Positions 1-64,000 of a DNA stretch of 64,000 bases are shown here, piece after piece. The stretch is from Streptomyces sp. NBC_01244. GTDB lineage: Bacteria; Actinomycetota; Actinomycetes; Streptomycetales; Streptomycetaceae. Location of the stretch: assembly GCF_035987325.1 (NCBI RefSeq), contig NZ_CP108488.1, positions 7,688,001 through 7,752,000 of the forward strand, in the 5' to 3' direction. The notes beneath the pieces were generated by a model that was given only the letters and a program-made list of their open reading frames with translations, was not told the origin of the DNA and searched no databases. Numbering within the stretch: position 1 is the stretch's first letter; each line of letters begins with the position of its first letter. Made by a program: the position numbers and the translations under genes.

Positions 1-1003
1 CGAAGGTGGGCAGCCAGTCGAGTCCGGAGACGATCTCGTTGGAGACCGTGCCCGCCTTGATCTTCCCGGGCCAGCGGACCAGGGCGGGGACGCGGAAGGC
101 TCCCTCCCAGTTGGTGTTCTTCTCGCTGCGGAACGGGGTGGTGGCCGCGTCGGGCCAGGTGTTGGCGTGCGGGCCGTTGTCCGTCCCGTAGACCACGATC
201 GTGTTGTCCGCGATACCGAGCTCGTCGAGCAGGTCGAGCATCGAGCCCATCACCCGGTCGTGGTCGATCATCGCGTCGTGGTACTCGGACTGCCAGCGCC
301 CGGCCTGTCCCAGGATCTCTTCCTTGACGTGTGTGCGGAAGTGCATGTGCGTGGTGTTGAACCAGAGGAAGAACGGCTTGTCCGCGCCGTGCTGGCGACG
401 GATGAAGTCCTGTGCCGCGTCCGCGAACTCGTCGTCGCAGGTCTTCATGCGCTCGCGGGTCAGCGGCCCGGTGTTCTCGATCCGCTGGCCGCCCTTGCCA
501 TCGGCCCAACTGTGCAGCACGCCGCGCGGCCCGTACCTCTCACGGAAGTCCGGGAACTCCTCCGGGGTCGGGTAGTCGCGCTCCTCGGGCTCCTCCTCGG
601 CGTTGAGGTGGTACAGGTTCCCGAAGAACTCGTCGAAGCCGTGCATGGTCGGCAGGTGCTCGTCCCGGTCGCCCAGGTGGTTCTTGCCGAACTGCCCGGT
701 GGCGTAGCCGGACGACTTCAGTACCCGGGAGAGGGTCGGGTCCTCGGAGCGCATGCCCATGGAGGCCCCCGGCATGCCCACCTTGGACAGCCCCGTCCGG
801 AACGGGCTCTGTCCGGTGATGAAGGAGGAGCGGCCCGCCGTGCACGACTGCTCGGCGTAGTAGTCGGTGAACCGCATGCCCTCCTCGGCGATCCGGTCGA
901 TGTTCGGCGTCCGGTACCCCATCAGGCCGTCGCTGTAGCAGCTCAGGTTGGTGATGCCGATGTCATCGCCCCACAGCACCAGGACATTCGGTTGCTCGCC
1001 CAC
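1..1003 (-). CDS. Arylsulfatase (sulfatase family), 3' end beyond window
   Basis: This gene hydrolyses sulfate esters, by family. Read leftward from GTG at 1003, with a GAGGAGAAA ribosome binding site just upstream, it stays open to the window edge, so about 334 N-terminal residues are visible and the C-terminus is missing. Residues 5-16 form the opening strand PNVLVLWGDDIG with the two metal-binding aspartates D13 and D14. The sulfatase signature is CTAGR at C54-R58; C54 is the residue expected to become formylglycine. The motif has alanine where the common CxPxR has proline, a variant found in many bacterial sulfatases. Further on lie FGKNHLGDRDEH and YGTDNGP, typical of the family. No signal peptide is visible. 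An anaerobic-type maturase or FGE would be needed and is not in the window. Confidence 0.93.
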   Translation of the reverse strand, partial: MGEQPNVLVLWGDDIGITNLSCYSDGLMGYRTPNIDRIAEEGMRFTDYYAEQSCTAGRSSFITGQSPFRTGLSKVGMPGASMGMRSEDPTLSRVLKSSGYATGQFGKNHLGDRDEHLPTMHGFDEFFGNLYHLNAEEEPEERDYPTPEEFPDFRERYGPRGVLHSWADGKGGQRIENTGPLTRERMKTCDDEFADAAQDFIRRQHGADKPFFLWFNTTHMHFRTHVKEEILGQAGRWQSEYHDAMIDHDRVMGSMLDLLDELGIADNTIVVYGTDNGPHANTWPDAATTPFRSEKNTNWEGAFRVPALVRWPGKIKAGTVSNEIVSGLDWLPTF

Positions 1004-1364
1004 GGATTTCTCCTCGCTCGCCACGGCCCCCTGGAGCGAACGTACGGCGCGACCGGCCCCGCAGCCCGGCGGGTTACGGCAAACGGGTGGGGTCTCGGAC
1101 CACCGCTCACCGTCGGCCGCCGGTCACGCCCGCACCGATGGGCCGGCCCTGGTTGTCTCCGTCACAGGACCGTGTTGCCAACCAGGCCTGGACCCGTTCA
1201 ACCCGTACGAGCGTCGACGGCGGTCGCCGGCGACCGGCAATGTTGTCGGTTCTGCCGTCGCCTCTGCCTAGTCCGGGCCGTCCTCGGCCGCCAGCAGTTC
1301 CCCGGCCGCAGCCATCGCCGCCCAGCACTCGGGAGGCTTCCTCTTCGGCAACGAATCCGGACGT
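1004..1364. other. Intergenic region upstream of the sulfatase gene
   Basis: I see no convincing gene here. It holds the sulfatase promoter region, presumably in its first 100 bases. At its right end it grades into the repeat that begins near 1365. Weak similarity to the left part of the other repeat copies (the GTTGCGGC stretch near 1371) suggests this copy lost part of its left arm. Confidence 0.5.
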
Positions 1365-1846
1365 CCGTTGCGGCGGACACGAGGCGCAGGCTGACAGTCG
1401 ATTCCCCCCAGAAACCCCCCACGGCCGCTTCTGGGCCGATCTGAGAGAGATGCGAAAGCGAAGTGCGAAGGATGGCTGAGCGTCATGCGAGGGGTTAGAG
1501 CCAGTCCCGCCGCTTGAAAATTACGTACAAACTGACGCAGACCATCCCCATGAGGCAGATCGCAAGGGGGTATCCGAAGGCCCAGCCCAACTCAGGCATG
1601 GACTCAAAGTTCATGCCGTAGATGGTTCCTACGAGTGTGGGTGCAAACAGGATGGCGGCCCACGAGGAGATCTTCTTGAAGTCGTCACCCACACACCGCT
1701 GACCTGCGGAAATTGCCTAGGCAGGCGGTCTGACCTGCAGCGATCGACCTTTCGGAGTCTTTCACCCTGCTGCCTGCATATGCAGCCGATTCCCCCCAGC
1801 CGCCCCCCCACGAGGCCTCATTCCCCCCAGATTCCCCCCAGCGGAC
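1365..1846. repeat. Repeat copy A: C-run clusters flanking a corA stub
   Basis: This is the first of three long dispersed repeats in the window (others 18560-19281 and 54828-55615). In order it holds GATTCCCCCCAG at 1400-1411, a conserved stretch around 1416-1490 (GCTTCTGGG, then GCGAAAGCGAAGTGCGAAGGA), the corA 3' stub, a conserved 100-base spacer with two CTGACCTGC words, and a right cluster with GATTCCCCCCAG at 1788-1799 and tandem ATTCCCCCCAG units at 1820-1830 and 1831-1841. Copy A lacks the left paired C-run cluster found in copies B and C. The opposite strand of the right cluster has four G6-7 runs within about 55 bases, which fits a G-quadruplex. Confidence 0.85.
1495..1692 (-). pseudogene. 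corA: corA 3'-end stub (copy A)
   Basis: The 65-residue frame ends in the CorA hallmark: a GTIYGMNFE segment (the GMN signature of the pore), then MPEL, a second hydrophobic helix and the terminal FKRRDWL. A full CorA is about 300-350 residues, so only the two C-terminal transmembrane helices remain and the large cytoplasmic domain is absent. A GTG at 1692 could act as a start, but I see no ribosome binding site, so it is more likely a gene remnant carried inside the repeat. The same stub recurs at 18930-19123 and 55267-55460 with a few substitutions, mostly conservative, and no internal stops. Confidence 0.85.
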
Positions 1847-1895
1847 ACTGTCTCGCCAAGAGGAGCACCGCAGGTCGGGGGCCGTCCAACGTCGC

Positions 1896-2030
1896 TCACA
1901 ACAGGTTACTCAGGGGAGCGGCGAGGCGGGGCTGGAGGAGCTCGGCGAGTGAGATCAGGTTCCAGTCCTCGCCCTTGAGGTCGACGGTCTTGGCCGCGAT
2001 CGCCCGGCCGGGGCCTCTCCCAGGCCTTAA
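1896..2030 (-). pseudogene. C-terminal fragment of an unrecognised protein
   Basis: One leftward frame reads like coding sequence (GEDWNLISLAELLQPRLAAP is an excerpt) and ends in TGA at 1896-1898. Upstream of about 2030 it meets repeat-poor non-coding sequence without a start. I do not recognise the family. It may be the severed end of a gene left by recombination next to repeat copy A. The following 280 bases (2031-2317) hold no clear gene and should carry the promoter for the gene starting at 2318. Confidence 0.3.
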
Positions 2031-2317
2031 GGGATCTATCTGCATATACATGGTGGGAAGCTATCCAAAGCTGGTGGCGGTAAAGGGTGTTCCCGCAGGT
2101 GGCTGAACCGAGCTGCCCTTCGGGCTGTTCGGTCGTTGCGCTGACCGACCCGAGGCCCAGAGCCCGGGTGTCACGCCAGAGTTCCGGCCGCGCACACGCC
2201 AGCTCTTTTGCGTCACCACCCGTTTTCGGCCGTTCCCCTCCGGATCTGCTGGTTGGTTCAGCCAGAGCTGCAACGCTCAGTGCGGGAAGGCAGCTCGCCG
2301 ACCAGCAAGGAGACGAA

Positions 2318-2719
2318 ATGTCCGACACCACGCCCCAGCCGGAAGTCACCGACCTTGGGGCGATCCCCGGAACCGGGGGCAGCGCCACCCAGCCCGAGCT
2401 GAGCGGCATCCCAGTGACCGAGATCGAGCCCGACAGTGAGATTGGTCTGACCCAGGTCCCGGCGGCCGAGGTTGCCGCGGAGGACGTCGGCACCCTCAGC
2501 ATCCGCTACATCGGCACCGTTCCGCAGCTCGTCGTCACCGGCGGAAACGTCGTCCCCTCCCTCATCACCGTCGTCGACGGCTCGGGCACAGTCCTTGCCG
2601 AATACGCGGGCCGCCCCGCCAGTGCTCAAGCCAGGTCGCAGACCATCGAGCTGAATCTGTTCCAGGACTCCCTCGTCCTGACCGGCACCGGACCTGAGGC
2701 TCTTTTGCTCCGCGACTAG
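2318..2719 (+). CDS. Hypothetical small acidic protein (133 aa)
   Basis: I do not recognise this protein. The ATG at 2318 follows a good AAGGAGA site at 2308-2313, so I prefer it to the longer upstream frame. The first 60 residues are acidic and rich in Glu, Pro, Thr and Gly, with no lysine, and look disordered. The second half (from about residue 62, GTLSIRYIGTVPQLVV) alternates hydrophobic and polar residues as a small all-beta domain would, and ends with FQDSLVLTGTGPEALLLRD. There is no signal peptide or membrane segment. It stands alone, followed by the convergent EF-hand gene. A structural or virion-like small protein is possible, but this is a guess. Confidence 0.65.
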   Translation: MSDTTPQPEVTDLGAIPGTGGSATQPELSGIPVTEIEPDSEIGLTQVPAAEVAAEDVGTLSIRYIGTVPQLVVTGGNVVPSLITVVDGSGTVLAEYAGRPASAQARSQTIELNLFQDSLVLTGTGPEALLLRD

Positions 2720-2875
2720 GGCCGCCTACTCCTGCCCGTCCTCCTCGAGTCCTGCCAGCAGCCAGGTCGCGCAGCGGCCTGGCCCAAGCCCGCGGTGAGG
2801 GCAGCGGCACAGAGGCCTAGGAGCGGCGTCACGGGGCGCTTGGCGGCCGTCGCCTTCCTCGGAGGCTCAAGCCGG

Positions 2876-3430
2876 TCAGGCCGAGGCGGGGACGGGTCCG
2901 AGGAGGTAGTTGCCGGCGGCCTGGGGGTCGGCGCTCAGGTAGAACTCGACGATTGCCGCCCTGTACTCCTCGAAGCTGATCACCCCGTCCCCGTCCAGGT
3001 CCACCCGGGTGAATGCCTGCGCCGACAGCTCCCCCGGCACGCCGAGGGTGTCGTAGAGGCGCACGTACTCCTCCTGGCTCAGCACTCCGTCGCCGTTGGT
3101 GTCCAGGGCGTTCATGACCGCGTCGGCGATTGCCATGACGGCGCTCTCGAAGTGTTCGGGGGTGGTGACGTTGACCTCCATCACGGTGATGAACTCCTCC
3201 CGGGAGACCCGCCCGTCCCCGTCGGTGTCACCGTGCTGGAGCAGCAGCTGCCACCACTGCTCGAACGCGTCGTGGATGGCCTTGACGTTGTCGTGGTCGT
3301 CTTCGGCCGCCGCCCGCGAGAAGACAAGCGCGGTGGCCTTCAGATCGCCCTGAGTCAGCTGCCCGTCGCCGTCCTGGTCGAACCAGTCGAACAGGGTGCT
3401 GAACTTCTGGCGTGTCACCACAGTGCTCAT
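2876..3430 (-). CDS. EF-hand calcium-binding protein (calerythrin/CabD type)
   Basis: This 184-residue cytosolic protein carries four EF-hand loops at residues 18-29 (DQDGDG), 68-79 (DTDGDG), 110-121 (DTNGDG) and 144-155 (DLDGDG). Each ends in an acidic residue at position 12: Asp in the first, Glu in the others. That makes all four look able to bind calcium. Length and spacing match the sarcoplasmic calcium-binding protein group found in Streptomyces and Saccharopolyspora. It probably acts as a calcium buffer or sensor. It starts at ATG 3430; the gene is transcribed alone and converges on the 2318-2719 gene. No partner gene is adjacent. Confidence 0.93.
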   Translation of the reverse strand: MSTVVTRQKFSTLFDWFDQDGDGQLTQGDLKATALVFSRAAAEDDHDNVKAIHDAFEQWWQLLLQHGDTDGDGRVSREEFITVMEVNVTTPEHFESAVMAIADAVMNALDTNGDGVLSQEEYVRLYDTLGVPGELSAQAFTRVDLDGDGVISFEEYRAAIVEFYLSADPQAAGNYLLGPVPASA

Positions 3431-3564
3431 GTGCGGGATTCCTCAATGCACAGGCCGCCCGCAGGACGGCGGGCAGCGATCACGAGGAACGCTACGAGCA
3501 GACACGAGGAGTCGTTCCCGGAACAGGCTGCGGGAAGCACTCCGAGTGAAGGGCAGGACACGCA

Positions 3565-3720
3565 TACGGGCTGTCCGCTCACGTCAACAAGGGCAAGACG
3601 CTGACGTTCTCCGCCAACAACAGGACCCTGTTCGACGGCGCTTTCAAGGGGATGATGGGCACGATGATGGCTGCGGGCGGCGGGTCGTTCATCGGGCGCA
3701 GCCGTGGGGCCGGCCAGTGA
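3565..3720 (+). pseudogene. C-terminal gene remnant, unknown family
   Basis: After an in-frame stop near 3551, one frame reads well (KTLTFSANNRTLFDGAFKG) and ends with TGA at 3718-3720. It has a hydrophobic glycine- and methionine-rich tail, but no start codon or ribosome binding site. It looks like the last 40-50 residues of a lost gene. The rest of the interval 3431-3961 shows no gene; its right end must carry the promoter of the terpene synthase. Confidence 0.35.
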
Positions 3721-3961
3721 AGGGCATGCCGAGCCGCACGCGTGGTGGAGGTGATGTGCGCGTCCTACTGGTTCGGGCGCCGGGTCGGGGGTTCTTCCCG
3801 GCGGGGCGGGGCTGGCTGCAGGCTGCTGGGGAAGCATTCAGGGCGTCGCTTTGAACGGCGAGAGTTGGCTGCGCTTGACGGGGCGCTGGCGCGCTTGTGT
3901 TGGTGGATCCTGACTCTTTTACGCCGTTACCGTCGCGGGCGGGCTCTGACAAGATCGAATT

Positions 3962-4921
3962 ATGGGTGACGGTAGATCAGGCCCTGGGAGCCTTGACTTC
4001 GGGCAGGTGCTGGAGTGGGCTCGGGCACATGGCCTGGTGGCGGATGAGCCGGGGGAGCGTCGGCTGGCCGCGATGCGCCTGGACGTGCTGGCCGGTGGCG
4101 CTCTGCCGCATGGGGCCGAGGCGGATGTGCTGCTCACGGTGCAGTGGGCGGTGTTCATCTGCTGGGTGGACGACTTTATCGATCGCAGTGGACTGGCTCA
4201 TTCCCCACCGTCGTTGGAGGCATTCGCAACGCCACTGCGGCAGGTACTCCAGCCCGGTGCCGCCCCGTCTGCCAGGGTGATGTCGCCTCATGTGTCGGTG
4301 CTGGCTGGGCTGTGGGAGCGGACCGCGTTGGGGATGCCGGACCGGTGGAGGGAGCGCTTCGCCCGGGAGTACACGGACTTCCTTGATGCCACGGAGCAGG
4401 AGGTCGCCCTGCGACAGGTGGGGGCCGCCGCCTTGTCGGTGGCGGGTTATGTGCGGCTGCGCCGTCGCACGATCACCCTTGTGCCCATGCTGACTGTCCT
4501 GGAGCGCACCGGCCACGCGCTTATGGTGGAGGATCCACGGGTGGATCTGCGGGTGCGGGATCTTCGGTGGGCGCTGGCCGACATCGCGGGGTGGGCCAAC
4601 GATCTGGCCTCGGGCGCGGACGATGAGCTGGCGGGCCAGGACAACCTCGTGGCGGTCATCGCCCGGGAGAGCTGCTGTTCCGCGGCCGTGGCGCGTGTCC
4701 GGGCCCGGGCCATGATCGACCAGCGTCGACGGGACTTCGCCTCGTTGGCACAAGCCCTGCGGACCACGCCTCTGCCGGCGGACCGGGGGAAAGAGCTGAG
4801 ACGTTACGTGGCTCTGGTGGAGCAGTTCATGTCCGCGACGCTGCACTGGCTGTCCACCACCGGCCGGTTCGCCTCGGGGACGAACACATCCGTCGTTGCC
4901 CAGACACCGACCCGGCCTTGA
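3962..4921 (+). CDS. Class I terpene synthase
   Basis: The protein (319 aa) is a single-domain class I terpene cyclase, which ionises a linear prenyl diphosphate and cyclises it. The aspartate-rich metal motif DDFID lies at D70-D74, and the second metal motif (NSE type) is NDLASGADD at N213-D221. The C-terminal helix ends in LHWLSTTGRF, in the place of the usual Arg-Tyr-containing end. Length and motif spacing match bacterial sesquiterpene and monoterpene synthases; I cannot tell which substrate is used. There is no N-terminal proline-rich extension as in 2-methylisoborneol synthase. It opens the terpenoid half of the cluster and converges with the class II-like cyclase gene. Confidence 0.92.
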   Translation: MGDGRSGPGSLDFGQVLEWARAHGLVADEPGERRLAAMRLDVLAGGALPHGAEADVLLTVQWAVFICWVDDFIDRSGLAHSPPSLEAFATPLRQVLQPGAAPSARVMSPHVSVLAGLWERTALGMPDRWRERFAREYTDFLDATEQEVALRQVGAAALSVAGYVRLRRRTITLVPMLTVLERTGHALMVEDPRVDLRVRDLRWALADIAGWANDLASGADDELAGQDNLVAVIARESCCSAAVARVRARAMIDQRRRDFASLAQALRTTPLPADRGKELRRYVALVEQFMSATLHWLSTTGRFASGTNTSVVAQTPTRP

Positions 4922-5019
4922 CGCTCGGGCCCGCACCCCTTACGGAATGCGGCCGGTGCCGCCGGGCGCGACGGACACCTCGCTGGAAGCGGATGCAGGA
5001 GGGGAATCCCATAGCAGCA

Positions 5020-6180
5020 TCAGCGGTCCCCGTTCCATTGGGCCTGGCGTGGTCTGGTGACGGTGGCGCTCTCCGGCGTGGTGAGTGCTCGGAGACAGAA
5101 GAGGGTGGTGAGGTAGGAGGAGCCGAAGAACACGGGGAAGCGGCCCATGCGGTAGTAGGGACAGGCGGCCCAGGATCCGTCCGGCCGCTGTGCCCGTGCG
5201 AGGAGCCGTCGCCGCTGGTCCTGTCCGGTGGTGAGGGCGAGGTTGCCGGCGGTCAGCATCCGCAACGCCAGGTCCAACGGCATTCCGGGCCCCGATTCAG
5301 GGGCGGCCTGCGTGTCGGCGTACTCCTCGCGCTCCTGCCAGGCCCGCCGCAGGTGGCCGGTCAGTGCGTGAGTGCTGGAGGGGAAGCGTGCGCACAGGCG
5401 TGATGCGGCGTAGAGGAAGGCGTCGGGGGAGGGGTAGTAGCGGGTGCCGTCGAGGTAGCGGCGGGAGGTGAGGTGGTCGGTGAGGTAGCGCATCGAGGCG
5501 CTGATGACCGTTTGTGCGCCGGTGAGGGTCTGGGGGTCGGCCAGATGGATGGCGTACAGGGCGTTGGCGCAGGCGACCGCGTCGTGTTTGCGGCCGCGGT
5601 TGAGCGTGCGGGGTTCGCGTCCGTCCTCCCAATAGACCATGGGGACGCCGGGATGGAGAGCATCGTCGGCCCGGCTGTCCCTGCGGGGGAGCGAGCACTC
5701 GGCCGCAGAGCGCAGGAGGTCGTGCACGCTCACTTTCAGGTCCGCAGACGAGAGCCGGCCGTGCTCGTGGAGGGCGCTGAGGGCAAGGCCGGTGCAGTCG
5801 GTGTCCGCGGGGAAGCTGTTGGCATCAGTGAAGAAGCGGTACCTGGACTCCCATCGGGCTGCCTCGACCTGGCGGACCAGTGCGGACGCGGGCCGGCCCC
5901 ACGACGGAGGGAACAACGTCAAGGTGAGCATGGCTGAGAAGGCTTCGGCGCCCAGGTCGAAGCCGGGGTCCTGTCCGAAGCGATCGCGAAGTACCCTGCG
6001 CGCCGCGGCCGTTGGCAGGATCTCCCCAAAACCGGGGTCCAATGCGAGCAGCGCTGAGGGTGCTTCCTCCTGTTCCATGGACCGTTGCAGGTAAGCCGAT
6101 GCCCGCTGAACGGCACGCCGGACAAGCCCCGGCTCGGCAGCCGACGGAAATCTCTTGTACTCGGGTATCGACACCGTCAC
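5020..6180 (-). CDS. Class II terpene cyclase-like / squalene-cyclase-fold protein
   Basis: This protein (386 aa from GTG 6180, chosen for GGGGAGG eight bases upstream) looks like an alpha/alpha-barrel member of the prenyltransferase/squalene cyclase group. The motif ADTDCT at residues 125-130 aligns with the DxDD(T) acid motif of class II cyclases: it keeps the first and middle Asp (D126, D128) and T130, but has C129 in place of the last Asp. A QW-like repeat with PDGSWAACPYYRMG and a terminal SSYLTTLFCLRAL helix support the fold. It is shorter than typical hopene cyclases (about 600 aa), so it may be one barrel only. It probably acts by protonation on an alkene or epoxide made by its neighbours. 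The next two genes downstream run in the same direction, suggesting an operon order 8677 to 5020. Confidence 0.72.
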   Translation of the reverse strand: MTVSIPEYKRFPSAAEPGLVRRAVQRASAYLQRSMEQEEAPSALLALDPGFGEILPTAAARRVLRDRFGQDPGFDLGAEAFSAMLTLTLFPPSWGRPASALVRQVEAARWESRYRFFTDANSFPADTDCTGLALSALHEHGRLSSADLKVSVHDLLRSAAECSLPRRDSRADDALHPGVPMVYWEDGREPRTLNRGRKHDAVACANALYAIHLADPQTLTGAQTVISASMRYLTDHLTSRRYLDGTRYYPSPDAFLYAASRLCARFPSSTHALTGHLRRAWQEREEYADTQAAPESGPGMPLDLALRMLTAGNLALTTGQDQRRRLLARAQRPDGSWAACPYYRMGRFPVFFGSSYLTTLFCLRALTTPESATVTRPRQAQWNGDR

Positions 6181-6347
6181 TGTCCCCGCCTCCCCGGCGC
6201 CGGACCGAGCCGGGCCGTCCCCACGCCCCACCGTCAGCAGGGCTCTGTGCCGGGCCTGGGCGGATCTGTCACCCGGGACCGGAACCAACACGTCGAACCG
6301 GGCCCACGGGCGCCCTCCGGTGCCGCCGCTGCCGCCGGGGTCGACCC

Positions 6348-7187
6348 CTACGCGGGCCGGCGGGCTTCGACGATTACGTAGCCGAGCTTTTCGGTGTAGA
6401 TGGACATCCCGACCGGCAGCAGTCGGTCCATCTGGGCCGCGAAATCGGCACCGTAGACCCCGGCAAGACGCTCCTTGTCAGCCGCGTACCGCTCCTCGAT
6501 CCACCGCATGTTCTGCCGCGTCTGGGCGGTGACGTCCAGAACCTGCACCACCTCGAGCCCGGCCTGGGCCACCACCTCGCCGTAGCGGTCCGGGTGCAGC
6601 AGGGAGGAGAACGCGAACCCCTGCGCGAGGAGATCCCACTCCTGGTCCGTGACGGGCTGCACTTCGACGAAGTCACTGAGTACCAGGCGCCCGCCCGGCT
6701 TGACGACGCGCCCCATCTCGCGCAGCACCTGAAGTCGGTCGGGTACGTGGAAGAGCATCTCCACCGCCCAGGCCGCGTCAAAGGTCCCCGCCTCGTACGG
6801 CAGGTCCATGGCATCGGCCACGGCGAACGCCAGTCTCGATGACAGGCCCGCGTTCTGAACCTTCGCGATGGCGGCCTCCACCTGCGAGGGGCTGACGCTC
6901 ACGCCCAGGGCCGTGGCCTTCGTACGCTCGGCGAGTTGTATCGCGGGATGCCCCGTACCGCACCCCACATCGAGCAGGTAGTTGTCTTCCTCCAGCTGTA
7001 GTAGGTCCAGCAGACGGTCGGTCAGGCGGCTCTGCGCCTGCGCCATCGACAACGCATCGTCCCGGTCGAAGAGTCCGAAGTGGATGTTCTCCCCGAACAG
7101 CGTCGCGAAGAACGCCCCCATCTGGTCATAGAACTGGCCGATCGAGACGCTCGACGAATACGGCGTGGGCCTGCGCTTGTCCTGCAC
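6348..7187 (-). CDS. SAM-dependent methyltransferase (UbiE/RebM-like class I)
   Basis: The start is GTG 7187, supported by CAGGGAG upstream, giving 279 residues. SAM-binding motif I is LLDVGCGTGHPA at about 71-82, and the later ADAMDLPYEAGTFDAAWAVE segment is a typical motif II/post-I region. The N-terminus (FYDQMGAFFATLFGENIHFG) resembles small-molecule C-, N- and O-methyltransferases of the RebM and sterol/tocopherol type. It does not look like the geranyl diphosphate 2-methyltransferase of the methylisoborneol pathway. It lies between the cyclase and FAD genes on the same strand, so a role in methylating the terpene skeleton or a hydroxyl is likely. Confidence 0.88.
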   Translation of the reverse strand: MQDKRRPTPYSSSVSIGQFYDQMGAFFATLFGENIHFGLFDRDDALSMAQAQSRLTDRLLDLLQLEEDNYLLDVGCGTGHPAIQLAERTKATALGVSVSPSQVEAAIAKVQNAGLSSRLAFAVADAMDLPYEAGTFDAAWAVEMLFHVPDRLQVLREMGRVVKPGGRLVLSDFVEVQPVTDQEWDLLAQGFAFSSLLHPDRYGEVVAQAGLEVVQVLDVTAQTRQNMRWIEERYAADKERLAGVYGADFAAQMDRLLPVGMSIYTEKLGYVIVEARRPA

Positions 7188-7348
7188 GGCAACTCCCTGT
7201 GGTCTTCGCAGTAACTGGTTGAGTGACAACAGCCGGCAGGCGCTCGGCCTGCCACTTTCCGTGACCATTCGGTGGCCGCAAGGCCTGGTGCCCGTCCGTC
7301 ACGGGCGGTGCGCGGGCCTCGTCCGGTAGCAGCCCACGGATCCGGCGC

Positions 7349-8677
7349 TCACCGGCGGCGATAGATACGCAGCAGGGAGCGGGGCGACACCAGCCGGGTG
7401 ATCGGCGCGACCATCCCGATGGTGCGAAACAGATCCCCGGCCAGCTCACCGTCGCGTTCGGCGGCAGCCAGCGTCCTGGTCAGATGCCGACGGATTACCG
7501 ACATCCCGAACGGCCGCTTACCGTCGACCTCCGGCAGTAGGAAGTCGGCCAGGAGCGCGAACCACCAGGGCTGGCTGACCACCCGGGAGGCCGCCCGGAA
7601 GTAGGCGCGGGGCAGCGCCTGCGACCGCGACCGCGTCGCCACAAGACACTCACCCAAGGTGATCGCCTGCATGGCCGCCGACGTCATACCCGCCCCGTAG
7701 ACAGGATTGAAACTGCACAGCGAGTCCCCGAGCGCGACGAGCCCTCCCGGCAGGCGGCGCAGCTTGTCGAAGCGGCGCCGCGTACTGTGCGGAACCTTGA
7801 ACAACTCCACCCCGCCCAGCAACTGCGCACCCTCAAGCGCCTGCCGGACATCCGCGGGCGCAAGGTCCCGCGCGAACTCCATGAACCCCGCCTCATCCGA
7901 AGGCGGAACGTTCCCGGGCCCGTAGCCGTGCACCGAGAGCATCCACTCCCCGCGCTCCTGCTCAATCAGAACCAGCCCCCGCGCCCGCCCCGCCACCGCC
8001 GTCACGATCACCGTCCGGTCCCCCGAAGGCGCACCACCTGCCAAACGCACCCGCCCACTTGCATACGTCAGACCGCTGCGCACCCGCTCCTCGCCGGGCC
8101 GGGCAAATCCCAGCTCCTCAAGCCATGCACTGCTACGCCCGCTGCGACCCAGGCAGTCCACCACCAAGTCGCCGCTGAGTGTCTCGCTCACCCCCGTGTT
8201 CAGGGAAACGATCCGTGCCCCGGTCACCCGCGACCCCTCAGCGGTGATCCCGGTCAGCTCCCACCGCTCACGTACTTCCACGTTCGCCAGCTCCCCCACG
8301 CGGCGGCGCATCTGCGCCTCGATGAAGGGTCGGGAAGCGAGAGTGACGTGCAGGCCGATGGGGACCTGTTTGATCGGATGTCCCTGGAAGACGTACCGGA
8401 CTTCGCTCAGCATCTCCGCGTCACAGGCCCCGAGCGCGAGGAGCTCCGGGGCAAGACCCGGGAAGAGCTGCTGGAGGATCTCATGGCCGCGAGCCAGGAA
8501 GGCGTGGGGGTGATGGCTCTGTGGCACCCCGCGCCGCGCGCCTTCGCCAGTCAAGTCGTCGCGCTCGATCACCACGACACGATCAAAGTGGTCGGCCAGC
8601 ACGCGAGCCGCGACCAACCCGGCGAAGCCCGCACCCAGCACGATGGCCTGCTGTCTGCCTGGGCGCACATCCGCCAC
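7349..8677 (-). CDS. FAD-dependent monooxygenase/epoxidase
   Basis: The 442-residue protein has the dinucleotide motif GAGFAG at 15-20. It also has a second FAD motif, GDSLCSFNPVYGAGMTSA, where GD contacts the ribityl chain. The VPQSHHPHAF stretch after the first motif is common in squalene-epoxidase-like and geranylgeranyl-epoxidase-like flavoproteins of actinomycete terpene clusters. GTG at 8677 follows GGTGGAGGAG at ideal distance, so the longer frame from 8719 is rejected. By context it may epoxidise a terpene double bond, giving the substrate that the class II-like cyclase protonates. It is the first gene of the probable leftward operon with the methyltransferase and cyclase. Confidence 0.87.
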   Translation of the reverse strand: MADVRPGRQQAIVLGAGFAGLVAARVLADHFDRVVVIERDDLTGEGARRGVPQSHHPHAFLARGHEILQQLFPGLAPELLALGACDAEMLSEVRYVFQGHPIKQVPIGLHVTLASRPFIEAQMRRRVGELANVEVRERWELTGITAEGSRVTGARIVSLNTGVSETLSGDLVVDCLGRSGRSSAWLEELGFARPGEERVRSGLTYASGRVRLAGGAPSGDRTVIVTAVAGRARGLVLIEQERGEWMLSVHGYGPGNVPPSDEAGFMEFARDLAPADVRQALEGAQLLGGVELFKVPHSTRRRFDKLRRLPGGLVALGDSLCSFNPVYGAGMTSAAMQAITLGECLVATRSRSQALPRAYFRAASRVVSQPWWFALLADFLLPEVDGKRPFGMSVIRRHLTRTLAAAERDGELAGDLFRTIGMVAPITRLVSPRSLLRIYRRR

Positions 8678-8962
8678 GGGAGCACTCCTCCACCTGAGTC
8701 GAAGGCGAGGAGTCGACAACGCCGTTATCCGCGCACCACGACGTTGGCTGTCTGCCTTAAGGACACGTGTGCTGCTTCCGGCTAGCCGGCATGCTTCACG
8801 TGGTGATCGTCTACGGAGGGCAACGGGCAGCGACAGTGCATTTACGGTCAGCTGTCGTCAGAGGTGGCCAAGAGTAGGAGTCACGAGTTCTCCCTGAGCA
8901 CGGTCGAAGGCCAAGCGGGGGTCCCGATGGGCGGTGCCTCCAAGCCGAGACCACCGAACCCC

Positions 8963-8992
8963 GGCGGGCACCTCGGGGTGAGGAGCCCGCCC
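8963..8992. terminator. Hairpin terminator after the secreted-protein gene
   Basis: The arms GGCGGGC and GCCCGCC form a 7-bp stem. It continues, after one A/A mismatch, with CCTC:GAGG around a short loop. It sits 46 bases past the stop of the leftward gene 9038-9655 and so probably ends that transcript. The remainder of the gap 8678-9037 shows no gene. Confidence 0.6.
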
Positions 8993-9037
8993 ACGGATAC
9001 GCTGCTGCGCCGTGCTCCGAGTCAATCTCTTCTGCGC

Positions 9038-9655
9038 TCAGGGCTTCGGTAGACCCTCGAACGGGCTGGTGATCTTGGCCTGTCCGTCGAAGGCGAGCAG
9101 TGGGGCGTCCGCCGGCAGCGGTGCCACACCGAAGGTGTCGGCGAAGGCCGTTGCGCCCTCGCTCGTGAGGGTCAGGGGAATGTCCTTGGTGTCCACGGTG
9201 GCGGGGGTGAAGGAAACCTTGCTGAGGGAGACGGGGAACAGGAAGACCGTGGTGTTCTTGCCTGGCGCTCCGTTCTGGGCGATGTCCGCGCTGGTGTGGC
9301 CTTTGCCCAGGCGGATGTGAATGACCAGGTGCGTCATGTCGAGGTGTGACCCTCCGCGGGCGAAGCGCATACCGCCCTGGAGTGGGAGCTCTCCCCCGGT
9401 GAGGTCGGGGGAGAGGGTGCCCGAGCCGGGGAAGGTGACACAGTTCCCGCTGCCGGTGGCCGCTCCCGTGGCCGAGATCGTCACGTGCTGGGCGTCCAGG
9501 GCGCGGGCCGCTTCCTGAGTCAGGCAGACGGTGCCGCTTCCCTGCAAGGGGAGTTCCGCCTTGACGGCCCCCGCTTGGACGGCGGTGGCGGCCAGGGTGG
9601 CCCCGATGGCGAGGGCGAGCACCGCCACGCGCTTCTTCGAACCGAGAATCTTCAT
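9038..9655 (-). CDS. Secreted hypothetical protein
   Basis: The protein (205 aa from ATG 9655) starts MKILGSKKR followed by a hydrophobic stretch (VAVLALAIGATLAATAVQAGAV), a clear Sec signal peptide with possible cleavage after AVQA or AGA. The mature part is rich in Thr, Gly and small residues and contains two cysteines (CLTQ and NCVTF) that could pair; no catalytic motif is evident. I do not recognise the family. A C-terminal segment (PLLAFDGQAKITSPFEGLPKP) looks like an exposed tail. It lies inside the biosynthetic cluster, with its own start region and terminator, and could be an unrelated passenger. Confidence 0.75.
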   Translation of the reverse strand: MKILGSKKRVAVLALAIGATLAATAVQAGAVKAELPLQGSGTVCLTQEAARALDAQHVTISATGAATGSGNCVTFPGSGTLSPDLTGGELPLQGGMRFARGGSHLDMTHLVIHIRLGKGHTSADIAQNGAPGKNTTVFLFPVSLSKVSFTPATVDTKDIPLTLTSEGATAFADTFGVAPLPADAPLLAFDGQAKITSPFEGLPKP

Positions 9656-9705
9656 GCCCCCGGTAACGACGGCCGCTCCGCGGGGAAGCGGCCCGCGCCT
9701 CGTGA

Positions 9706-10695
9706 TCACCCGCGCGGGAAGGCGTCCGCGCATAGCCGGACGTTGTGTTCAAGGGCCTCCAGTACCGCGTCGCGGTTCAGCTGGGCCGGGAGGAGACGTA
9801 CGAGGTCGCAGGGTAGGGGTGCCCGCTCGGGCGGTTGGAATCCGAGCTGGGCCAGGCGGGCCAGCCCGTGGCTTCGTGTGCGCGCCACGGCAGGCGGCGA
9901 CAGGAGAGGCTCCTTGGGTGGTCGGCCCGCGGCCGTGAGGACTTTGGTGCAGGCGTCGGCCACGTCGGCTGCCGTGAGGCGGGCCGGCCCGGCGGTGACC
10001 CAGTGAACTCCGGACGTGAGGGCGGCGTCACCGCGGAGTTGGACCTCGGTCAGCGCGGTGAGGTAGGCGACGAGGGTTTCCATGGGGACGATGTCGCACC
10101 AGTGGTCGGGTTGGACGGGCAGTCCTCCCGTGCGCCCGCGCAGCAGGATGTCGAAGAGCGTGTGGGGGAACTGCCGGACGGGCGGCGCGACCGCGGTGCG
10201 CTCGGCGAAGATGAGAGCGGTGCGCACCATGGCGACGGGCAGGCCGCTGTCGATCGCGAGTTCCTCGGCACGCCGCTTGGACCGGCCGTAGGCACGCAGG
10301 TTGCGGGCGGCCAGATCGTCTTCGGTGACGTCCATGACGGCCGAGGCCGAGGAGAGCAGGACCACAGGGACGTCGGCGTCTTGGGCGAGCTGGAGGATTC
10401 GGCGGGTCCCTTCGACGTTGATGTCGGCGAAGGCTCGCAGGTCAGGTGCCGAGAAGTCGGTGAGAGCGCCGCAGTGGACGATGCTGTCGATGCGCCCGGC
10501 CAGTTCGCTCCACTCGGACTCGCTCAGCCCGAGTCCGTCCATAGTGAGGTCGCCCTCTACGCACGCGACCCCCTCGGGCCGACGACGGTGCACGAGGGCG
10601 AGGACCTCGTAGCGGGCGGCGAGAGAGGGCAGCAGAGCGGACCCGATCACGCCGGTGGAGCCGGTGAGCAGGACGGTGGGGCGCGAGCGATTCAC
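9706..10695 (-). CDS. NAD(P)-dependent reductase/epimerase (extended SDR, thioester-reductase-like)
   Basis: The protein (329 aa) has the Rossmann motif TGSTGVIG at residues 11-18, a conserved DFSAPDLRAFADINVEGT region, serines in LLSSAS and the catalytic YGRSK (YxxxK). This pattern fits extended SDRs, including the reductase domain that releases acyl chains from carriers (male-sterility/thioester reductase group). GTG 10695 is favoured by GAGG six bases upstream. The gene lies 53 bases downstream of the WS/DGAT-type gene on the same strand, and so is probably co-transcribed with it. In context it could reduce an acyl-ACP or oxidise/reduce the terpene alcohol; the sequence does not decide. 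Confidence 0.82.
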   Translation of the reverse strand: MNRSRPTVLLTGSTGVIGSALLPSLAARYEVLALVHRRRPEGVACVEGDLTMDGLGLSESEWSELAGRIDSIVHCGALTDFSAPDLRAFADINVEGTRRILQLAQDADVPVVLLSSASAVMDVTEDDLAARNLRAYGRSKRRAEELAIDSGLPVAMVRTALIFAERTAVAPPVRQFPHTLFDILLRGRTGGLPVQPDHWCDIVPMETLVAYLTALTEVQLRGDAALTSGVHWVTAGPARLTAADVADACTKVLTAAGRPPKEPLLSPPAVARTRSHGLARLAQLGFQPPERAPLPCDLVRLLPAQLNRDAVLEALEHNVRLCADAFPRG

Positions 10696-10748
10696 AGGTG
10701 CCTCATAGCGAAAGGGGCTGGTCGATGGTGTTCGGGCGGCTGGCCAGG

Positions 10749-11972
10749 TCATGCGGGCGTGGCGTGGGCGAGAGCAGTCAGTTCGCGTACCCACAGGCGC
10801 GGTAGGTCACGTACGTGCTCGTGCCCCTTCTCGGCGGTGAACGAGACCGTGGCGCGGGTGCCGTGGAGGAACAGCACGCTGGAGAACAGGTAGCCGCTGA
10901 CGAGCGGGGGCAGCGCGACGCCACCGGTCACGGGGGAGCCGTCCAGGGCCAGAGGGCCTGGGATCTGCAGCATGGTGACGGTCGCGAGAGCGTCCTGCGG
11001 ACTGAGGAACGTGGCGATGTGCGGGAGGAGCATCGCGTCGGGCAGCGCGTCCAGGAGCCGGCGGTTGCGGTCCCTGGGCCACAGCCGCGTCTGCTCGACG
11101 ATGGCAGCCAGCCGCTTTGCGGCGGAAGGCTCCTCCACGGGCAGCAGCAGCCGCGCGTACCCGAACCGGTTGCCGCGATCCGCCCGCTCACCGCGCAGAC
11201 GGACATTGAACGGGACCCGCACAGGCACGGGCAGGCCGCGGTCGGGAGCGGGCAGCCAGGCACGCAGGGCTCCGGTCAGCGCGGTGAGGTAGACGTCGTT
11301 GAGGGAAGCGCCCGAAGCCCGGGAGACGGCACGCACGGCCTCAGCGCTCACCTCGGCAGTGGCCAGCAGCCGCCCATCGACCGGATCGGGGGCGGCCGCC
11401 CAGTGTCCGCCGACTCCACGGTCCCGTTCGGGGGAAGCCGGGACGGGGGTGCGGGCGTCGAAGAGGCGCCGGACGGTATGGGCGGCCGCGGCGCCGTCCT
11501 GCGCGGCGTGGTGCACCCGGTAGGCCAGCCAGTACTCGTCAGGGCGTTCGCCGTCCATCAGCCACAGCCCCCAACGGGGCTGGTCCTCCCACACGGGCTG
11601 GTTGGTGATCACTTCCAGAAGCGGACGCCGATCACCCTGCGCTTCGAGCCGGTACACGTGGCGTGCGGCCTGGAAGCCGCCGTCCGGATGCCAGCACTCC
11701 TCGCGGTCGGGACCGCGCAGACATTCGGCAAGCGCGGGCAGCCAGGGCAGGCGCGTCGTGACGAGGTCGGCGAGACGCTCGGGAGTCGGCTGGGCTCCGC
11801 GTAGGCGCAGCGCCACTCCGATCACGACGCCGTCATCCGGGCGCCGTCGCGCCCACTCCAGCATTCCCCGGTCCTGGATGCTGGTGAACTCCCTAATGTT
11901 GTCGACTGGTTCCGTGCGTCGTTCCGACACTTGGACACCGCTGTTTTCCCCCAGGCCGATCTGCTGTGTCAT
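10749..11972 (-). CDS. WS/DGAT-type acyltransferase
   Basis: This 407-residue protein belongs to the wax ester synthase/diacylglycerol acyltransferase family. The catalytic motif HHxxxDG is at residues 154-160 (HHAAQDG), and the C-terminal part has the SNVPGP-like region in degenerate form (MLQIPGPLALDGSPVTG). The N-terminus is shorter than in lipid-storage enzymes. Such enzymes join an activated acyl chain to an alcohol. In this cluster it is the natural candidate for linking the acyl chain made by the ligase/ACP/ketosynthase genes to a terpene alcohol. I chose ATG 11972 because AGGAG lies ten bases upstream; ATG-less extension to 11996 is possible. Confidence 0.85.
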   Translation of the reverse strand: MTQQIGLGENSGVQVSERRTEPVDNIREFTSIQDRGMLEWARRRPDDGVVIGVALRLRGAQPTPERLADLVTTRLPWLPALAECLRGPDREECWHPDGGFQAARHVYRLEAQGDRRPLLEVITNQPVWEDQPRWGLWLMDGERPDEYWLAYRVHHAAQDGAAAAHTVRRLFDARTPVPASPERDRGVGGHWAAAPDPVDGRLLATAEVSAEAVRAVSRASGASLNDVYLTALTGALRAWLPAPDRGLPVPVRVPFNVRLRGERADRGNRFGYARLLLPVEEPSAAKRLAAIVEQTRLWPRDRNRRLLDALPDAMLLPHIATFLSPQDALATVTMLQIPGPLALDGSPVTGGVALPPLVSGYLFSSVLFLHGTRATVSFTAEKGHEHVRDLPRLWVRELTALAHATPA

Positions 11973-12335
11973 TTCCGTTCCACTCCTGCCTGGCATTTGC
12001 GAGCCTCCGGTCGATCGGCGCCGGCGCGTGCCGCGGCCAAGTCGGGCGCGGAACAGGCGGTGTCCTCATCGCGGCCAACGATCGCCAGTCCGGTTAGGAC
12101 ACTGATCACGGCACGGGAGCGCGGCCGCGTACACCGTCGACGCGACACGGAGAGGTTCCCTTTACCGGTAACACCAGTGGTGCGTCGAGCCATCCGACTC
12201 GATCAGGGGAATGAATCACCCGGATGCCACAGACAGCGTCCTGCCTGTGGCGACGCGCCGTCGTCGTGAGATGAGCTGTACCGCCCAGTCGTTCCTGGCC
12301 GGGCAGTGACAGTCGATGACGGCCGGACGTGTGGA
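11973..12335. promoter_or_regulatory. Divergent promoter region between the two cluster halves
   Basis: This 363-base gap separates the leftward WS/DGAT operon from the rightward acyl-AMP ligase operon, so it must hold both promoters. I see no strong operator palindrome and no small gene. No cluster-situated regulator gene lies in the window. Confidence 0.5.
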
Positions 12336-14084
12336 ATGCCTGACCCAGAGATTCGTGAGTGGCAGAGCCTGCCCGACATCTTCCAACGGCACGCAGTGAG
12401 CCGTTCGGACCACCCGGCACTCAGCTTCGTCAACTACAGCCATGACCCGGACGGGGAATGGCAGACGCTGACCTTCGCCGAAGTGGACCTGCGTGTCCGA
12501 GCGCTGGCCGCCGCCCTGGAAGCATCCTTCCCACGCGGCTCGAGAGTGGCGGTGCTCTGCCCCCAGAGCACCGCGTACAGCCTCGCCTTGCTGTCCTGCA
12601 TGTACGCGCGGATGATCGCGGTGCCGTTGTTCCCGCCCGAGGACCCACGGCGCAGGAGCCAGCTGGAGGGCATGCTCGCCGACGCCCAGCCGGCCTGTCT
12701 GCTCACCACACGGCCCCAGACGGCCGCCTGCCAGGAACTCGCCGAGGGGCGGGTGCCGGTGTGGGTGGTCGAGGAGAACGACCCGTCCCGCGCACCTCAA
12801 TGGTCCGGGCTCACGCCCGCGCCACAGGATCCCGCCTACCTCCAGTACACCTCCGGTTCCACCGGCAGCCCTCGCGGGGCCGTCATCTCCCACGCGAACC
12901 TGATGACCAGTACCCGCCAGGTCATCGAGGGCTGCGGTCTGAGCTCCGGTACCCCCATCGCGAGCTGGCTGCCCCTCTTCCACGACATGGGCCTGTCCAT
13001 CGGTGTCCTCGCACCCGCGGTCGCCGGCACGCACCTGGCCCTGATGTCCCCGCTGGCATTCATCCAACGCCCCCTGCGCTGGCTGAGGCTGCTCGACGCA
13101 CACCGCGCCCACTTCAGCGGCGGACCCAACTTCGCCTACGACCTGTGCGTACGGAAGGCCCCCGCCCCCACCGGCCTGGACCTCGGCAGCGTCCGTGTCC
13201 TAACCAACGGAGCCGAGCCGGTTCGCGTCGACACTCTGCGCCGCTTCACCGACACCTACGCCGCCTCCGGTCTGGCGCCGGACACGGTCAAACCCAGCTA
13301 CGGCCTGGCCGAGGCCACCGTACTGGTCGCTTGCAACAGGGTCGGCCAGAGGTGGACCGAGCTCACCCTCGACAGCCACCAGCTCACCGCGGGCCGCGTC
13401 CGTATCCTGCCCGCCGACGAGGCGGCGACGGACTGGCCGACGGCGGTCGTGGTGGGCTGCGGACGGCCCGTCGGCCAGGAGGTACGCATCGCGGACCCCG
13501 AGACCGGCGTCGAACAGACCGGCGGCTATACCGGCGAACTGTGGGTCCGGGGCCCCAATGTGGCAGCCGGCTACTGGCGCCAGTCCCAGCCGACCGCCCA
13601 CTTCTTCGGCCGCACCCTCAAGACCGCCGAGGGCAGCGAACCGGGCTGGCTGCGCACCGGCGACGTCGGCTTCCTCCACGACGGCGAAGTCTTCGTCCTC
13701 GGACGGACCAAGGACGTCATCATCATCCACGGCGCCAACCACGCGGCGGCCGACATCGAGGACACCGTCCGTCGCGCCATCCCCGAAGCCGTACCCGCCG
13801 GGGTCGCGGCCTTCTCCGTTCCCGGCGACGACGGCGACCAGCTGATCGTGATGGTCGAGCTCACCGCCGGCCCCAACACCGCCCAGGACATCGCCCTGCG
13901 CCGTCGCGTCCAGCGAGCGGTTGCCGAACACCACGGCGTCCGGCCCCGTACCGTGATCGCCGCCAAGCGCGGCAGCCTGCCGCGCACGACCAGCGGAAAG
14001 CTCCGCCGCGGTGACTGCCGAGCCCGCTACCTCGCAGACCAGCCGACCCTGCCCACCCCGACCGACACCCAGGAGAGCCTGTGA
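12336..14084 (+). CDS. Fatty acyl-AMP ligase (FAAL)
   Basis: The 582-residue protein activates a carboxylic acid as acyl-adenylate and loads it onto a carrier protein. The phosphate-binding motif is YTSGSTGSPRG at 171-181. SWLPLFHDMGLSIG, SYGLAEATV and GWLRTGDVGFLHDGEVFVLGRTKD follow in order as in adenylating enzymes. The SWLPLFHDMGL region, the long AEATV segment and IIHGANHAAADIE are characteristic of FAALs rather than CoA ligases. The C-terminal catalytic lysine is in TSGKLRR. I prefer ATG 12336; an in-frame GTG at 12306 is possible and neither has a strong ribosome site. Its last four bases overlap the next gene, so it should load that carrier protein. Confidence 0.92.
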   Translation: MPDPEIREWQSLPDIFQRHAVSRSDHPALSFVNYSHDPDGEWQTLTFAEVDLRVRALAAALEASFPRGSRVAVLCPQSTAYSLALLSCMYARMIAVPLFPPEDPRRRSQLEGMLADAQPACLLTTRPQTAACQELAEGRVPVWVVEENDPSRAPQWSGLTPAPQDPAYLQYTSGSTGSPRGAVISHANLMTSTRQVIEGCGLSSGTPIASWLPLFHDMGLSIGVLAPAVAGTHLALMSPLAFIQRPLRWLRLLDAHRAHFSGGPNFAYDLCVRKAPAPTGLDLGSVRVLTNGAEPVRVDTLRRFTDTYAASGLAPDTVKPSYGLAEATVLVACNRVGQRWTELTLDSHQLTAGRVRILPADEAATDWPTAVVVGCGRPVGQEVRIADPETGVEQTGGYTGELWVRGPNVAAGYWRQSQPTAHFFGRTLKTAEGSEPGWLRTGDVGFLHDGEVFVLGRTKDVIIIHGANHAAADIEDTVRRAIPEAVPAGVAAFSVPGDDGDQLIVMVELTAGPNTAQDIALRRRVQRAVAEHHGVRPRTVIAAKRGSLPRTTSGKLRRGDCRARYLADQPTLPTPTDTQESL

Positions 14085-14365
14085 CCGCCCCGACGGCCGC
14101 GACCTGCCCGGAGATCGCCGACTGGCTCACCGGCCACCTGGCCGCGCTCCTGGAAGTTGCCACTGCGGACATCGATCCCGCCGTGCCGCTGGACGCACTG
14201 GGCGTCACGTCGATGGAAGAGGTGCTGATCACAGCGGAACTCGAACGCCGCTACGGCGTGGCGATTCCTGTCGCCGACCTGCGCCGCCATCCCACGGTCG
14301 AGTCGCTCTCCGCGTACATCACAGGCCTGACCGAGGTCACTTCGGAGCAACCCCCAACTCCCTGA
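14081..14365 (+). CDS. Acyl carrier protein 1
   Basis: A 94-residue carrier protein. The phosphopantetheine attachment serine is S44 in LGVTSMEEV, a variant of the usual DSL motif with threonine before the serine. The helices fit a discrete ACP. GTG 14081 overlaps the stop of the FAAL gene (GTGA), so the two are translationally coupled, and FAAL very likely acylates this carrier. Its 3' end overlaps the 3' end of the convergent P450 gene by 29 bases. Confidence 0.9.
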   Translation: MTAPTAATCPEIADWLTGHLAALLEVATADIDPAVPLDALGVTSMEEVLITAELERRYGVAIPVADLRRHPTVESLSAYITGLTEVTSEQPPTP

Positions 14366-15584
14366 CAGAGGCCTGCCCCCGCCCGACCCGGCGTTGTCGC
14401 ACCGCGGCCGCGCCGACGAGCAGACTCCGCAGCCGAGGGAAGACCACCCCCTCGACGGTCGACGGAGCGGCGGCCAGGCTCAAGTCCGGGACGCGGCGGG
14501 CGAGGTGCGGCAGGAGCGTCCGGAGACAGAGCCGGGTCAGGGAAGCTCCCGGGCAGTAGTGGGCGCCGGCGCCGAACGCCAGAGCGGTGCCCGCCGGCGG
14601 CCCGCCGCAGTTCGCGGGCTGCAGAAGGGTGTGCACGATGCGGCCGGCCTCCACGGATACGTCACCCAGGCGCATTCCCGCGGTGGCGACCCTGGTCAGA
14701 ACCGCGATGGGCGGCCGTTGCCGGGCGAGTTCCTCGGCGGTGGTCACCGCAGCCGCAGGATCCTCGCGCAGCCGGCCGGCCAGCGAGGCATCGGTCAGCA
14801 GGGTGTGCGCCGCGGACGTGATGAGGGCCGTCAGGTCCTTCGCGCCCAGGAACATCAGGGCCGCGTGGGTCACAGCCTCAGCCGGATCGAGTCCGCCGCC
14901 GTCCGGCGCGGGCGCCAGCCACTGCGACAGGGCGTCCTCACCCGGCGTGTGGGAGCGGTGCAGCAGGTGCGGCAGAAGGTAGTCGCGCAAGCCGGCATAC
15001 GCGCGATCGGCATCCGCCAGCTGCGCGGGTGTGGGGCCAAGTTCGCACGCGACGGACCAGCGGCGGGCGAGGCGGATCAGGTGCGGGGCATCATGGGCGG
15101 GCAGGCCCATCCAGGCGCACAGCATCTCGCCGGGAAGCCTCTCCGACAGTACGGAGACGAGGTCTGCCTCCCCCTCGCGGGCCACGACGCCCGCCAGGTC
15201 GTCCAGGCATCCCTCGACGGCCGCCGTCACGGCCGGGCGCATCGCCGTGACCTGCCCCGGCGACAGTCCGGCCGTGAGGCTGCCGCGCAACGGGGCATGG
15301 CGGGGCGGGTTCGTCGTCAGCAACGAGGAGTGGAAGGCGACCAGGGACGGATTGGCGCGCCAACCCGGCGTGAGACGATCGCGCCACGACGCGTCCAGTA
15401 CCTCGCACCGTCGGTCCAGAAGCACCCGACGGCACAGCGTGTAGTCGCTGACCACGACGGCCTTCCACGGCATCACGTGCACCGGCCCCAGCTGCGCCAG
15501 ACGCGCGTACACCGCGGCCTGGTCCTCGCACGTTCGCAGCGCCAGAACCAGCCGCGCCGCCTCGACGGCATCCGCCGACCCCAT
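14337..15584 (-). CDS. Cytochrome P450 with altered I-helix
   Basis: The heme-binding loop FGAGAHYCPG gives the cysteine ligand C344, and ELAR at 285-288 is the ExxR of helix K, so this is a P450 of 415 aa. Two features are unusual. The I-helix (MFLGAKDLTALI, about 244-255) does not show the normal AGxDTT acid-threonine pair in register. The segment between the beta-strand after helix K and the heme loop is short, lacking the usual ANRDP...F stretch. It starts directly after the stop of the upstream ACP2 gene, with no spacer, which implies coupling and perhaps a carrier-bound substrate. It could also be a non-monooxygenase P450. Confidence 0.87.
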   Translation of the reverse strand: MGSADAVEAARLVLALRTCEDQAAVYARLAQLGPVHVMPWKAVVVSDYTLCRRVLLDRRCEVLDASWRDRLTPGWRANPSLVAFHSSLLTTNPPRHAPLRGSLTAGLSPGQVTAMRPAVTAAVEGCLDDLAGVVAREGEADLVSVLSERLPGEMLCAWMGLPAHDAPHLIRLARRWSVACELGPTPAQLADADRAYAGLRDYLLPHLLHRSHTPGEDALSQWLAPAPDGGGLDPAEAVTHAALMFLGAKDLTALITSAAHTLLTDASLAGRLREDPAAAVTTAEELARQRPPIAVLTRVATAGMRLGDVSVEAGRIVHTLLQPANCGGPPAGTALAFGAGAHYCPGASLTRLCLRTLLPHLARRVPDLSLAAAPSTVEGVVFPRLRSLLVGAAAVRQRRVGRGQASVRELGVAPK

Positions 15585-15812
15585 CTACGAGGCCTGCGCC
15601 GCGCCCGCGAGTGCGAACTGCTCCACGGCCTCGCCCAGCGTCATGTCCAAGCTCAGGTTCTCAGCCATCACACCGCTCTCGTTGAACACGCTTACCGCCA
15701 CCTCCGTCATGGACAGCGAATCCATTTCCAGCGCACGGAAGGTGCTCTGCGGTGTCACCTGGGACGTGTCGATGCCCATCTGGAACATCAGAGCCACGAG
15801 CCTGTCGTACAT
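15585..15812 (-). CDS. Acyl carrier protein 2
   Basis: The 75-residue protein has the classical carrier motif LEMDSLSMTEV with the attachment serine S32. ATG 15812 follows GGTGGAG at good distance; the upstream in-frame extension lacks carrier features. It is followed with no gap by the P450 start codon, so the pair is a two-gene operon. A second, sequence-distinct ACP beside ACP1 suggests that the chain is held on one carrier for extension and on the other for oxidation. Confidence 0.9.
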   Translation of the reverse strand: MYDRLVALMFQMGIDTSQVTPQSTFRALEMDSLSMTEVAVSVFNESGVMAENLSLDMTLGEAVEQFALAGAAQAS

Positions 15813-16132
15813 GGGTTCTCCACCTTCACCGCTGTTGTCGAGGGACAGCCCTGTAACTACGGGACAGCCACGGCGGTCACGCCCCGCCACGGCCGAAGGC
15901 GCCGGCCGTGTAACCAAGTGGCCCGACGGCTCGTTCATACCGGCGGCACTCGCTGCGGCCTCCCTGCTTCCCGGGGTGCCCCGATCACCGCCCGCGGCTC
16001 CCGCCCGCCACGGGCGAACCCCCGTGAGGAACCCGTGGACCCTTCAGCCCGCACCGGACAGGCGCGGCACCTCCAGAACGAGCCGCCGACCGCCAGGCTC
16101 CGTGCCAAGGACGCAGCGCGGCGGGACGTACG
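15813..16132. promoter_or_regulatory. Divergent intergenic region between ACP2 and ketosynthase genes
   Basis: These 320 bases separate the leftward ACP2-P450 operon from the rightward ketosynthase gene and should hold both promoters. I see no gene and no clear operator. Confidence 0.45.
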
Positions 16133-17356
16133 GTGAGCCGCCCCGACATCGCCGTCACGGGCATCGGCATGCTCACCCCCGCCGGAACCGACACGGAGAC
16201 CACGTGGAAGGGCGTCCGCGCTGGCAAGCCCACCGCGGCCACCGCGCCCCACCTCACAGGCCTGCCCGTCGACTTCTGCTGCTCCCTCCCCTTTGTGGAC
16301 ATTCCGGCAGCACTGGGGCGCCGGACCGCCCACCGGCTCAACCGGGCCACCCAACTCGCCCTCATGGCGGCCAAGGAGGCGCTCCAGGACGCAGGGCTCG
16401 ATCACACCACCTGGGACGGAACCCGCGTGGGCGTCGTCATCGGCGGCGCACTGAGCGGCACCGACATCTGGGAGACCCAATACCTGCTGATGCGCGAAGC
16501 GGGACCCAGGCACGTATCCCCCCTGGTGATCCCCATGATCGCGCCGAGTACCGCAGCCGGCGAGGTCGCGATCGCCTTCCAGGCCCAGGGCCCCAGCCTG
16601 GTGGCAGCCACAGCCTGCGCCTCCGGCGCCACCGCCATCGCACTGGCCCGCGACCTCCTAGCCTCCGGCCAGTGCGACATCGTCATCGCAGGCGGCACCG
16701 AATCCTGCAACACCCCGTTGATCGCCACGGGCCTCGCCCAACTCGGCACACTCTCCAAGCGGTGCGACGACCCCGCCGCCGCGTCCCGCCCCTTCGACCA
16801 GGCCCGCGACGGCTTCGTCATGGCCGAGGCAGCCGCCGTACTCATCCTGGAGCGCGCCACCGACGCCGCAGCCCGGGGCCACCGGCCCCGAGCCCTGCTC
16901 GCCGGATTCGGGTCCACCACCGACGCCCACCACCCCATCGCCTGTCACCCCGAAGGCCGCGGAGCCGAACAGGCTCTGCGCAACGCGCTCGCCGACGCAG
17001 GCCTCACCCCGTACGACGTGGGCCACGTCAACACCCACGGAACCTCGACGCTCCTCAACGACGCCGTCGAAGCCCGAGCAATCAGGGCCGTCCTGCCACA
17101 TGGCCCGCTCGTCAACTCCACCAAAGGCGTCCTCGGCCATGCCATGGCCGCCGCGGGAGCCGTGGAGGCCTGCCTGACGATTCTCAGCCTGCAACACGGC
17201 GTGGTCCCCGCTACCGCCAACCTCGACGACCCCGACCCGGCCTTCGACCTCAACTTCGTCACCAAGACGCCGGCACATCAGCGCGTGAGCACGGCGCTGA
17301 GCAACTCCTTCGGCTTCGGCGGCCATAACGTGGTTCTGGCCTTCCGCGCGCCGTGA
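16133..17356 (+). CDS. Beta-ketoacyl-ACP synthase (KAS II/FabF type)
   Basis: A 407-residue condensing enzyme. The active-site cysteine is C162 in ATACASG, and the two histidines are H302 (NTHGTST) and H336 (KGVLGHAMAAAG) with K331, so the full Cys-His-His set is present and it should both decarboxylate and condense. The C-terminal NSFGFGGHNVV is typical. There is no adjacent chain-length factor, so it is not a type II polyketide minimal pair. It would extend an acyl-ACP by one or a few units. The gene converges on the LnmK-like gene, 18 bases apart. Confidence 0.93.
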   Translation: MSRPDIAVTGIGMLTPAGTDTETTWKGVRAGKPTAATAPHLTGLPVDFCCSLPFVDIPAALGRRTAHRLNRATQLALMAAKEALQDAGLDHTTWDGTRVGVVIGGALSGTDIWETQYLLMREAGPRHVSPLVIPMIAPSTAAGEVAIAFQAQGPSLVAATACASGATAIALARDLLASGQCDIVIAGGTESCNTPLIATGLAQLGTLSKRCDDPAAASRPFDQARDGFVMAEAAAVLILERATDAAARGHRPRALLAGFGSTTDAHHPIACHPEGRGAEQALRNALADAGLTPYDVGHVNTHGTSTLLNDAVEARAIRAVLPHGPLVNSTKGVLGHAMAAAGAVEACLTILSLQHGVVPATANLDDPDPAFDLNFVTKTPAHQRVSTALSNSFGFGGHNVVLAFRAP

Positions 17357-17374
17357 CACAGCCGGCAAGCCCGA

Positions 17375-18355
17375 TCAGCTGCTGGGAACCTGACAGCGAG
17401 AACTCACCACGGCGATGGTGCGGTCCGTAGAGACATCCCGGACGAGGACGTCGCTCTTCTCCTGCTTCGGGTCGAGGGGATCACGCGACGTACGCAGTCG
17501 CAGGCTGAGCGTCGCGTCGATGTCGGCGTTGCCCAGATAACAGATCCGGAAATCGCCGATACGACGGTCGAGGAAAGCACGGCCGGACCGGCCCAGCGCA
17601 CGCCACTGGCGAAGCTGAAGCCGTTCGGCGACCGAGAAGAACGACGCGAAGTAGAGCAGGCCGACGCCGTTGACGTCGTCGACCAAGTCCACGGGATGGT
17701 CGACCACAAGATCAGGGCAGACTCGCACCCAGCTCTCCCGCCCGGGATCCGGCAGCACATGCGCATACCGTGCCGAGGCGCACGAAGCACGAGGCGAGTA
17801 AGAGGGCGGAAGTTTCGGGAGGGAAGCCTGCGTGAACCCCACGGGCGGCGCATAGACCAGACTGGTGTTGCCGCCGCCGACCCTCCGCGAGAGCCAGACA
17901 TTGAGGTTCTCCACGTAAAGGCAGTCGGGCCGAGGATTCGCGAAAGCCTCGGTCGCATCGAACGGAACGGCTTCTGCGTCGACGGCAGTTGCGACGCGCC
18001 GGATCCGGTGAACGGTCACCACGGACAACGGGCCGGCATCGAAAACCTGGGACTGGACCTCGATCCTGTCCCCGAACGTCAGCTGCCGGGGCTGCAAGTC
18101 GCGCGAGACGATCCGGGAGTAGTAGAACGCCAGGTACGCGGGTGCCCCTCCGACTTCCCGGGCATTGAACACGTCGAGCCCGCAGACGGCACTCACGGTC
18201 TCCCAGGTCCAGTCCCCGGCAGTCGCAGCCAACGTTTTGAGGGACCCGCACATCCCCGGCGTGACAGTCACCAGCCGCCGAACCGAGGCAGGCCCTGTCA
18301 GCTCGAGAGGTGCGAGGACAAGCGGCGAAACGGACCATGCAGACAGGTCGGTCAC
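17375..18355 (-). CDS. LnmK-like acyltransferase/decarboxylase (hot-dog fold)
   Basis: This 326-residue protein resembles the LnmK/Pnap_2097 biosynthetic family. The N-terminal hot-dog half has TPGMCGSLKTL, GDWTWETVSAVCGLDVFNAREV and PAYLAFYYSRI in order, close to the pattern of LnmK. A second hot-dog half carries GVGLLYFASFFSVAE. LnmK takes methylmalonyl-CoA and gives propionyl-ACP, acting as both acyltransferase and decarboxylase. Here it may prime ACP1 or ACP2 with propionate or a related unit. GTG 18355 is supported by AGAGGAGT. The family assignment is by remembered motifs, and substrate choice is inference. Confidence 0.8.
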   Translation of the reverse strand: MTDLSAWSVSPLVLAPLELTGPASVRRLVTVTPGMCGSLKTLAATAGDWTWETVSAVCGLDVFNAREVGGAPAYLAFYYSRIVSRDLQPRQLTFGDRIEVQSQVFDAGPLSVVTVHRIRRVATAVDAEAVPFDATEAFANPRPDCLYVENLNVWLSRRVGGGNTSLVYAPPVGFTQASLPKLPPSYSPRASCASARYAHVLPDPGRESWVRVCPDLVVDHPVDLVDDVNGVGLLYFASFFSVAERLQLRQWRALGRSGRAFLDRRIGDFRICYLGNADIDATLSLRLRTSRDPLDPKQEKSDVLVRDVSTDRTIAVVSSRCQVPSS

Positions 18356-18559
18356 GGGAAACTCCTCTGCACCCTTACGGCCACGCCCCCCCCGGACCGG
18401 ACCGTCGGCGGGTCGACCAAGGGCGGGTGTCAATCGAAGGCGGACGGCCCACCGCGGTGGCTGATCCCACCGAGCGAACCCAGGCCACGCTCCCCAGAAC
18501 GACCACCGTGACAAACGGTTACGCCCACGCGCGACCGCCATGCAGGGTGCCCGGTGACC

Positions 18560-19281
18560 GAGAGGTGTGGGGGCGCCGCTGCGGTCGCCGCGGTGCCGTG
18601 TCCACCCGAAGGCCGGTAGACGGCGAGTGCATGGAGGTCACTGTCTGTGATGCACCGGAGGGTCGGCGGTCTCTGCAGGGAGTGCTGCACAGGAAGCCGG
18701 GCGGGCTCGTTGCGGCAGGCATAAGGTGCCGACTGCCGTTCGATTCTCCCCAGATTCCCCCCAGAGCCTGTCGACGCCACAAAAGACCTGGTCAGGGGCC
18801 CGTGTGAGGCAAGGTGAGGAGATCACCCGCATCTATTCCCCCCAGAATCCCCCCACGGCTGCTTCTGGGTCGATCTGTGAGTGATGCGAAAGCGAAGTGC
18901 GAAGGATGACTGAGCGTCACGCGAAGGGCTTAGAGCCAGTCCCGTCGCTTGAAAATCACGTACAAGCTGGCGCAAATCACCCCCATAAGGCAGATCGCAA
19001 GGGGGTATCCGAAGGCCCAGTCCAACTCAGGCATGGACTCAAAGTTCATGCCGTAGATGGTTCCGACGAGTGTGGGTGCAAACAAAATGGCAGCCCATGA
19101 GGAAACCTTCTTGAAGTCGTCACCCTCACCCCGCTGACCTGCGGAAATCGCCTACGCATGCGGTCTGACCTGCAGCGATCGACCTTTCCGAAGCTTTCAC
19201 CCTGCTGCCTGCATATGCAGCCGATTCCCCCCAGCCGCCCCCCAGCGAGGCCTCATTCCCCCCAGATTCCCCCCAGCGGAG
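18560..19281. repeat. Repeat copy B: C-run clusters flanking a corA stub
   Basis: This is a longer version of copy A that also contains a left arm shared with copy C: a GC-rich inverted segment near 18569-18605, GCGAGTGCATGGAGGTCACT, and paired C-run units at 18743-18753 (ATTCTCCCCAG) and 18754-18764 (ATTCCCCCCAG). A second pair lies at 18835-18855. The corA stub follows at 18930-19123. The right cluster has ATTCCCCCCAG at 19224-19234, 19255-19265 and 19266-19276. The opposite strand is again a four-tract G-rich region. Copy B marks the junction between the biosynthetic cluster and the insertion sequences. Between 18356 and 18560 there is only the upstream region of the LnmK-like gene. Confidence 0.88.
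18930..19123 (-). pseudogene. corA: corA 3'-end stub (copy B)
   Basis: The leftward frame keeps GTIYGMNFE, MPEL and the terminal FKRRDWL and differs from copy A by a few residues (for example MPELDWAFGYP). The GTG that could start copy A is GAG here, so no start codon remains. The reading frame is still intact. Lack of stops despite lack of a start suggests fairly recent duplication or DNA-level conservation. Confidence 0.85.
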
Positions 19282-19406
19282 GCAGCTTGTGGCGGCGGAT
19301 TGCCGCTGGCTGGGACCGTGATCCCGGCGGTAGGGATGGCTACGCGACGCAAGAAGAGGGAACGGTACGACCTGGCGATCGCGGACGTCCCTGCGCGAGT
19401 CTAAGG

Positions 19407-20200
19407 GCTGTCCCATAATTGACCGTTGAGATGGCCGGGACAAGGTGGGCTGATCGCCGGTGGGTCGGGCTATGGGGCCTGGAGAAAGTTGTGGAGGCGG
19501 GCGATGCCGAGCATGGCGTGGTGGACGTCGTCGCCTTGAACCGGCCAGAGCGCAGCGTCCACTCCCTCCCCGTCCGTGACGATCCGTCAAGCCGGTGCGG
19601 CTCTTCTCTATAGCAACCCGCCGCAGGCCTTGACGGACGAGATCTGGCGTCGTGCCATGAGAGGACACACCGCGACGGGGGATGACACGATGGCGGCAGA
19701 GGGACACGACGGACCCAGTGGCGAGCCCGAGAGCCACAATGAGGTCCCACAGAGCAGCGCTCCAAAACTTTCAGTTGGCAAGGACTTCGCCCATGTAGCT
19801 TGGATCGTCCTGGCTCTCATCGTCCTCGGGATCATCTTGACCGTGGCAGCCGGCGATTGCTCTCCTAACTGCGCCAGCAACACGCCCTCGCGGCGCTGAT
19901 CACCGAGCTGCCCCGCGAACCTGGCCGCCGCCGCGCTGGTCGCCACCACCGATTCGCTGCTGCGGCGCCATCGCAGGGGCGTTGCGGTCGGCAGCCGACT
20001 TCGACACTCCGGACAGCAGCGCCAACTGCCGCAGCGGAGGTTGGCCCGCCAGTATGCGGCGACCAGCAGGACCCGGTCCTCCAGCGGCAGACCTCAGGGC
20101 CGACCCTTGCGGACCGAACCTGCACCTTCCCACCGCAGCGTGGTGGACAACTTGATGAACTGCCTCGGACACAACCCGGTGAACGGGGCTCCTGGTCGCG
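19407..20200 (-). mobile_element. Degenerate IS5-family element, leftward, interrupted
   Basis: The bases from 19407 (AAGGGCTGTCCCATAATTGA) are a terminal repeat matching, in inverse, the end at 22687-22706 (three differences in 20). Just inside, 19470-19540 encodes leftward the transposase end VHHAMLGIARLHNFLQA, stopping in the same place as the intact copy. From about 19900 to 20200 a second leftward segment carries the transposase N-terminus (PFTGL, LPLEDRVLLVAAYWRANL) with frameshifts and stops. The middle is replaced by the small gene 19690-19899. The element is dead and lies head to head with the second IS5-family copy; the 16-base arms at 20175-20190 and 20255-20270 are the same codons in opposite directions. 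Confidence 0.75.
19690..19899 (+). CDS. Small single-pass membrane protein, hypothetical
   Basis: A 69-residue frame from ATG 19690, with GGGGGA upstream. Its N-terminal 35 residues are polar and acidic, then one clear transmembrane helix (HVAWIVLALIVLGIILTVA) and a short tail with two cysteines. ATG 19657 would give a longer version. It sits inside the remains of an IS5-family element, so it may be a passenger or a relic joined by recombination. I do not recognise it. Confidence 0.5.
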   Translation: MAAEGHDGPSGEPESHNEVPQSSAPKLSVGKDFAHVAWIVLALIVLGIILTVAAGDCSPNCASNTPSRR

Positions 20201-20621
20201 GGTGGGAGCTCTTGCTGTGGCTGGTGTGATCACGGCGTCAGAGCCGTCCTGGATAGCCCCGTTCACCGGGCTGAGCCCGCGTGACTTCCGCAAGCTGATG
20301 ACGTTGCTGCGCCGGGAGGGTGCTGACGCGGTGCGCCCGGGCCGGCCCTGGAGCCTCCCGCTGGAGGACCGAGTGCTGCTCGTCGCCGCCTACTGGCGCA
20401 CGAACCTGACCCTGCGCCAGATCGCCCCCTTGTTCGGGGTATCCAAATCGGCGGCCGACCGCATCATCGACCACATCGGCCCGCTGCTCGCGCTCAAGCC
20501 CCGGCGACGCTTCGCCAAGGGCACCATTCTGATCGTCGACGGCACCCTCGTCCCCACCCGCGACCACGCCATCGCGGAGAAGTCCAAGACATCTCATGTC
20601 GTCGGTAGGTCAAGTAGGTGC

Positions 20622-21860
20622 TCAGGCGGCGAGCTCCAGGGGTGCCGCGAAAGCACGATCGGGGTCGAATAGCGTGCGGCGTTGCAGGCAGTGATAGAGG
20701 CAGCCGAGCAGTTTGTTGAACAAGTTCCTGAGAGCTGCAGTATGGCGCTCTCCACCAGCGCGCCGCCGGTCGTAGTGGGCGCGTGGAGCCTGCGTGCGAA
20801 GGGCTGCGAAGGCCCACATGTGCCCGGCTGAGGCCAGGCGCTGGTTCTTGACGGTCCGTGCGACCACTACGTGGCTTCGCCCGGAGGCCCGGGTGATAGG
20901 GGCCGCTCCCGCGTACGCCTTCATGGCGCGGGCATCCGCAAAGCGTTCGCGGTCATCTCCGAGCTCGGCGAGAACTCGCGCTCCGGAAAGCACAGACAGC
21001 CCAGGGAAGCTGGTGATGATCTCGGCATCTGGGTGCGCGAGGAATGCCTCCTCCGTCGCCGCCGCGAGCTGAGCGACGCTGTTGCATGAGGCATCGAGCT
21101 GGCGGATGAGCGCTACTGCCTGGTGCCCCAGGGCCTGCTCGACCTGCGGCAGCTGCCTCAGGTAGTCCGCGCGGAAGATTGCCCGAAGCCGCTCGACCTC
21201 AGCCTCGATTCCGCAGCGCGGACGCTCGCCCCGCTTGAGCAACGCACGCAGCTGGCTGCGGGAGAGTACGGCAGCGTCGGCCGGCGTCGGTGCAGCGGTG
21301 AGAATCACGCGGGCACGTGGCGAGTCGAGTCCCGGTTTGCCGGGGCCATGGAAGGCTATGAGAGCGGCTGGATAGTACTCGCGCAGGTGCGACCGGAGCC
21401 GGTTCATCATCTGCTGCCGGTCCCAGATGGCGTCCTGGTGAGCGCGGGCCAGGACAGCGACGGCCTGCCCGGCCTCGCTGTCGTCGGGTAGGGGGCGGTG
21501 GGCGTGCCGGTCGGTTCGAAGGACATTTGCTAGAACACGGGCGTCCGCTGCATCGGACTTGGCTCGGGAGACGCTGGCGCGATCGCGGTAGCGGGCCGCG
21601 GCCAGGGGGTTGATTGCGTAGACCTGTCGGCCCGTTGCCCGCAGGCCGGCGACTAGGAGGCCGCGTGGCGTCTCGATCGCAACGGGGATCGGATGCTCTG
21701 CGGAGTCGCCATGCCTGGTCAAGAGTTCGATCAGTGCGTGGAAGCCGGCACTGTCGTCGCTGATCCGTAGCTTGGCGACCTGGGATCCGTCCTGGTCGAC
21801 CAGGGCTATGTCGTGGTGTCCCTCCGCCCAGTCAATTCCACAGAAGATCTCGCTCAACAC
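20622..21860 (-). CDS. IS110-family transposase (DEDD recombinase)
   Basis: The protein is full length (412 aa). The RuvC-like DEDD residues are D10 (FCGIDWAEGHHD), E63 (VAIETPRG), D103 and D106 (KSDAADARVLA). The C-terminal Tnp domain has SFPGLSVLSGARVLAELGDD (about 284-303), which carries the conserved serine region, and then YAGAAPITRASGRS. Length and order match active members of the family. This recombinase works with a bridge RNA that pairs with target and donor DNA. No frameshift or stop is present. The start ATG 21860 is the only one before the conserved N-terminus. Confidence 0.95.
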   Translation of the reverse strand: MLSEIFCGIDWAEGHHDIALVDQDGSQVAKLRISDDSAGFHALIELLTRHGDSAEHPIPVAIETPRGLLVAGLRATGRQVYAINPLAAARYRDRASVSRAKSDAADARVLANVLRTDRHAHRPLPDDSEAGQAVAVLARAHQDAIWDRQQMMNRLRSHLREYYPAALIAFHGPGKPGLDSPRARVILTAAPTPADAAVLSRSQLRALLKRGERPRCGIEAEVERLRAIFRADYLRQLPQVEQALGHQAVALIRQLDASCNSVAQLAAATEEAFLAHPDAEIITSFPGLSVLSGARVLAELGDDRERFADARAMKAYAGAAPITRASGRSHVVVARTVKNQRLASAGHMWAFAALRTQAPRAHYDRRRAGGERHTAALRNLFNKLLGCLYHCLQRRTLFDPDRAFAAPLELAA

Positions 21861-21889
21861 TGTGCCTCCGTCTCAACCTGCAGGTCGAT

Positions 21890-22145
21890 CCCATGCGGAG
21901 CACGCGGCGCTCTAATAGAAGTGCTCTGGGCACGCCATCTCATGAGCCGTTCGTGTCTCCAGCGACCGGCAGGGACCTCGGTCTGTTGGAGAGCTCATCG
22001 GCTCGCGAACTGTTGAGAGGTCGGCCCCTGCCGGCGGGCTGAGAACATGAAAGCTGGTGATATTCGAGCCTCTGCCGGGCGGGACCGGTCTTTGACGAGA
22101 GGTCAAGGCCACGGAACTACCGAAGGTCTCCGCCCGGCAGGGCGC
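21890..22145 (-). ncRNA. Bridge RNA of the IS110 element
   Basis: Read leftward, the transcript has two internal loops. The first loop is closed by a perfect 11-bp stem (22130-22140 with 22072-22082). It contains CGGTAGTTC (22122-22114), identical to the target half beside the right junction, and GTCAAAG (22096-22090), which differs by one base from the left flank GTCCAAG (20582-20588). The second loop is closed by an imperfect stem (21947-21960 with 21897-21907). It contains CATGAGATG (21944-21936), identical to the element end at 20598-20590, and CTATTAG (21918-21912), identical to the other element end 22235-22241. Target loop first and donor loop second is the order known for IS621. The exact RNA ends are uncertain, and a third stem lies between the loops (about 21965-22035). 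Confidence 0.88.
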
Positions 22146-22686
22146 GGGCGAGGCAGGGCCGGCCTGACCGGAGGGATCCGGGCCTCGACCTCGCCTGGTG
22201 GCCCTTGCACTCACGCGCCTGGGTCACCGATGACCTATTAGAACTACCGGTACTCCACCAATCATCAGGTCGTCATCGACGCCCACACCTGCCTGGTCGT
22301 GACGGTCGGCAAGCCCCTCCCCGGGAACCGCAACGACTGCAAGGCCTGGGCTGAGTCCGGCGCCAAGGCCGCCGTCGGCAGGACTACCACCATCGCCGAC
22401 GGCGGCTATCCGGGCACCGGCCTCGTCATCCCGCACCGCCGCCCCCAAGGCGGCAAACTCAGCGACTGGCAGGCCGAACACAACCATGACCACAAGCTGG
22501 TCCGCGCCCGCGTCGAGCACGTCTTCGCCCGCATGAAGAACTGGAAGATCCTGCGCGACTGCCGCCTCAAAGGCGATGGCGTCCACCACGCCATGCTCGG
22601 CATCGCCCACCTCCACAACCTCGTCCAGGCCGCGTAGCAGCACCCGCCAACGGCCAGCCGGCCCTGTCCCGATCCACCCAAAGATC

Positions 22687-22706
22687 AATTACGGGACAAC
22701 CCTTAG
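22687..22706. repeat. Right terminal inverted repeat of the IS5-family element
   Basis: TCAATTACGGGACAACCCTT is the inverse of the sequence at 19407-19426, apart from three bases. The pair brackets the whole nest of insertion sequences. Confidence 0.8.
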
Positions 22707-22731
22707 GTGGAATGAGGAGGCAGTGGTCTCT

Positions 22732-23133
22732 GTGGCCGACGAGTCTGAGCGACCCGTTGCCGCCGCTGTTGTGGTGCACAAGGGGCGGCTGCTGTTGGTG
22801 CGGCGTCGCATCGCGGAGGGGCAACTGTCCTGGCAGTTCCCCGCTGGCAAGGTGGAGCCGGAGGAGTCACGCGAGGCTGCTGCTGTCCGGGAGGCGCAGG
22901 AAGAGACCGGTCTGCAGGTGATTGCGCGTGAGTTGCTCGGCGAGCGGGTCCACCCCGCCACCGGCCGGCTGGTGTCCTACACGGCCTGCGATGTACTCAG
23001 TGGTACGGCGCACGTCGCGGCAGAGCGGGAAGTCGCCGAGATCGCGTGGGTTACACGCGGCCAGATTTCGGCGTATGTGCCGCACGGACTCTTCGGACCG
23101 GTGGAGGCGTACTTGGACGGTGTACTCGGCTGA
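22732..23133 (+). CDS. Nudix hydrolase
   Basis: A 133-residue enzyme that hydrolyses a nucleoside diphosphate linked to another group. The Nudix box is GKVEPEESREAAAVREAQEETG at about residues 42-63; all catalytic Glu residues (REAQEE) are present. GTG 22732 is chosen because GAGGAGG lies 11 bases upstream; a GTG at 22723 is too close to it. It begins 26 bases after the terminal repeat of the insertion sequence, so its original promoter may have been replaced. Substrate cannot be told from sequence; it resembles MutT-like housecleaning enzymes of Streptomyces. Confidence 0.92.
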   Translation: MADESERPVAAAVVVHKGRLLLVRRRIAEGQLSWQFPAGKVEPEESREAAAVREAQEETGLQVIARELLGERVHPATGRLVSYTACDVLSGTAHVAAEREVAEIAWVTRGQISAYVPHGLFGPVEAYLDGVLG

Positions 23134-23265
23134 TCGGCCCATCTGCGAGCCGCAGATGGGCCGGGAGCCGACGGTCCGGGACCTGGCCCACGAGATGGCT
23201 GTCTGAGGCCGTTGTCGTATCGAGCCAGAGCTCGACCGCTTGAGCCGCCGACCGGGCGTACCTGT

Positions 23266-23569
23266 GTGACTGAGCCGCAACGCAAGCCTGTCCTGTACGT
23301 CGTCGTCTGCGCTGCGGGGATCGCCGGCGATGTCGGCAAACTCATCACTGCCGCACAAGAGCGGGGCTGGGAAGTCGGGGTCATCGCCACCCCGCAGGCC
23401 ATCGACTTCCTCGACTGCCAGGCGATCGAGGAACAGATTGGTTATCCGATCCGTCTGGCGCTCACCCGGCGACGCGCGGTCGTACGCGAGGGCCGACGCC
23501 ATCGCCGTCGCGCCAGCCAGCTTCGAAGGCTTCCTGGGTGGAGTCGAAGCGGCTGCCCCAGGGCTCTGA
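23266..23569 (+). pseudogene. Flavoprotein (PPC decarboxylase-like) remnant, frameshifted
   Basis: From GTG 23266 the frame reads KPVLYVVVCAAGIAGDVGKL and continues to IGYPIR, the start of a flavin-dependent decarboxylase-fold protein. At about 23452 the similarity moves to another frame (SVWRSPGDARSYARADAIAVAPASF), showing a one-base shift. It stops at 23569 after unrelated residues. An intact member would be about 180 aa or more. A second, more decayed piece of the same gene is at 62866-63070. It may once have served a regulator or transport locus of the type common in Streptomyces; function is lost. Confidence 0.8.
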
Positions 23570-23597
23570 TGCGTGCGGGGACTCCCGCGGTGGCGAG

Positions 23598-24143
23598 TCA
23601 GGCTGGAGCCTGCGGCTTTCGTCTGGCCGAGCGCGCCCTGTTCCCGCAGCCGAGCGAACACCATGCCTGGTCGCGGCGCCGGGCGAGGAAGAACATGCCG
23701 CAGCTGGGCGCGTGGCAGCGCCGCAGTCTTTCCTGTTCCGGCCCGGCTGCGAGGAGGAGTGCCTGCCGGGCGGCGGCCGCCTGGGCGGGGCCGCCTGTCT
23801 CGCGCTGATCGAGCCGCCCGTCGGCGGTGACGAGGAAGGTCACGGGGGCGGCGGAGGCGAGTGCGTTCAGTTCGGTCCGCACGCTCTCCGGCAGGGCGCG
23901 TTGCCCGGCAGAGGCGTCCAGCGCGGCTCTTATCAGGTCACGCAGCACCGTGAGGTCTTCCAGAGGCAGGAGAGCCAGTCGGCGTTCCGTCGCCCGGGCC
24001 CGCCAGCTCGCGGTGAGGTCGGCGTCCGCGAAGAGGTCGATGTCGGCGTGCGTGGGCCCTGCGCCGCAGATGACCGTGTTGGCGAGGTCCAGGACCGGGT
24101 CCTCGCCGATCCACGGCATCTCGCGAAGGTTCCGGATCGTCAT
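23598..24143 (-). CDS. CGNR zinc-finger (ABATE-domain) transcription regulator
   Basis: The 181-residue protein has the N-terminal ABATE region (LDLANTV near residue 18). The C-terminal zinc finger is CHAPSC...WCSLGCGNRARSARR, in which the CGNR motif is exact and the Cys residues would bind zinc. Such proteins are stress-linked regulators that bind DNA by the basic C-terminus. It is divergent from the ABM-like gene at 24249, and a perfect inverted repeat lies between them (24198-24229), so it probably controls that gene and itself. Confidence 0.9.
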   Translation of the reverse strand: MTIRNLREMPWIGEDPVLDLANTVICGAGPTHADIDLFADADLTASWRARATERRLALLPLEDLTVLRDLIRAALDASAGQRALPESVRTELNALASAAPVTFLVTADGRLDQRETGGPAQAAAARQALLLAAGPEQERLRRCHAPSCGMFFLARRRDQAWCSLGCGNRARSARRKPQAPA

Positions 24144-24197
24144 GCCCCCAACTTACCGGACTACCGGATTCAATACGTCAAAACCGTGATAGCTTCA

Positions 24198-24229
24198 ACT
24201 CACGGATTTAAACATCTGAATCCGTGAGT
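24198..24229. promoter_or_regulatory. 11-bp perfect inverted repeat, likely operator
   Basis: ACTCACGGATT and AATCCGTGAGT are separated by ten bases, giving a 32-base palindrome with arm centres two helical turns apart. It lies 19 bases upstream of the ATG at 24249 and 54 bases upstream of the CGNR gene start. A related half-site (ACTACCGGATTCA) is near 24160. This is the best operator candidate for the CGNR protein. A hairpin in the mRNA leader is the other possibility. Confidence 0.65.
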
Positions 24230-24248
24230 CCGATGGAGGGGTATCGCC

Positions 24249-24548
24249 ATGAGCGTGACCATCGAATACGTCCGGTTTGAAACGGCCGATGCCGCGGAAC
24301 TGACAGCGCACCGCGAACAGCTCGTCGCCCTGTTGAGGGAGCGGTACGGAGACAGCTTCCTGGGGGCCCATCTGGCCCGGTTCGAGGACGGCACGATGCT
24401 GGACTTCATCGTGTGGTCTTCCGCGGAGGTCGCCGCACGCGCCGCGAAGGAGATGCCGGGCGACCCCGCCGCGCAGGGGTTCTTCAGCAGGATCGGTACG
24501 GTCCACGAGATGCGGCACGCTCAGGTGCTGCACAGCACCCGGCCGTAG
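24249..24548 (+). CDS. Small dimeric alpha/beta-barrel (ABM-like) protein
   Basis: The 99-residue protein has the beta-alpha-beta pattern of the dimeric ferredoxin-like barrel family (antibiotic biosynthesis monooxygenase-like): VTIEYVRFETAD, a helix HREQLVALLRERYG, then MLDFIVWSSAEVAARAAKEM. No catalytic residue is obvious. An AGGG ribosome site lies at about 24236-24240. It stands opposite the CGNR regulator and is likely its target. The next gene (AlkC-like) begins 28 bases downstream, so they are probably one operon. Confidence 0.75.
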   Translation: MSVTIEYVRFETADAAELTAHREQLVALLRERYGDSFLGAHLARFEDGTMLDFIVWSSAEVAARAAKEMPGDPAAQGFFSRIGTVHEMRHAQVLHSTRP

Positions 24549-24576
24549 TCACCCGAACGAAGCGGAGGGGATTGCC

Positions 24577-25662
24577 GTGCCGACGGCGGACGAACTACTC
24601 AGCGCGGACATCGTCAGGGATCTGGCCGACTGCCTCGACGCGGCGAACGGCGGGACATCCGCCGGGCAGCTCCGCCGGTGCGGCGCCCTCCTCGCGGGCC
24701 TGACGTTCAGCGGGCGCGTCACCGCCGTCAAGGAGGCGCTGCTCGCAGACCTTCCCGACGACTACCCGGCCTTCGCGGAGGTCGTCCGGGACGCGATGAA
24801 GGACCCCGGTTTCACCGGGTGGATGATCTTCCCCGTCACCGAGGCCGTGGCCGAGCGAGGACTGAGCGTCTTCGAACCCGCCCTCGGCCTCCTTGCCGAA
24901 CTCACCCCGCGTCTGACCGCGGAGACCGCGATCCGCCCCTTCCTCCGCACGGACCTGCACCGCGCACTGCGGACGATCGGGCAATGGACGAGTCACGCCG
25001 ACCCGCACGTACGCCGGCTCGCCAGTGAGGGAACGCGGCCCCGGCTGCCTTGGGCGCCTCAGCTTCGCGCCCTGATCGCCGACCCCGCGCCGGCGCTGCC
25101 GGTGCTCGACGCGCTCTACCGCGACGAGTCCGAGTACGTCCGGCGGTCGGTGGCCAACCACCTCAACGACATCAGCCGTGACCACCCGTCAGTCGCCGTC
25201 GCCACGGCAGCACGCTGGCTCGACGACCCGGCTCCCACGACTACCGGCCTGGTCCGGCACGGCCTGCGCACCCTCGTCAAGGCCGGCGACCCGGACGCCC
25301 TCGCCCTCCTCGGCCACGACCCGGCCGTCCCGGTCTCCGTGGAGGGACCGCATGTGCGTACCCCCGCCATTCGGATCGGGGACCACCTGGAGTTCGACTG
25401 TGCGGTCACCAACACCGGCGACCGGACCGCGCATGTGGTCATCGACTACGTGATCCACCACATGAAGGCCAACGGAACCCGCACCCCCAAGGTCTTCAAA
25501 CTCGCCACCCGGGCACTGGCCCCCGGCGAGCGATGGAACGGCACCCGCCGGCACTCCTTCAAAGCCATCACCACCCGCCGCTACCACCCGGGCCTCCACC
25601 ACGTACAGATCCAGGTCAACGGGCGGCCCCACGGCGAAGCCCCGTTCACACTGGACCGATAG
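24577..25662 (+). CDS. alkC: AlkC-like DNA glycosylase (HEAT-like repeats plus C-terminal beta domain)
   Basis: The protein (361 aa, GTG 24577 after GGAGGGG) has an N-terminal all-helical repeat region with the hallmark RRLASEGTRPRLPWA near 148-162, seen in the AlkC/AlkD DNA alkylation repair family. It has a C-terminal immunoglobulin-like region (about 260-361: FDCAVTNTGDRTAHVVIDYV, then HPGLHHVQIQVNGRPHG). AlkC proteins with such a domain are known. They remove 3-methyladenine-type lesions without flipping the base. The co-directional small gene upstream and the CGNR regulator suggest alkylation- or antibiotic-stress control. Symbol by family; orthology not tested. Confidence 0.85.
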   Translation: MPTADELLSADIVRDLADCLDAANGGTSAGQLRRCGALLAGLTFSGRVTAVKEALLADLPDDYPAFAEVVRDAMKDPGFTGWMIFPVTEAVAERGLSVFEPALGLLAELTPRLTAETAIRPFLRTDLHRALRTIGQWTSHADPHVRRLASEGTRPRLPWAPQLRALIADPAPALPVLDALYRDESEYVRRSVANHLNDISRDHPSVAVATAARWLDDPAPTTTGLVRHGLRTLVKAGDPDALALLGHDPAVPVSVEGPHVRTPAIRIGDHLEFDCAVTNTGDRTAHVVIDYVIHHMKANGTRTPKVFKLATRALAPGERWNGTRRHSFKAITTRRYHPGLHHVQIQVNGRPHGEAPFTLDR

Positions 25663-25929
25663 CGGAGTGATCCCGGGCATGAGCCGTCTCGTTGACGCGA
25701 GAAGAGTTCGTAGGCATTCAGTCGGAGTTCCCTGATGTGCAGCCCGACCGGTCGCCGATCTCGCCAGGGCCTCCTCGAACGTGGCCCCGGGTCCCAGACC
25801 CTCATCGACTGGCGCGTCGACGTACTGCTGGTACACATCGTCCGGCAGTGGCTCACCTCCCACGACGACGCGGGGGCCTCCTGGCTGCGTGGCCTGCGCG
25901 ATCCCGAGGTGGCCGCGACGATCACTCTC

Positions 25930-26275
25930 ATGCACGAGCAGCCGGCCTCGACGACCAGGTCGGTGGCGGGCAGGACGTTCTCGTACGTGGCCTTGGCGCC
26001 CTGGAGTACAGGCTCGGGCAACGTTCCCTTCCAGCCCAGGGACACCGCTTGCTCGCCGCTGCCCAGGGTGATCAGGTCTCCGCCAGCAGCGCCTGTGCGG
26101 CCGGCGAGCCTGAGCCCGTGAGGGTGGGCCTTGGACCGCACCGAACCGTCGGCGTCCTTCACGAGCGTCACATCGACGGGGACCCACTGGCCGCCCTCAC
26201 GGAAGCGGACCGGCCCCGCGAACGACTCCACGGCCATGGTGCCGTCGGGGTTCGCCCATGAAGTGGTGCTCTCCG
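25930..26275 (-). pseudogene. N-terminal remnant of a LamG/RHS-type secreted giant protein
   Basis: Leftward from about 26275, one frame reads WANPDGTMAVESFAGPVRF, then WVPVDVTLVKDADGSV and KATYENVLPATDLVVEAG. This is the familiar N-terminal region of Streptomyces DNRLRE/LamG and RHS-like cell-surface proteins. The frame leaves coding-like sequence after DLVVEAG (about 25925), and both the signal peptide and the rest of the protein, normally over 1000 residues, are missing. The remaining bases 25663-25925 show no gene. Confidence 0.65.
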
Positions 26276-26632
26276 CCCCTCTCCCTGCTCCTGCTCGTCG
26301 AAGCCGGCCTCGTCGCCGCCGCGGCCGCCCCCGTGGCGGCGGTCGCGGACTTACCCCGGGACGTCGTACGCACCACCCAGCAGCGGGAGGAGTCCGCTGC
26401 CCGGCTCACCGCGCAGGCCCAGGGCCGGACCTATCTGCAGGTCGGCAGCGATCCGCTCGCGTTCAACGGGGGCGAGCGACGCAGCTGGGAACTGCCCGCC
26501 CCAGCCACCTACGTCATCACCCCCGACCGCAAGATCGTGCTCGGCCAGGTCGACGGCGATTACCGGCGTCGTACCGAGCCCGCCGACATCATTCAGGCTC
26601 TCCGGCAGTCGGTGAGAACCGCCGAGGTGTGA
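26258..26632 (+). pseudogene. Chimeric frame with peroxiredoxin C-terminal end
   Basis: The open frame of 124 residues has two unrelated parts. From about residue 80 on, ELPAPATYVITPDRKIVLGQ continues into VDGDYRRRTEPADIIQALR, which matches the C-terminal third of AhpC/TSA-type peroxiredoxins. The resolving and peroxidatic cysteines are not there. The first half starts with an Ala/Leu-rich hydrophobic stretch and shows no family. It is probably a fusion produced by deletion, together with the adjoining LamG/RHS remnant on the other strand. Confidence 0.6.
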
Positions 26633-26707
26633 GCCGCGTAGCCGCTGGGTTTCGAGGTCGGTTCTTCCGGCGAGCGCACGACGGCCCACCGCGGGAGAGT
26701 GGATCCC

Positions 26708-27037
26708 ATGGCGTACGACGAAGGACTGGCCGAGCGGATCCGGGAACAGCTCGGCGAGCGGACCGGCCTCACCGAGAAGCGCATGTTCGGCGGCCTCTCC
26801 TTCCTGCTCGACGGCAACATGACCGTGGGCGTGGTCGGCGACGAGCTCATCGCCCGCGTGGGCTCGGACCACACCGCGCAGGCCGTCGCCCGCCCGGAAG
26901 CCCGCCCCATGGACTTCACCGGCCGACCGATGCGCGGCTGGGTCACGGTCAGCGGCCCCACCCTCGCCGAGGATGCGGTCCTGGAGCATTGGATCAAGAC
27001 GGCGCTGGCCTTCGCGGGCACCCTGCCGCCTGAGTGA
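26708..27037 (+). CDS. TfoX/Sxy N-terminal domain protein
   Basis: The 109-residue protein (MAYDEGLAERIREQL..., KRMFGGLSFLLDGNMTVGVVGDELIARVG) is a single TfoX N-terminal domain. Such stand-alone domains are common in actinomycetes and their role is unclear; in Proteobacteria the two-domain form controls competence. ATG 26708 lies about 11 bases after GGGAG; GTG 26699 is too near it. It converges on the SRPBCC gene with only nine bases between stops. Confidence 0.88.
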   Translation: MAYDEGLAERIREQLGERTGLTEKRMFGGLSFLLDGNMTVGVVGDELIARVGSDHTAQAVARPEARPMDFTGRPMRGWVTVSGPTLAEDAVLEHWIKTALAFAGTLPPE

Positions 27038-27046
27038 CGTCCGTAC

Positions 27047-27490
27047 TCACCGCTCCAGCAGCGCCTTGAGCTCGGCCAGGTCCTTGTGCTGTGCGCGGCG
27101 CATGGCCGCCGCCATCACGGTCGCACCCAGTGCGGCGAATCCGCGGGGCTCGCCCCGGTTGCGAAGCGTCATGCGGGTGTGGTCCGAACCCTCGCCGTAC
27201 GGCTCCCAGGTGTAGGTGGTCTCCATGGGGAAGGGGCCTTCGGCCGTACGCATCACCAGCCGGCGCCCGGGCTCGTACGCGGTGATCTCGTACGTGTAGG
27301 CGAGCCGTCGGCCGAGGAAGCGGGCGACGAAGGCGACCCGGGAGCCGACCGCCACCGGCGGAGGGGTCAGCCAGGTGGCGGAGGAGATGTTGGCGTACCA
27401 CTGCGGTGCATGTGTGGGGTCGGCGGCGTAGGCGGCGACCCGGTCGCACGGGGCGGCGATCACGGCCTCGGTCAGTGCATCGACCTTCAT
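27047..27490 (-). CDS. SRPBCC-family protein (polyketide cyclase/dehydrase fold)
   Basis: The 147-residue protein shows the START-like fold order: an N-terminal strand (MKVDALTEAVIAAPCDRVAAYAAD), the W-containing first helix region (PQWYANISSATW), and a long C-terminal helix (RAQHKDLAELKALLER). It probably binds a small hydrophobic ligand. No catalytic residue can be named. Just nine bases upstream ends the AHSA1-type fragment on the same strand, so they once formed an operon. Confidence 0.85.
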   Translation of the reverse strand: MKVDALTEAVIAAPCDRVAAYAADPTHAPQWYANISSATWLTPPPVAVGSRVAFVARFLGRRLAYTYEITAYEPGRRLVMRTAEGPFPMETTYTWEPYGEGSDHTRMTLRNRGEPRGFAALGATVMAAAMRRAQHKDLAELKALLER

Positions 27491-27499
27491 CGGGGGTTC

Positions 27500-27691
27500 T
27501 CAGACGGTGAAGAAGGGGTTCGGCTTGCCGGTCTCGGCGTAGTCCTTCAGGCGGGTCATCAGCAGGCCCCAGGTCTCGCTGATCATCGGGATCTCGGCCT
27601 CGCCCTCGGGGAAGCCGGAGTGGGCGAAGGCCACCCGGGTCCCGGCGGGGGTCTCGGTCAGGTCCCAGCTGATGGTGGTGCTGCGGGACAC
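27500..27691 (-). pseudogene. SRPBCC/AHSA1 C-terminal fragment
   Basis: The 63 residues (ISWDLTETPAGTRVAFAHSG, then ISETWGLLMTRLKDYAETGK) are the end of an AHSA1-type protein; the first 80-100 residues are gone. The missing part is replaced at about 27690 by the truncated ArsR gene running the other way, which overlaps it by 20 bases. This is a deletion or inversion scar. Confidence 0.8.
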
Positions 27692-27854
27692 CGGCTTGGT
27701 TACCCTCCGGAAGGACGGTACGAAGCGCTTCTACCGGGCGGACCGGGAGGCGCTGGGCCCGCTCGCCGACTATCTCCAGAGCATGTGGAGCGCGAAGCTC
27801 GACACGCTGGCCCGGCTTGCCGAAGAGGCCGAACGGAGCGAGAACCCCTCATGA
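27672..27854 (+). pseudogene. ArsR-family regulator, C-terminal fragment
   Basis: The frame reads VLRDTGLVTLRKDGTKRFYR, the recognition-helix and wing end of an ArsR/SmtB-type regulator, then a terminal helix DTLARLAEEAERSENPS. The first two helices are missing, so it cannot bind DNA normally. Its stop overlaps the start of the AHSA1 gene (ATGA, 27851-27854), which is the usual ArsR-AHSA1 operon order. The AHSA1 gene may therefore be left without its regulator and its promoter. Confidence 0.8.
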
Positions 27855-28327
27855 CAACCCCCGTCACACCCGCGACCCCCACGGACACCGTCATCGTCGA
27901 GCGGCACATCGCGGCCCGCCCGGAAACCGTCTTCGGCTTCTTCACCGATCGTGAGAAGTGGCTGTCCTGGATGGGCGCCGACGGCACGTTCTCCTTCGAG
28001 CCCGGCGGCGCTTACCGCACCCGGGTCACCGGAGAGAACGTCGCCTCCGGCCGCTTCCTCACCGTTGACCCGCCCAAGAGGCTTGTGTTCACCTGGGGCT
28101 GGGAGGAGGGCGGCATGCCAGTGCCGACCGGCTCCACCACCGTGGAGATCACCCTCGAACCCTCCGCCGAAGGCACCCTGCTCCGCCTGGTCCAGAGCGG
28201 CCTGCCGTCCCCCGAGGCCTGTGCGGCCCACGCGGAGGGCTGGCAGCACTACGTCGACCGCCTCGCGCTCCGCGCCGAAGGCGGCGACCCCGGCCCGGAC
28301 ATCTGGATGCAGCAGCCCGCGGGCTGA
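27851..28327 (+). CDS. SRPBCC/AHSA1-family protein
   Basis: The 158-residue protein is complete: VIVERHIAARPETVFGFFTD at the N-terminus, the W-pair (EKWLSWMG), the family strand PPKRLVFTWGWEEGG and the C-terminal helix GWQHYVDRLALRAEGGD. Members of this group sit behind an ArsR regulator and may bind small organics. ATG 27851 overlaps the stop of the broken ArsR gene, so translation depended on it. No independent promoter is obvious. Confidence 0.9.
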   Translation: MTTPVTPATPTDTVIVERHIAARPETVFGFFTDREKWLSWMGADGTFSFEPGGAYRTRVTGENVASGRFLTVDPPKRLVFTWGWEEGGMPVPTGSTTVEITLEPSAEGTLLRLVQSGLPSPEACAAHAEGWQHYVDRLALRAEGGDPGPDIWMQQPAG

Positions 28328-28680
28328 CCGCCCGGCGGGCCTGCGGTTCCTCCCGCCCGAGTAGGTGTCCCTTTCGGAACAGGTCAGCCGGTTCGCTCCT
28401 CCTTGCGGGCGAGCTCGCCGACCTCGACCCCGAGCAGCGCCGTGCCCTCGTCCACCACAAAGGCGGGCGCGGCGACTTCGTCTACTACGGCGCCCGCACT
28501 CCCGGCAGCCATGCTGACGCGCGTCACGGGATCCTTGGACGTGGGCTGGGGCAAGCGGTATTGCCTTTGATCACCGGCCGTCGTGGCTGTGCTTCCGTCA
28601 GGCTGCACGCCGAAACGGTTACCTCGACGCCTTCGGTCCCGTCATGATCATGACGGGATTGGCTCGAGGAAGGTAACGAC
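28328..28680. other. Gene-poor interval before the ECF sigma gene
   Basis: One frame (about 28385-28520) reads LLLAGELADLDPEQRRALVH, which looks like old coding sequence, but it has no start and I do not recognise it. The right 60 bases contain a short direct-repeat stretch with CATGATCATGA and must carry the promoter and ribosome site (GAGGAAGG, 28668-28675) of the sigma factor gene. Confidence 0.4.
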
Positions 28681-29562
28681 ATGACCGGAACAGGTCCGCA
28701 CGAAGTACTGGCGGGAGCCTTCGAAGAGCAGCGTGAGCGCCTGGTGGCGGTCGCCCACCGGATGCTCGGGTCGCGGGTGGATGCCGAGGACGCGGTGCAG
28801 GAGGCGTGGATCCGGCTGGCGAGACAGGACGCGGCGGCGATAGACAACCTGGCCGGCTGGCTGACCACCGTGGTCGGCCGGGTCTGCATCGACGTGCTGC
28901 GCTCGCGCAAGACCCGGCCCGAGCTGTCGTACGAGGACCGGCTGCCGGAGCTGGTGGTGACCGTGGACGGCGGGGCGGCACCCGAGGACGATGCGGTGCT
29001 CGCAGAATCGGTCGGGCTGGCACTGCTGGTGGTGCTCGATACCCTCACGCCCACCGAGCGGCTGGCGTTCGTACTGCATGACATGTTCGCGGTGCCGTTC
29101 GCCGAGATAGGCGAGATCATCGGGCGGTCCACCGACGCGACCAAGATGCTCGCCAGCCGGGCCCGCCGGAAGGTGCAGGGCACATCGGTGCCGGAGGAGG
29201 AGCCGCGGCGGCAGCGCGCGGTGGTCGACGCGTTTCTTGCCGCGGCGCGAGGCGGGGACTTCGACGGGCTCGTACGGCTGCTCGATCCGCAGGTGACCTG
29301 GCGTACGTACCACCCGCAGGGCGTGATGACCACGGTCGGGGCGGCCGAGGTGGCAGAACCGATCCTGCGCGGCGCCCGGGCGATGACCTCGGTGCTCCCG
29401 GTCCTGGTCAACGGCCTGCCCGGGTTCGTGGCCTGGGGTGCGAACGGCAAGGTGCTCGGCGTGGTGGCGTGCACCGTGGTGGAGGGCCGGATCGTCGAGC
29501 TCCTGACCGTGAGCGACCGCAAGCGCCTCGACGCCATGGGTCTGCCCGCTCGACCCGAGTAG
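28681..29562 (+). CDS. ECF41-type RNA polymerase sigma factor (SigJ-like)
   Basis: The protein (293 aa) has sigma region 2 (LVAVAHRMLGSRVDAEDAVQEAWIRL), region 4 (LTPTERLAFVLHDMFAVPFAEIGEIIGRS) and then a C-terminal SnoaL-like domain of about 110 residues (QRAVVDAFLAAARGGDFDGLVRLLDP...). That domain order defines the ECF41/SigJ group, where the extension replaces an anti-sigma factor. The next gene is a carboxymuconolactone decarboxylase-family protein, the classical ECF41 partner, with a matching promoter. A second sigma factor of this kind is at 35539. Confidence 0.93.
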   Translation: MTGTGPHEVLAGAFEEQRERLVAVAHRMLGSRVDAEDAVQEAWIRLARQDAAAIDNLAGWLTTVVGRVCIDVLRSRKTRPELSYEDRLPELVVTVDGGAAPEDDAVLAESVGLALLVVLDTLTPTERLAFVLHDMFAVPFAEIGEIIGRSTDATKMLASRARRKVQGTSVPEEEPRRQRAVVDAFLAAARGGDFDGLVRLLDPQVTWRTYHPQGVMTTVGAAEVAEPILRGARAMTSVLPVLVNGLPGFVAWGANGKVLGVVACTVVEGRIVELLTVSDRKRLDAMGLPARPE

Positions 29563-29591
29563 CGCACGTCGGGACGCCCGGCGCATGGGGT

Positions 29592-29618
29592 TGTTACGTC
29601 TTGGCGGGGTCCTTCGTC
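29592..29618 (+). promoter_or_regulatory. Candidate ECF41 promoter
   Basis: TGTTACG at 29592-29598, 16 bases of spacer, then CGTC at 29615-29618, 37 bases upstream of the next start codon. The published ECF41 promoter is TGTCACA with a similar spacer and CGTC, so five of seven -35 bases and all four -10 bases agree. It is placed exactly before the partner gene. Confidence 0.65.
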
Positions 29619-29655
29619 GTAGTGGTGAAAGCAGCCGAGGACGAAGGAGACCGAG

Positions 29656-30126
29656 ATGGAAACCCGGATCAACCCCATGCGCAACGAGGTCGGGTCGAAG
29701 TGGGCCAGGTACATCATCTCGTCGAACAAGGCCATCACCGACTCGGCGCTGCCGAAGGCGGTGCAGGAGCTGGTGAAGATCCGCGCCAGCCAGATCAACG
29801 GCTGCGGCGGCTGCCTCGACATGCACACCAAGGACGCCGCGGCCGCCGGCGAGAGCGCGGTGCGGATCAACTTGGTCGGGGCGTGGCGGGAGACAACCGT
29901 CTACACCGAGGCGGAGCGGGCGGCACTGGAACTCACCGAGCAGGGCACCCGCCTCGCCGACTCCAGCGGCGTCACCGATGAGGCGTGGGCGAACGCGGCG
30001 AAGCACTACGACGAGGACCAGCTCATGGCCCTGGTGGCCCTGATCTGCGTGATCAACGCCTTCAACCGGCTGAACGTGATCACCCGGACGCCCGGCGGCG
30101 AGTACCAGCCCGGACAGTTCGGCTGA
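29656..30126 (+). CDS. Carboxymuconolactone decarboxylase-family (AhpD-like) protein
   Basis: The 156-residue protein has the redox motif CGGCLDMH (CxxC plus His) in the typical setting ELVKIRASQINGCGGCLDMH, so it is likely an AhpD-like peroxidase or disulfide reductase. The C-terminal helix has the usual ALICVINAFNRLNVITR. ATG 29656 follows a GGAG site. It is probably driven by the ECF41 sigma factor encoded just upstream and co-transcribed with the DoxX gene 90 bases downstream. Confidence 0.93.
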   Translation: METRINPMRNEVGSKWARYIISSNKAITDSALPKAVQELVKIRASQINGCGGCLDMHTKDAAAAGESAVRINLVGAWRETTVYTEAERAALELTEQGTRLADSSGVTDEAWANAAKHYDEDQLMALVALICVINAFNRLNVITRTPGGEYQPGQFG

Positions 30127-30216
30127 CGCGGACGTTCCCCTCATGCTCTCGGGCGGACCCGACATCGGGTCCGCCCGCGGCCGCCACCCACGGACCTTCT
30201 GCCAAGGACGAGACTC

Positions 30217-30603
30217 ATGAACACCGCACTGTGGATCATCACCGGCCTGCTGGCCGCCGTCTTCCTGTTCTCCGGCTTCGGGAAGCTGTTCGTCCCGCGG
30301 GAGAAGATGGCCGGGATGGCCGAGGCCGCGCGCTGGGTCCTCGACTTCGAGCCCGGCACCCTCAAGGCCATCGGAGCACTCGAGGTCCTCGGCGCCGTGG
30401 GCCTGGTCCTGCCCGCCGTGCTCGGCATCGCCCCGGTACTCGTACCGCTGGCGGCCACCGGCCTGGCGCTGATCATGACCGGTGCCATGATCCTGCGGAT
30501 CCGCCGTGGCGAGCCCAAGGCCGCCCTCGGGGACGGGGCCTACCTCGCCCTGACCGTCTTCGTGGCGATCGGGCGCTTCGCCCTGGAACCCTTCACAGGC
30601 TGA
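30217..30603 (+). CDS. DoxX-family integral membrane protein
   Basis: The 128-residue protein has four transmembrane helices: residues about 4-22 (LWIITGLLAAVFLFSGFGKL), then 52-70, 76-95 and 105-122. The family motif FSGFGKLF lies at the end of the first helix. DoxX proteins accompany redox enzymes and thiol stress functions. Position after the AhpD-like gene suggests that it belongs to the same ECF41 response. The start ATG 30217 has AAGGACGAG upstream. Confidence 0.9.
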   Translation: MNTALWIITGLLAAVFLFSGFGKLFVPREKMAGMAEAARWVLDFEPGTLKAIGALEVLGAVGLVLPAVLGIAPVLVPLAATGLALIMTGAMILRIRRGEPKAALGDGAYLALTVFVAIGRFALEPFTG

Positions 30604-31217
30604 CCGGCCGCACGTCAGCCGGGCGGGACGCCGTTGGTCAATTCGGGTCCCGGGTGACGCCGGTCTCGGGAGCTGTCGTTCCGACAAGGAGGGCGAGGCC
30701 GGTTGGCGGGTCTTCGACGACAGCAGCATCACCATCTGGTGCGACCGCTTCGACGTCTCCTTCGGCGCGGCCGCCCTCAAGACCGCCTGACAGGGATACC
30801 CGTCACTGACCCGGATGCCTTCCCCCCCGCTTCCGCGGTTCGGCATCCGGGCGGTGCCGGCTTTCCCCGTGCACTGATCCTGCCCGTCCTGAACGTCGCA
30901 GCTCACTGCCGGTGACCGACAGTCTTTACAGCGCATTGATGACGATGGAGCCTCCGCGCGCGGCACGTGCCACTTTGGTCCGGCGCCAAGGACTCATCAG
31001 GGGCGCGTCTGGCAGCCGCGAGCTGGATGCACGCCACGCGATGAGTCCGGGTTCACCGGTGAGGGGCTCGATCTCTTCCTCCGGGCGCGGGGTTAGGGCG
31101 GGGCCGTCCACCCGGGCTGGCGTGTCACGGGATCAGCCGTACTTCGGTGAGGCATGTTCTCTTCTGTTACCCATGCCCCGATAGGTCCGCCACAGGCGGA
31201 TGTGCGGAGGTGTCCTC
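30604..31217. other. Gene-poor interval with hairpin and gene remnant
   Basis: A short frame at about 30695-30790 (WRVFDDSSITIWCDRFDVSF) ending in TGA is a remnant I cannot assign. A strong hairpin, 10-bp arms CCCGGATGCC and GGCATCCGGG at 30810-30819 and 30842-30851, probably ends transcription of the preceding genes. The remaining 360 bases show no gene; their right end carries the next promoter. Confidence 0.5.
30810..30851 (+). terminator. Rho-independent-type hairpin
   Basis: Ten perfectly paired bases (CCCGGATGCC/GGCATCCGGG) around a 22-base loop containing a C7 run. No U-tract follows, as is normal in Streptomyces. Confidence 0.65.
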
Positions 31218-32591
31218 GTGGACGCGAGCGGCAGCGAGCGGGAACGGTCCGGAGACAGCCCACGCGCGCGGCCACCGGATCCCGACGACGCCGGTCCGAA
31301 GCTGCGCGATCGGGTCCGATCGGCCCTGGAAGCCGCCCGGGCCTGGGGCCCGCCGCCGGGCCCCGCGCGTCCGGAGTTCTGGCGCAGTCCACTGCGGGGG
31401 CCGTGGCTGACGGCCGTGCTCGGTCTGGTCCTGCTCTTCGGAGTGACGGTCCTGTTCGTGACGGGCCTGCTGTCGTACGCCGCCTACAACCCGGACCTCG
31501 CAGCGGTCAACGACCAGACGCCCGACAAGGGGTGGCTCGGCTTCTACCTCTTCTCCTGGCCCACCTCGCCGTACTGGCTCTACCGGGTGACCCAGGGCGT
31601 GCACATCGTCCTGGGCGTCGTGCTCGTTCCCGTGCTGCTGGCGAAGCTGTGGTCGGTGATTCCGAAGCTGTTCGCGTGGCCACCGGTGCGGTCGGTCAGC
31701 CACGGCATCGAGCGGCTGTCCCTGCTCCTGCTGGTGGGTGGCGCGGGCTTCGAGTTCGTCACCGGCATCCTCAACATCCAGCTGCACTACATCTTCCCCG
31801 GCTCCTTCTACACCCTGCACTTCTACGGGGCCTGGGTGTTCATCGGCGCCTTCGTCGTGCACGTGGCCTTCCGGCTGCCACGCGCCATCCGCGCCGTACG
31901 GGCCGGAACCACGCAGCCCGCGGCCGACACGGAGGAGGCCGCCGGGCTGGTCGCGCCCCGGCCGGCCGCGCCGACGATCTCCCGCCGGGGCGCGCTGGGC
32001 ATGGTCGGCCTCGGATCGCTGGCGCTGTTCGCCGTGACGGCGGGCCAGAGCGTGGGCGGCTGGTGGCGCCGGACCGCGCTGCTCGCCCCGCACGGCCAGG
32101 ACCCGGGGTCGGGCCCGAACGGCTTCCAGATCAACAAGACCGCCGCGTCGGTCGGCATCCGGCCGAGCGACATCGGGCCCGGCTGGCGGCTGACCGTACG
32201 GGGCCCCGGCCGCCAGGTCGTCCTGACGCGCGAGCAGCTCCTCGCCATGGCCCAGCACGAGTCGGCCCTGCCCATCGCCTGCGTGGAGGGCTGGTCCACC
32301 CGGGACCAGCTGTGGAGCGGAGTCCGACTCGTCGACCTCGCCGCCCTGGTGGGATGGAAGACGGATGCCCCGCAGGTCCTGGTGGAGTCGGTCCAACGCG
32401 GCGGCTCCTTCAGCTCCGCCGCCCTGCGCGACAACCAGGTACGTGACCAGCGCTCACTGCTCGCCCTGCGCGTCAACGGTGCCGTCCTGTCCCACGACCA
32501 CGGCTACCCGGCCCGCGTGATCGTGCCCGGAGCGCCCGGCGTGTTGAATACCAAGTGGGTCACCCGCCTCACCTTCGGAGAGCCGGCATGA
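31218..32591 (+). CDS. Membrane-anchored molybdopterin oxidoreductase (sulfite-oxidase family)
   Basis: The 457-residue protein joins a cytochrome b561-like membrane part to a molybdopterin domain. Four helices lie between residues about 60 and 230 (TAVLGLVLLFGVTVLFVTGL; HIVLGVVLVPVLLAKLW; LLLLVGGAGFEFVTGI; FYGAWVFIGAFVVHVAFRL) with several histidines that could hold heme. A fifth hydrophobic segment follows ISRRGALGMVG, a Tat-like RR element. The catalytic domain has the molybdenum-ligand cysteine in LPIACVEGWS, and a terminal VLNTKWVTRL typical of the family. GTG 31218 follows GGAGGTG. It may feed electrons to the quinone pool or reduce oxidised residues; the substrate is unknown. The next gene overlaps it (ATGA). 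Confidence 0.88.
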   Translation: MDASGSERERSGDSPRARPPDPDDAGPKLRDRVRSALEAARAWGPPPGPARPEFWRSPLRGPWLTAVLGLVLLFGVTVLFVTGLLSYAAYNPDLAAVNDQTPDKGWLGFYLFSWPTSPYWLYRVTQGVHIVLGVVLVPVLLAKLWSVIPKLFAWPPVRSVSHGIERLSLLLLVGGAGFEFVTGILNIQLHYIFPGSFYTLHFYGAWVFIGAFVVHVAFRLPRAIRAVRAGTTQPAADTEEAAGLVAPRPAAPTISRRGALGMVGLGSLALFAVTAGQSVGGWWRRTALLAPHGQDPGSGPNGFQINKTAASVGIRPSDIGPGWRLTVRGPGRQVVLTREQLLAMAQHESALPIACVEGWSTRDQLWSGVRLVDLAALVGWKTDAPQVLVESVQRGGSFSSAALRDNQVRDQRSLLALRVNGAVLSHDHGYPARVIVPGAPGVLNTKWVTRLTFGEPA

Positions 32592-33109
32592 GCAGCGCGA
32601 CACGGTTCCGCCGCGGCTACGGCGCCTCGCCGTTCCACCTGCTCCTCGTCCTGGTGTCCTTCGCCCTCGCCGGGTACGCCGGCCTCCGGCTGCTCAAGGG
32701 GGACACCCTGGGGGTGGCCGTGTGGTTCGTCGGGGCCGCCCTCCTCCACGACCTCGTACTGCTCCCGCTGTACGCCCTGGCCGACCAGGCGGTGCAGGCG
32801 CTGTTCCGGCGGGAAGCGGGTACCGGGCCCGGTACCGCCGTGCCGGGCGTCAACTACGTCCGTGTGCCGGCCTTCGTCTCCGGCGTCCTGCTGCTGGTCT
32901 GGTGGCCGCTCGTGTTCCGCCAGGTCGGTCACTACACCGCCGGCACCGGCCTCCCCGCGGACGTCTTCCTCGGCCGCTGGCTGCTGATCACCGCCGGCCT
33001 GTTCGCCGCCTCGGCAGCGGTCCTTCTCGTACGGATGTGGCGCGGATCGCGGGCTGCGCTGCGGGCCCGGCGCGCTCAGGAAGCGGCGGCTCGCAAGGCC
33101 ACGAAGTGA
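32588..33109 (+). CDS. Hypothetical membrane protein coupled to the oxidoreductase
   Basis: The protein (173 aa) has four predicted transmembrane helices: about 14-34 (FHLLLVLVSFALAGYAGLRLL), 42-65, 97-113 (VSGVLLLVWWPLVF) and 130-150 (LLITAGLFAASAAVLLVRMW), with a basic C-terminus. ATG 32588 overlaps the stop of the molybdopterin gene, so the products are made together and probably form a membrane complex. No family motif is known to me. Its 3' end overlaps the convergent methyltransferase by 34 bases. Confidence 0.8.
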   Translation: MSSATRFRRGYGASPFHLLLVLVSFALAGYAGLRLLKGDTLGVAVWFVGAALLHDLVLLPLYALADQAVQALFRREAGTGPGTAVPGVNYVRVPAFVSGVLLLVWWPLVFRQVGHYTAGTGLPADVFLGRWLLITAGLFAASAAVLLVRMWRGSRAALRARRAQEAAARKATK

Positions 33110-33735
33110 CGGCCTTCGGCGGCCGACCAACGCTCGACGGCGTGCCATCCCGACGCCTGGGCATGCCGGTCCAGTGCCGCTGTTCCGACGGCCGCCCAGG
33201 CGAAGGTGGCGCTCACCGGCCGCTGCCCTTGGTGGATCCGTACGAGGCGGCGCTCGTCCACATCACCGGGAGCGGTCTCTACCAGGAGCAACCCCCGGCC
33301 CTGCACCAGATGCCTGATCCGGCGCAGGAGCCTGAGAGGGTCGCCGCCGATGCCGATGTTCCCGTCGATGAGCAGGGCGGTTCCCCATCCGCCCTCGTCG
33401 GGAAGCGGGTCGAAGACCGAACGACGCAGCGCGACGCCACCACGGCCCGTCGTCGTCCGGACGGCCGAGGGGCACACATCGATCCCCAGTGCCGCATACC
33501 CGCGCCGGGACAGCGCCTCCACCATCCGGCCCGCGCCGCAGCCGATGTCCAGTACGCGGCCCCTGCAGCGCCGCAGCACCGCCCGGTCGGCGGCATCGGC
33601 CCGGGCGCACCACCGGCTCACGTCCAGGGGAAGGCGCCAGCCGTCCGCGTCGCGCAGGGAGAGATCGCCCCGCCGTGCGTGGATCGCCGCCGCATACGCG
33701 CCGCTGTTCCAGTCCTCGGTCTCCTGGGCTGTCAC
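33076..33735 (-). CDS. SAM-dependent class I methyltransferase
   Basis: The 219-residue protein has motif I RVLDIGCGAGRMVEALSRRG (about 59-78) followed by LGIDVCPSAV (motif II acid) and LLIDGNIGIGG. The C-terminal part is short. The sequence type is common next to sulfite-oxidase-like molybdopterin genes in actinomycetes, but the substrate is unknown. It overlaps the membrane-protein gene tail to tail. Upstream is the truncated TrkA-like gene on the other strand. Confidence 0.85.
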   Translation of the reverse strand: MTAQETEDWNSGAYAAAIHARRGDLSLRDADGWRLPLDVSRWCARADAADRAVLRRCRGRVLDIGCGAGRMVEALSRRGYAALGIDVCPSAVRTTTGRGGVALRRSVFDPLPDEGGWGTALLIDGNIGIGGDPLRLLRRIRHLVQGRGLLLVETAPGDVDERRLVRIHQGQRPVSATFAWAAVGTAALDRHAQASGWHAVERWSAAEGRHFVALRAAAS

Positions 33736-33886
33736 CCTTCATGCCTTGCCGCGCAGAGACGTCCGGCACGGTACCGTCCTCCGATTCCACCCGAACGGAT
33801 CTACTGCCGGGACTGCTGAGCAGGTCGGCTGTAACGGGGTGGGGGGATCGTCCGCCCGGCACGGCAATTCTGTGGCGGTGTCTTCG

Positions 33887-34204
33887 ATGTCAGCGCAGCC
33901 TCAACAGTCGGAAACGGCACGGCGGATGGTCGTGTGCGGTGACGACGGGCCGGCCCATCGGCTCGCTGCCGAACTGCAGAGGGTGTACGAGGAGGAGCGG
34001 GTCACCCTGGTGATGCCGGCCGCCCGTGCCGAACAGCCGAGCGTGGCGCGGGGCCGGGGCGGTGGCGGGCGTGGTCTGTTCGGGCGGGGTCTCCGGGTCG
34101 GCGGATCGCGCCCGGCTGTCCTGGTGGCCGGGTGCGTGGGGGCCTGCATCGGCGCAGCCTCGGCGTCGCGAGCATCGTTGGGCGGCACCCCTTCCATTCT
34201 GTGA
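33887..34204 (+). pseudogene. Truncated copy of the TrkA/RCK membrane protein gene
   Basis: Residues 15-55 (MVVCGDDGPAHRLAAELQRV...VTLVMPAAR) match closely the N-terminal Rossmann region of the complete gene at 36620-38593 (MMVCGDDGLAHRLAGELRDV). After that, the frame drifts through a Gly/Arg-rich segment to a stop at 34204, so only about one tenth of the 657-residue protein remains. The oxidoreductase/sigma pair lies between the fragment and the full gene, as if it had been inserted at a duplicated end. Confidence 0.85.
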
Positions 34205-34208
34205 CCCA

Positions 34209-34235
34209 CGTCACACAAAGTTCCTGTCAGGAATC
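34209..34235 (+). promoter_or_regulatory. Weak candidate ECF41 promoter
   Basis: CGTCACA at 34209-34215 matches the ECF41 -35 (TGTCACA) in six of seven bases. Sixteen bases later lies AATC, which matches CGTC only in its last two. It is 55 bases before the oxidoreductase start. The good -35 and poor -10 make this uncertain. Confidence 0.35.
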
Positions 34236-34290
34236 GGGGAGCTGCTCCGCTCAAGTCACCGAGAGCCAAGCGAACCGACAGGAGCATCAC

Positions 34291-35520
34291 ATGAAGCACC
34301 GCATCGTCGTCCTCGGCGCCGGCTATGCCGGGACCTACGTGGCCGGGAACCTGGCCCGCCGGCTGTCCCCGGCGGACACCGAGATCACGGTCGTCAACGC
34401 CGTGCCGGACTTCGTCGAGCGCCTGCGGTTGCACCAGGTCGCAGCCGGCCAGGAGATCGAGACCCAGAAGCTCGCCGACATCTTCGCGGGCACCGGGATA
34501 CGGCTGCACCTGGCCCGGGTCACCGCCCTCGACCCTGAGCGCCAGGTCGTCGCCGTGGCCGACACCGACGGGGGCACCGACGAGCTCGGCTACGACACCC
34601 TTCTCTACGCGCTCGGCAGCCACGGTGACGACCGCGGCGTCCCCGGCGTGGCCGAGCACGCCTTCGACGTCGCCGCCCGGCCCTCGGCGCTGCGCCTACG
34701 TGATCGCCTGGACAGCCTGCGGGAAAGCGGGAACGTGGTGGTAGTCGGCGACGGGCTGACCGGCATCGAGACCGCCACCGAGATCGCCGAATCCCGGCCC
34801 GGCCTGTCGGTGGCGCTGGTCGCCCGCGGCGAGCTCGGCGCCCAGCTCTCCGCCGGAGCCCGCAGCCACCTGCGCCAGGCCTGCGACCGGCTGGGCATCA
34901 CCGTCCTGGAGCACACCAACGTCGAAGCCGTCGAGGCAGCGCGAGTGCTGTGCGGTGACAGCACCACCTTGGCGTCCGACGCGACGGTGTGGACGGCCGG
35001 GTTCGCGGTCAACCCCATCGCCGCCGCGGCCGGGCTGGAGGTCACCGAGAACGGCCGGATCCTCGTCGACCGCACCATGCGCTCTCTCTCGCACCCGAAC
35101 GTCTACGCAGCCGGCGACAGCGTCTTCACGATCGGTGAGAACGGCGGGCCGCTGCCGATGTCCTGCGCTTCAGCCGGCTACACCGGCATGCAGGCCATGA
35201 AGGCCATCGTGGGACGTCTGACCGGCAGCAAGATCGGACACGTCAAGCTCGACTACCCGGGCAACCACATCAGCCTCGGGCGGCGGGACGGAATCATGCA
35301 GCTGGTCGACCACGAAGCGCAGGTGAAGCCGAAGTTCATGGGTGGCCGGGGGGCCGCGCGGATCAAGGAGGGCATCCTCAAGGTCTCGCTGTGGGCCAAC
35401 TCGCACCCGACGTTCTGCATGCCCAAGCACCGGCGCCACCTGGCCGCCGCACCGGCCGTGTCCACGGAGAACCCCGCCCCGTACGCGCCGGAAGTCCCCG
35501 CCCACAAGGTAGTTGCGTAG
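34291..35520 (+). CDS. NAD(P)/FAD-dependent oxidoreductase (NDH-2-like)
   Basis: The 409-residue flavoprotein has an FAD motif VVLGAGYAGTYVA (5-17), an NAD motif VVVVGDGLTGIETATE (about 148-163) and the C-terminal FAD motif NVYAAGDSVF. This is the order of type II NADH dehydrogenases and ferredoxin/thioredoxin-reductase-like enzymes. The first FAD motif has Tyr after the glycine, as in NDH-2. There is no clear membrane helix. ACAGGAG precedes the ATG. It lies 18 bases upstream of the second ECF41 gene and is probably its co-transcribed partner and target. Confidence 0.9.
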   Translation: MKHRIVVLGAGYAGTYVAGNLARRLSPADTEITVVNAVPDFVERLRLHQVAAGQEIETQKLADIFAGTGIRLHLARVTALDPERQVVAVADTDGGTDELGYDTLLYALGSHGDDRGVPGVAEHAFDVAARPSALRLRDRLDSLRESGNVVVVGDGLTGIETATEIAESRPGLSVALVARGELGAQLSAGARSHLRQACDRLGITVLEHTNVEAVEAARVLCGDSTTLASDATVWTAGFAVNPIAAAAGLEVTENGRILVDRTMRSLSHPNVYAAGDSVFTIGENGGPLPMSCASAGYTGMQAMKAIVGRLTGSKIGHVKLDYPGNHISLGRRDGIMQLVDHEAQVKPKFMGGRGAARIKEGILKVSLWANSHPTFCMPKHRRHLAAAPAVSTENPAPYAPEVPAHKVVA

Positions 35521-35538
35521 CCGCCTAAGGTGACACGC

Positions 35539-36495
35539 ATGGACAGCACTGCCGTTGATCGCTTCGACACCAGTCGGTTCGAGGCCAGCCGGAACCGGCT
35601 GGCCTCGCTGGCGTACCGGCTGCTGGGCTCGGCCGCCGACGCCCAAGACGCCGTGCAGGACGCGTTCTTGCACTGGCAGGCAGCCGACCGGCAGCAGATC
35701 AAGGTGCCGGAAGCGTGGCTGACCAAGGTCGTCACCAACCTGTGCCTCGACCGGCTCCGCTCGGCACAAGCCCGCCGCGAACGCACCGCCGGTGCCTGGT
35801 TCCCCGAACTGCTCCTCGACGGCGACCCGATGCTCGGCCCGGCCGACACCTTCGAGCAGCGCGAATCGGTCTCCCTGGCCGTGCTGACCGTCATGGAGCG
35901 CCTGTCACCCATTGAGCGGGCCGTCTACATCCTGCGCGAAGCGTTCTCCTACGGCCACGCCGAGATCGCCGAGATCCTCGACATCACCGAGTCCGCGAGC
36001 CAGCAACACCTCCACCGCGCCCGGACCCGCATTACCGCCACGCGCCGCCGGGGCGGCCGCGAAGTCGACCCGGCGTCCGCCCGCAGGATCGTCGAGGAGT
36101 TCCTGACTGCTGCCACCTCGGGCCGCACCGAACGGCTGGTGGCGCTGCTCACCGACGACGTGATCGCGCTCTCCGACGGCGCCGGCCTGGCCGAGAAGCT
36201 GCTGCGGTACGACACTCCGCAGCGCGTCGCCGCCGTCATGCGGGGCGGTTTCAAGCCCACACCCGCGAAGCGGCGGCTCGCAGGCGGCGCTCCGGCCCTC
36301 CACTACGCGGTCGTCAACGGTGCCCCCGCCATCCTCTTCGTCCTCGGCGACCAGGTCCTGGGCGCCGTGACGTTCGACGTCACCGAAGACAAGATCGCAA
36401 CCTTGCGCGGTATCGCCGCCGCCGCCCGCCTCGGCCGCCTCGCCGAGGCCTGGCGGCAGCACGAACCGGACGTGCCGCTCATCGCCCAGTGGTGA
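35539..36495 (+). CDS. ECF41-type sigma factor, second copy
   Basis: The protein (318 aa from ATG 35539, with AAGGTG upstream) has region 2 (RLASLAYRLLGSAADAQDAVQDAFLHW), region 4 (LSPIERAVYILREAFSYGHAEIAEILDIT) and a long C-terminal SnoaL-like domain. It is clearly a paralogue type and not a recent duplicate of the first one (28681). Adjacent oxidoreductase genes are a known ECF41 setting. Two ECF41 systems within 7 kb, each beside a redox enzyme, suggest a redox-stress region. Confidence 0.92.
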   Translation: MDSTAVDRFDTSRFEASRNRLASLAYRLLGSAADAQDAVQDAFLHWQAADRQQIKVPEAWLTKVVTNLCLDRLRSAQARRERTAGAWFPELLLDGDPMLGPADTFEQRESVSLAVLTVMERLSPIERAVYILREAFSYGHAEIAEILDITESASQQHLHRARTRITATRRRGGREVDPASARRIVEEFLTAATSGRTERLVALLTDDVIALSDGAGLAEKLLRYDTPQRVAAVMRGGFKPTPAKRRLAGGAPALHYAVVNGAPAILFVLGDQVLGAVTFDVTEDKIATLRGIAAAARLGRLAEAWRQHEPDVPLIAQW

Positions 36496-36619
36496 CCCGA
36501 CGCCGATAGCGGGGTCCTCGTGACGGCCGACGGGCAGCAGGAGTTGTGGATCCGCCTGCTGCGGATAGTCGGCCGCAGCAGCGACTCTGTAACGGGTAGG
36601 CGCAGGGCATGCTGGGGAC

Positions 36620-38593
36620 GTGCAATCGAACACTTCACGGGGTGAACTGCCGGACAGGTACGGGCAGATGATGGTGTGTGGCGACGACGGACTCGCCCAC
36701 CGGCTGGCGGGGGAGCTGAGGGATGTCTACCTGGAGAAAGTGACACTGGTGGTGCCGGCGGCACGTGAGCAGCCGTTGGAGATGGGGCGGCCGGTTCGGG
36801 CCGGGCTGCTCGGTCGGGTGTCGCTCTCCCGGCCGCCGCGCACGGTGCCGCAGGCGCGGTCGCCGCTGGGGGAGTTGCGGGTCGTGGAGGCGGCGGAGCC
36901 GGATGAGGCGGCGCTGGCCGCGGCCGGGGTGGCCGGGGCGGCGGCCCTGGCGCTGGTGTACGAGGACGACGAGACGAACGTGCGCGCGGCGCTCGTGGCG
37001 CGGCGGCTCAATCCTCGGCTGCGGCTGGTGATTCGGCTGTACAACCGCAGGCTCGGCCAGCACTTGGAGGAACTGCTCGACCAGGCGGCGATCGTCGCCG
37101 AGCCGGGGATCGATCTGCGGGAGCTGGATTCCTCGACGACCGTGCTGTCCGACGCGGATACCGCGGCGCCGGCCCTCGCGGCCACCGCCGTGGCGGGGAC
37201 GAGCAAAGTGGTCCAGGCGGACGGACTGTTGCTGCGGGCGGTGGAGCGTACGCCTCCGGGGCGTGGCGAGGTGGCCGACGCCGGGCTGTGCACGCTCGCG
37301 CTGCTGTCGGCGACGACCCATGACCCGGCGGGAAGTGAGGGATCGGAGCGCAGCGGGGAGGGCGGACCGCAGCTGCTGCCCGACGACCGTGCGGTGGCCG
37401 CCGCCACCGGCCGGGGGATCGTGGCGCTGGAGGCCGTCTCCCACACCCTCGCCGGCCCGGCGCGGAGAACGTTCCGGCTGGGCGCGGCGCTGCCGGTGGC
37501 CTCACTGTTCTCGCGGCGGCTGCGCTGGTCGCTGGCCGGGATCGTCGCGGCGGTCGGCGCGCTCGCGGTCGCCTCCTGGGTGACCACGGGCGATCACCCG
37601 CTGCACGCTGCCTACATGACCCTGCTCGACATCTTCGCGATCAACGATCCCGCGGTGGAGGAGCCCCCGGAGCGGCAGCTGTTGCAGATCCTGGCCGGCT
37701 TGGTGGGGCTGCTCCTGCTGCCCGTCCTGGTCGCGGCGGCCTTGGAGGCGTTCGGGGCGTTCCGTACGGCGACGGCGCTGCGCAGACCGCCGCGCGGCCT
37801 GTCGGGGCACGTGGTGCTGCTGGGCCTCGGCAAGATCGGCACCAGGGTGCTGGCCCGGCTGAGGGAGCTGGACATCCCGGTGGTCTGCGTGGAATCCGAC
37901 CCCGAGGCCCGCGGTCTCGCCCTCGCCCGGCGCCTGCGCGTACCGGTGGTGCTGGGGGACGTGACCGACGAAGGGGTGCTGGAAGCCGCCCGCGCCCATC
38001 GCGCGCACGCACTGCTGGCCCTGACCAGCGCCGACACCACCAACCTGGAGGCGGCCCTCTACGCGCGCTCGCTCAAGCCCGAGGTGCGTGTAGCCCTGCG
38101 CCTGTATGACGACGACTTCGCGACCGCCGTCTACCGCACCCTGCGTGCCGCCCACCCGGGCGCGCTCACCCGCAGCCGCAGCGTCACCCACCTTGCCGCA
38201 CCCGCCTTCGCCGGAGCGATGATGGGACGACAGATCCTGGGTGCCATACCGGTCGAGCGCCGGGTGCTGCTCTTCGCGGCCATCGAGGTGGCCGGCCATC
38301 CTCAGCTGGAGGGCAGGACCGTCGCGGAGTCCTTCCGTCCCGGCGCCTGGCGGGTGATCGCCCTGGATACCGCGGCCCCAGAGGACCGGCGCCCGGACCT
38401 GGCGGCCGCCCGCAGCGGCGACCAGGACGGGCAGCGCGGGCGCGGTGGGCAGCCGGCGGGGCTCGTCTGGGAGCTGCACCCCGGCTACGTCCTGAAACCG
38501 GAGGACCGGGTCGTGCTGGCCGCCACCCGGCGGGGCCTGGCCGATCTGCTCAGTGGCCGCCGCGCTGTCCTCGACGGTGTGGGGCAGGCCTGA
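36620..38593 (+). CDS. TrkA-N/RCK-domain membrane protein without a canonical channel filter
   Basis: The 657-residue protein has an N-terminal Rossmann region (MMVCGDDGLAHRLAGEL, 17-33), a middle membrane part with two strong helices (RWSLAGIVAAVGALAVASWV at about 299-318 and LLQILAGLVGLLLLPVLVAA at about 355-374) and a second, classical Rossmann domain (HVVLLGLGKIGTRVLARL, about 395-412) with TSADTTNLEAAL. The helix-loop-helix should hold a pore sequence, but there is no TxGYG filter between them (MTLLDIFAINDPAVEE instead). It resembles RCK-controlled and CASTOR/POLLUX-like ion-channel proteins. GTG 36620 is the likely start. A broken copy of its 5' end lies at 33887. Confidence 0.85.
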   Translation: MQSNTSRGELPDRYGQMMVCGDDGLAHRLAGELRDVYLEKVTLVVPAAREQPLEMGRPVRAGLLGRVSLSRPPRTVPQARSPLGELRVVEAAEPDEAALAAAGVAGAAALALVYEDDETNVRAALVARRLNPRLRLVIRLYNRRLGQHLEELLDQAAIVAEPGIDLRELDSSTTVLSDADTAAPALAATAVAGTSKVVQADGLLLRAVERTPPGRGEVADAGLCTLALLSATTHDPAGSEGSERSGEGGPQLLPDDRAVAAATGRGIVALEAVSHTLAGPARRTFRLGAALPVASLFSRRLRWSLAGIVAAVGALAVASWVTTGDHPLHAAYMTLLDIFAINDPAVEEPPERQLLQILAGLVGLLLLPVLVAAALEAFGAFRTATALRRPPRGLSGHVVLLGLGKIGTRVLARLRELDIPVVCVESDPEARGLALARRLRVPVVLGDVTDEGVLEAARAHRAHALLALTSADTTNLEAALYARSLKPEVRVALRLYDDDFATAVYRTLRAAHPGALTRSRSVTHLAAPAFAGAMMGRQILGAIPVERRVLLFAAIEVAGHPQLEGRTVAESFRPGAWRVIALDTAAPEDRRPDLAAARSGDQDGQRGRGGQPAGLVWELHPGYVLKPEDRVVLAATRRGLADLLSGRRAVLDGVGQA

Positions 38594-38760
38594 TCAGTCG
38601 GGCGCGGCGAACGCCTCCACCGCCTGCGTCTCAAGACCGCGCCAGGGAACCCGGCGGCCGTCACCGCACCGACTGTGAGACCGCCTGGGTCTTGGGTATG
38701 CGGCCCGGGGCCGGTCTGCGAGTCTGGGACGGCGACCCTTCCTCCCTGCCAGGAGTCAGC

Positions 38761-38937
38761 ATGTCCCGCCGTCCCCGGCCCCGGCCCGCGTCTCCGCTCT
38801 TCGCCTTCGGCGCCGTCCTGACCGTTGCCGGTGCCGTGTTGTATGCCATGCCCGGCCCCGGCACGCCGGTGCTCGCCCTCGGCGCGCTGATCCTGGCCGT
38901 CGCTGCAGGCCTGTGGCTGGCCGCTCGGCAGGGCTGA
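38761..38937 (+). CDS. Small two-helix membrane protein
   Basis: The 58-residue protein has a basic start (MSRRPRPRPAS) and two hydrophobic segments (LFAFGAVLTVAGAVLYAMPG and VLALGALILAVAAGLWLAA). CAGGAGTCAGC gives a good ribosome site. It is monocistronic in appearance. I do not recognise it. Confidence 0.7.
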   Translation: MSRRPRPRPASPLFAFGAVLTVAGAVLYAMPGPGTPVLALGALILAVAAGLWLAARQG

Positions 38938-39029
38938 CCGCCACCTCAGCGCCAGCGCTTTGGCATGGCACCCTGATGCCCGTGTCAAGAACGCGTACGG
39001 GAACGCGCGTCGCTAACGGGGGAGGGTTC

Positions 39030-40118
39030 GTGGAGAGCCGGGAGATACCGGAGGAGTTTCTGACGGGGTACGCCGAGATCCTGCTGAGCAGCGGTGCGAC
39101 GGGTCGCCGGCTCACGCGGGACGAGCTGGCGGACCGCCGGGTCCAGGGGGAGCGGGCAGCGGAAGCGGGGCACGGGCTGCGCGGGCTGGTGCGCGCCCAC
39201 CTGTCCGCGGCAAGGGAGCTGCCGGGGCCGATGGCGGGCGTCGCGTTCGGGCACCTCCTCGGGGTGGTCGAGCAGGCGGTGGACGCCTTCGCGGAGGGGT
39301 ACGAGCGCGCCCAGGGGCAAGCGATCCGTCAGGAGGAGGCCGCCCGCCGCGAGTTCATCGACGACCTGCTGTACGGGCGGAGCGACCTCGGGCGGCTCGC
39401 GGAACGGGCCGCGCGGTTCGGGCTGCGGCTGTCGCAGGCCCACGCGGTGGCCGTGGCCCAGGGCCCGGAACCGTACGGGGACGGCTATCCCGTGGCACGC
39501 GGCATCGAGACGGCGGTTTTGGCCCGGTTCGGGAACCGGCAGATCCTGCTCACCACCAAGGACGGCCGGCTGATCTGTGTCGCGCCCGGCGACCAGCCCG
39601 AGATCCTCGCCTACTTCGCCAAGCAGGCGCACGCCGCGACCGACGGCGGCCGGGTCGCGATCGGGCGGGCCCACCCGGGCGCCGGGGGCGTCGTCCACTC
39701 GTACGAGGAAGCGCTGGGTGCCCTCGATCTCGCCGAGCGCATGGACCTGGAGGGCCCCGTGCTCCGGGCGGCCGACCTCCTGGTCTACCCCGTCCTGACG
39801 CGCGACCGGGAGGCGATGGCGGACCTCGTGGAGAGCGTGCTGGGGCCGCTGCGCCAGGCCCGCGGGGGAGCGGCGCCGATGATCGACACCCTCACCGCGT
39901 ACTTCGACACCGGATGTGTGGCCACCGAGGCCGCCCGCCGCCTGTCCCTGAGCGTGCGCGCCCTGACGTACCGGCTCGAACGCATTCACACCCTTGCGGG
40001 CGTCGATCCGACGGACCCCGCCCACCGGTACACGCTGCAGACCGCTGCCATCGGCGCCCGGTTGCTGGGCTGGCCGGACGGCGATGGCCGGGAGCGGAGC
40101 GACGTTAAGGCACCGTAA
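39030..40118 (+). CDS. PucR/CdaR-type transcriptional regulator
   Basis: The 362-residue protein ends in the PucR-type helix-turn-helix (LTAYFDTGCVATEAARRLSLSVRALTYRLERI), preceded by a GGDEF-like regulatory fold (VAIGRAHPGAGGVVHSYEEALGALDLAER). That is the CdaR architecture. GTG 39030 has GGGGGAGG just upstream, so the longer frame is rejected. It lies upstream of, and in line with, the YqiJ-flotillin-ATPase genes (109 bases away) and may regulate them. Confidence 0.9.
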   Translation: MESREIPEEFLTGYAEILLSSGATGRRLTRDELADRRVQGERAAEAGHGLRGLVRAHLSAARELPGPMAGVAFGHLLGVVEQAVDAFAEGYERAQGQAIRQEEAARREFIDDLLYGRSDLGRLAERAARFGLRLSQAHAVAVAQGPEPYGDGYPVARGIETAVLARFGNRQILLTTKDGRLICVAPGDQPEILAYFAKQAHAATDGGRVAIGRAHPGAGGVVHSYEEALGALDLAERMDLEGPVLRAADLLVYPVLTRDREAMADLVESVLGPLRQARGGAAPMIDTLTAYFDTGCVATEAARRLSLSVRALTYRLERIHTLAGVDPTDPAHRYTLQTAAIGARLLGWPDGDGRERSDVKAP

Positions 40119-40226
40119 AGATTGCCGGTCACCGGCAATGTGAACGGGTGTGCACGCGGGGCAGGATGAGCCGCGGCCGCTCGGAGCGTGCGGCCGAGGG
40201 TGACGGCATCCAGGAGGGGCGGACGC

Positions 40227-40832
40227 GTGGACGAGTTCATCGGTGCCGCTCTGGGCTTCCCCACCGTGGTGTTCACCGCCGGCCTGGTCGTCGTCCTCGG
40301 TTTCTGGCTGCTGGTGCTCTGCGGGATCTCCGAGCACGACGGCTTCGATGCCCCTGTGGGCAGCGCCGCTTGGGGCATCGGCTGTGTGCCCGTCGCGGTG
40401 TCGGCTTCGCTGCTGATCGCCGTGGCCTGGTTCCTGAGCCTTTCCGGCTCTGTACTGCTGGCTCGTACGGGATGGCCCGGCGCACTGGTCAATGCCCTGG
40501 GAGCCGCGCTGCTGTTCGCCTCGCCGTTCGCTTCCTGGCATGCGACGAGGCTGCTCGTAAGGCCGCTGGCCAAGCTCTTTCCCGACGAACCCGGGCCGTC
40601 CCGGCTCGACTTCGTCGGTCAGACCTGCGTCGTCCGCACCGGGCGGGTGGACGCGGGCTTCGGCCAGGCCGAGGTCGCGGCCTCGGACGGCTCCACCGCG
40701 CTCGTCCAGGTCCGCCAGCACGGCAGCGATCCGCTCACGCTCGGCAGTACCGCGCTGCTCTATGCGTACGACGACGCGGGCGAATTCTTCTGGGCAGCGC
40801 CCTTCGATGAGGCGCTCGACCCACGCAGCTGA
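40227..40832 (+). CDS. YqiJ-like membrane protein with OB-fold end
   Basis: The 201-residue protein has three helices in its first 120 residues (PTVVFTAGLVVVLGFWLLVL; VPVAVSASLLIAVAWFLSL; ALVNALGAALLFASPFASW), then a soluble beta-domain (FVGQTCVVRTGRVDAGFGQAEV... LYAYDDAGEFFWAAPF) of the YqiJ/NfeD OB type. GTG 40227 follows CAGGAGGGG. In Escherichia coli, YqiJ is paired with the flotillin YqiK; here the flotillin gene follows by 71 bases, as expected. Confidence 0.87.
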   Translation: MDEFIGAALGFPTVVFTAGLVVVLGFWLLVLCGISEHDGFDAPVGSAAWGIGCVPVAVSASLLIAVAWFLSLSGSVLLARTGWPGALVNALGAALLFASPFASWHATRLLVRPLAKLFPDEPGPSRLDFVGQTCVVRTGRVDAGFGQAEVAASDGSTALVQVRQHGSDPLTLGSTALLYAYDDAGEFFWAAPFDEALDPRS

Positions 40833-40903
40833 CCGCTGCCCCTTCTCGGCTGCCCCTTCTCGGCCGCCCCTTCTCGGCTTCGACTTCTCACGTGGGGATC
40901 CTC

Positions 40904-42964
40904 ATGGATGCCATCTCATTGGGCCTTGGCACGCTCGTCATCGTCGTTCTCGTCCTCGTCGTCGCCACGCTGATCGTGCTGACGCGGCTGTTCCGCAAGG
41001 TCGAGCAGGGCAAGGCCATGATCGTCTCGAAGATGCGGAAGGTCGATGTGACCTTCACCGGTCAGGTCGTGCTGCCCGTGCTGCACAAGGCCGAGATCAT
41101 GGACATCTCGGTGAAGACGATCGAGATATCCCGGACCGGCCGGGACGGTCTGATCTGCAAGGACAACATCCGGGCCGACATCCGCATCTCGTTCTTCGTC
41201 CGCGTCAACAAGACCGTCGAGGACGTCATCAAGGTTGCCCAGGCCATCGGCACCCAGCGGGCCTCGGACAAGGCGACCCTGCAGGAGCTGTTCAACGCCA
41301 AGTTCTCCGAGGCGCTCAAGACGGTCGGTAAGCAGCTCGACTTCACCGACCTCTACACCATGCGCAACGAACTGCGGGACCGGATCATCCACATCATCGG
41401 CACCGATCTGAACGGCTACAGCCTGGAGGACGCGGCGATCGATTACCTGGAGCAGACTCCGCTGTCCCAGCTGGACGCCGGCAACATCCTCGACGCCCAG
41501 GGCATCCGCAAGATCACGGAACTGACGGCCGTCGAGAGCGTGCGCACCAACGAGTTCCGCCAGCACGAGCAGAAGGAGCTCACCCGCCAGAACGTCGACG
41601 CCCGCGAGGCCATCCTGGAACTGGAGCGCCGCCAGGCCGACGCGGAGATCAAGCAGCGCCGCGAGATCGAGACGGTGCGGGCGCGGGAGGAGGCGGAGAC
41701 CGCCCGGGTGATGGAGGAGGAGCGGCTGCGGGCGCAGAGCGCATTCCTCAAGACGGAGGAGCAGCTCGGCATCCAGCGCGAGAACCAGGCCCGTGAGGTG
41801 GCCGTCGCGCAGAAGAACCGCGAGCGGGTCATCGCCATCGAGAACGAGCGCATCGAGAAGGACCGCCTGCTGGAGGTCATCGCCCGGGAGCGGGAGACCG
41901 CCCTGACCCGGATCGCCGCCGACAAGGAGGTCGAGATCGAGAAGCGGGACATCGCCGAGGTGGTGCGTGAGCGGATCGCGGTGGACCGTACGGTCGCCGA
42001 GCAGGAGGAGTCCATCAAGCGGCTGCGCACGGTGGAGGAGGCCGAGCGGACCCGGCAGGCGATCGTCATCGGCGCCGAGGCCGAGGCGCAGGAGAAGCTG
42101 GTCAAGGACATCAAGGCAGCGGAGGCGGCCGAGCAGGCGGCCGTGCACCGGGCGGCGGAAGAGCTCACCCTCGCCGAGGCCCGCAACAAGACCGCGGACC
42201 TCGACGCCCGCGCCAAGATCCGTCTCGCCGAGGGCATCCAGGCGGAGGCCGCGGCAGAGGGGCTGGCCGCGGTCGCCGTACGGGAGAAGGAAGCGGACGC
42301 CATCGAGAAGGCCGGCCGGGCCGAGGCCGGGGCCACGACGGCGCGGCTGAAGGCGGAAGCCGACGGTGCCCGTGAGATGGCGCTGGCCGAGGCGACCGCC
42401 ATCGGCGAGAAGCTGAAGGCGGAGGCCGAGGGCCTGACCGAGAAGGCGGCGGCGCTGGCCGCCCTCGACGAGGCCTCGCGCACCCACGAGGAGTACCGGC
42501 TGCGGCTGGAGGCCGAGAGGGAGATCCGGCTCGCAGGGCTGGACATGCAGCGGCAGGTCGCCGAGGCGCAGGCCACCGTACTGGCGAAGGGGCTGGAGAG
42601 CGCCGACATCAACATCGTCGGTGGGGAGTCGGCGTTCTTCGAGCGGATCGTCGGGGCGATGTCGATGGGCCGGGCCGTGGACGGGTTCATGGACAACTCC
42701 CAGACCGCCCGGACGCTGGCCGGACCCTGGCTCGACGGCACCGCGTCGTTCACCGGGGACCTGACGAAGGTGCTGGGCTCGGTCTCTACCTCCGACGTGC
42801 AGAACCTGACCGTGTCCGCCCTGCTGATGAAGCTCATGCCCGCCGGATCGGGGCAGCTGGACGAGCTGATGGCCAAGGCACGCCAACTGGGGCTGGCCGA
42901 CCTGCCGGTATCCGAACTCGCCGGGCAGAACGGCACCGTCATCAACGGCGCCACCAAGAACTGA
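40904..42964 (+). CDS. Flotillin/YqiK (SPFH-domain) scaffold protein
   Basis: The 686-residue protein starts with one membrane helix (LGTLVIVVLVLVVATLIVLT, about 8-27). It continues with the SPFH/Band-7 domain (about 30-210; KVEQGKAMIVSKMRKVDVTF, YMRNELRDRI-like region, LEDAAIDYLEQTPLSQLD). A very long Ala/Glu/Arg-rich coiled coil (about 215-590) and a C-terminal SALLMKLMPAGSGQLDELM segment follow. This is the flotillin plan, much like YqiK. It should oligomerise on the membrane and gather partners. ATG 40904 is preferred, with GGGGA upstream. It sits between the YqiJ-like and giant ATPase genes in one operon. Confidence 0.93.
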   Translation: MDAISLGLGTLVIVVLVLVVATLIVLTRLFRKVEQGKAMIVSKMRKVDVTFTGQVVLPVLHKAEIMDISVKTIEISRTGRDGLICKDNIRADIRISFFVRVNKTVEDVIKVAQAIGTQRASDKATLQELFNAKFSEALKTVGKQLDFTDLYTMRNELRDRIIHIIGTDLNGYSLEDAAIDYLEQTPLSQLDAGNILDAQGIRKITELTAVESVRTNEFRQHEQKELTRQNVDAREAILELERRQADAEIKQRREIETVRAREEAETARVMEEERLRAQSAFLKTEEQLGIQRENQAREVAVAQKNRERVIAIENERIEKDRLLEVIARERETALTRIAADKEVEIEKRDIAEVVRERIAVDRTVAEQEESIKRLRTVEEAERTRQAIVIGAEAEAQEKLVKDIKAAEAAEQAAVHRAAEELTLAEARNKTADLDARAKIRLAEGIQAEAAAEGLAAVAVREKEADAIEKAGRAEAGATTARLKAEADGAREMALAEATAIGEKLKAEAEGLTEKAAALAALDEASRTHEEYRLRLEAEREIRLAGLDMQRQVAEAQATVLAKGLESADINIVGGESAFFERIVGAMSMGRAVDGFMDNSQTARTLAGPWLDGTASFTGDLTKVLGSVSTSDVQNLTVSALLMKLMPAGSGQLDELMAKARQLGLADLPVSELAGQNGTVINGATKN

Positions 42965-43061
42965 CCGCCACGGGGGTGCGGTCAAGGGTTGCGGAGCCGC
43001 CGAGGAGGGGGTGGCGGCTCCGCAACCGCACACCATCCTGTACATGAGGGAGCTGGAGCAG

Positions 43062-46000
43062 ATGGCTACGGGGTTGGACGCGGGGACGTACGAGGTGCTG
43101 CGGGACCGGCTGGCGGCGCAGGCCGGCGAGCTGGCCCGGCGGGCCGAGGTCCTGAACGCAGCGCGGGTCGCCGAGTTCGGGTCGACGGAGCTCTCCCTCG
43201 CGGCTTCCGAGCGCCTGCGCACCGAGGGCATGCCGGTGGTGCCCCGCGATATCGTCGCCGTCGGGGACGTGCTGCTCTTCGGCTACGGCAGATCCGCGGC
43301 CCCGGGTGCGGAGCGGGCCGTGTCCGAGGTCTTCGCCCTGTACGACCGCGACCTGAACCCGCTTCCCCAGGACGCGGCGCCCTGTCTGCTCGACGATCCG
43401 GGCTTCGTACGGGAATTCGGCGCTCTCCACCGCTACTTCCAGGGCGCGCGGCTCCTGCAGCTGCGCCGTGTGGACGGCAAGCTGCTGGCCGTCTTCCAGA
43501 CCGGTGAGCAGGCCGAGGACATCCGCGTCCTGCGCTGGTCCCTCACCCCGTCCGGCGAGGCGCGCTTCCTGGACGCCCGGGGCGAGCGCGACCACGTGTT
43601 CCCCCGTGCGCACGACGTCGAGTGGACGCAGACGACGCGCGAGGACCACATCCTGGGCCGGCACCCGCACGTCTCCCTCGGCGGCCGGCTCTTCGTTTCC
43701 ACGGTCGGCGGGGCACTCACCGTCAAGACGGAGAACGACACCGATGCCGACGAGGGCATCCACCGCGAGCCGGTCGACGAGCCGCTCCAGTCGCTCGCCG
43801 ACGCCGACATCGCGTATGCGACCGTGGGCCCGCTGGTCCTGCTGCGTATCCGCCCGTACAAGGAGGAGACCAGGCGCCACCTGGTCTTCAACTCCGTCAC
43901 GAACACCGTGGTCCGCCTCGACGGAATCGGCCAGTCCTGCCGGCGGCTGCCCGAGGACCAGGGCATCGTCTTCCCCGGCGGCTACTGCCTCGCCTCGGGC
44001 ACCGTGAAGACCTTCGAAACGGACACCACTGACCTGGAGTACGAGCGGGCGGTACGTTCTCCCAACGGCGAGGACGTGCTGTACGTCTTCCACGCCCGGG
44101 CCCAGGGGCGTGGCGTCCTGCTGCCCTACAACTTGATACGCAAGGAGGTCGCCACTCCGATCTCCGGCCACGGCCACGCCCTCTTCGACGACGGCACCCT
44201 CGTCGTCCTGCGCGCCGAGGGCGCCGAGCCGGCCCGGACGCACCCGGTGCAGATCTGGCGCACCCCGTACGTTGCCGACACCCACCCGGTGGCAACCGGA
44301 GACGGCCCGCTCGGCCGGATCGGGAACGCCGACCTGGTGCGGGGCATCGCCGACTGCCTGTCCATCGCCCGGCAGGCCACGGAGACCGGTATCGCCTCCA
44401 CCGGGGCGGTCTACGAGACCCTGGTCGCCGCCTGCGTCCGGGCCGCCGACCTCCACCACTGGCTGGGCGACGCGGAGGCCGGTGACCTGCGCGTCCCGCT
44501 GGAGGAGGTGCGGTCCACCGCCGCCCAGGTGCTGGAGGAGTTCGAGACCGTCCGGACCCTCACCCGGCAGGCGGCCGACGCGCTCGCCGAAACGGCCCGG
44601 CGGATCGCGGCGCTGGTCCGGCGCATCCGCGGTGAGTCCCCGGCCGGCGCCGAGGAGTGGATCGAGCGCATCACCGAACTGCGCCGCGCACAGGGACACC
44701 TGCTCACCCTCAAGGAGATGCGGTACGCGGACACCTCGGGCATCGAGGTCCTGGCCGGCGACCTGGAGGGCGACATCGCTTCCGCCGCCCAGCGCGCCGT
44801 GGCCTTCCTGCACCGCGAGGACGCCTTCACCGACCACCACGCCCAGGCCGAGCAGCTCACCGCCGACGCGGAGTCGATCACCACCGTGGCCGGGGCCACA
44901 CCGCTCGCCGAGCGGCTGGAGGAGCTGGCCTTCGGGCTGCAGACCCTCGTCGAGGTAGTCGCAGGACTGGACATCGGCGACGCGACCGTCCGCACCACCA
45001 TCCTGGAGCGGATCGCCGAGGTCCTCGGCAGCCTGAACCGCGCCCGCGCGACGCTGGCTGCCCGCCGTCGCGAACTCCTCGACCAGGAGGGGCGAGCCGA
45101 GTTCGCTGCCGAGTTCGCGTTGCTCGGCCAGGCCGTCACCGGCGCCCTCGCCGCCGCCGGTACGCCCGAGCAGTGCGAGGCGCAGCGTGCCCGTCTGCTG
45201 CTCCAGCTGGAGAACCTGGAGTCGCGCTTCGCCGAGCACGACGGCTTCCTCGCCGAAGTCAGCGAGAAGCGGACCGAGATCCACGACGTGTTCTCCGTGC
45301 GCGAGCAGACCCTTCGGGACGCCCGCGCACGCAGGGCTGAGGCCCTCGCCGACTCCGCACGCCGGGTCCTGGAGACGGTCGCCCGTCGGGCCTCGGGACT
45401 GGAGAGCCTCGACGACATAAGCACCTACTTCGCCTCCGACCCGATGGTGGCCAAGGTCCGCCGCACCGCCGACGAGCTGCGCCGGCTCGGTGATTCGGTA
45501 CGGGCGGAGGAGCTGGAGGGCCGCATGCTGGCCGCCCGACAGGAGGCTGGACGTGCCCTGCGCGACCGCCGGGAGCTGTTCGACGGCGGCGACACCATCC
45601 GCCTGGGCAGCCATCGCTTCGCCGTCACCCGCCAGGCCCCCGAGCTGACCCTCGTACCGCACCAGGACGGCCTGGCCTTCGCCCTGACCGGCACCGACTA
45701 CCGCCGTCCGGTCACCGACCCGGAGTTCGCCGCGACCCGCCCCTACTGGAACCGGCTGCTGCCGTCCGAGTCACCCGAGGTGTACCGGGCGGAGTACCTG
45801 GCCGCACGGCTGCTGGCCGAGCACGGCCCCGAAGCCCTTGCCGCCGCGGACCTGCCGGCTCTCGCACGGCAGGCCGCCGAAGCCGCGTACGACGAAGGCT
45901 ACGAGCGGGGAGTCCACGACCACGACACCACCGCGATCCTGGGCGCGCTGCTCCGGCTGTACGAAAGCGCCGGACTTCTTCGCTACCCGCCTCGCGAGCG

Positions 46001-47969
46001 AGCGGCGGCCACGCTCTTCTGGGCCCACGGCACGACGGACGGCTTCCGTGACTCCTTCACCCGCCGCGCCGCGTCCCTCGCCCGGGCCCGCGACACCTTC
46101 GGGCTCGCGTCCGCCATCGACGGCCTGCGCGCCGAACTCGCCACCGAGATCACGCGGTTCGCGGACGGGCAGGCCGATCCCGATCCCGCACGCGCCGCCG
46201 AGTACCTCTTCGAGGAGCTGACCTCCGGCCCCACCGGATTCGCGGTGTCCGCCTCGGCCCGTACCCTCCTCGACAAGTTCCGGCGCAGCGTCGGCACGTC
46301 CGCCTACGACGAGGACCTCGCCGCCCTCCCGGACCTGCCCGTACGCCGACACCTCGTCGAGGGATGGCTCACCTCCTACGCGGCGGCCTGCGGAGAGGAC
46401 ATCGAAGCGGGCGACATCGCCGAGGCCGCGACCGTCGAACTGTGTCGCGACCTTGAGCGCTACGACGTCGCTGGCGAAACCGCAGCCACCGTCACCGGAC
46501 TGCTCGGCGCCCACCCGAGGATCAGCGGACGCTCCCTGGTCCTGCGGCTGGACGAATTCCTCTCCCGCACCACGGACTTCGCCGCTCACGCCGTCCCTGG
46601 CTTCCGCGCCTACCAGCAGCGCCGCAGCGCCCTCCTCTCATCCGAGCGCACGCAGCTGCGCATCGACACGTACCGGCCCCGGGCCATGTCCTCCTTCGTA
46701 CGCAACCGTCTCGTCGACGAGGTCTACCTCCCCCTCATCGGCGACAACCTCGCCAAGCAGCTCGGCGCGGCCGGGGACGCCAAGCGCACCGACAGCAGCG
46801 GCCTCCTCCTGCTCGTCTCACCACCCGGCTACGGCAAGACCACGCTGATGGAGTACGTCGCCGAACGCCTCGGGATGCTGCTGGTCAAGGTGGACGGTCC
46901 GGCCCTCGGCCACCACACCACCTCGCTGGACCCGGCCGAGGCCCCGGACACGGCGGCCCGCCGCGAACTGGAGAAGATCGCCTTCGCACTCGCCGCCGGC
47001 AACAACGTGCTGCTCCACCTCGACGACATCCAGCACACCTCGCCCGAGCTGCTCCAGAAATTCATCCCGCTGTGCGACGCGACCCGCACCCTGAACGGGC
47101 ACGACCTGCGCGGCAAGCGCTTCGCCGTCTGCATGGCCGGCAACCCGTACACCGAGTCAGGGCAGCGCTTCCGGATCCCCGACATGCTCGCCAACCGCGC
47201 CGACGTCTGGAACCTCGGCGACGTCCTGACCGGCAAGGAGGACGCCTTCGCGCTCAGCTTCATCGAGAACGCCCTGACCGCCAACCCGGTCCTCGCCGCG
47301 CTGGCCGCACGCGACCGCGCCGATGCGGAGCTGCTCGTACGGATCGCCGACGGCGACCCCACCGCCCGGCGCGACCGGCTCGCCCACCCGTACGCCCCGG
47401 CCGAACTGGACCGGATCCTCGCGGTGCTACGCCACCTGCTCACCGCCCGAGAGGCGGTCCTCGCGGTCAACGAGGCGTACATCGCTTCCGCGGCCCAGAG
47501 CGAGGAGAGCCGCACGGAACCGCCCTTCCAGCTCCAGGGCTCCTACCGCAACATGAACAAGATCGCGGCCCGGATCTCGCCGGCCATGAACGACGCCGAG
47601 CTGGCGGCCGTGATCGACGACCATTACAGGGCGGAGGCCCAGACCCTCACCACCGGAGCCGAGGCCAGCCTCCTCAAGCTCGGCGTCCTTCGCGGCACCC
47701 TCACCGAGGCCCAGGCGGCCCGCTGGACCGGGACAGCTGCCGCCTACGTCCGGGCCCGGGCCCTCGGCGGTTCGGCCGATGACCCGCTGAGCCGGGCGGT
47801 GGCCGCTCTCGGCCTGCTCGCCGACCGGGTGGCCGCGGTGGAGAGCGCCATCACCCGCGCCACAGATCCACGCCACCACCTGCTCGCCCGCCCGAACGGC
47901 CGACACGCGGCCCACGCGGAGTGTTCGCTCAGCAGAACCTCAGATCCGGATAACGATCGGGTTACCTAA
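43062..47969 (+). CDS. Giant AAA+ ATPase (annotated in relatives as DNA repair ATPase)
   Basis: A 1635-residue protein in the operon of flotillin. The N-terminal part (about 1-110) is helical (LDAGTYEVLRDRLAAQAGEL). From about 60 to 450 many short beta-strands suggest a propeller-like region. From 470 to 900 there are long coiled coils (LEEVRSTAAQVLEEFETVRT; RARATLAARRRELLDQEGRAE-like). The ATPase module lies at about 1215-1440, with Walker A SPPGYGKTT at about 1253-1261 and Walker B NVLLHLDDIQ at about 1313-1322. An RNMNKIAARISPAMND segment follows. I prefer ATG 43062 because LDAGTYEVLRD is near the start; GTG 43011 and ATG 43044 are alternatives. The DNA-repair label is inherited and not supported by a nuclease motif. 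Confidence 0.87.
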   Translation: MATGLDAGTYEVLRDRLAAQAGELARRAEVLNAARVAEFGSTELSLAASERLRTEGMPVVPRDIVAVGDVLLFGYGRSAAPGAERAVSEVFALYDRDLNPLPQDAAPCLLDDPGFVREFGALHRYFQGARLLQLRRVDGKLLAVFQTGEQAEDIRVLRWSLTPSGEARFLDARGERDHVFPRAHDVEWTQTTREDHILGRHPHVSLGGRLFVSTVGGALTVKTENDTDADEGIHREPVDEPLQSLADADIAYATVGPLVLLRIRPYKEETRRHLVFNSVTNTVVRLDGIGQSCRRLPEDQGIVFPGGYCLASGTVKTFETDTTDLEYERAVRSPNGEDVLYVFHARAQGRGVLLPYNLIRKEVATPISGHGHALFDDGTLVVLRAEGAEPARTHPVQIWRTPYVADTHPVATGDGPLGRIGNADLVRGIADCLSIARQATETGIASTGAVYETLVAACVRAADLHHWLGDAEAGDLRVPLEEVRSTAAQVLEEFETVRTLTRQAADALAETARRIAALVRRIRGESPAGAEEWIERITELRRAQGHLLTLKEMRYADTSGIEVLAGDLEGDIASAAQRAVAFLHREDAFTDHHAQAEQLTADAESITTVAGATPLAERLEELAFGLQTLVEVVAGLDIGDATVRTTILERIAEVLGSLNRARATLAARRRELLDQEGRAEFAAEFALLGQAVTGALAAAGTPEQCEAQRARLLLQLENLESRFAEHDGFLAEVSEKRTEIHDVFSVREQTLRDARARRAEALADSARRVLETVARRASGLESLDDISTYFASDPMVAKVRRTADELRRLGDSVRAEELEGRMLAARQEAGRALRDRRELFDGGDTIRLGSHRFAVTRQAPELTLVPHQDGLAFALTGTDYRRPVTDPEFAATRPYWNRLLPSESPEVYRAEYLAARLLAEHGPEALAAADLPALARQAAEAAYDEGYERGVHDHDTTAILGALLRLYESAGLLRYPPRERAAATLFWAHGTTDGFRDSFTRRAASLARARDTFGLASAIDGLRAELATEITRFADGQADPDPARAAEYLFEELTSGPTGFAVSASARTLLDKFRRSVGTSAYDEDLAALPDLPVRRHLVEGWLTSYAAACGEDIEAGDIAEAATVELCRDLERYDVAGETAATVTGLLGAHPRISGRSLVLRLDEFLSRTTDFAAHAVPGFRAYQQRRSALLSSERTQLRIDTYRPRAMSSFVRNRLVDEVYLPLIGDNLAKQLGAAGDAKRTDSSGLLLLVSPPGYGKTTLMEYVAERLGMLLVKVDGPALGHHTTSLDPAEAPDTAARRELEKIAFALAAGNNVLLHLDDIQHTSPELLQKFIPLCDATRTLNGHDLRGKRFAVCMAGNPYTESGQRFRIPDMLANRADVWNLGDVLTGKEDAFALSFIENALTANPVLAALAARDRADAELLVRIADGDPTARRDRLAHPYAPAELDRILAVLRHLLTAREAVLAVNEAYIASAAQSEESRTEPPFQLQGSYRNMNKIAARISPAMNDAELAAVIDDHYRAEAQTLTTGAEASLLKLGVLRGTLTEAQAARWTGTAAAYVRARALGGSADDPLSRAVAALGLLADRVAAVESAITRATDPRHHLLARPNGRHAAHAECSLSRTSDPDNDRVT

Positions 47970-48253
47970 CCAGGTGAAATGCGACAAACAGGGCTGCGGG
48001 GTGATGTGCGTCACTAAAGATCCCGTAAAGACCGTGCTAGGAATACGCAACTCCGGTTCGGCCCACCCCTCGCCGAAGACCGGAGTGCCGGCACGCACCG
48101 GCCGCACCACAGCACGACCACGACGTCTCCACGGTCCGATTCCGCGGACCGGACGCCACGGGTCGCCGATCGGAACAACGGCGTTCGCCCAAAGCCCGCA
48201 CTCACACCGTCGCACCGCACTGCGCCGGTCCTGCGCCATCGAGGTTTTGCCTG

Positions 48254-49795
48254 ATGTCACTCGACTCATTCACCAGCTCCGTCGACGAAGCCGTCAGCGG
48301 ATTCTTCGAGCCCATTGCCAAGTGGCTCGGTGAGGTCGTCTTCTATTCCGTCCCTGTCGGGGGCACCAAGCTGCCGCTCATCGTGGCCTGGCTCGTGGTC
48401 GCCGGTCTGGTCTTCTCGGGCTGGTTCGGCCTGGTGCAGATACGCAAGTTCCGCCTCGCGGTGAACGTGGTGCGCGGCAAGTACGACGAGGAGGGGTCGG
48501 CCGGTGAGGTCAACCACTTCCAGGCTCTGACCGCGGCCGTCTCCGGCACCGTGGGTCTGGGCAACATCGCCGGTGTCGCCGTCGCCGTATCCATCGGCGG
48601 TCCGGGTGCCACGTTCTGGATGATCCTCTGCGGCCTGCTGGGCATGGCCACGAAGTTCGTCGAGGTCACCCTCGGTGTGAAGTACCGCGAGGTGCACGCC
48701 GACGGCACGGTCTCCGGTGGCCCGATGCACTACCTGCCCAAGGGCCTGGCCGACCGCTTCGGAGCCAAGGGCCTGAAGCTGGGCAAGGTGCTGGGTGTCC
48801 TCGCCTCCGCGATGATCCTCTTCTTCGGCCTCTTCGGCGGCAACCTCTTCCAGGTCAACCAGTCCTACGCCCAGCTCGTCTCCGTCACCGGCGGCGAGAG
48901 CGGCATGATGGGCTCCTCGGCCGGCGCGCTGTTCTTCGGCATCCTGATCGCTGCCCTGGTCGGCGTCGTCCTCCTCGGCGGCATCCGCTCCATCGCTTCC
49001 GTGACCAGCAAGCTCGTGCCGGCGATGGCTGGCATCTACATCGTCGCCTGCCTCGTGGTCATCCTGGTCAACGTCTCCGCGGTGCCGTCCGCGATCTCCT
49101 CGATCATCGAGGGCGCCTTCAACCCCGAGGGTGTCGCCGGTGGTGTCCTCGGTGCGCTGATCGTCGGTTTCAAGCGGGCCGCGTTCTCCAACGAGGCCGG
49201 TCTCGGCTCCGCGCCGATCGCGCACTCCGCGGTCAAGACCAAGCACCCCGCCAGCGAGGGCCTGGTCGCGCTGCTGGAGCCGTTCATCGACACCGTGGTC
49301 ATCTGTACGATGACCGCCCTGACGATCGTCATCGCCAACCCGGCCAGCTGGGGCGAGGCCCGCAAGGGCGAAGGCGTCGGCGGCGTGACGATCACCTCGG
49401 ACGCCTTCGGCACCGTCCTGCCCTGGTTCCCGTACATCCTCACCATCGCGGTGATGCTGTTCGCCATCTCCACCGTGCTGACCTGGGGCTACTACTGCAT
49501 GAAGGCGTGGACCCACCTCTTCGGCCGCAGCAAGACCAGCGAGCTGACCTTCAAGGTCTTCTACACGCTGTTCGCGGTCGCCGGTTCGCTGCTCACCCTG
49601 CAGACCCTGATCGACATGGCTGACGCGGTGCTGTTCATGCTCGCGGTCATCAACATCATCGGCCTGTACCTGCTGGCCCCCGTGGTCAAGCGGGAGCTGA
49701 ACAACTTCCTCGAGTTCGTCCGCCGCCGCGACGCCGGCCTCGACACGGACGCCGCCGAGGACGAGGACCTGGAGCCGGTGAAGACCACCGTCTGA
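48254..49795 (+). CDS. Alanine/glycine:cation symporter (AGCS family)
   Basis: The 513-residue integral membrane protein has the AGCS motifs ALTAAVSGTVGLGNIAGVAVAVSIGGPGA (about 90-118) and KRAAFSNEAGLGSAPIAHSAVKTKHPA in the middle, which form the Na+/H+ and amino-acid site. Eleven hydrophobic segments are visible. The C-terminal tail is acidic (DAAEDEDLEPVKTTV). The upstream 284 bases hold its promoter; I see no glycine riboswitch there. It is followed by a strong terminator, so it is monocistronic. Confidence 0.95.
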   Translation: MSLDSFTSSVDEAVSGFFEPIAKWLGEVVFYSVPVGGTKLPLIVAWLVVAGLVFSGWFGLVQIRKFRLAVNVVRGKYDEEGSAGEVNHFQALTAAVSGTVGLGNIAGVAVAVSIGGPGATFWMILCGLLGMATKFVEVTLGVKYREVHADGTVSGGPMHYLPKGLADRFGAKGLKLGKVLGVLASAMILFFGLFGGNLFQVNQSYAQLVSVTGGESGMMGSSAGALFFGILIAALVGVVLLGGIRSIASVTSKLVPAMAGIYIVACLVVILVNVSAVPSAISSIIEGAFNPEGVAGGVLGALIVGFKRAAFSNEAGLGSAPIAHSAVKTKHPASEGLVALLEPFIDTVVICTMTALTIVIANPASWGEARKGEGVGGVTITSDAFGTVLPWFPYILTIAVMLFAISTVLTWGYYCMKAWTHLFGRSKTSELTFKVFYTLFAVAGSLLTLQTLIDMADAVLFMLAVINIIGLYLLAPVVKRELNNFLEFVRRRDAGLDTDAAEDEDLEPVKTTV

Positions 49796-49819
49796 CCGCC
49801 CCCGCGGCCCGGTTCCTTC

Positions 49820-49866
49820 GAGAGGGTTCGTACGCACCTTGCGCCTTGGTGCGTACGGGCCCTCTC
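49820..49866 (+). terminator. Long hairpin terminator after the AGCS gene
   Basis: CGTACGCACC and GGTGCGTACG pair perfectly over 10 bp around a 9-base loop, and the outer GAGAGGG and CCCTCTC add seven more after a small internal bulge. It lies 25 bases after the stop. Confidence 0.85.
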
Positions 49867-49934
49867 GCCCTTGTGTCACCACCCGGCGGGGCTCGCACCC
49901 CCGGCCGCGCCGACTCCCCGGAGGTACATCCGCC

Positions 49935-51248
49935 ATGACCGCCGTCCCGCCCCGGCGTCCGGCCTTCCTCGGACTCCTGCCCTGGCGCGAGCGCCGCGCC
50001 GTCGCCGAAGCCCTGCGCACCGAGACCGTCGGCGGCCTGGTCCTGCTGGTAGCCGCCGCGGTCGCCCTGGTGTGGGCCAACAGCCCCTGGAGCGGCGCGT
50101 ACGAGGCCTTGCGCGACGCCCACTTCGGCATACCCGCCCTGGGCCTGGACCTTTCCGTCGGCCACTGGATCTCCGACGGCCTCCTCACCGTCTTCTTCCT
50201 TGTCGCGGGCATCGAGCTCAAGCGCGAGCTCGTCGTGGGTGAACTGCGGTCGCCGGCCACCGCCGCGCTCCCCGTCATCGCCGCCGTCTGCGGCATGGCC
50301 GTACCCGCAGCCTTCTACGCCTTTACGGCATCGGCGGGCGGCGGCAGCCTCGACGGCTGGGCCGTGCCCATGGCCACCGACATCGCCTTCGCCCTGGCCG
50401 TGCTCGCGGTCATCTCCACCCACCTGCCGGCCGCCCTGCGCGCCTTCCTCCTCACGCTCGCCGTCGTCGACGACCTCGGCGCGATCCTCATCATCGCTGT
50501 CTTCTTCACCGCCGACTTGAACCTCGCCGCCCTCGGCGGCGCCTTCGCCGGGCTGGTCCTCTTCTACGTCCTCCAGCGCCTGCGCGTACGCGGGTGGTGG
50601 TGGTACGTACCGCTCGGCCTGGCGATCTGGGCGCTGATGTACCACGGCGGCGTCCACGCCACCGTCGCCGGCGTCGCCATGGGCCTGATCCTGCGCACCA
50701 CCCGCGACAAGGGCGAGGACGCCTCACCCGGCGCTCGCACCTCACACCTCCTGCACCCCTTCTCCGCCGGGGTCGCGGTACCGCTGTTCGCCCTGTGCGC
50801 CGCAGGTGTGGGCATCTCCGGTGCGGCTCTCGCCGAGGTGTTCACCGGTCCCGAACCGCTCGGGGTCGTCGTGGGCCTGGTCCTCGGCAAGATCGTGGGA
50901 GTCTTCGCCGGCACCTACCTCGCCGCCCGTTTCACCCGGGCACGCCTGAACCCCGACCTGGCCTGGGCCGACGTCTTCGGACTGTCCGTCCTCGCCGGCA
51001 TCGGCTTCACCGTCGCCCTGCTCATCGGCGAACTCGCCTTCCCCGGCGCCGAGGTCGCCGAGCGCGTCAAGGCCGCCGTACTCCTGTCCTCCCTGACCGC
51101 CACCGCCGTGGCCGCCGTCCTGCTCCGGCGTCGCAACAGCGTCTACCGTCGCCTCTACGAAGCGGAGACGATCGATGCGGATGCCGACGGCATCCCCGAC
51201 ATCTACCAGCGCACCCCGGCGACTTCGGGCACGTCGAACGTGAACTGA
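49935..51248 (+). CDS. nhaA: Na+/H+ antiporter NhaA
   Basis: The 437-residue protein exports sodium in exchange for protons. The key aspartate pair is in TLAVVDDLGAILIIAVF (D163-D164 equivalents), with the upstream TDIAFALAVLAV and the start LRTETVGGLVLLVAAAVALVWANS, all NhaA hallmarks. GGAGGT lies nine bases before ATG 49935. A hydrophilic tail of about 45 residues ends in DADGIPDIYQRTPATSG. The next small gene starts 14 bases downstream and is probably coupled. Confidence 0.96.
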   Translation: MTAVPPRRPAFLGLLPWRERRAVAEALRTETVGGLVLLVAAAVALVWANSPWSGAYEALRDAHFGIPALGLDLSVGHWISDGLLTVFFLVAGIELKRELVVGELRSPATAALPVIAAVCGMAVPAAFYAFTASAGGGSLDGWAVPMATDIAFALAVLAVISTHLPAALRAFLLTLAVVDDLGAILIIAVFFTADLNLAALGGAFAGLVLFYVLQRLRVRGWWWYVPLGLAIWALMYHGGVHATVAGVAMGLILRTTRDKGEDASPGARTSHLLHPFSAGVAVPLFALCAAGVGISGAALAEVFTGPEPLGVVVGLVLGKIVGVFAGTYLAARFTRARLNPDLAWADVFGLSVLAGIGFTVALLIGELAFPGAEVAERVKAAVLLSSLTATAVAAVLLRRRNSVYRRLYEAETIDADADGIPDIYQRTPATSGTSNVN

Positions 51249-51262
51249 GGAGGGTCACCGCG

Positions 51263-51526
51263 ATGGCCACCACCGTGCTCGCCATAGCGATCGTCCTTGC
51301 GGCGCTGGTGATCAGGACGGCCGTCGCGGAGCTGCGCGTGCCGGGGAGCGGCCGCAGACAGTGGTCCTTCCTCTCCGACCGGCGAGCGTTGGCCACGGGA
51401 GCTGTCACGGCTGTGGTCCTCGGCTGGGTGGGGTGGGTGGCCTCCGGCCCGGCCGCCACCGCCTGGGCCGTGCTCGCCGGTCTCCTCACGGCGGCAGTCG
51501 TACCTCCGGACGGACGTGACGACTGA
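51263..51526 (+). CDS. Small membrane protein downstream of nhaA
   Basis: The 87-residue protein has a first hydrophobic helix (TTVLAIAIVLAALVIRTAVA) and further hydrophobic stretches (ALATGAVTAVVLGWVGWVA and AWAVLAGLLTAAVV). GAGGAGGG before ATG 51263 overlaps the nhaA stop, so it is likely co-translated. I do not recognise it. Confidence 0.7.
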   Translation: MATTVLAIAIVLAALVIRTAVAELRVPGSGRRQWSFLSDRRALATGAVTAVVLGWVGWVASGPAATAWAVLAGLLTAAVVPPDGRDD

Positions 51527-51728
51527 CGACGCCAGACCCAGGCAAGGTCAGCGGCCTCGGCCGTCCGGTGTTGCATTCCTGCTGACCGTCGGCAAGAAGC
51601 GGCACTGCGAACTGCCGTCAGGATCCCGCCAGAAACGCGTAAGGAATGTGTAAAGTGGCCGCCGGTGTGCCGGGAAGCCTGGTCGGCGAACAGGGGACAA
51701 CTCTCTTCGCAGATCGGGGCTGGACGCC

Positions 51729-53000
51729 ATGGTGCTCGTCGCTGTCTTCGGTGTGGCACTGCTGATCGCGGTGCTGCTCTCCGGGCTTGCCGCCCGCACG
51801 GTCCTCTCGACCTCCCTCCTCTTCCTCTTGGGCGGAGCCCTCGTCAGCGACGGGTTCCTCGGGCTCATCCACATCACGGCGGACAGCGAGATCGTCGCGG
51901 TCACCGCCGATCTGGCCCTGTTCGCCGTGCTGTTCACCGACGGCATGCACGTCACCTTCGCGAAGCTGCGGCAGAACTGGAAGAACCCGGCCCGTGCGCT
52001 GGGCCTGGGGATGCCGCTGGCGATGGTCGGCATGGCCGTCATCACCCACTACCTCGTCGGGCTGGACTGGACGACGTCGTTCCTCGTCGGCGCGGTGCTG
52101 GCGCCGACGGACCCGGTGTTCGCCTCGGCGATCGTGGGCCGCAAGGAGGTTCCCGCGAAGCTGCGGCAGCTGCTGAACGTGGAGAGCGGGATCAACGACG
52201 GGCTCGCCCTGCCGGTGGTACTGATCCTGATCGCCGCCGCCGGGCCCACCTCCGGGATGGCCGACGCCTCCGTCGCCAGGATCGCGCTGGAGCTCGGCCT
52301 GGGACTGGTCTTCGGCGGCGTGCTTCCGCTGGCGGTGGCGGCGCTGGTGCGGCTGCGGCTGCTGGGCGCGGAGCCGAAGCTCCAGCCGTTGCTTCCGCTG
52401 GCGACGGGGATCGTCCTCTATGCGGCATGCCACCTGACCCACGCCAACCCCTACCTGGCGGCGTTCTCCGCCGGTGCGGTGCTGGCCGCCGTATCGCCCG
52501 AGGCGAAGGTGGTGTTCGAGCCGCTCGGCGAGGCGCTGGCGGAGCTGGCGAAGTTCGCTGCGCTGCTGGTGTTCGGCGCGCTGCTCACTCCGCAGCTGTT
52601 CGGCGACCTGTCGGTGGGCGGGTACGTGGCGGTGGTCCTGGCCGTCGTGCTGATTCGCCCGGCCTCGCTGTTGTTGTCCCTGATGGGCAGCCGGATCGAG
52701 CGGCGGGAGAAGCTGGTCGCCGCCTGGTTCGGTCCCAAAGGCTTCGCCTCTGTGGTGTACGGGCTGCTGGTCCTCCAGGCCGGTATCCCGCAGGGCGAGG
52801 CCGCGTACACCCTCATAGCCGTCTGCATCGCCTTCTCGATCATCGCCCACAGCAGCACGGACGTTCCCATCGCCCGCCTCTTCCATGTGGACGACCTCAC
52901 CGGCATCCCGGCCCAAGGCCCCGTAACCGGCGTTCGTACGACCGATGTTCCCGCCCTGAGCAGTGCACCCCATCAGGAGACGCACCATGCCCGCCCGTGA
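51729..53000 (+). CDS. CPA-type sodium/proton antiporter
   Basis: The 423-residue protein has about twelve membrane helices and the antiporter core: VLAPTDPVFASAIVG (the TDPV motif), LNVESGINDGLALPVVLI (the ND acid site, about 165-182) and TDGMHVTF. It belongs to the CPA1-like group of cation:proton antiporters. The hydrophilic tail (VDDLTGIPAQG...) overlaps the start of the CBS gene by 14 bases. It may be part of a cation-homeostasis operon with the CBS and ArsB/NhaD-type genes. Confidence 0.93.
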   Translation: MVLVAVFGVALLIAVLLSGLAARTVLSTSLLFLLGGALVSDGFLGLIHITADSEIVAVTADLALFAVLFTDGMHVTFAKLRQNWKNPARALGLGMPLAMVGMAVITHYLVGLDWTTSFLVGAVLAPTDPVFASAIVGRKEVPAKLRQLLNVESGINDGLALPVVLILIAAAGPTSGMADASVARIALELGLGLVFGGVLPLAVAALVRLRLLGAEPKLQPLLPLATGIVLYAACHLTHANPYLAAFSAGAVLAAVSPEAKVVFEPLGEALAELAKFAALLVFGALLTPQLFGDLSVGGYVAVVLAVVLIRPASLLLSLMGSRIERREKLVAAWFGPKGFASVVYGLLVLQAGIPQGEAAYTLIAVCIAFSIIAHSSTDVPIARLFHVDDLTGIPAQGPVTGVRTTDVPALSSAPHQETHHARP

Positions 53001-53466
53001 TCTCGCCGAGCCCTACCCGCACATCACGACCGAAGACGACGCGATCGACGCGGTCCGCCTGCTGGCCGAACGCAACCTGCCCGCGCTGCTCGTCCTGGAC
53101 ACCGACGGCCACCCGTACGCCGCCGTGCCCGGATCGCAGCTGGTGCGGCAGCTGGTGCCCGAGTACGTGATGGAGGATCCGCTGCTGGCACCCGTCATCG
53201 ACGAACGGCACGCCGAGACGATGGCCGAGCAGCTGGAGGGCAAGACGGTGGCAGAGTGGCTGCCCCCGCGTACCTTCAAGCCCCCCTACGTCGGCCCGGA
53301 CGCGGGGACGATGGAACTCGCGGCCGCCATGGCCCGCACCCACGTCCCGCTGGTCGCGGTCGTCGAACGCAGCGGTGACCAGAGCCGGCTCCTCGGGGTC
53401 GTCTCGGCCGCCGGCCTCATGCGGCACCTCCTCGCCGCGGCCGGCCGGACGGAGGACGAGACGTGA
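52987..53466 (+). CDS. CBS-domain protein
   Basis: The 159-residue protein has a CBS pair: the first begins at LAEPYPHITTEDDAIDAVRLLAERNLPALLVLD and the second at DAGTMELAAAMARTHVPLVAVVE...GVVSAAGLMRHLLA. Such pairs bind adenosine nucleotides and sense energy state. ATG 52987 has CAGGAGA six bases upstream. It overlaps the antiporter gene before it and, by GTGA, the carrier gene after it, so all three are tightly coupled. It probably gates one of the two transporters. Confidence 0.93.
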   Translation: MPARDLAEPYPHITTEDDAIDAVRLLAERNLPALLVLDTDGHPYAAVPGSQLVRQLVPEYVMEDPLLAPVIDERHAETMAEQLEGKTVAEWLPPRTFKPPYVGPDAGTMELAAAMARTHVPLVAVVERSGDQSRLLGVVSAAGLMRHLLAAAGRTEDET

Positions 53467-54761
53467 GCGGCTGGCAGAGCTGGGCCGCCATCGCCGTGTT
53501 CGCAGGCGCCTACGTCCTGATCATCACCGAGTGGGTGCACCGGGTCGCCGCCGCCCTGGGCGGCGCGGCGCTGATGCTGGCCATCGGCGCCACCGACGAC
53601 AGGGCGGCCTTCCACTCCGACGAGACCGGCATCGACTGGAACGTCATCTTCCTGCTCCTTGGGATGATGCTGATCGTCGGAATACTGAAGCGGACCGGCC
53701 TCTTCGAGTACCTGGCCATCTGGTCCGTCAAGAGAGCCAGGGCCCGCCCGTTCCGGGTGATGACCATGCTCGTCGTGATCACCGCCGTCGCTTCCGCCCT
53801 GCTGGACAACGTCACCACCGTGCTGCTGGTCGCACCCGTCACCCTCCTGGTGTGCGACCGGCTGCGGCTGCCCGCCGCGCCGTTCCTGATCGCCGAGGTC
53901 TTCGCCGCCAACATCGGCGGCACCGCCACCCTCGTCGGCGACCCGCCCAACATCATCATCGCCAGCCGCGCCGGCCTCACCTTCAACGACTTCCTCGTCC
54001 ACCTCGCCCCCCTGTGCGCGGTCCTGATAGTCATCCTGGTGCTGCTGTGCCGGCTGATGTTCGCGAGCACCTTCGTCTACGACGAGAAGCGCGCAGCCGA
54101 GCTGATGGAACTGCGGGAGCGCGAAGCCATCCGGGACCCGCGGCTGCTCGCACAAGGGTTGGGCGTCCTCGTGCTCGTCGTTGCCGGATTCGTCCTGCAC
54201 CCGGTGCTGCACTACGAGCCGAGCGTCGTCGCGCTGCTCGGCGCGGGCCTGCTCGTCGCGATCTCCAAGGTGGAGACGGGCGAGGTACTGGGCGAGGTGG
54301 AGTGGCCCACCCTCGCCTTCTTCGCGGGCCTGTTCGTGATGGTCGGCGCCCTCATCGAGACCGGCGTGATCGGCGAACTCGCCGGCTCCCTCGCGGACGC
54401 CATCGGAGGCGCCGAACTCGGCGGCACCATGCTGCTGCTGGGCGGCTCGGCCGTCCTGTCCGGGATCGTCGACAACATCCCGTACGTGGCCACAATGGCC
54501 CCCGTCACCAGCGAGCTGGTGGCCGATCTGGGCGGCGACCCCGACCACGTCATGTGGTGGGCCCTCGCCCTCGGCGCCGACCTCGGCGGCAACGCCACCG
54601 CCATCGGCGCCTCCGCCAACGTCGTCGTCCTCGGCATCGCCGAACGCAACCGCACCCCCATCACCTTCTGGCAGTTCACCAAGTACGGCCTGATCGTCAC
54701 CGCCGTCACCGTCGCCGTGGCCGCCGTATACCTGTGGCTGCGCTACTTCGCCCTGACCTGA
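53463..54761 (+). CDS. ArsB/NhaD-type permease (ion transporter superfamily)
   Basis: The 432-residue protein has eleven or so helices and the family segments TDDRAAFHSDETGIDWNVIFLLLGMM, SALLDNVTTVLLVAPVTLL, NIGGTATLVGDPPNIIIAS and SGIVDNIPYVATMAPV. The paired DNxTT/DNxP motifs mark the two inverted halves of ArsB/NhaD-like carriers. In this setting (NhaA, CPA antiporter, CBS) sodium or another cation is more likely than arsenite, and there are no arsenic genes nearby. Confidence 0.92.
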   Translation: MSGWQSWAAIAVFAGAYVLIITEWVHRVAAALGGAALMLAIGATDDRAAFHSDETGIDWNVIFLLLGMMLIVGILKRTGLFEYLAIWSVKRARARPFRVMTMLVVITAVASALLDNVTTVLLVAPVTLLVCDRLRLPAAPFLIAEVFAANIGGTATLVGDPPNIIIASRAGLTFNDFLVHLAPLCAVLIVILVLLCRLMFASTFVYDEKRAAELMELREREAIRDPRLLAQGLGVLVLVVAGFVLHPVLHYEPSVVALLGAGLLVAISKVETGEVLGEVEWPTLAFFAGLFVMVGALIETGVIGELAGSLADAIGGAELGGTMLLLGGSAVLSGIVDNIPYVATMAPVTSELVADLGGDPDHVMWWALALGADLGGNATAIGASANVVVLGIAERNRTPITFWQFTKYGLIVTAVTVAVAAVYLWLRYFALT

Positions 54762-54827
54762 GCCGTGCGAGGCGAAGTCGGCCGGTTTCCTTCCCGCGCC
54801 CCCCTCTGCCCGGTCAGGTCCAGACGC

Positions 54828-55615
54828 CGCGGGGGCGCGCCGCTGCGGTCGCCGCGGTGCCGTGTCCGCTCGGAGGCCGGTAGAGAGCGTCAACACGCCG
54901 CCCATACGACACTTGCGACAGGTCAGGGCGTTCTGACGCTGGGGCCTGTCGGGGACGGCGAGTGCATGGAGGTCACTGTCTGTGATGCGCCGCAGGGTCG
55001 GCGGGCTCTACAGGGAGCGCTGAACAGGAAGCCGGGCGGGCTCGTTGCGGCGGGCGCAGGGCGTCGGCTGCCATGCGTTTCTCCCCAGATTCCCCCCCCC
55101 AGAGCGTGCCGACGCGCAAAAAGGGCTGGTCACAGGCTTGCCGGGGCAGGGTGAGGAGATCACCCGCATCTATTCCCCCCAGATTCCCCCCAAGGGCGCT
55201 TCTGGGCCGATCTGTGAGTGATGCGAAAGCGAAGTGCGAAGGATGACTGAGCGTCATGCGAGGGGCTTAGAGCCAGTCCCGTCGCTTGAAAATCGCGTAC
55301 AAACTGACGCAAACAACCCCCATGAGGCAGATCGCAAGGGGGTATCCGAAGGTCCAGCCCAGCTCAGGCATGTACTCAAAGTTCATGCCGTAGATGGTTC
55401 CGACGAGTGTGGGTGCAAACAAAATGGCAGCCCATGAGGAAACCTTCTTGAAGTCGTCGCCCTCACGCCGCTGACCTGCGGAAATCGCCCGAACAGACGG
55501 TCCGACCTGCGACGATCGGCCTTTCCGACCCTTTCACCGTGCTGCCCCTTTGTGTAGCCGATCCTCCCCAGCCGCTCCCCAACGGGCCTTCATTCTCCCC
55601 AGATTCTCCCCAGGG
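54828..55615. repeat. Repeat copy C: C-run clusters flanking a corA stub
   Basis: This is the longest copy. The left arm shares the GC-rich inverted segment near 54840-54870, has an extra 60-base insertion relative to copy B, then GCGAGTGCATGGAGGTCACT and a C-run pair (about 55078-55102) with a run of nine C. A second pair lies at 55172-55193. The corA stub is at 55267-55460. In the right cluster all units carry T at the fifth base (ATTCTCCCCAG at 55593-55603 and 55604-55614), so the pattern is conserved while single bases drift. The copy separates the ion-transport genes from the defence-like island. The bases 54762-54827 and 55616-55817 show no gene. Confidence 0.88.
55267..55460 (-). pseudogene. 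corA: corA 3'-end stub (copy C)
   Basis: The frame again ends in FKRRDWL and keeps GTIYGMNFE and MPEL, with changes such as MPELGWTFGYP and SLYAIFKRR. There is no start codon. The breakpoint at its 5' side (GDDFKK) is the same residue as in copies A and B, so the stub was already truncated before it was copied. Confidence 0.85.
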
Positions 55616-55817
55616 AAGACTGTCGCTGGCGGCGATGTTGTGCGAGGGATTGGCGGTTACTGCCGCACCCCTGGACACGTGCGGGGTTGCTCGTCTTGCG
55701 GTACCCAGGGCGTGCAGGCAGTGTCGTTCGTAACGGAATGGGCATCAGTGTTGGCGCGCTGTCGTTCCCCATCAAGACTGCATGCACCGAAGGTCAGCGA
55801 TCCTATGGGGTGGACCG

Positions 55818-56267
55818 ATGAGCAACCTCTTGGGTGCAGTGGACACAGCCCACAGCAACATTGAGCGCCTAGCCGAACCGGGCGCACTGCACGACGCCAC
55901 TGAGCAAGTGATCACCGTTGCCCGACGGACGGGAGCCCAAGCTGTCCTCGCTGCCAGCCCCGTTGCCGAGCGGTTGGTTGGGGCGCTCCTGTCGTCGTGC
56001 AGCGATTTGGTCAGCCTGTCCTCGCAGGCGGCTGCCTTCGCGCAGACCGTATTAATCGTGGACGTCAACATTGCCAGCGGCACGGCGGTGGCGCAGGCTG
56101 CCCGCCACGCCAGAGGCCTCGGAGCGCGACACGTTCACGCGGTCGTACTCCACCAGCTGACCGCAGTGGCAGCGCGAGCCGCTGACTGCGGCGTGGACGG
56201 GTTGCACGTACTCGGAGAACGGCCGCTGGCCCGTTCCTCTTCTACGACGGATTCGGGTCTGTGGTAG
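55818..56267 (+). CDS. Phosphoribosyltransferase-like protein
   Basis: The 149-residue protein has the type I PRTase core: a hydrophobic strand followed by an acidic motif, VLIVDVNIASGTAVAQAARHA (78-98), in the position of the PRPP loop. The canonical double acid is reduced (VDVN for VDDV), so activity is uncertain. The strands QAVLAASPVAERLVGALLSS and HVHAVVLHQL fit the flanking fold. ATG 55818 follows GGTGGA. Its 3' end overlaps by 26 bases the RNase H-like gene on the other strand. Neighbouring genes suggest a nucleotide-signalling or conflict role. Confidence 0.6.
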   Translation: MSNLLGAVDTAHSNIERLAEPGALHDATEQVITVARRTGAQAVLAASPVAERLVGALLSSCSDLVSLSSQAAAFAQTVLIVDVNIASGTAVAQAARHARGLGARHVHAVVLHQLTAVAARAADCGVDGLHVLGERPLARSSSTTDSGLW

Positions 56268-56724
56268 AGGCTGCGGGCAACGCGGCGAGGGCCGCAGCAG
56301 CGGCCGCCGATCGCTTAGGGTCCAACGCCTTACCGCGTGCAAGGGCATCTGCCTTGGTCAGGCCAAGCACCTCGCCGACTTCCTTGCCGCTGCGGTAGGT
56401 CACCTGGTGGATCTTGTGATCGCGGCAGACGTAGCCGAGAGCGCCTTCGATCATGAGGCGATGACGCGGCGCTGCCTTGCGATTACCAGCAGGGCTGATG
56501 TCAGCGACGCAGACCACCACGGCGTCAGGGTTCAATGCTGAGAGCTTGCTGCTGAGCTTGCGCCCCAAGTCTTCAACCTGATCGATGACCTCCGACGCCG
56601 CGGTTCGAAGGTCGCATGCCTCCTGCAGGTGCGGCTCGCCCTGCGATCCCTCCAGCATGACGCAGGTAACTACCGGACCGCGTCCTGCCGTTGGAAAGCC
56701 CACACTGATCCCGAGTACCTCCAT
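56242..56724 (-). CDS. Possible RNase H-fold (RuvC/YqgF-like) protein
   Basis: The 160-residue protein starts MEVLGISVGFPTAGRGPVV, like the first strand of an RNase H-fold nuclease. It then has helices, VVVCVADISPAGNRKAAPRH and a VTYRSGKEVGEVLGLTKADA segment recalling RuvC-like proteins. The first acidic residue is not conserved (GISVG has no Asp), so activity is doubtful. I prefer ATG 56724, because TATAGT lies seven bases upstream and would place the RNA start at the codon itself. The gene is divergent from the kinase gene. Confidence 0.5.
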   Translation of the reverse strand: MEVLGISVGFPTAGRGPVVTCVMLEGSQGEPHLQEACDLRTAASEVIDQVEDLGRKLSSKLSALNPDAVVVCVADISPAGNRKAAPRHRLMIEGALGYVCRDHKIHQVTYRSGKEVGEVLGLTKADALARGKALDPKRSAAAAAALAALPAASTTDPNPS

Positions 56725-56731
56725 GCCCAGC

Positions 56732-56741
56732 ACTATAGAGT
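56732..56741. promoter_or_regulatory. Overlapping divergent -10 boxes for two leaderless genes
   Basis: Rightward, TAGAGT (56736-56741) lies seven bases before the kinase ATG at 56749. Leftward, TATAGT (56737-56732) lies seven bases before ATG 56724. Neither gene has a Shine-Dalgarno sequence in the remaining space. Each RNA would start at its own start codon. The two -10 boxes overlap by two bases, so only one polymerase can open the site at a time. Confidence 0.7.
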
Positions 56742-56748
56742 GACGTGC

Positions 56749-57813
56749 ATGTCGGGAACGGTCATCGCCCAGATCGGCAACCGCCAGGTCGGGAACCGCA
56801 TCAGTGATCGCTACGAGGTGCTGGAACGCCTTGGGGGCGGATCTGGCGGCGAGGTCTATCGTGTCTTCGATGAGTACCTTCGCGCCGAGGCGGCGCTAAA
56901 GCTCTTCGAACCGCTGCAAGGTCAGCCGGCAACGTGGGACGAAGCCCAGGTACTCAAGGAGTTGCAGAGCCAGTACCTCCTGCCTGTCTATAACGCTGAC
57001 ATCGCCAGCGGGACCGACATCCGCTACATCACCATGCCTGTCATGGACGGCGACCTAGAGTCAGCCGCGGCACCGTTCGGCGCTGACGTCGCGAAAGCAG
57101 TGCACTGGGGTCAGCAGCTTGGGTACGGGCTCGAGCGCATCCATGCCGCTGGCCTACTCCATCGCGACGTCAAACCAGGAAACGCCTTTGCCGACAGCGG
57201 CAGCAACGTCTTGTTGGGAGACCTTGGCTTTGCCGCGCGGATGGATGTCGATGGCTATACCGCCGCGAACGGAACCTTCGCCACCGTGGCTCCCGAGGTG
57301 TTGAGCACCGGCAAATGTTCGGTGGCATCAGATGTCTACTCTCTAGCCGCCACCTTGTTCTACCTCCTATCCGGGCAGTACCCGAGCGGGCCGATAGCCA
57401 TCCGCCCGGCAGCCCGCAGGGAGCGGATCCTCCAGTCTCAGTTCGACAAGCTGCGTGATCTCGCCCCGCATGTCCCCCAGGGGCTCGGCGGTGTCGTCGA
57501 ACGAGGACTCTCTCCCGATCCAGCTGCTCGTCCCAGCAGCGCGCAAGAGCTCGCAAACCAGCTCGCTCAATGCTCACACCCTCAACGATCTTGGCGCCGT
57601 GTCACACCTCACGACGGTCACGCCCAATGCTTTGAAGGGGGCGCCACCAATACGGCGAAGGCCGTATCGGTCTGTGCGGTGCAGGATGGACGGGGCCGCT
57701 ACAGTGTCGAGGTACGTTACGCGGGGGGTCGGCACGCACGCCAACACGAGAAGAGCGGACTCCAACTGGACAGCCTGCCGGCTGCTTTCCGTACCGTGCT
57801 TCGTAATCTGTAG
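56749..57813 (+). CDS. Serine/threonine protein kinase, cytosolic
   Basis: The 354-residue protein is an active-looking Hanks-type kinase: glycine loop LGGGSGGEVYRV (28-39), ATP lysine K51 (AALKLF), catalytic loop HRDVKPGN (H138-N145) and DLG (158-160) in place of DFG, then APEVL. There is no transmembrane helix or PASTA domain. After the kinase (about 270) follows a unique tail with VRYAGGRHARQHEKSGLQLD that could be a sensor or substrate-binding part. It shares a promoter with the RNase H-like gene and is close to the PRTase-like gene. Confidence 0.9.
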   Translation: MSGTVIAQIGNRQVGNRISDRYEVLERLGGGSGGEVYRVFDEYLRAEAALKLFEPLQGQPATWDEAQVLKELQSQYLLPVYNADIASGTDIRYITMPVMDGDLESAAAPFGADVAKAVHWGQQLGYGLERIHAAGLLHRDVKPGNAFADSGSNVLLGDLGFAARMDVDGYTAANGTFATVAPEVLSTGKCSVASDVYSLAATLFYLLSGQYPSGPIAIRPAARRERILQSQFDKLRDLAPHVPQGLGGVVERGLSPDPAARPSSAQELANQLAQCSHPQRSWRRVTPHDGHAQCFEGGATNTAKAVSVCAVQDGRGRYSVEVRYAGGRHARQHEKSGLQLDSLPAAFRTVLRNL

Positions 57814-58220
57814 TGACGCTGCTTCGACTGCCTGCGTTCGGTCACAGGCAACGCGGGCGCTAAGCAGCAATGTGTCGACCTTCGGCTAACGCGGTCTCGC
57901 CGTAGCACCCTTCGCTGGGGCCCCTAGTACAGGCGCGTGAGCCAACGCCAGCCCGCCCTACAGCAATGTTCTTCGCTACCCGCACAGCGAGCCCTGCCCT
58001 CGCAGCTGTCTCCACGGCACGCTCGGCCCGCCACAGTGAAGGCCGCTCAACAGACAGAGCTAGAGAGGGTAGTTCGCTACAGCCAGTCGCGTCTCTTAGA
58101 GCTACGCAATGTAGTGCAGCGAGTCGGAGCGGGGGTGGCCGTCGCCTTCGTGGGGCGACGGCTTGACGAACCGATTCGAATCTCCCCCTCGGCTACGTTC
58201 CGTCTGCCAGGCTCGGACAC
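57814..58220. other. Interval downstream of the kinase gene
   Basis: A weak frame of 95 codons (57937-58224) has no ribosome site and poor codon pattern, and I do not call it. No tRNA or hairpin stands out. The right end must supply the promoter of the gene at 58221. Confidence 0.4.
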
Positions 58221-59357
58221 GTGACGTACGTAGTGACCGTAGACATCTGCATCTCGGAGGGAACTCCGAAGATGGACCCGCTGCAGCGTGCCGGGGCCGT
58301 CGCGCTGATCGAGAGCGGCTTCGCCTCGGTCGACGGCATCGACGGGCCGGACGGCATGGAGGTCGAACTCCTCGACACGATCGTGGGCGTGTATCCGGGC
58401 GGGGCACTGCTCAAGGTGTTCGTCGACGCAGAGGCGCTGGAATTCGCGGAGGACGCCGTCCGGGACGTCGTGGGCGAAGTGCTTCGGCGCTCCGAGCTGC
58501 TCGCGGATTGGACGGTCGAGCGGTGCGAAGTCGAACTGCACCCTGAGCTCACCCAGGAGAGCCTCGCCGCCGCCGACGGCCCGGACGGCCCGCCGGACGA
58601 CCCCGCGGCCCGCAAAGCCCGTCATGCCGAGCCGCCCGCAGCAGCCGAAGGAGGCGAGTACGACGCGCAAGCGAAGGCCGAGGAAGTGCGCGCCCGGATG
58701 CTCGTGCTGGCGGACGAGCTGCGTTCCTTTTCACCAGTGATGTTCGGTGTGCAGGACGACCCCGGGGAGGAGGATGGCGACGACTACGGCTTCGCAGTCG
58801 CGCCCGAGGACGCCACGCTGGCCGCCGGCGCACTCATCTACGCCACCGACGTCTTGATCGACGAGCTGTTCGAGGACGTGCACACCCTGGAGCAGGAGGG
58901 CACCAATGTCAGCGAGTGCGACGGCCCGCTGTGGCACCTGGAGGACCTGCCGGAGAGGTATGTCCTCCAGTACGACGCCCGTTTCGCCCGCCGCTTCCTG
59001 GTGACCGTGATCGCCATGACGACTCGCTTCACCAACGGCAGTTTCGACCAGCTGAGTTGCGTCGCCGAGGAACTTGCCCTGAGGCTGCTCTTGAGCCAGA
59101 CGACCGTCACCCTGGAGTTGTTCGGGTTGCTCGACGACGGCGTCTCGAACGCCCTAGAAGTGTTCGCCGACAACGTCTACGAGGACATGGACCACGAGTG
59201 GCTGTACGACGGTTCGATGGACGGGATCGACGAGGGCGCGGTGGGCTCGGCCCTCGGCATTGCACCCATGGCGTTCGGCGCCTGGTTCACACCGTTCAAC
59301 CCCGGTAGGCACGTGCACCCGTCGGCTGCAGACGAACCGGACACGGCTGCAGTGTGA
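58221..59357 (+). CDS. Hypothetical acidic protein (378 aa)
   Basis: I do not recognise this protein. The N-terminal 110 residues (YVVTVDICISEG, AVALIESGF, LLKVFVDAEALEFAEDAVRDVV) look like a ferredoxin-like alpha/beta domain. A linker rich in Asp, Pro, Ala and Glu (about 118-155) follows, then a helical domain of 200 residues (LAAGALIYATDVLIDELFEDV, RFLVTVIAMTTRFTNGSFDQ, EELALRLLLSQTTVTLELFG). The composition is strongly acidic (DDPGEEDGDDYG). There is no membrane segment. GTG 58221 is the likely start; ATG 58273 is an alternative. It stands 84 bases from the convergent Vsr gene. Confidence 0.75.
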   Translation: MTYVVTVDICISEGTPKMDPLQRAGAVALIESGFASVDGIDGPDGMEVELLDTIVGVYPGGALLKVFVDAEALEFAEDAVRDVVGEVLRRSELLADWTVERCEVELHPELTQESLAAADGPDGPPDDPAARKARHAEPPAAAEGGEYDAQAKAEEVRARMLVLADELRSFSPVMFGVQDDPGEEDGDDYGFAVAPEDATLAAGALIYATDVLIDELFEDVHTLEQEGTNVSECDGPLWHLEDLPERYVLQYDARFARRFLVTVIAMTTRFTNGSFDQLSCVAEELALRLLLSQTTVTLELFGLLDDGVSNALEVFADNVYEDMDHEWLYDGSMDGIDEGAVGSALGIAPMAFGAWFTPFNPGRHVHPSAADEPDTAAV

Positions 59358-59441
59358 TCCGCCCCGTTCCCTGATGCGACAGAAGCACGGTGGACGCGGA
59401 GGTGTTGTTCGGACCGATCACAGTGGCCCCACCAGGTCACG

Positions 59442-60029
59442 TCACTTGGCCATGTCCGGGCCCCCCAGACGTAGGGCCCGGGGGTGGTCACGGGTCGCCA
59501 GTGCCGCCGTCACCCTGCCAACGGCGTCGTCCACGCCTTCGTGCTCCCAGATGCGCAGCGGCAGCCAGCCCAGGTGTACGAGGTGGGCGTCGGTCTCCTC
59601 GTCGCGGCGGACATTGCCTTCGAGTTTTCGGCGCCACCATTCGGAGTTGTGCTTCGGAGCGTGCAGATGCTTCTGGCACGCGTGCCAGAAGCATCCTTGG
59701 ACGAAGACTGCGGTTCGCCATCTGGTGAAGGTGACGTCAGCGCGACGGCGCGGCATCCCGGGGATGGGCATGTTCACGCGGTAGCGGAAGCCCAAGGAAT
59801 GAAGAGCACGCCGCAAGGCGAGTTCTGGAGCGGTGTCCCGGTTGCGTTGGGCCACCATCACCCTCCTGGCATTCGCGTCCCGCGGACTCGGCACGCCTCT
59901 GCGGCTGTCTTTGGTCTCCACTCCCGGACAACTAGTGGCTGCCGATTCGGTAACCGCCCCGCGGTCCGGCACGGTCTGCCCCGGCTGGATCTGTTCGACT
60001 GTCGCCACAGCATTCAGTGACGTGCGCAT
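59442..60029 (-). CDS. vsr: Very-short-patch-repair (Vsr) DNA mismatch endonuclease
   Basis: The C-terminal 140 residues are a complete Vsr domain: AQRNRDTAPELALRRALHSL, GMPRRRADVTFTRWRTAVFV, QGCFWHACQKH, WWRRKLEGNVRRDEETDAHL and LGWLPLRIWEHEG. The Asp, His and zinc-site Cys/His residues of the fold are there (FWHACQKH). About 57 residues precede it; the start is uncertain (ATG 60029 used, no good ribosome site; ATG 59858 is too short upstream of the domain but possible). Vsr normally repairs T:G mismatches made by a cytosine methylase, but no methylase gene lies in the visible part of the island. Confidence 0.9.
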   Translation of the reverse strand: MRTSLNAVATVEQIQPGQTVPDRGAVTESAATSCPGVETKDSRRGVPSPRDANARRVMVAQRNRDTAPELALRRALHSLGFRYRVNMPIPGMPRRRADVTFTRWRTAVFVQGCFWHACQKHLHAPKHNSEWWRRKLEGNVRRDEETDAHLVHLGWLPLRIWEHEGVDDAVGRVTAALATRDHPRALRLGGPDMAK

Positions 60030-60152
60030 GAGGAGCAATTCGCGCCGACCTAGCCGGATCTGACCAAACGGTGGCCTGGTGTCCTCGTCGTTCGACACTA
60101 TGCGGTGGGGGCGTGATCGGCTGGACACGCAGGGAAGCTGAGGGGGAACACG

Positions 60153-62204
60153 ATGATCGAAGTTCTGCCGGTGACTGGAGAACAGTCGGACATGCTCGGT
60201 GCGGCCATCGCCTTGGGCAACAGGTACACCAAGAGGCTGGGGCTGCTCACGCCGCCCGCGTACCGGAAGTACGCCGACGATGGTGGGTTGCTGGTCGCGT
60301 TAGAAGGCGGCGAGCTCGTCGGCTACGCGCTCTTCGGGCTGCCCAAGCGCAGCCAGCACGTTCGTCTCGTGCACCTGTGTGTGGCGGAGGAGAGTCGGGG
60401 CAAGGGGATCGCTAGCCGCTTGATCGCAGAGCTCCGCCGTCGCCAAGGGCATCGGCTCGGCATTCGGGCCAGGTGCCGGCGGGACTACGGGCTCAGTGCC
60501 ACGTGGAGCGGTCTCGGCTTCGTTCCGAAGGGTGAGGGCCTGGGACGAGGGGGTGACAAGGAGACCCTCGATACCTGGTGGCTGGACCACGGCCACGAGG
60601 ATTTGTTCGCCGAAGCGCAGAGCGACGCCCTGCTGGTCGTGACCGTCGACCACACCGTCTTCTCCGGACTTCGAGGCGCGGGCGCTGAGAACGCGGTCGA
60701 GGAGTCGCGGGCTCTTGAGGCCGGGTGGCTCGCAGACCTGGTCGAACTCGCCTACACGCCACAGCTCCTCCTCCACGTGCAGGCGGTCGAGGATCGGGAG
60801 CAGCGGAACCATCAGCGCGCCGGCCTGTCTAGGCTTCGTCTCCTGACGCCCGACGCCGCCGCAGTGGTCGCCCGCCAGCAGGAGCTGATCACGGCCGTGG
60901 GCAAGGAGCTGCCCGGTGTCGCGCTCGATGGCGACCTGCGCGCTCGCCTCCGGTACGTGGCCGAGACCTCCTGTGCCGGCCTGCAGGTGCTGGTGACCCG
61001 AGAGCCCGAGTTTGTGCGATTGGCCGACATCGTCTGGGCCGTCGCGCGCGTCAAGGTGGTCTCTCCGGCAGCGGTGACGCTTCAGGTGGACGAACTCCGC
61101 CAAGCCCAGGTGTACCGACCGGCCGATCTCATGGGCACGGCCTTTTCCGCTACGGAAGTCGAGCACGGTAGTGAAGACGGGCTCGTCGCCTTCTTCGAGC
61201 GGGACGCCGACGGAGGGGCAGCGTTCGCGGAGCGCTTGAAGGGTCTTTCCCAAGATGGGGTGCTGTGGCGCAGGGAACTGCTCCGGGACGGCGAAGGACA
61301 CCCTGTAGCCCTATATGCCTGGGCGTTGGACGGCCCTACCCTGACCGTTCCGATCCTTCGGACCGCGTCGCACCCGCTTGAGGAAACCATCGCCCGACAG
61401 CTGCTCTTCATGCTGAAGAGGACCGGCCGGGAGAGGGAGGCCCAAGTCGTGCGGATCACCGATCCGTCCCTCTCCCGCGCGGCCATGGCTGCGGCGGGTG
61501 GCGACGGCTTCGTCGAGGACGAGAACGGCTTCACCGCGCTCCTCGTCGATGTGTGCGGGTCGGCGGAGGAAGTCTCAACGGCTGCGGGGCAGATCGCGGC
61601 TCGACTCGGTAGCGTGACGCCTCGTCTGGACGCCCACGTGTCACCGGAGATCGCGAGCGTCGCCGAGAGGGTCTGGTGGCCGGCGAAGCTCGTCGACACG
61701 GCTCTGCCGTCCTTCATCGCTCCCGTCAGGCCGCGCTGGTCCACGGAGCTCTTCAACGTCCCGGCGATGCTCGTGCCGCGCGACGACGTGCTCGGCATCA
61801 GCCGTGAGCACGTCTACTACAGGTCCCCGGGTCATCGCGGAGAGAGCGTTCCCGCCCGGATCCTCTGGTACGTCAGCGAGGGGATCGCCGGGCAACAGGG
61901 CAAGATGGTGATCGGTTGCTCGCGGCTCGACGAGGTGGTCATCGGCGATCCGGACATCCTCTTCTCGCAATTCGAACACCTGGGCGTATATGGTCGTGCC
62001 GAAGTGCGTGGGACGGCCGGTGATTCGGGCAGGGTCATGGCGCTCCGGTTCTCGGACACGGAGCTGTTTCCCGTACAGGTGACGCATTCGCGATTGGCCG
62101 CGCTGGCGAAAGGGCTGGGGCTACGGTTGTCGCTGATGTCGCTGTCGAGGATCAGCGACGCGCTGTTCCAGGCCGTCTACGAAGAGGGGCACCGAAAGAC
62201 GTGA
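60153..62204 (+). CDS. GNAT acetyltransferase fused to unknown C-terminal domains
   Basis: The 683-residue protein begins with a GNAT domain (1-150): VRLVHLCVAEESRGKGIASRLI contains the acetyl-CoA motif Q/RxxGxG/A, and GYALFG precedes it. A middle part (about 155-290) starts with DALLVVTVDHTVFSGL, and has acidic residues spaced as in PIN-like nucleases (D164, E184, D197 approximately), followed by helices. The C-terminal 180 residues (FNVPAMLVPRDDVLGISREH, GESVPARILWYVSEG, GRAEVRGTAGDSGRVMALRF) look like a PUA/ASCH-type beta fold. GAGGGGGAA precedes ATG 60153. Its stop overlaps the ASCH gene (GTGA), so the two act together. Possible RNA-modifying or toxin-like role. Confidence 0.7.
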   Translation: MIEVLPVTGEQSDMLGAAIALGNRYTKRLGLLTPPAYRKYADDGGLLVALEGGELVGYALFGLPKRSQHVRLVHLCVAEESRGKGIASRLIAELRRRQGHRLGIRARCRRDYGLSATWSGLGFVPKGEGLGRGGDKETLDTWWLDHGHEDLFAEAQSDALLVVTVDHTVFSGLRGAGAENAVEESRALEAGWLADLVELAYTPQLLLHVQAVEDREQRNHQRAGLSRLRLLTPDAAAVVARQQELITAVGKELPGVALDGDLRARLRYVAETSCAGLQVLVTREPEFVRLADIVWAVARVKVVSPAAVTLQVDELRQAQVYRPADLMGTAFSATEVEHGSEDGLVAFFERDADGGAAFAERLKGLSQDGVLWRRELLRDGEGHPVALYAWALDGPTLTVPILRTASHPLEETIARQLLFMLKRTGREREAQVVRITDPSLSRAAMAAAGGDGFVEDENGFTALLVDVCGSAEEVSTAAGQIAARLGSVTPRLDAHVSPEIASVAERVWWPAKLVDTALPSFIAPVRPRWSTELFNVPAMLVPRDDVLGISREHVYYRSPGHRGESVPARILWYVSEGIAGQQGKMVIGCSRLDEVVIGDPDILFSQFEHLGVYGRAEVRGTAGDSGRVMALRFSDTELFPVQVTHSRLAALAKGLGLRLSLMSLSRISDALFQAVYEEGHRKT

Positions 62205-62680
62205 GCGATCCGGAGCGCGCGATGCTGCTGTCCGTCCACCCGCGGTTCGCGACGGCGATCCTGGCCGGAACGAAGACGGTGGAAGTGCGCCGTCAGCGCG
62301 TTGCCGCTCCTCCCGGGACGCCCGTACTCCTGTACGCGACCGCGCCGACCATGGCCATCGTGGGCATGGCGCGGATCGCGTCAGTCCAGGTGGCCACCCC
62401 TCGTGAAGTCTGGACCGCCAGTGGTGCGAGCGCTGGCATCAGTCTGCGCGAGTACGACGAGTACATGAGCGGAGCGACCCGGGCCAGCGGTCTCTCACTG
62501 GAAGAGCCAGTCACCTTCGAGGTGCCAGTCCCTCTGGCCGCCCTCAGAGCCTCCGGCGCGTTTCATCCACCGCAGAGCTATAGGTATTTGACTGGCGAGG
62601 ACCTCCGCAAGGTGGCTGCGGCAACACCTGTCACTGGCGAGGCCCTGCATGGAGCTCTGGGCGCATTGGCGCCTGCCTAG
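62201..62680 (+). CDS. ASCH/PUA-fold protein
   Basis: The 159-residue protein has the ASCH start LLSVHPRFATAILAGTKTVEVRRQRVAAPPGTPVLLYATAPTMAIVGMARI, with the conserved KTVEVRR where the fold binds RNA or nucleotide, and a later EPVTFEVPVPLAALR strand. ASCH proteins include the N4-acetylcytidine hydrolase YqfB, but the active residues are not confirmed here. GTG 62201 overlaps the stop of the GNAT gene by four bases. Confidence 0.85.
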   Translation: MSDPERAMLLSVHPRFATAILAGTKTVEVRRQRVAAPPGTPVLLYATAPTMAIVGMARIASVQVATPREVWTASGASAGISLREYDEYMSGATRASGLSLEEPVTFEVPVPLAALRASGAFHPPQSYRYLTGEDLRKVAAATPVTGEALHGALGALAPA

Positions 62681-62865
62681 CACAAATGCGCTCGTGCGCG
62701 GGTGGCGGCGGTGAGACGTCGCGGCCCTACTGGCTTGGGTTGCAACTCGTTGATTTCGGGCTGAGGTCTGCGGTCTGCTGGTGCGCGAGCACACCGGCGA
62801 CGGCTTGGATGGTGTCGCTCATGTGCTCCCAGAGGCCGAGGTGACTGGCGGGGGCCCCGCTAGTA

Positions 62866-63070
62866 GATGTTGGCAAGCTCATCACCGCCGCGCAGGAACG
62901 GGGCTGGAAGATGGTAGTTGGCGGAGCCCCGTAGGGCCTCGATTTCCTCGATAGCCAGGTGATCGAGAATCAGTCTGGATACCCGATCTGTTCGGCCTAG
63001 CGCTCACCTGGCGATGCGCGGTCGTATCCGCGGGCCGACGTCATCGCAGTCGCACCAGCCACGTTCAACT
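62866..63070 (+). pseudogene. Flavoprotein remnant, second copy
   Basis: The DNA reads DVGKLITAAQERGWKM, then GLDFLDSQVIENQSGYPI, with an in-frame stop (GAP*G), and RSPGDARSYPRADVIAVAPATF after another stop. This is the same gene as the broken one at 23266 but with independent lesions. Both start inside the protein at a comparable place. It has no start codon. Confidence 0.8.
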
Positions 63071-63525
63071 CGGTCGACACCCATGCTGTGCGCTGGTGGC
63101 CAGCCTTGTTCCTATGCGGCAATGGCGGCTCACCTCCGCTCGCGCGGAGAGAACAGGTCTGCTGGCCTACTCGGGTGTGCCAGTTCAGCTTCGCCGTGCA
63201 GCATCCGCTTCCCGCACCATCCTCGCCGCATGGTCAGCCGAGTCGGCCAAGTTCCGGAGTGCGTGTGGGCGAGCCGGCTGAGGCACTCCACGGCGTGGTC
63301 GGTGAGCGTGTCCTGCTGGTGCTGGTGAGGTGTCAGTAGCTGATCGATGGAGCACCGACGGCCCGTGGTGCTGAGCGTAAGCTGCCGGTTTCCGCGTGGT
63401 CCGGCGTGCAACGACGATACGATTAGGCATCCACCAACAGTCGGGGATCTGTCCGGAATTCTTGGGGTTATCCTGTGCCCCTCGCATCGGTCGTCTCGGC
63501 AGGTGCTGTGGTGAGGGGGGGCAGG
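63071..63525. other. Gene-poor interval upstream of the partial nuclease-like gene
   Basis: No convincing gene is present; the two longest frames have no ribosome sites. Together with 62681-62865 it forms old intergenic sequence around the dead flavoprotein copy. The last 100 bases must carry the promoter of the gene at 63526. Confidence 0.45.
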
Positions 63526-64000
63526 GTGGGTGCGCCGGAGTCGAATGCCGGAGACGATTTCCACTTTTGGTGGGCGGCAAGTCGGGCTCTGAAGCTGATC
63601 AGGCCAGGCACCACTCTCCGGCGAGTCACCCTCGAAGGTCTTGTCCACGTCGATGACCCCGACGATGAGTACGAAACGGTGGATGTCGCCGAATACCTGG
63701 GAGGCGACGATGCCGGTTCGGCAGAGGTGCTTGTCCTTTCGCAGCTGAAGTACAGCTCTCGTCACCCAGACACCGCTTGGACAACGGCCAGGCTCTGCAA
63801 GAAGAGCGTGCGGCGCCGAGCCAACGGCACAACGACGCCACCACGATCCGTCATTGCGGACTTGGCGGCTGCCTATCGCCGGCTTGTGGACGATCACGGG
63901 ATCGACGTCGCGTCGAGGGCCCGCATCGCGCTGGTCAGTAATCAGCCTTCCGCCCCCGAACTGGTCTCCTGTGTTACGGCTGCGGCGGCGTGGGTCAAGG
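63526..64000 (+). CDS. N-terminal nuclease-like domain of a large protein, runs off window
   Basis: From GTG 63526, with GAGGGGGG just upstream, 158 residues are visible. They show GDDFHFWWAASRALKLIRPG, then TLRRVTLEGLVHVDD and, after a loop, VLVLSQLKYSSRHPDTAWTT. Glu in TLEG and the Q-x-K of SQLKYS are placed as in PD-(D/E)xK nucleases of the Cap4/DUF4297 group, which head ATPases of anti-phage systems. The second half (IDVASRARIALVSNQPSAPE) continues the same fold. The C-terminal part is outside the window, so the assignment is provisional. Confidence 0.65.
   Translation, partial: MGAPESNAGDDFHFWWAASRALKLIRPGTTLRRVTLEGLVHVDDPDDEYETVDVAEYLGGDDAGSAEVLVLSQLKYSSRHPDTAWTTARLCKKSVRRRANGTTTPPRSVIADLAAAYRRLVDDHGIDVASRARIALVSNQPSAPELVSCVTAAAAWVK

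Follow-up and report, generated by a model that had tools for sequence, protein, structure and literature searches.

The window analyzed here, a stretch of 64,000 nucleotides, contains an IS110-family element on the minus strand (20587–22242) whose left end is at 22242 and whose right end is at 20587; it lies within the gene for an IS5-type transposase. We consider it highly probable that the left end of this IS110 element encodes a two-loop bridge RNA and that this RNA guides the element's DEDD/Ser recombinase to a single position within genes for IS5-type transposases. The sequence bears out this proposal through the element ends, the guides, a conserved structure, the catalytic residues, insertion at the same codon, and the joint change of guides and targets.

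With element coordinates (p) defined as 22243 minus the window position, the minus strand, read from 22242 to 20587, carries the left end (TCTAATAGG), then the target and donor loops, the recombinase gene, and finally the right end (CATGAGATGTCT). The CT core is found at 22240–22241 in the left end and at 20587–20588 in the right end (both minus strand). One T is common to flank and element at both junctions, and the exact boundary of the element could be either TCT or CT. The host gene occupies the plus strand as a 5′ part that runs to the S-K codons (20202–20586) and a 3′ part that resumes at the N-Y-R codons (22240–22637). When joined across the empty site, the two parts form an open frame (...VPTRDHAIAEKSK|NYRYSTNHQVVIDA..., where the bar marks the insertion point), and therefore the target, CGGTAGTT-CT-TGGAC, is the antisense of the S-K-N-Y-R codons. 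An earlier sequence-only reading of this locus had made no mention of nesting in an IS5-type transposase gene, that is, of the identity of the target. A 158-base inverted repeat (19401–19555 and 22551–22706, 79% identical) places one of its arms in the 3′ portion of the host gene and is perhaps the remnant of another IS5 copy.

Two copies of the element are present in the genome (10.0 Mb, 3 contigs), and both interrupt IS5-type transposase genes between the same codons, S-K|N-Y-R. The copies are 100% identical over 1656 bases while their hosts are only 82.7% identical over 867 bases, which suggests recent movement of the element; gene conversion between the two copies may be an alternative. 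The same genome carries two distant IS110 relatives, one 30% identical (L005; G000:C1:110128-111285) and one 28% identical with an internal stop (L006; C1:7035565-7036083).

The recombinase gene (20622–21860, minus strand) has a GTG start and encodes 412 amino acids. Its product scores 189.1 bits against NCBIfam model NF033542 (IS110 family RNA-guided transposase; cut-off 140), 128.4 bits against DEDD_Tnp_IS110 (cut-off 29), and 50.4 bits against Transposase_20 (cut-off 21.3). By alignment to PDB 8wt6, residues D10, E63, D103, D106, and S326 correspond to D11, E60, D102, D105, and S241 of IS621, which are named as catalytic in the passages of PMC11208158 considered here. The domains, the catalytic D/E/D/D and Ser residues, the two-loop RNA region, and the guides that covary with their targets together place the element in the IS110 group as judged from its sequence. 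We predict recombinase activity and RNA-dependent recombination for this protein, which would then be a candidate for the “active, programmable” recombinase that the sequence-only reading had proposed. Two other assignments were rejected: the IS1111 group, because the noncoding DNA comprises approximately 380 bases upstream of the gene and just 35 bases downstream, and the TIGR-Tas endonucleases, because the segment 20622–21860 scores 27.9 bits against NCBIfam NF052498, well under the cut-off of 100.

The guides were located on the minus strand between this gene and the left end. The target-binding loop predicted by RNAalifold extends from 22140 to 22072 (first to last predicted pair) and includes the left target guide CGGTAGTTC (22114–22122; p 121–129) and the right target guide GTCAAAG (22090–22096; p 147–153). 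The paired part of the donor-binding region, also from RNAalifold, covers 21921–22035. Its left guide, CATGAGATG (21936–21944; p 299–307), equals the right end of the element, and the right donor guide, CTATTAG (21912–21918; p 325–331), is the reverse complement of the left end CTAATAG. The left target guide equals its target half at nine of nine positions, and GTCAAAG agrees with the flank GTCCAAG at six of seven. These matches are as the sequence-only reading had given them, and the remainder of its description of an IS110 element with a readable bridge RNA at 20587–22242 likewise holds: all four guides are present, the donor guides equal the two element ends, both ends carry the CT core, a perfect 11-bp stem surrounds the target pair, and the DEDD protein is intact, with its catalytic residues aligned to those of IS621. 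On folding and covariation, one of two points on which that reading had declared itself open to refutation, the guide region folds with −120.5 kcal/mol (z −4.0; none of 200 shuffles as good), and relatives keep the two loops with compensatory changes. Across 18 sequences, the predicted target loop has 22 pairs, and in five of these pairs both partners differ in one sequence or more; across 22 sequences, the donor part has 18 pairs, nine with both-sided changes; the 11-bp outer stem is also kept among relatives. No Rfam family scored above its gathering score in 19000–24000.

The bridge RNA is presumably expressed, and its promoter may be assembled on an excised circle. A sigma-70 scan of the linear DNA from 20500 to 22400 found no promoter, and a search of the joint for a −10 box beginning with TA likewise yielded none. 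An excised circle would join the right end to the left end and would read GATGTCTAATAG at the joint, which carries the promoter-like candidate TTGACC-18-TCTAAT. We read this candidate by eye from the joint and then compared it across right ends. The putative −35 box TTGACC (20608–20613, minus strand) would lie 18 bases before TCTAAT at the circle joint, and it stands 17 or 18 bases ahead of the joint T|CTAAT in every right end compared, duplicates included; the left end of one locus (L017) reads T|CTCAT. For IS621, shortening of the RE-LE joint removed the −35 box, according to the part of PMC11208160 consulted. In the mechanism that we propose, the bridge RNA would be transcribed from the circle-built promoter, its target guides would base-pair with CGGTAGTT-CT-TNGAC, which is antisense to Ser-Lys-Asn-Tyr-Arg codons, and the recombinase would insert the circle antisense to the host transposase gene, thereby breaking that gene. 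In this respect, the element would behave as an RNA-guided parasite of other insertion sequences.

If a guide specifies the site, then copies that share the guide should share the codon. Relatives were collected from species genomes (80 of 103 kept), by a DNA search with matches in 136 of 392 genus genomes (30 loci of these examined), by family and order searches at E 1e-100, which matched 41 of 394 genomes and 36 of 391, respectively (the two sets overlap), and by a plasmid search with matches in 137 records (two examined). The flanks of L017 are identical to those of L090. After removal of doubly fetched loci, 22 loci had both the guide CGGTAGTT (guide A) and a left flank, and 20 of these lie at SK|NYR of an IS5-type gene as judged by tblastn with one or both flanks. 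The left hits start at residue 197 and the right hits end at residue 195; the right hit of L002 ends 30 bases off. Inclusion of L158, which was placed by its flanks, brings the count to 21 of 23, and counting once the three loci from one species with identical 24-base flanks (L011, L012, L023) brings it to 19 of 21. All six loci known only from their right ends are also at SK|NYR; among these, L049 and L075 may represent the opposite ends of L055 and L024. In L158, two left-end starts lie 64 bases apart (1436–1510), as if a truncated left end precedes a full one.

Among the 18 two-sided loci, the left guide matches at nine of nine positions in 16 and at eight of nine in two. In 17 of the 18, the fourth base of the right guide is mismatched, with one further mismatch in L043. 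The position corresponds to the silent third base of the TCN serine codon; there the guides carry A or T, and 17 of the 18 targets carry C or G. Because the targeted motif encodes conserved protein, a single guide would suit IS5 copies that have diverged, and the repeated mismatch would fall on a silent base.

The sequence-only reading had expected other copies to occupy sites matching the guide. This held for the guide-A copies above and for copies with changed guides, but it did not hold for L162 (below) or for L018 (Embleya) and L019 (S. caniscabiei), which have the guide-A left guide in poorly matching sites outside IS5 genes. The sites are CCACCCTT-CT-GAGACC for L018 and CCCCACTT-CT-GACCGC for L019/L093, and they may reflect off-target insertion or later rearrangement. 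The L093 genome also has an empty IS5-type target (L136). Two relatives show the opposite arrangement, with inserts of their own within the bridge-RNA region: an 883-base insert at the right target guide (L052/L097) and an 887-base insert at the right donor guide (L021). Going by a motif, the reading frames of these inserts presumably encode IS5-type transposases.

A single codon shared by so many copies could also arise if the IS5 hosts, or chromosomal rearrangement, had spread the copies and not the element itself. Such passive spread fits the finding that all right-end-only copies and most guide-A copies are in one host family, and that host and element always have the same relative orientation. 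It fits poorly with the 100% identity of the two resident copies inside hosts that are 82.7% identical over 867 bases, although gene conversion may also explain this, with the interruption of the host transposase, and with the presence of related copies in other transposase families. The trees were built from elements only. On balance, we regard spread by the hosts as improbable, and we retain the view that the element itself is directed to the site.

Evidence bearing on what does the directing comes from relatives with altered guides. The left guide AGGTGGAT (guide B) is carried by L022 (= L181), L099, L162, and L182. Three of these (L022, L099, and L182) interrupt genes of a further IS5 subgroup, at RSRGG(L/F)T(S/T)K|IHL, with left matches of eight, seven, and eight of eight, respectively. 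The hosts of L022 and L099 are IS5 by NCBIfam, and that of L182 is IS5 by tblastn and motif. In our reading, SK|NYR and TK|IHL may be the same place in the IS5 fold. The fourth, L162, matches at six of eight left bases and has no recognizable host gene. A further relative, L100, has the left guide AGGACCAT and is inserted in an IS256-type transposase gene at VDE|MVL, where the target fits this changed guide. In a tree of 26 elements, guide B needs at least two changes, with L022 near the guide-A rows and the other three apart. At approximately 2.5 kb, L100 and L162 exceed the usual 1.7 kb and carry additional sequence that separates the recombinase gene from the right end. For L020 and L101, which have other guides, no right end matching the donor guide was found.

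In principle, contacts between protein and DNA could select the target without help from RNA, in which case the matching guides would be a by-product of the element ends. The RNA is predicted here from sequence, which leaves some room for this explanation. However, guide and target change together in L022, L099, and L100 while the donor loop is nearly constant and the proteins are 77–86% identical, and RNA guidance is experimentally established in IS621 according to the portions of PMC11208160 and PMC11208158 used here. We consider target choice by protein contact alone very improbable. Under RNA guidance, some relatives would carry guides for other transposase motifs, such as IS5 T-K|I-H-L and IS256.

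The same pattern was sought in more distant clades. One clade (48–52% protein identity; L050, L053, L054, L056, L057, L058, and L084) inserts in IS3 OrfB at WV(A/T/M)D|(I/F)T or, for L050, at TSD|I. Of the seven hosts, six were scanned, and each proved to be IS3; five were cut at the junction and end at profile position 223 of 369. The left guides match at nine of nine positions in two loci, at eight of nine in two, and at six of nine in three Mobilicoccus copies. A second clade (L070, L079, L085, and L086, with L085 and L086 alike) inserts in IS3 OrfA at ERD(V/L)|LKR or QRDV|LKR. Three of its four hosts were scanned, and all are HTH_Tnp_1. Right guides in this clade match at seven or eight of eight positions and left guides at seven or eight of nine; a left match of seven of nine is weak because 25.8% of swapped pairs reach seven. 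Guide clusters CGACACCTC (7 loci), CGTTTCCCC, CCCGTTACC, and GCTCCGATC are supported, but transposase targets were not found for them. Transposase targeting is thus repeated but is not a rule. Seven loci (L030, L038, L069, L076, L081, L082, and L087) have the common target CGACACCT-CT with guides matching at eight or nine of nine positions, and six of their flanks (all but L082) have a GGCAAGCC stretch approximately 20 bases upstream. Ten Nocardia and Mycobacterium loci were left out on account of ambiguous ends.

For a general comparison of guides and targets, ends were chosen solely by the donor guide, which yielded one clear left end for 65 of 91 de-duplicated loci (24 had none and two were ambiguous). 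For guide regions in short left ends, the flank itself was excluded from the match count. The left target matches its own guide region at eight or nine of nine positions in 34 of the 65 loci, compared with 3.75% of 3656 swapped guide-target pairs. Counted once per distinct target, the figure is 13 of 37, and all of these match statistics are uncorrected for relatedness. The 31 loci that fall below eight of nine are for the most part distant relatives, in which the ends may have been misplaced. The match between guide and target exceeds chance.

The distribution of empty sites bears on whether transposase genes are a selected niche. In the element's own genome, no exact CGGTAGTTCTTNGAC was found, and sites with one mismatch number seven, versus 14 for the reversed control. 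Across the genus, 176 of 392 genomes have at least one exact CGGTAGTTCTTNGAC. Thirty empty sites were examined: 21 are IS5-type, eight lie in an aminotransferase gene at SKNYRVAG (L129, L131, L133, L138, L139, L146, L150, and L153, of which the family scan named only L129), and one is of another kind. An exact empty site occurs in seven of 15 chosen carrier genomes; six of these sites are clearly IS5-type and one is damaged (L194). Empty IS5-type sites thus occur in carriers as well, and so many IS5 targets stay unused.

These counts leave a place for survivorship: insertion would be guided by RNA, but no selection would keep the guides on transposase genes, and dispensable transposase genes would be what is left once insertions into needed genes have been lost. 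The aminotransferase gene offers the exact target in eight of the 30 empty sites, and no insertion in it was seen among the loci examined. None of the seven exact empty sites in the 15 carrier genomes is in that gene, so that carriers may simply lack the harmful target. A filter by itself, however, would not aim guides, and the guides of three clades fit five transposase motifs. Survivorship is compatible with RNA guidance and lowers solely the claim of a selected niche; we hold it to be possible but distinctly the less probable account of that niche. The preference that we lean toward, by a modest degree, is that several IS110 lineages are RNA-guided parasites of insertion sequences whose guides are kept by selection on the codons of conserved transposase motifs (IS5 SK|NYR and TK|IHL, IS256 VDEMVL, IS3 OrfB WVxD|[IF]T, and IS3 OrfA ERD[VL]|LKR). 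The weaker left guides of the OrfA clade and right guides of the OrfB clade reduce the probability of this reading somewhat.

As described in the passages of PMC11208160 and PMC11208158 considered, IS621 resembles this element in its DEDD and Ser residues, its CT core, its upstream noncoding RNA with a target loop followed by a donor loop, its left and right guides on opposite strands, and its promoter at the RE-LE joint, which here is a candidate from sequence. It differs in its donor and target guides and, according to those passages, is tied to REP elements and not to transposase codons; the 412-amino acid protein studied here has weak sequence similarity to that of IS621 (best PDB hits E 7e-12 and 7e-11). 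Among IS110-type seekRNA elements such as ISEc21, related elements with altered guides likewise have altered targets, as shown for ISEc11 and ISXne4, but targets inside transposase coding motifs are not described in the passages of PMC11187229 consulted. Mobile elements are also targets of the IS110/IS1111 elements IS4321/IS5075 (Tn21-family ends) and IS1383 (IS1384 ends), although in the descriptions available the target is a terminal inverted repeat, whereas the present element targets a conserved coding motif within a transposase gene. Group II introns of the RmInt1 type home under RNA guidance. Like the present element, RmInt1 is housed in an insertion sequence, ISRm2011-2, and is thought to bear on the spread of its host, as stated in the part of PMC4238363 consulted. 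Splicing removes the intron from the transcript of its host, whereas the present element interrupts the host transposase. In the open-access literature searched (including the consulted parts of PMC11208160, PMC11208158, PMC11187229, and PMC12500396), no IS110 guides targeting transposase coding motifs were found, and supplementary target lists from 2024 may hold some such sites. Recombinases of this type are already known; homing of such an element to conserved transposase codons of its rivals, and its retargeting in nature, are unreported in the literature searched.

If the parasite reading is true, then one guide would fit many divergent elements, and guide mutations would shift the parasite between transposase families. 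Competitors would provide a renewable safe harbor and would be silenced in the process, which would amount to an RNA-guided check between transposons. Natural guide-target pairs with silent-base mismatches bear on the mismatch tolerance of an actinobacterial bridge recombinase, and natural switches between target motifs represent the reprogramming of bridge RNAs in evolution. These findings suggest that bridge RNAs have an ecological role, in which they home an element into the reading frames of competing transposases.
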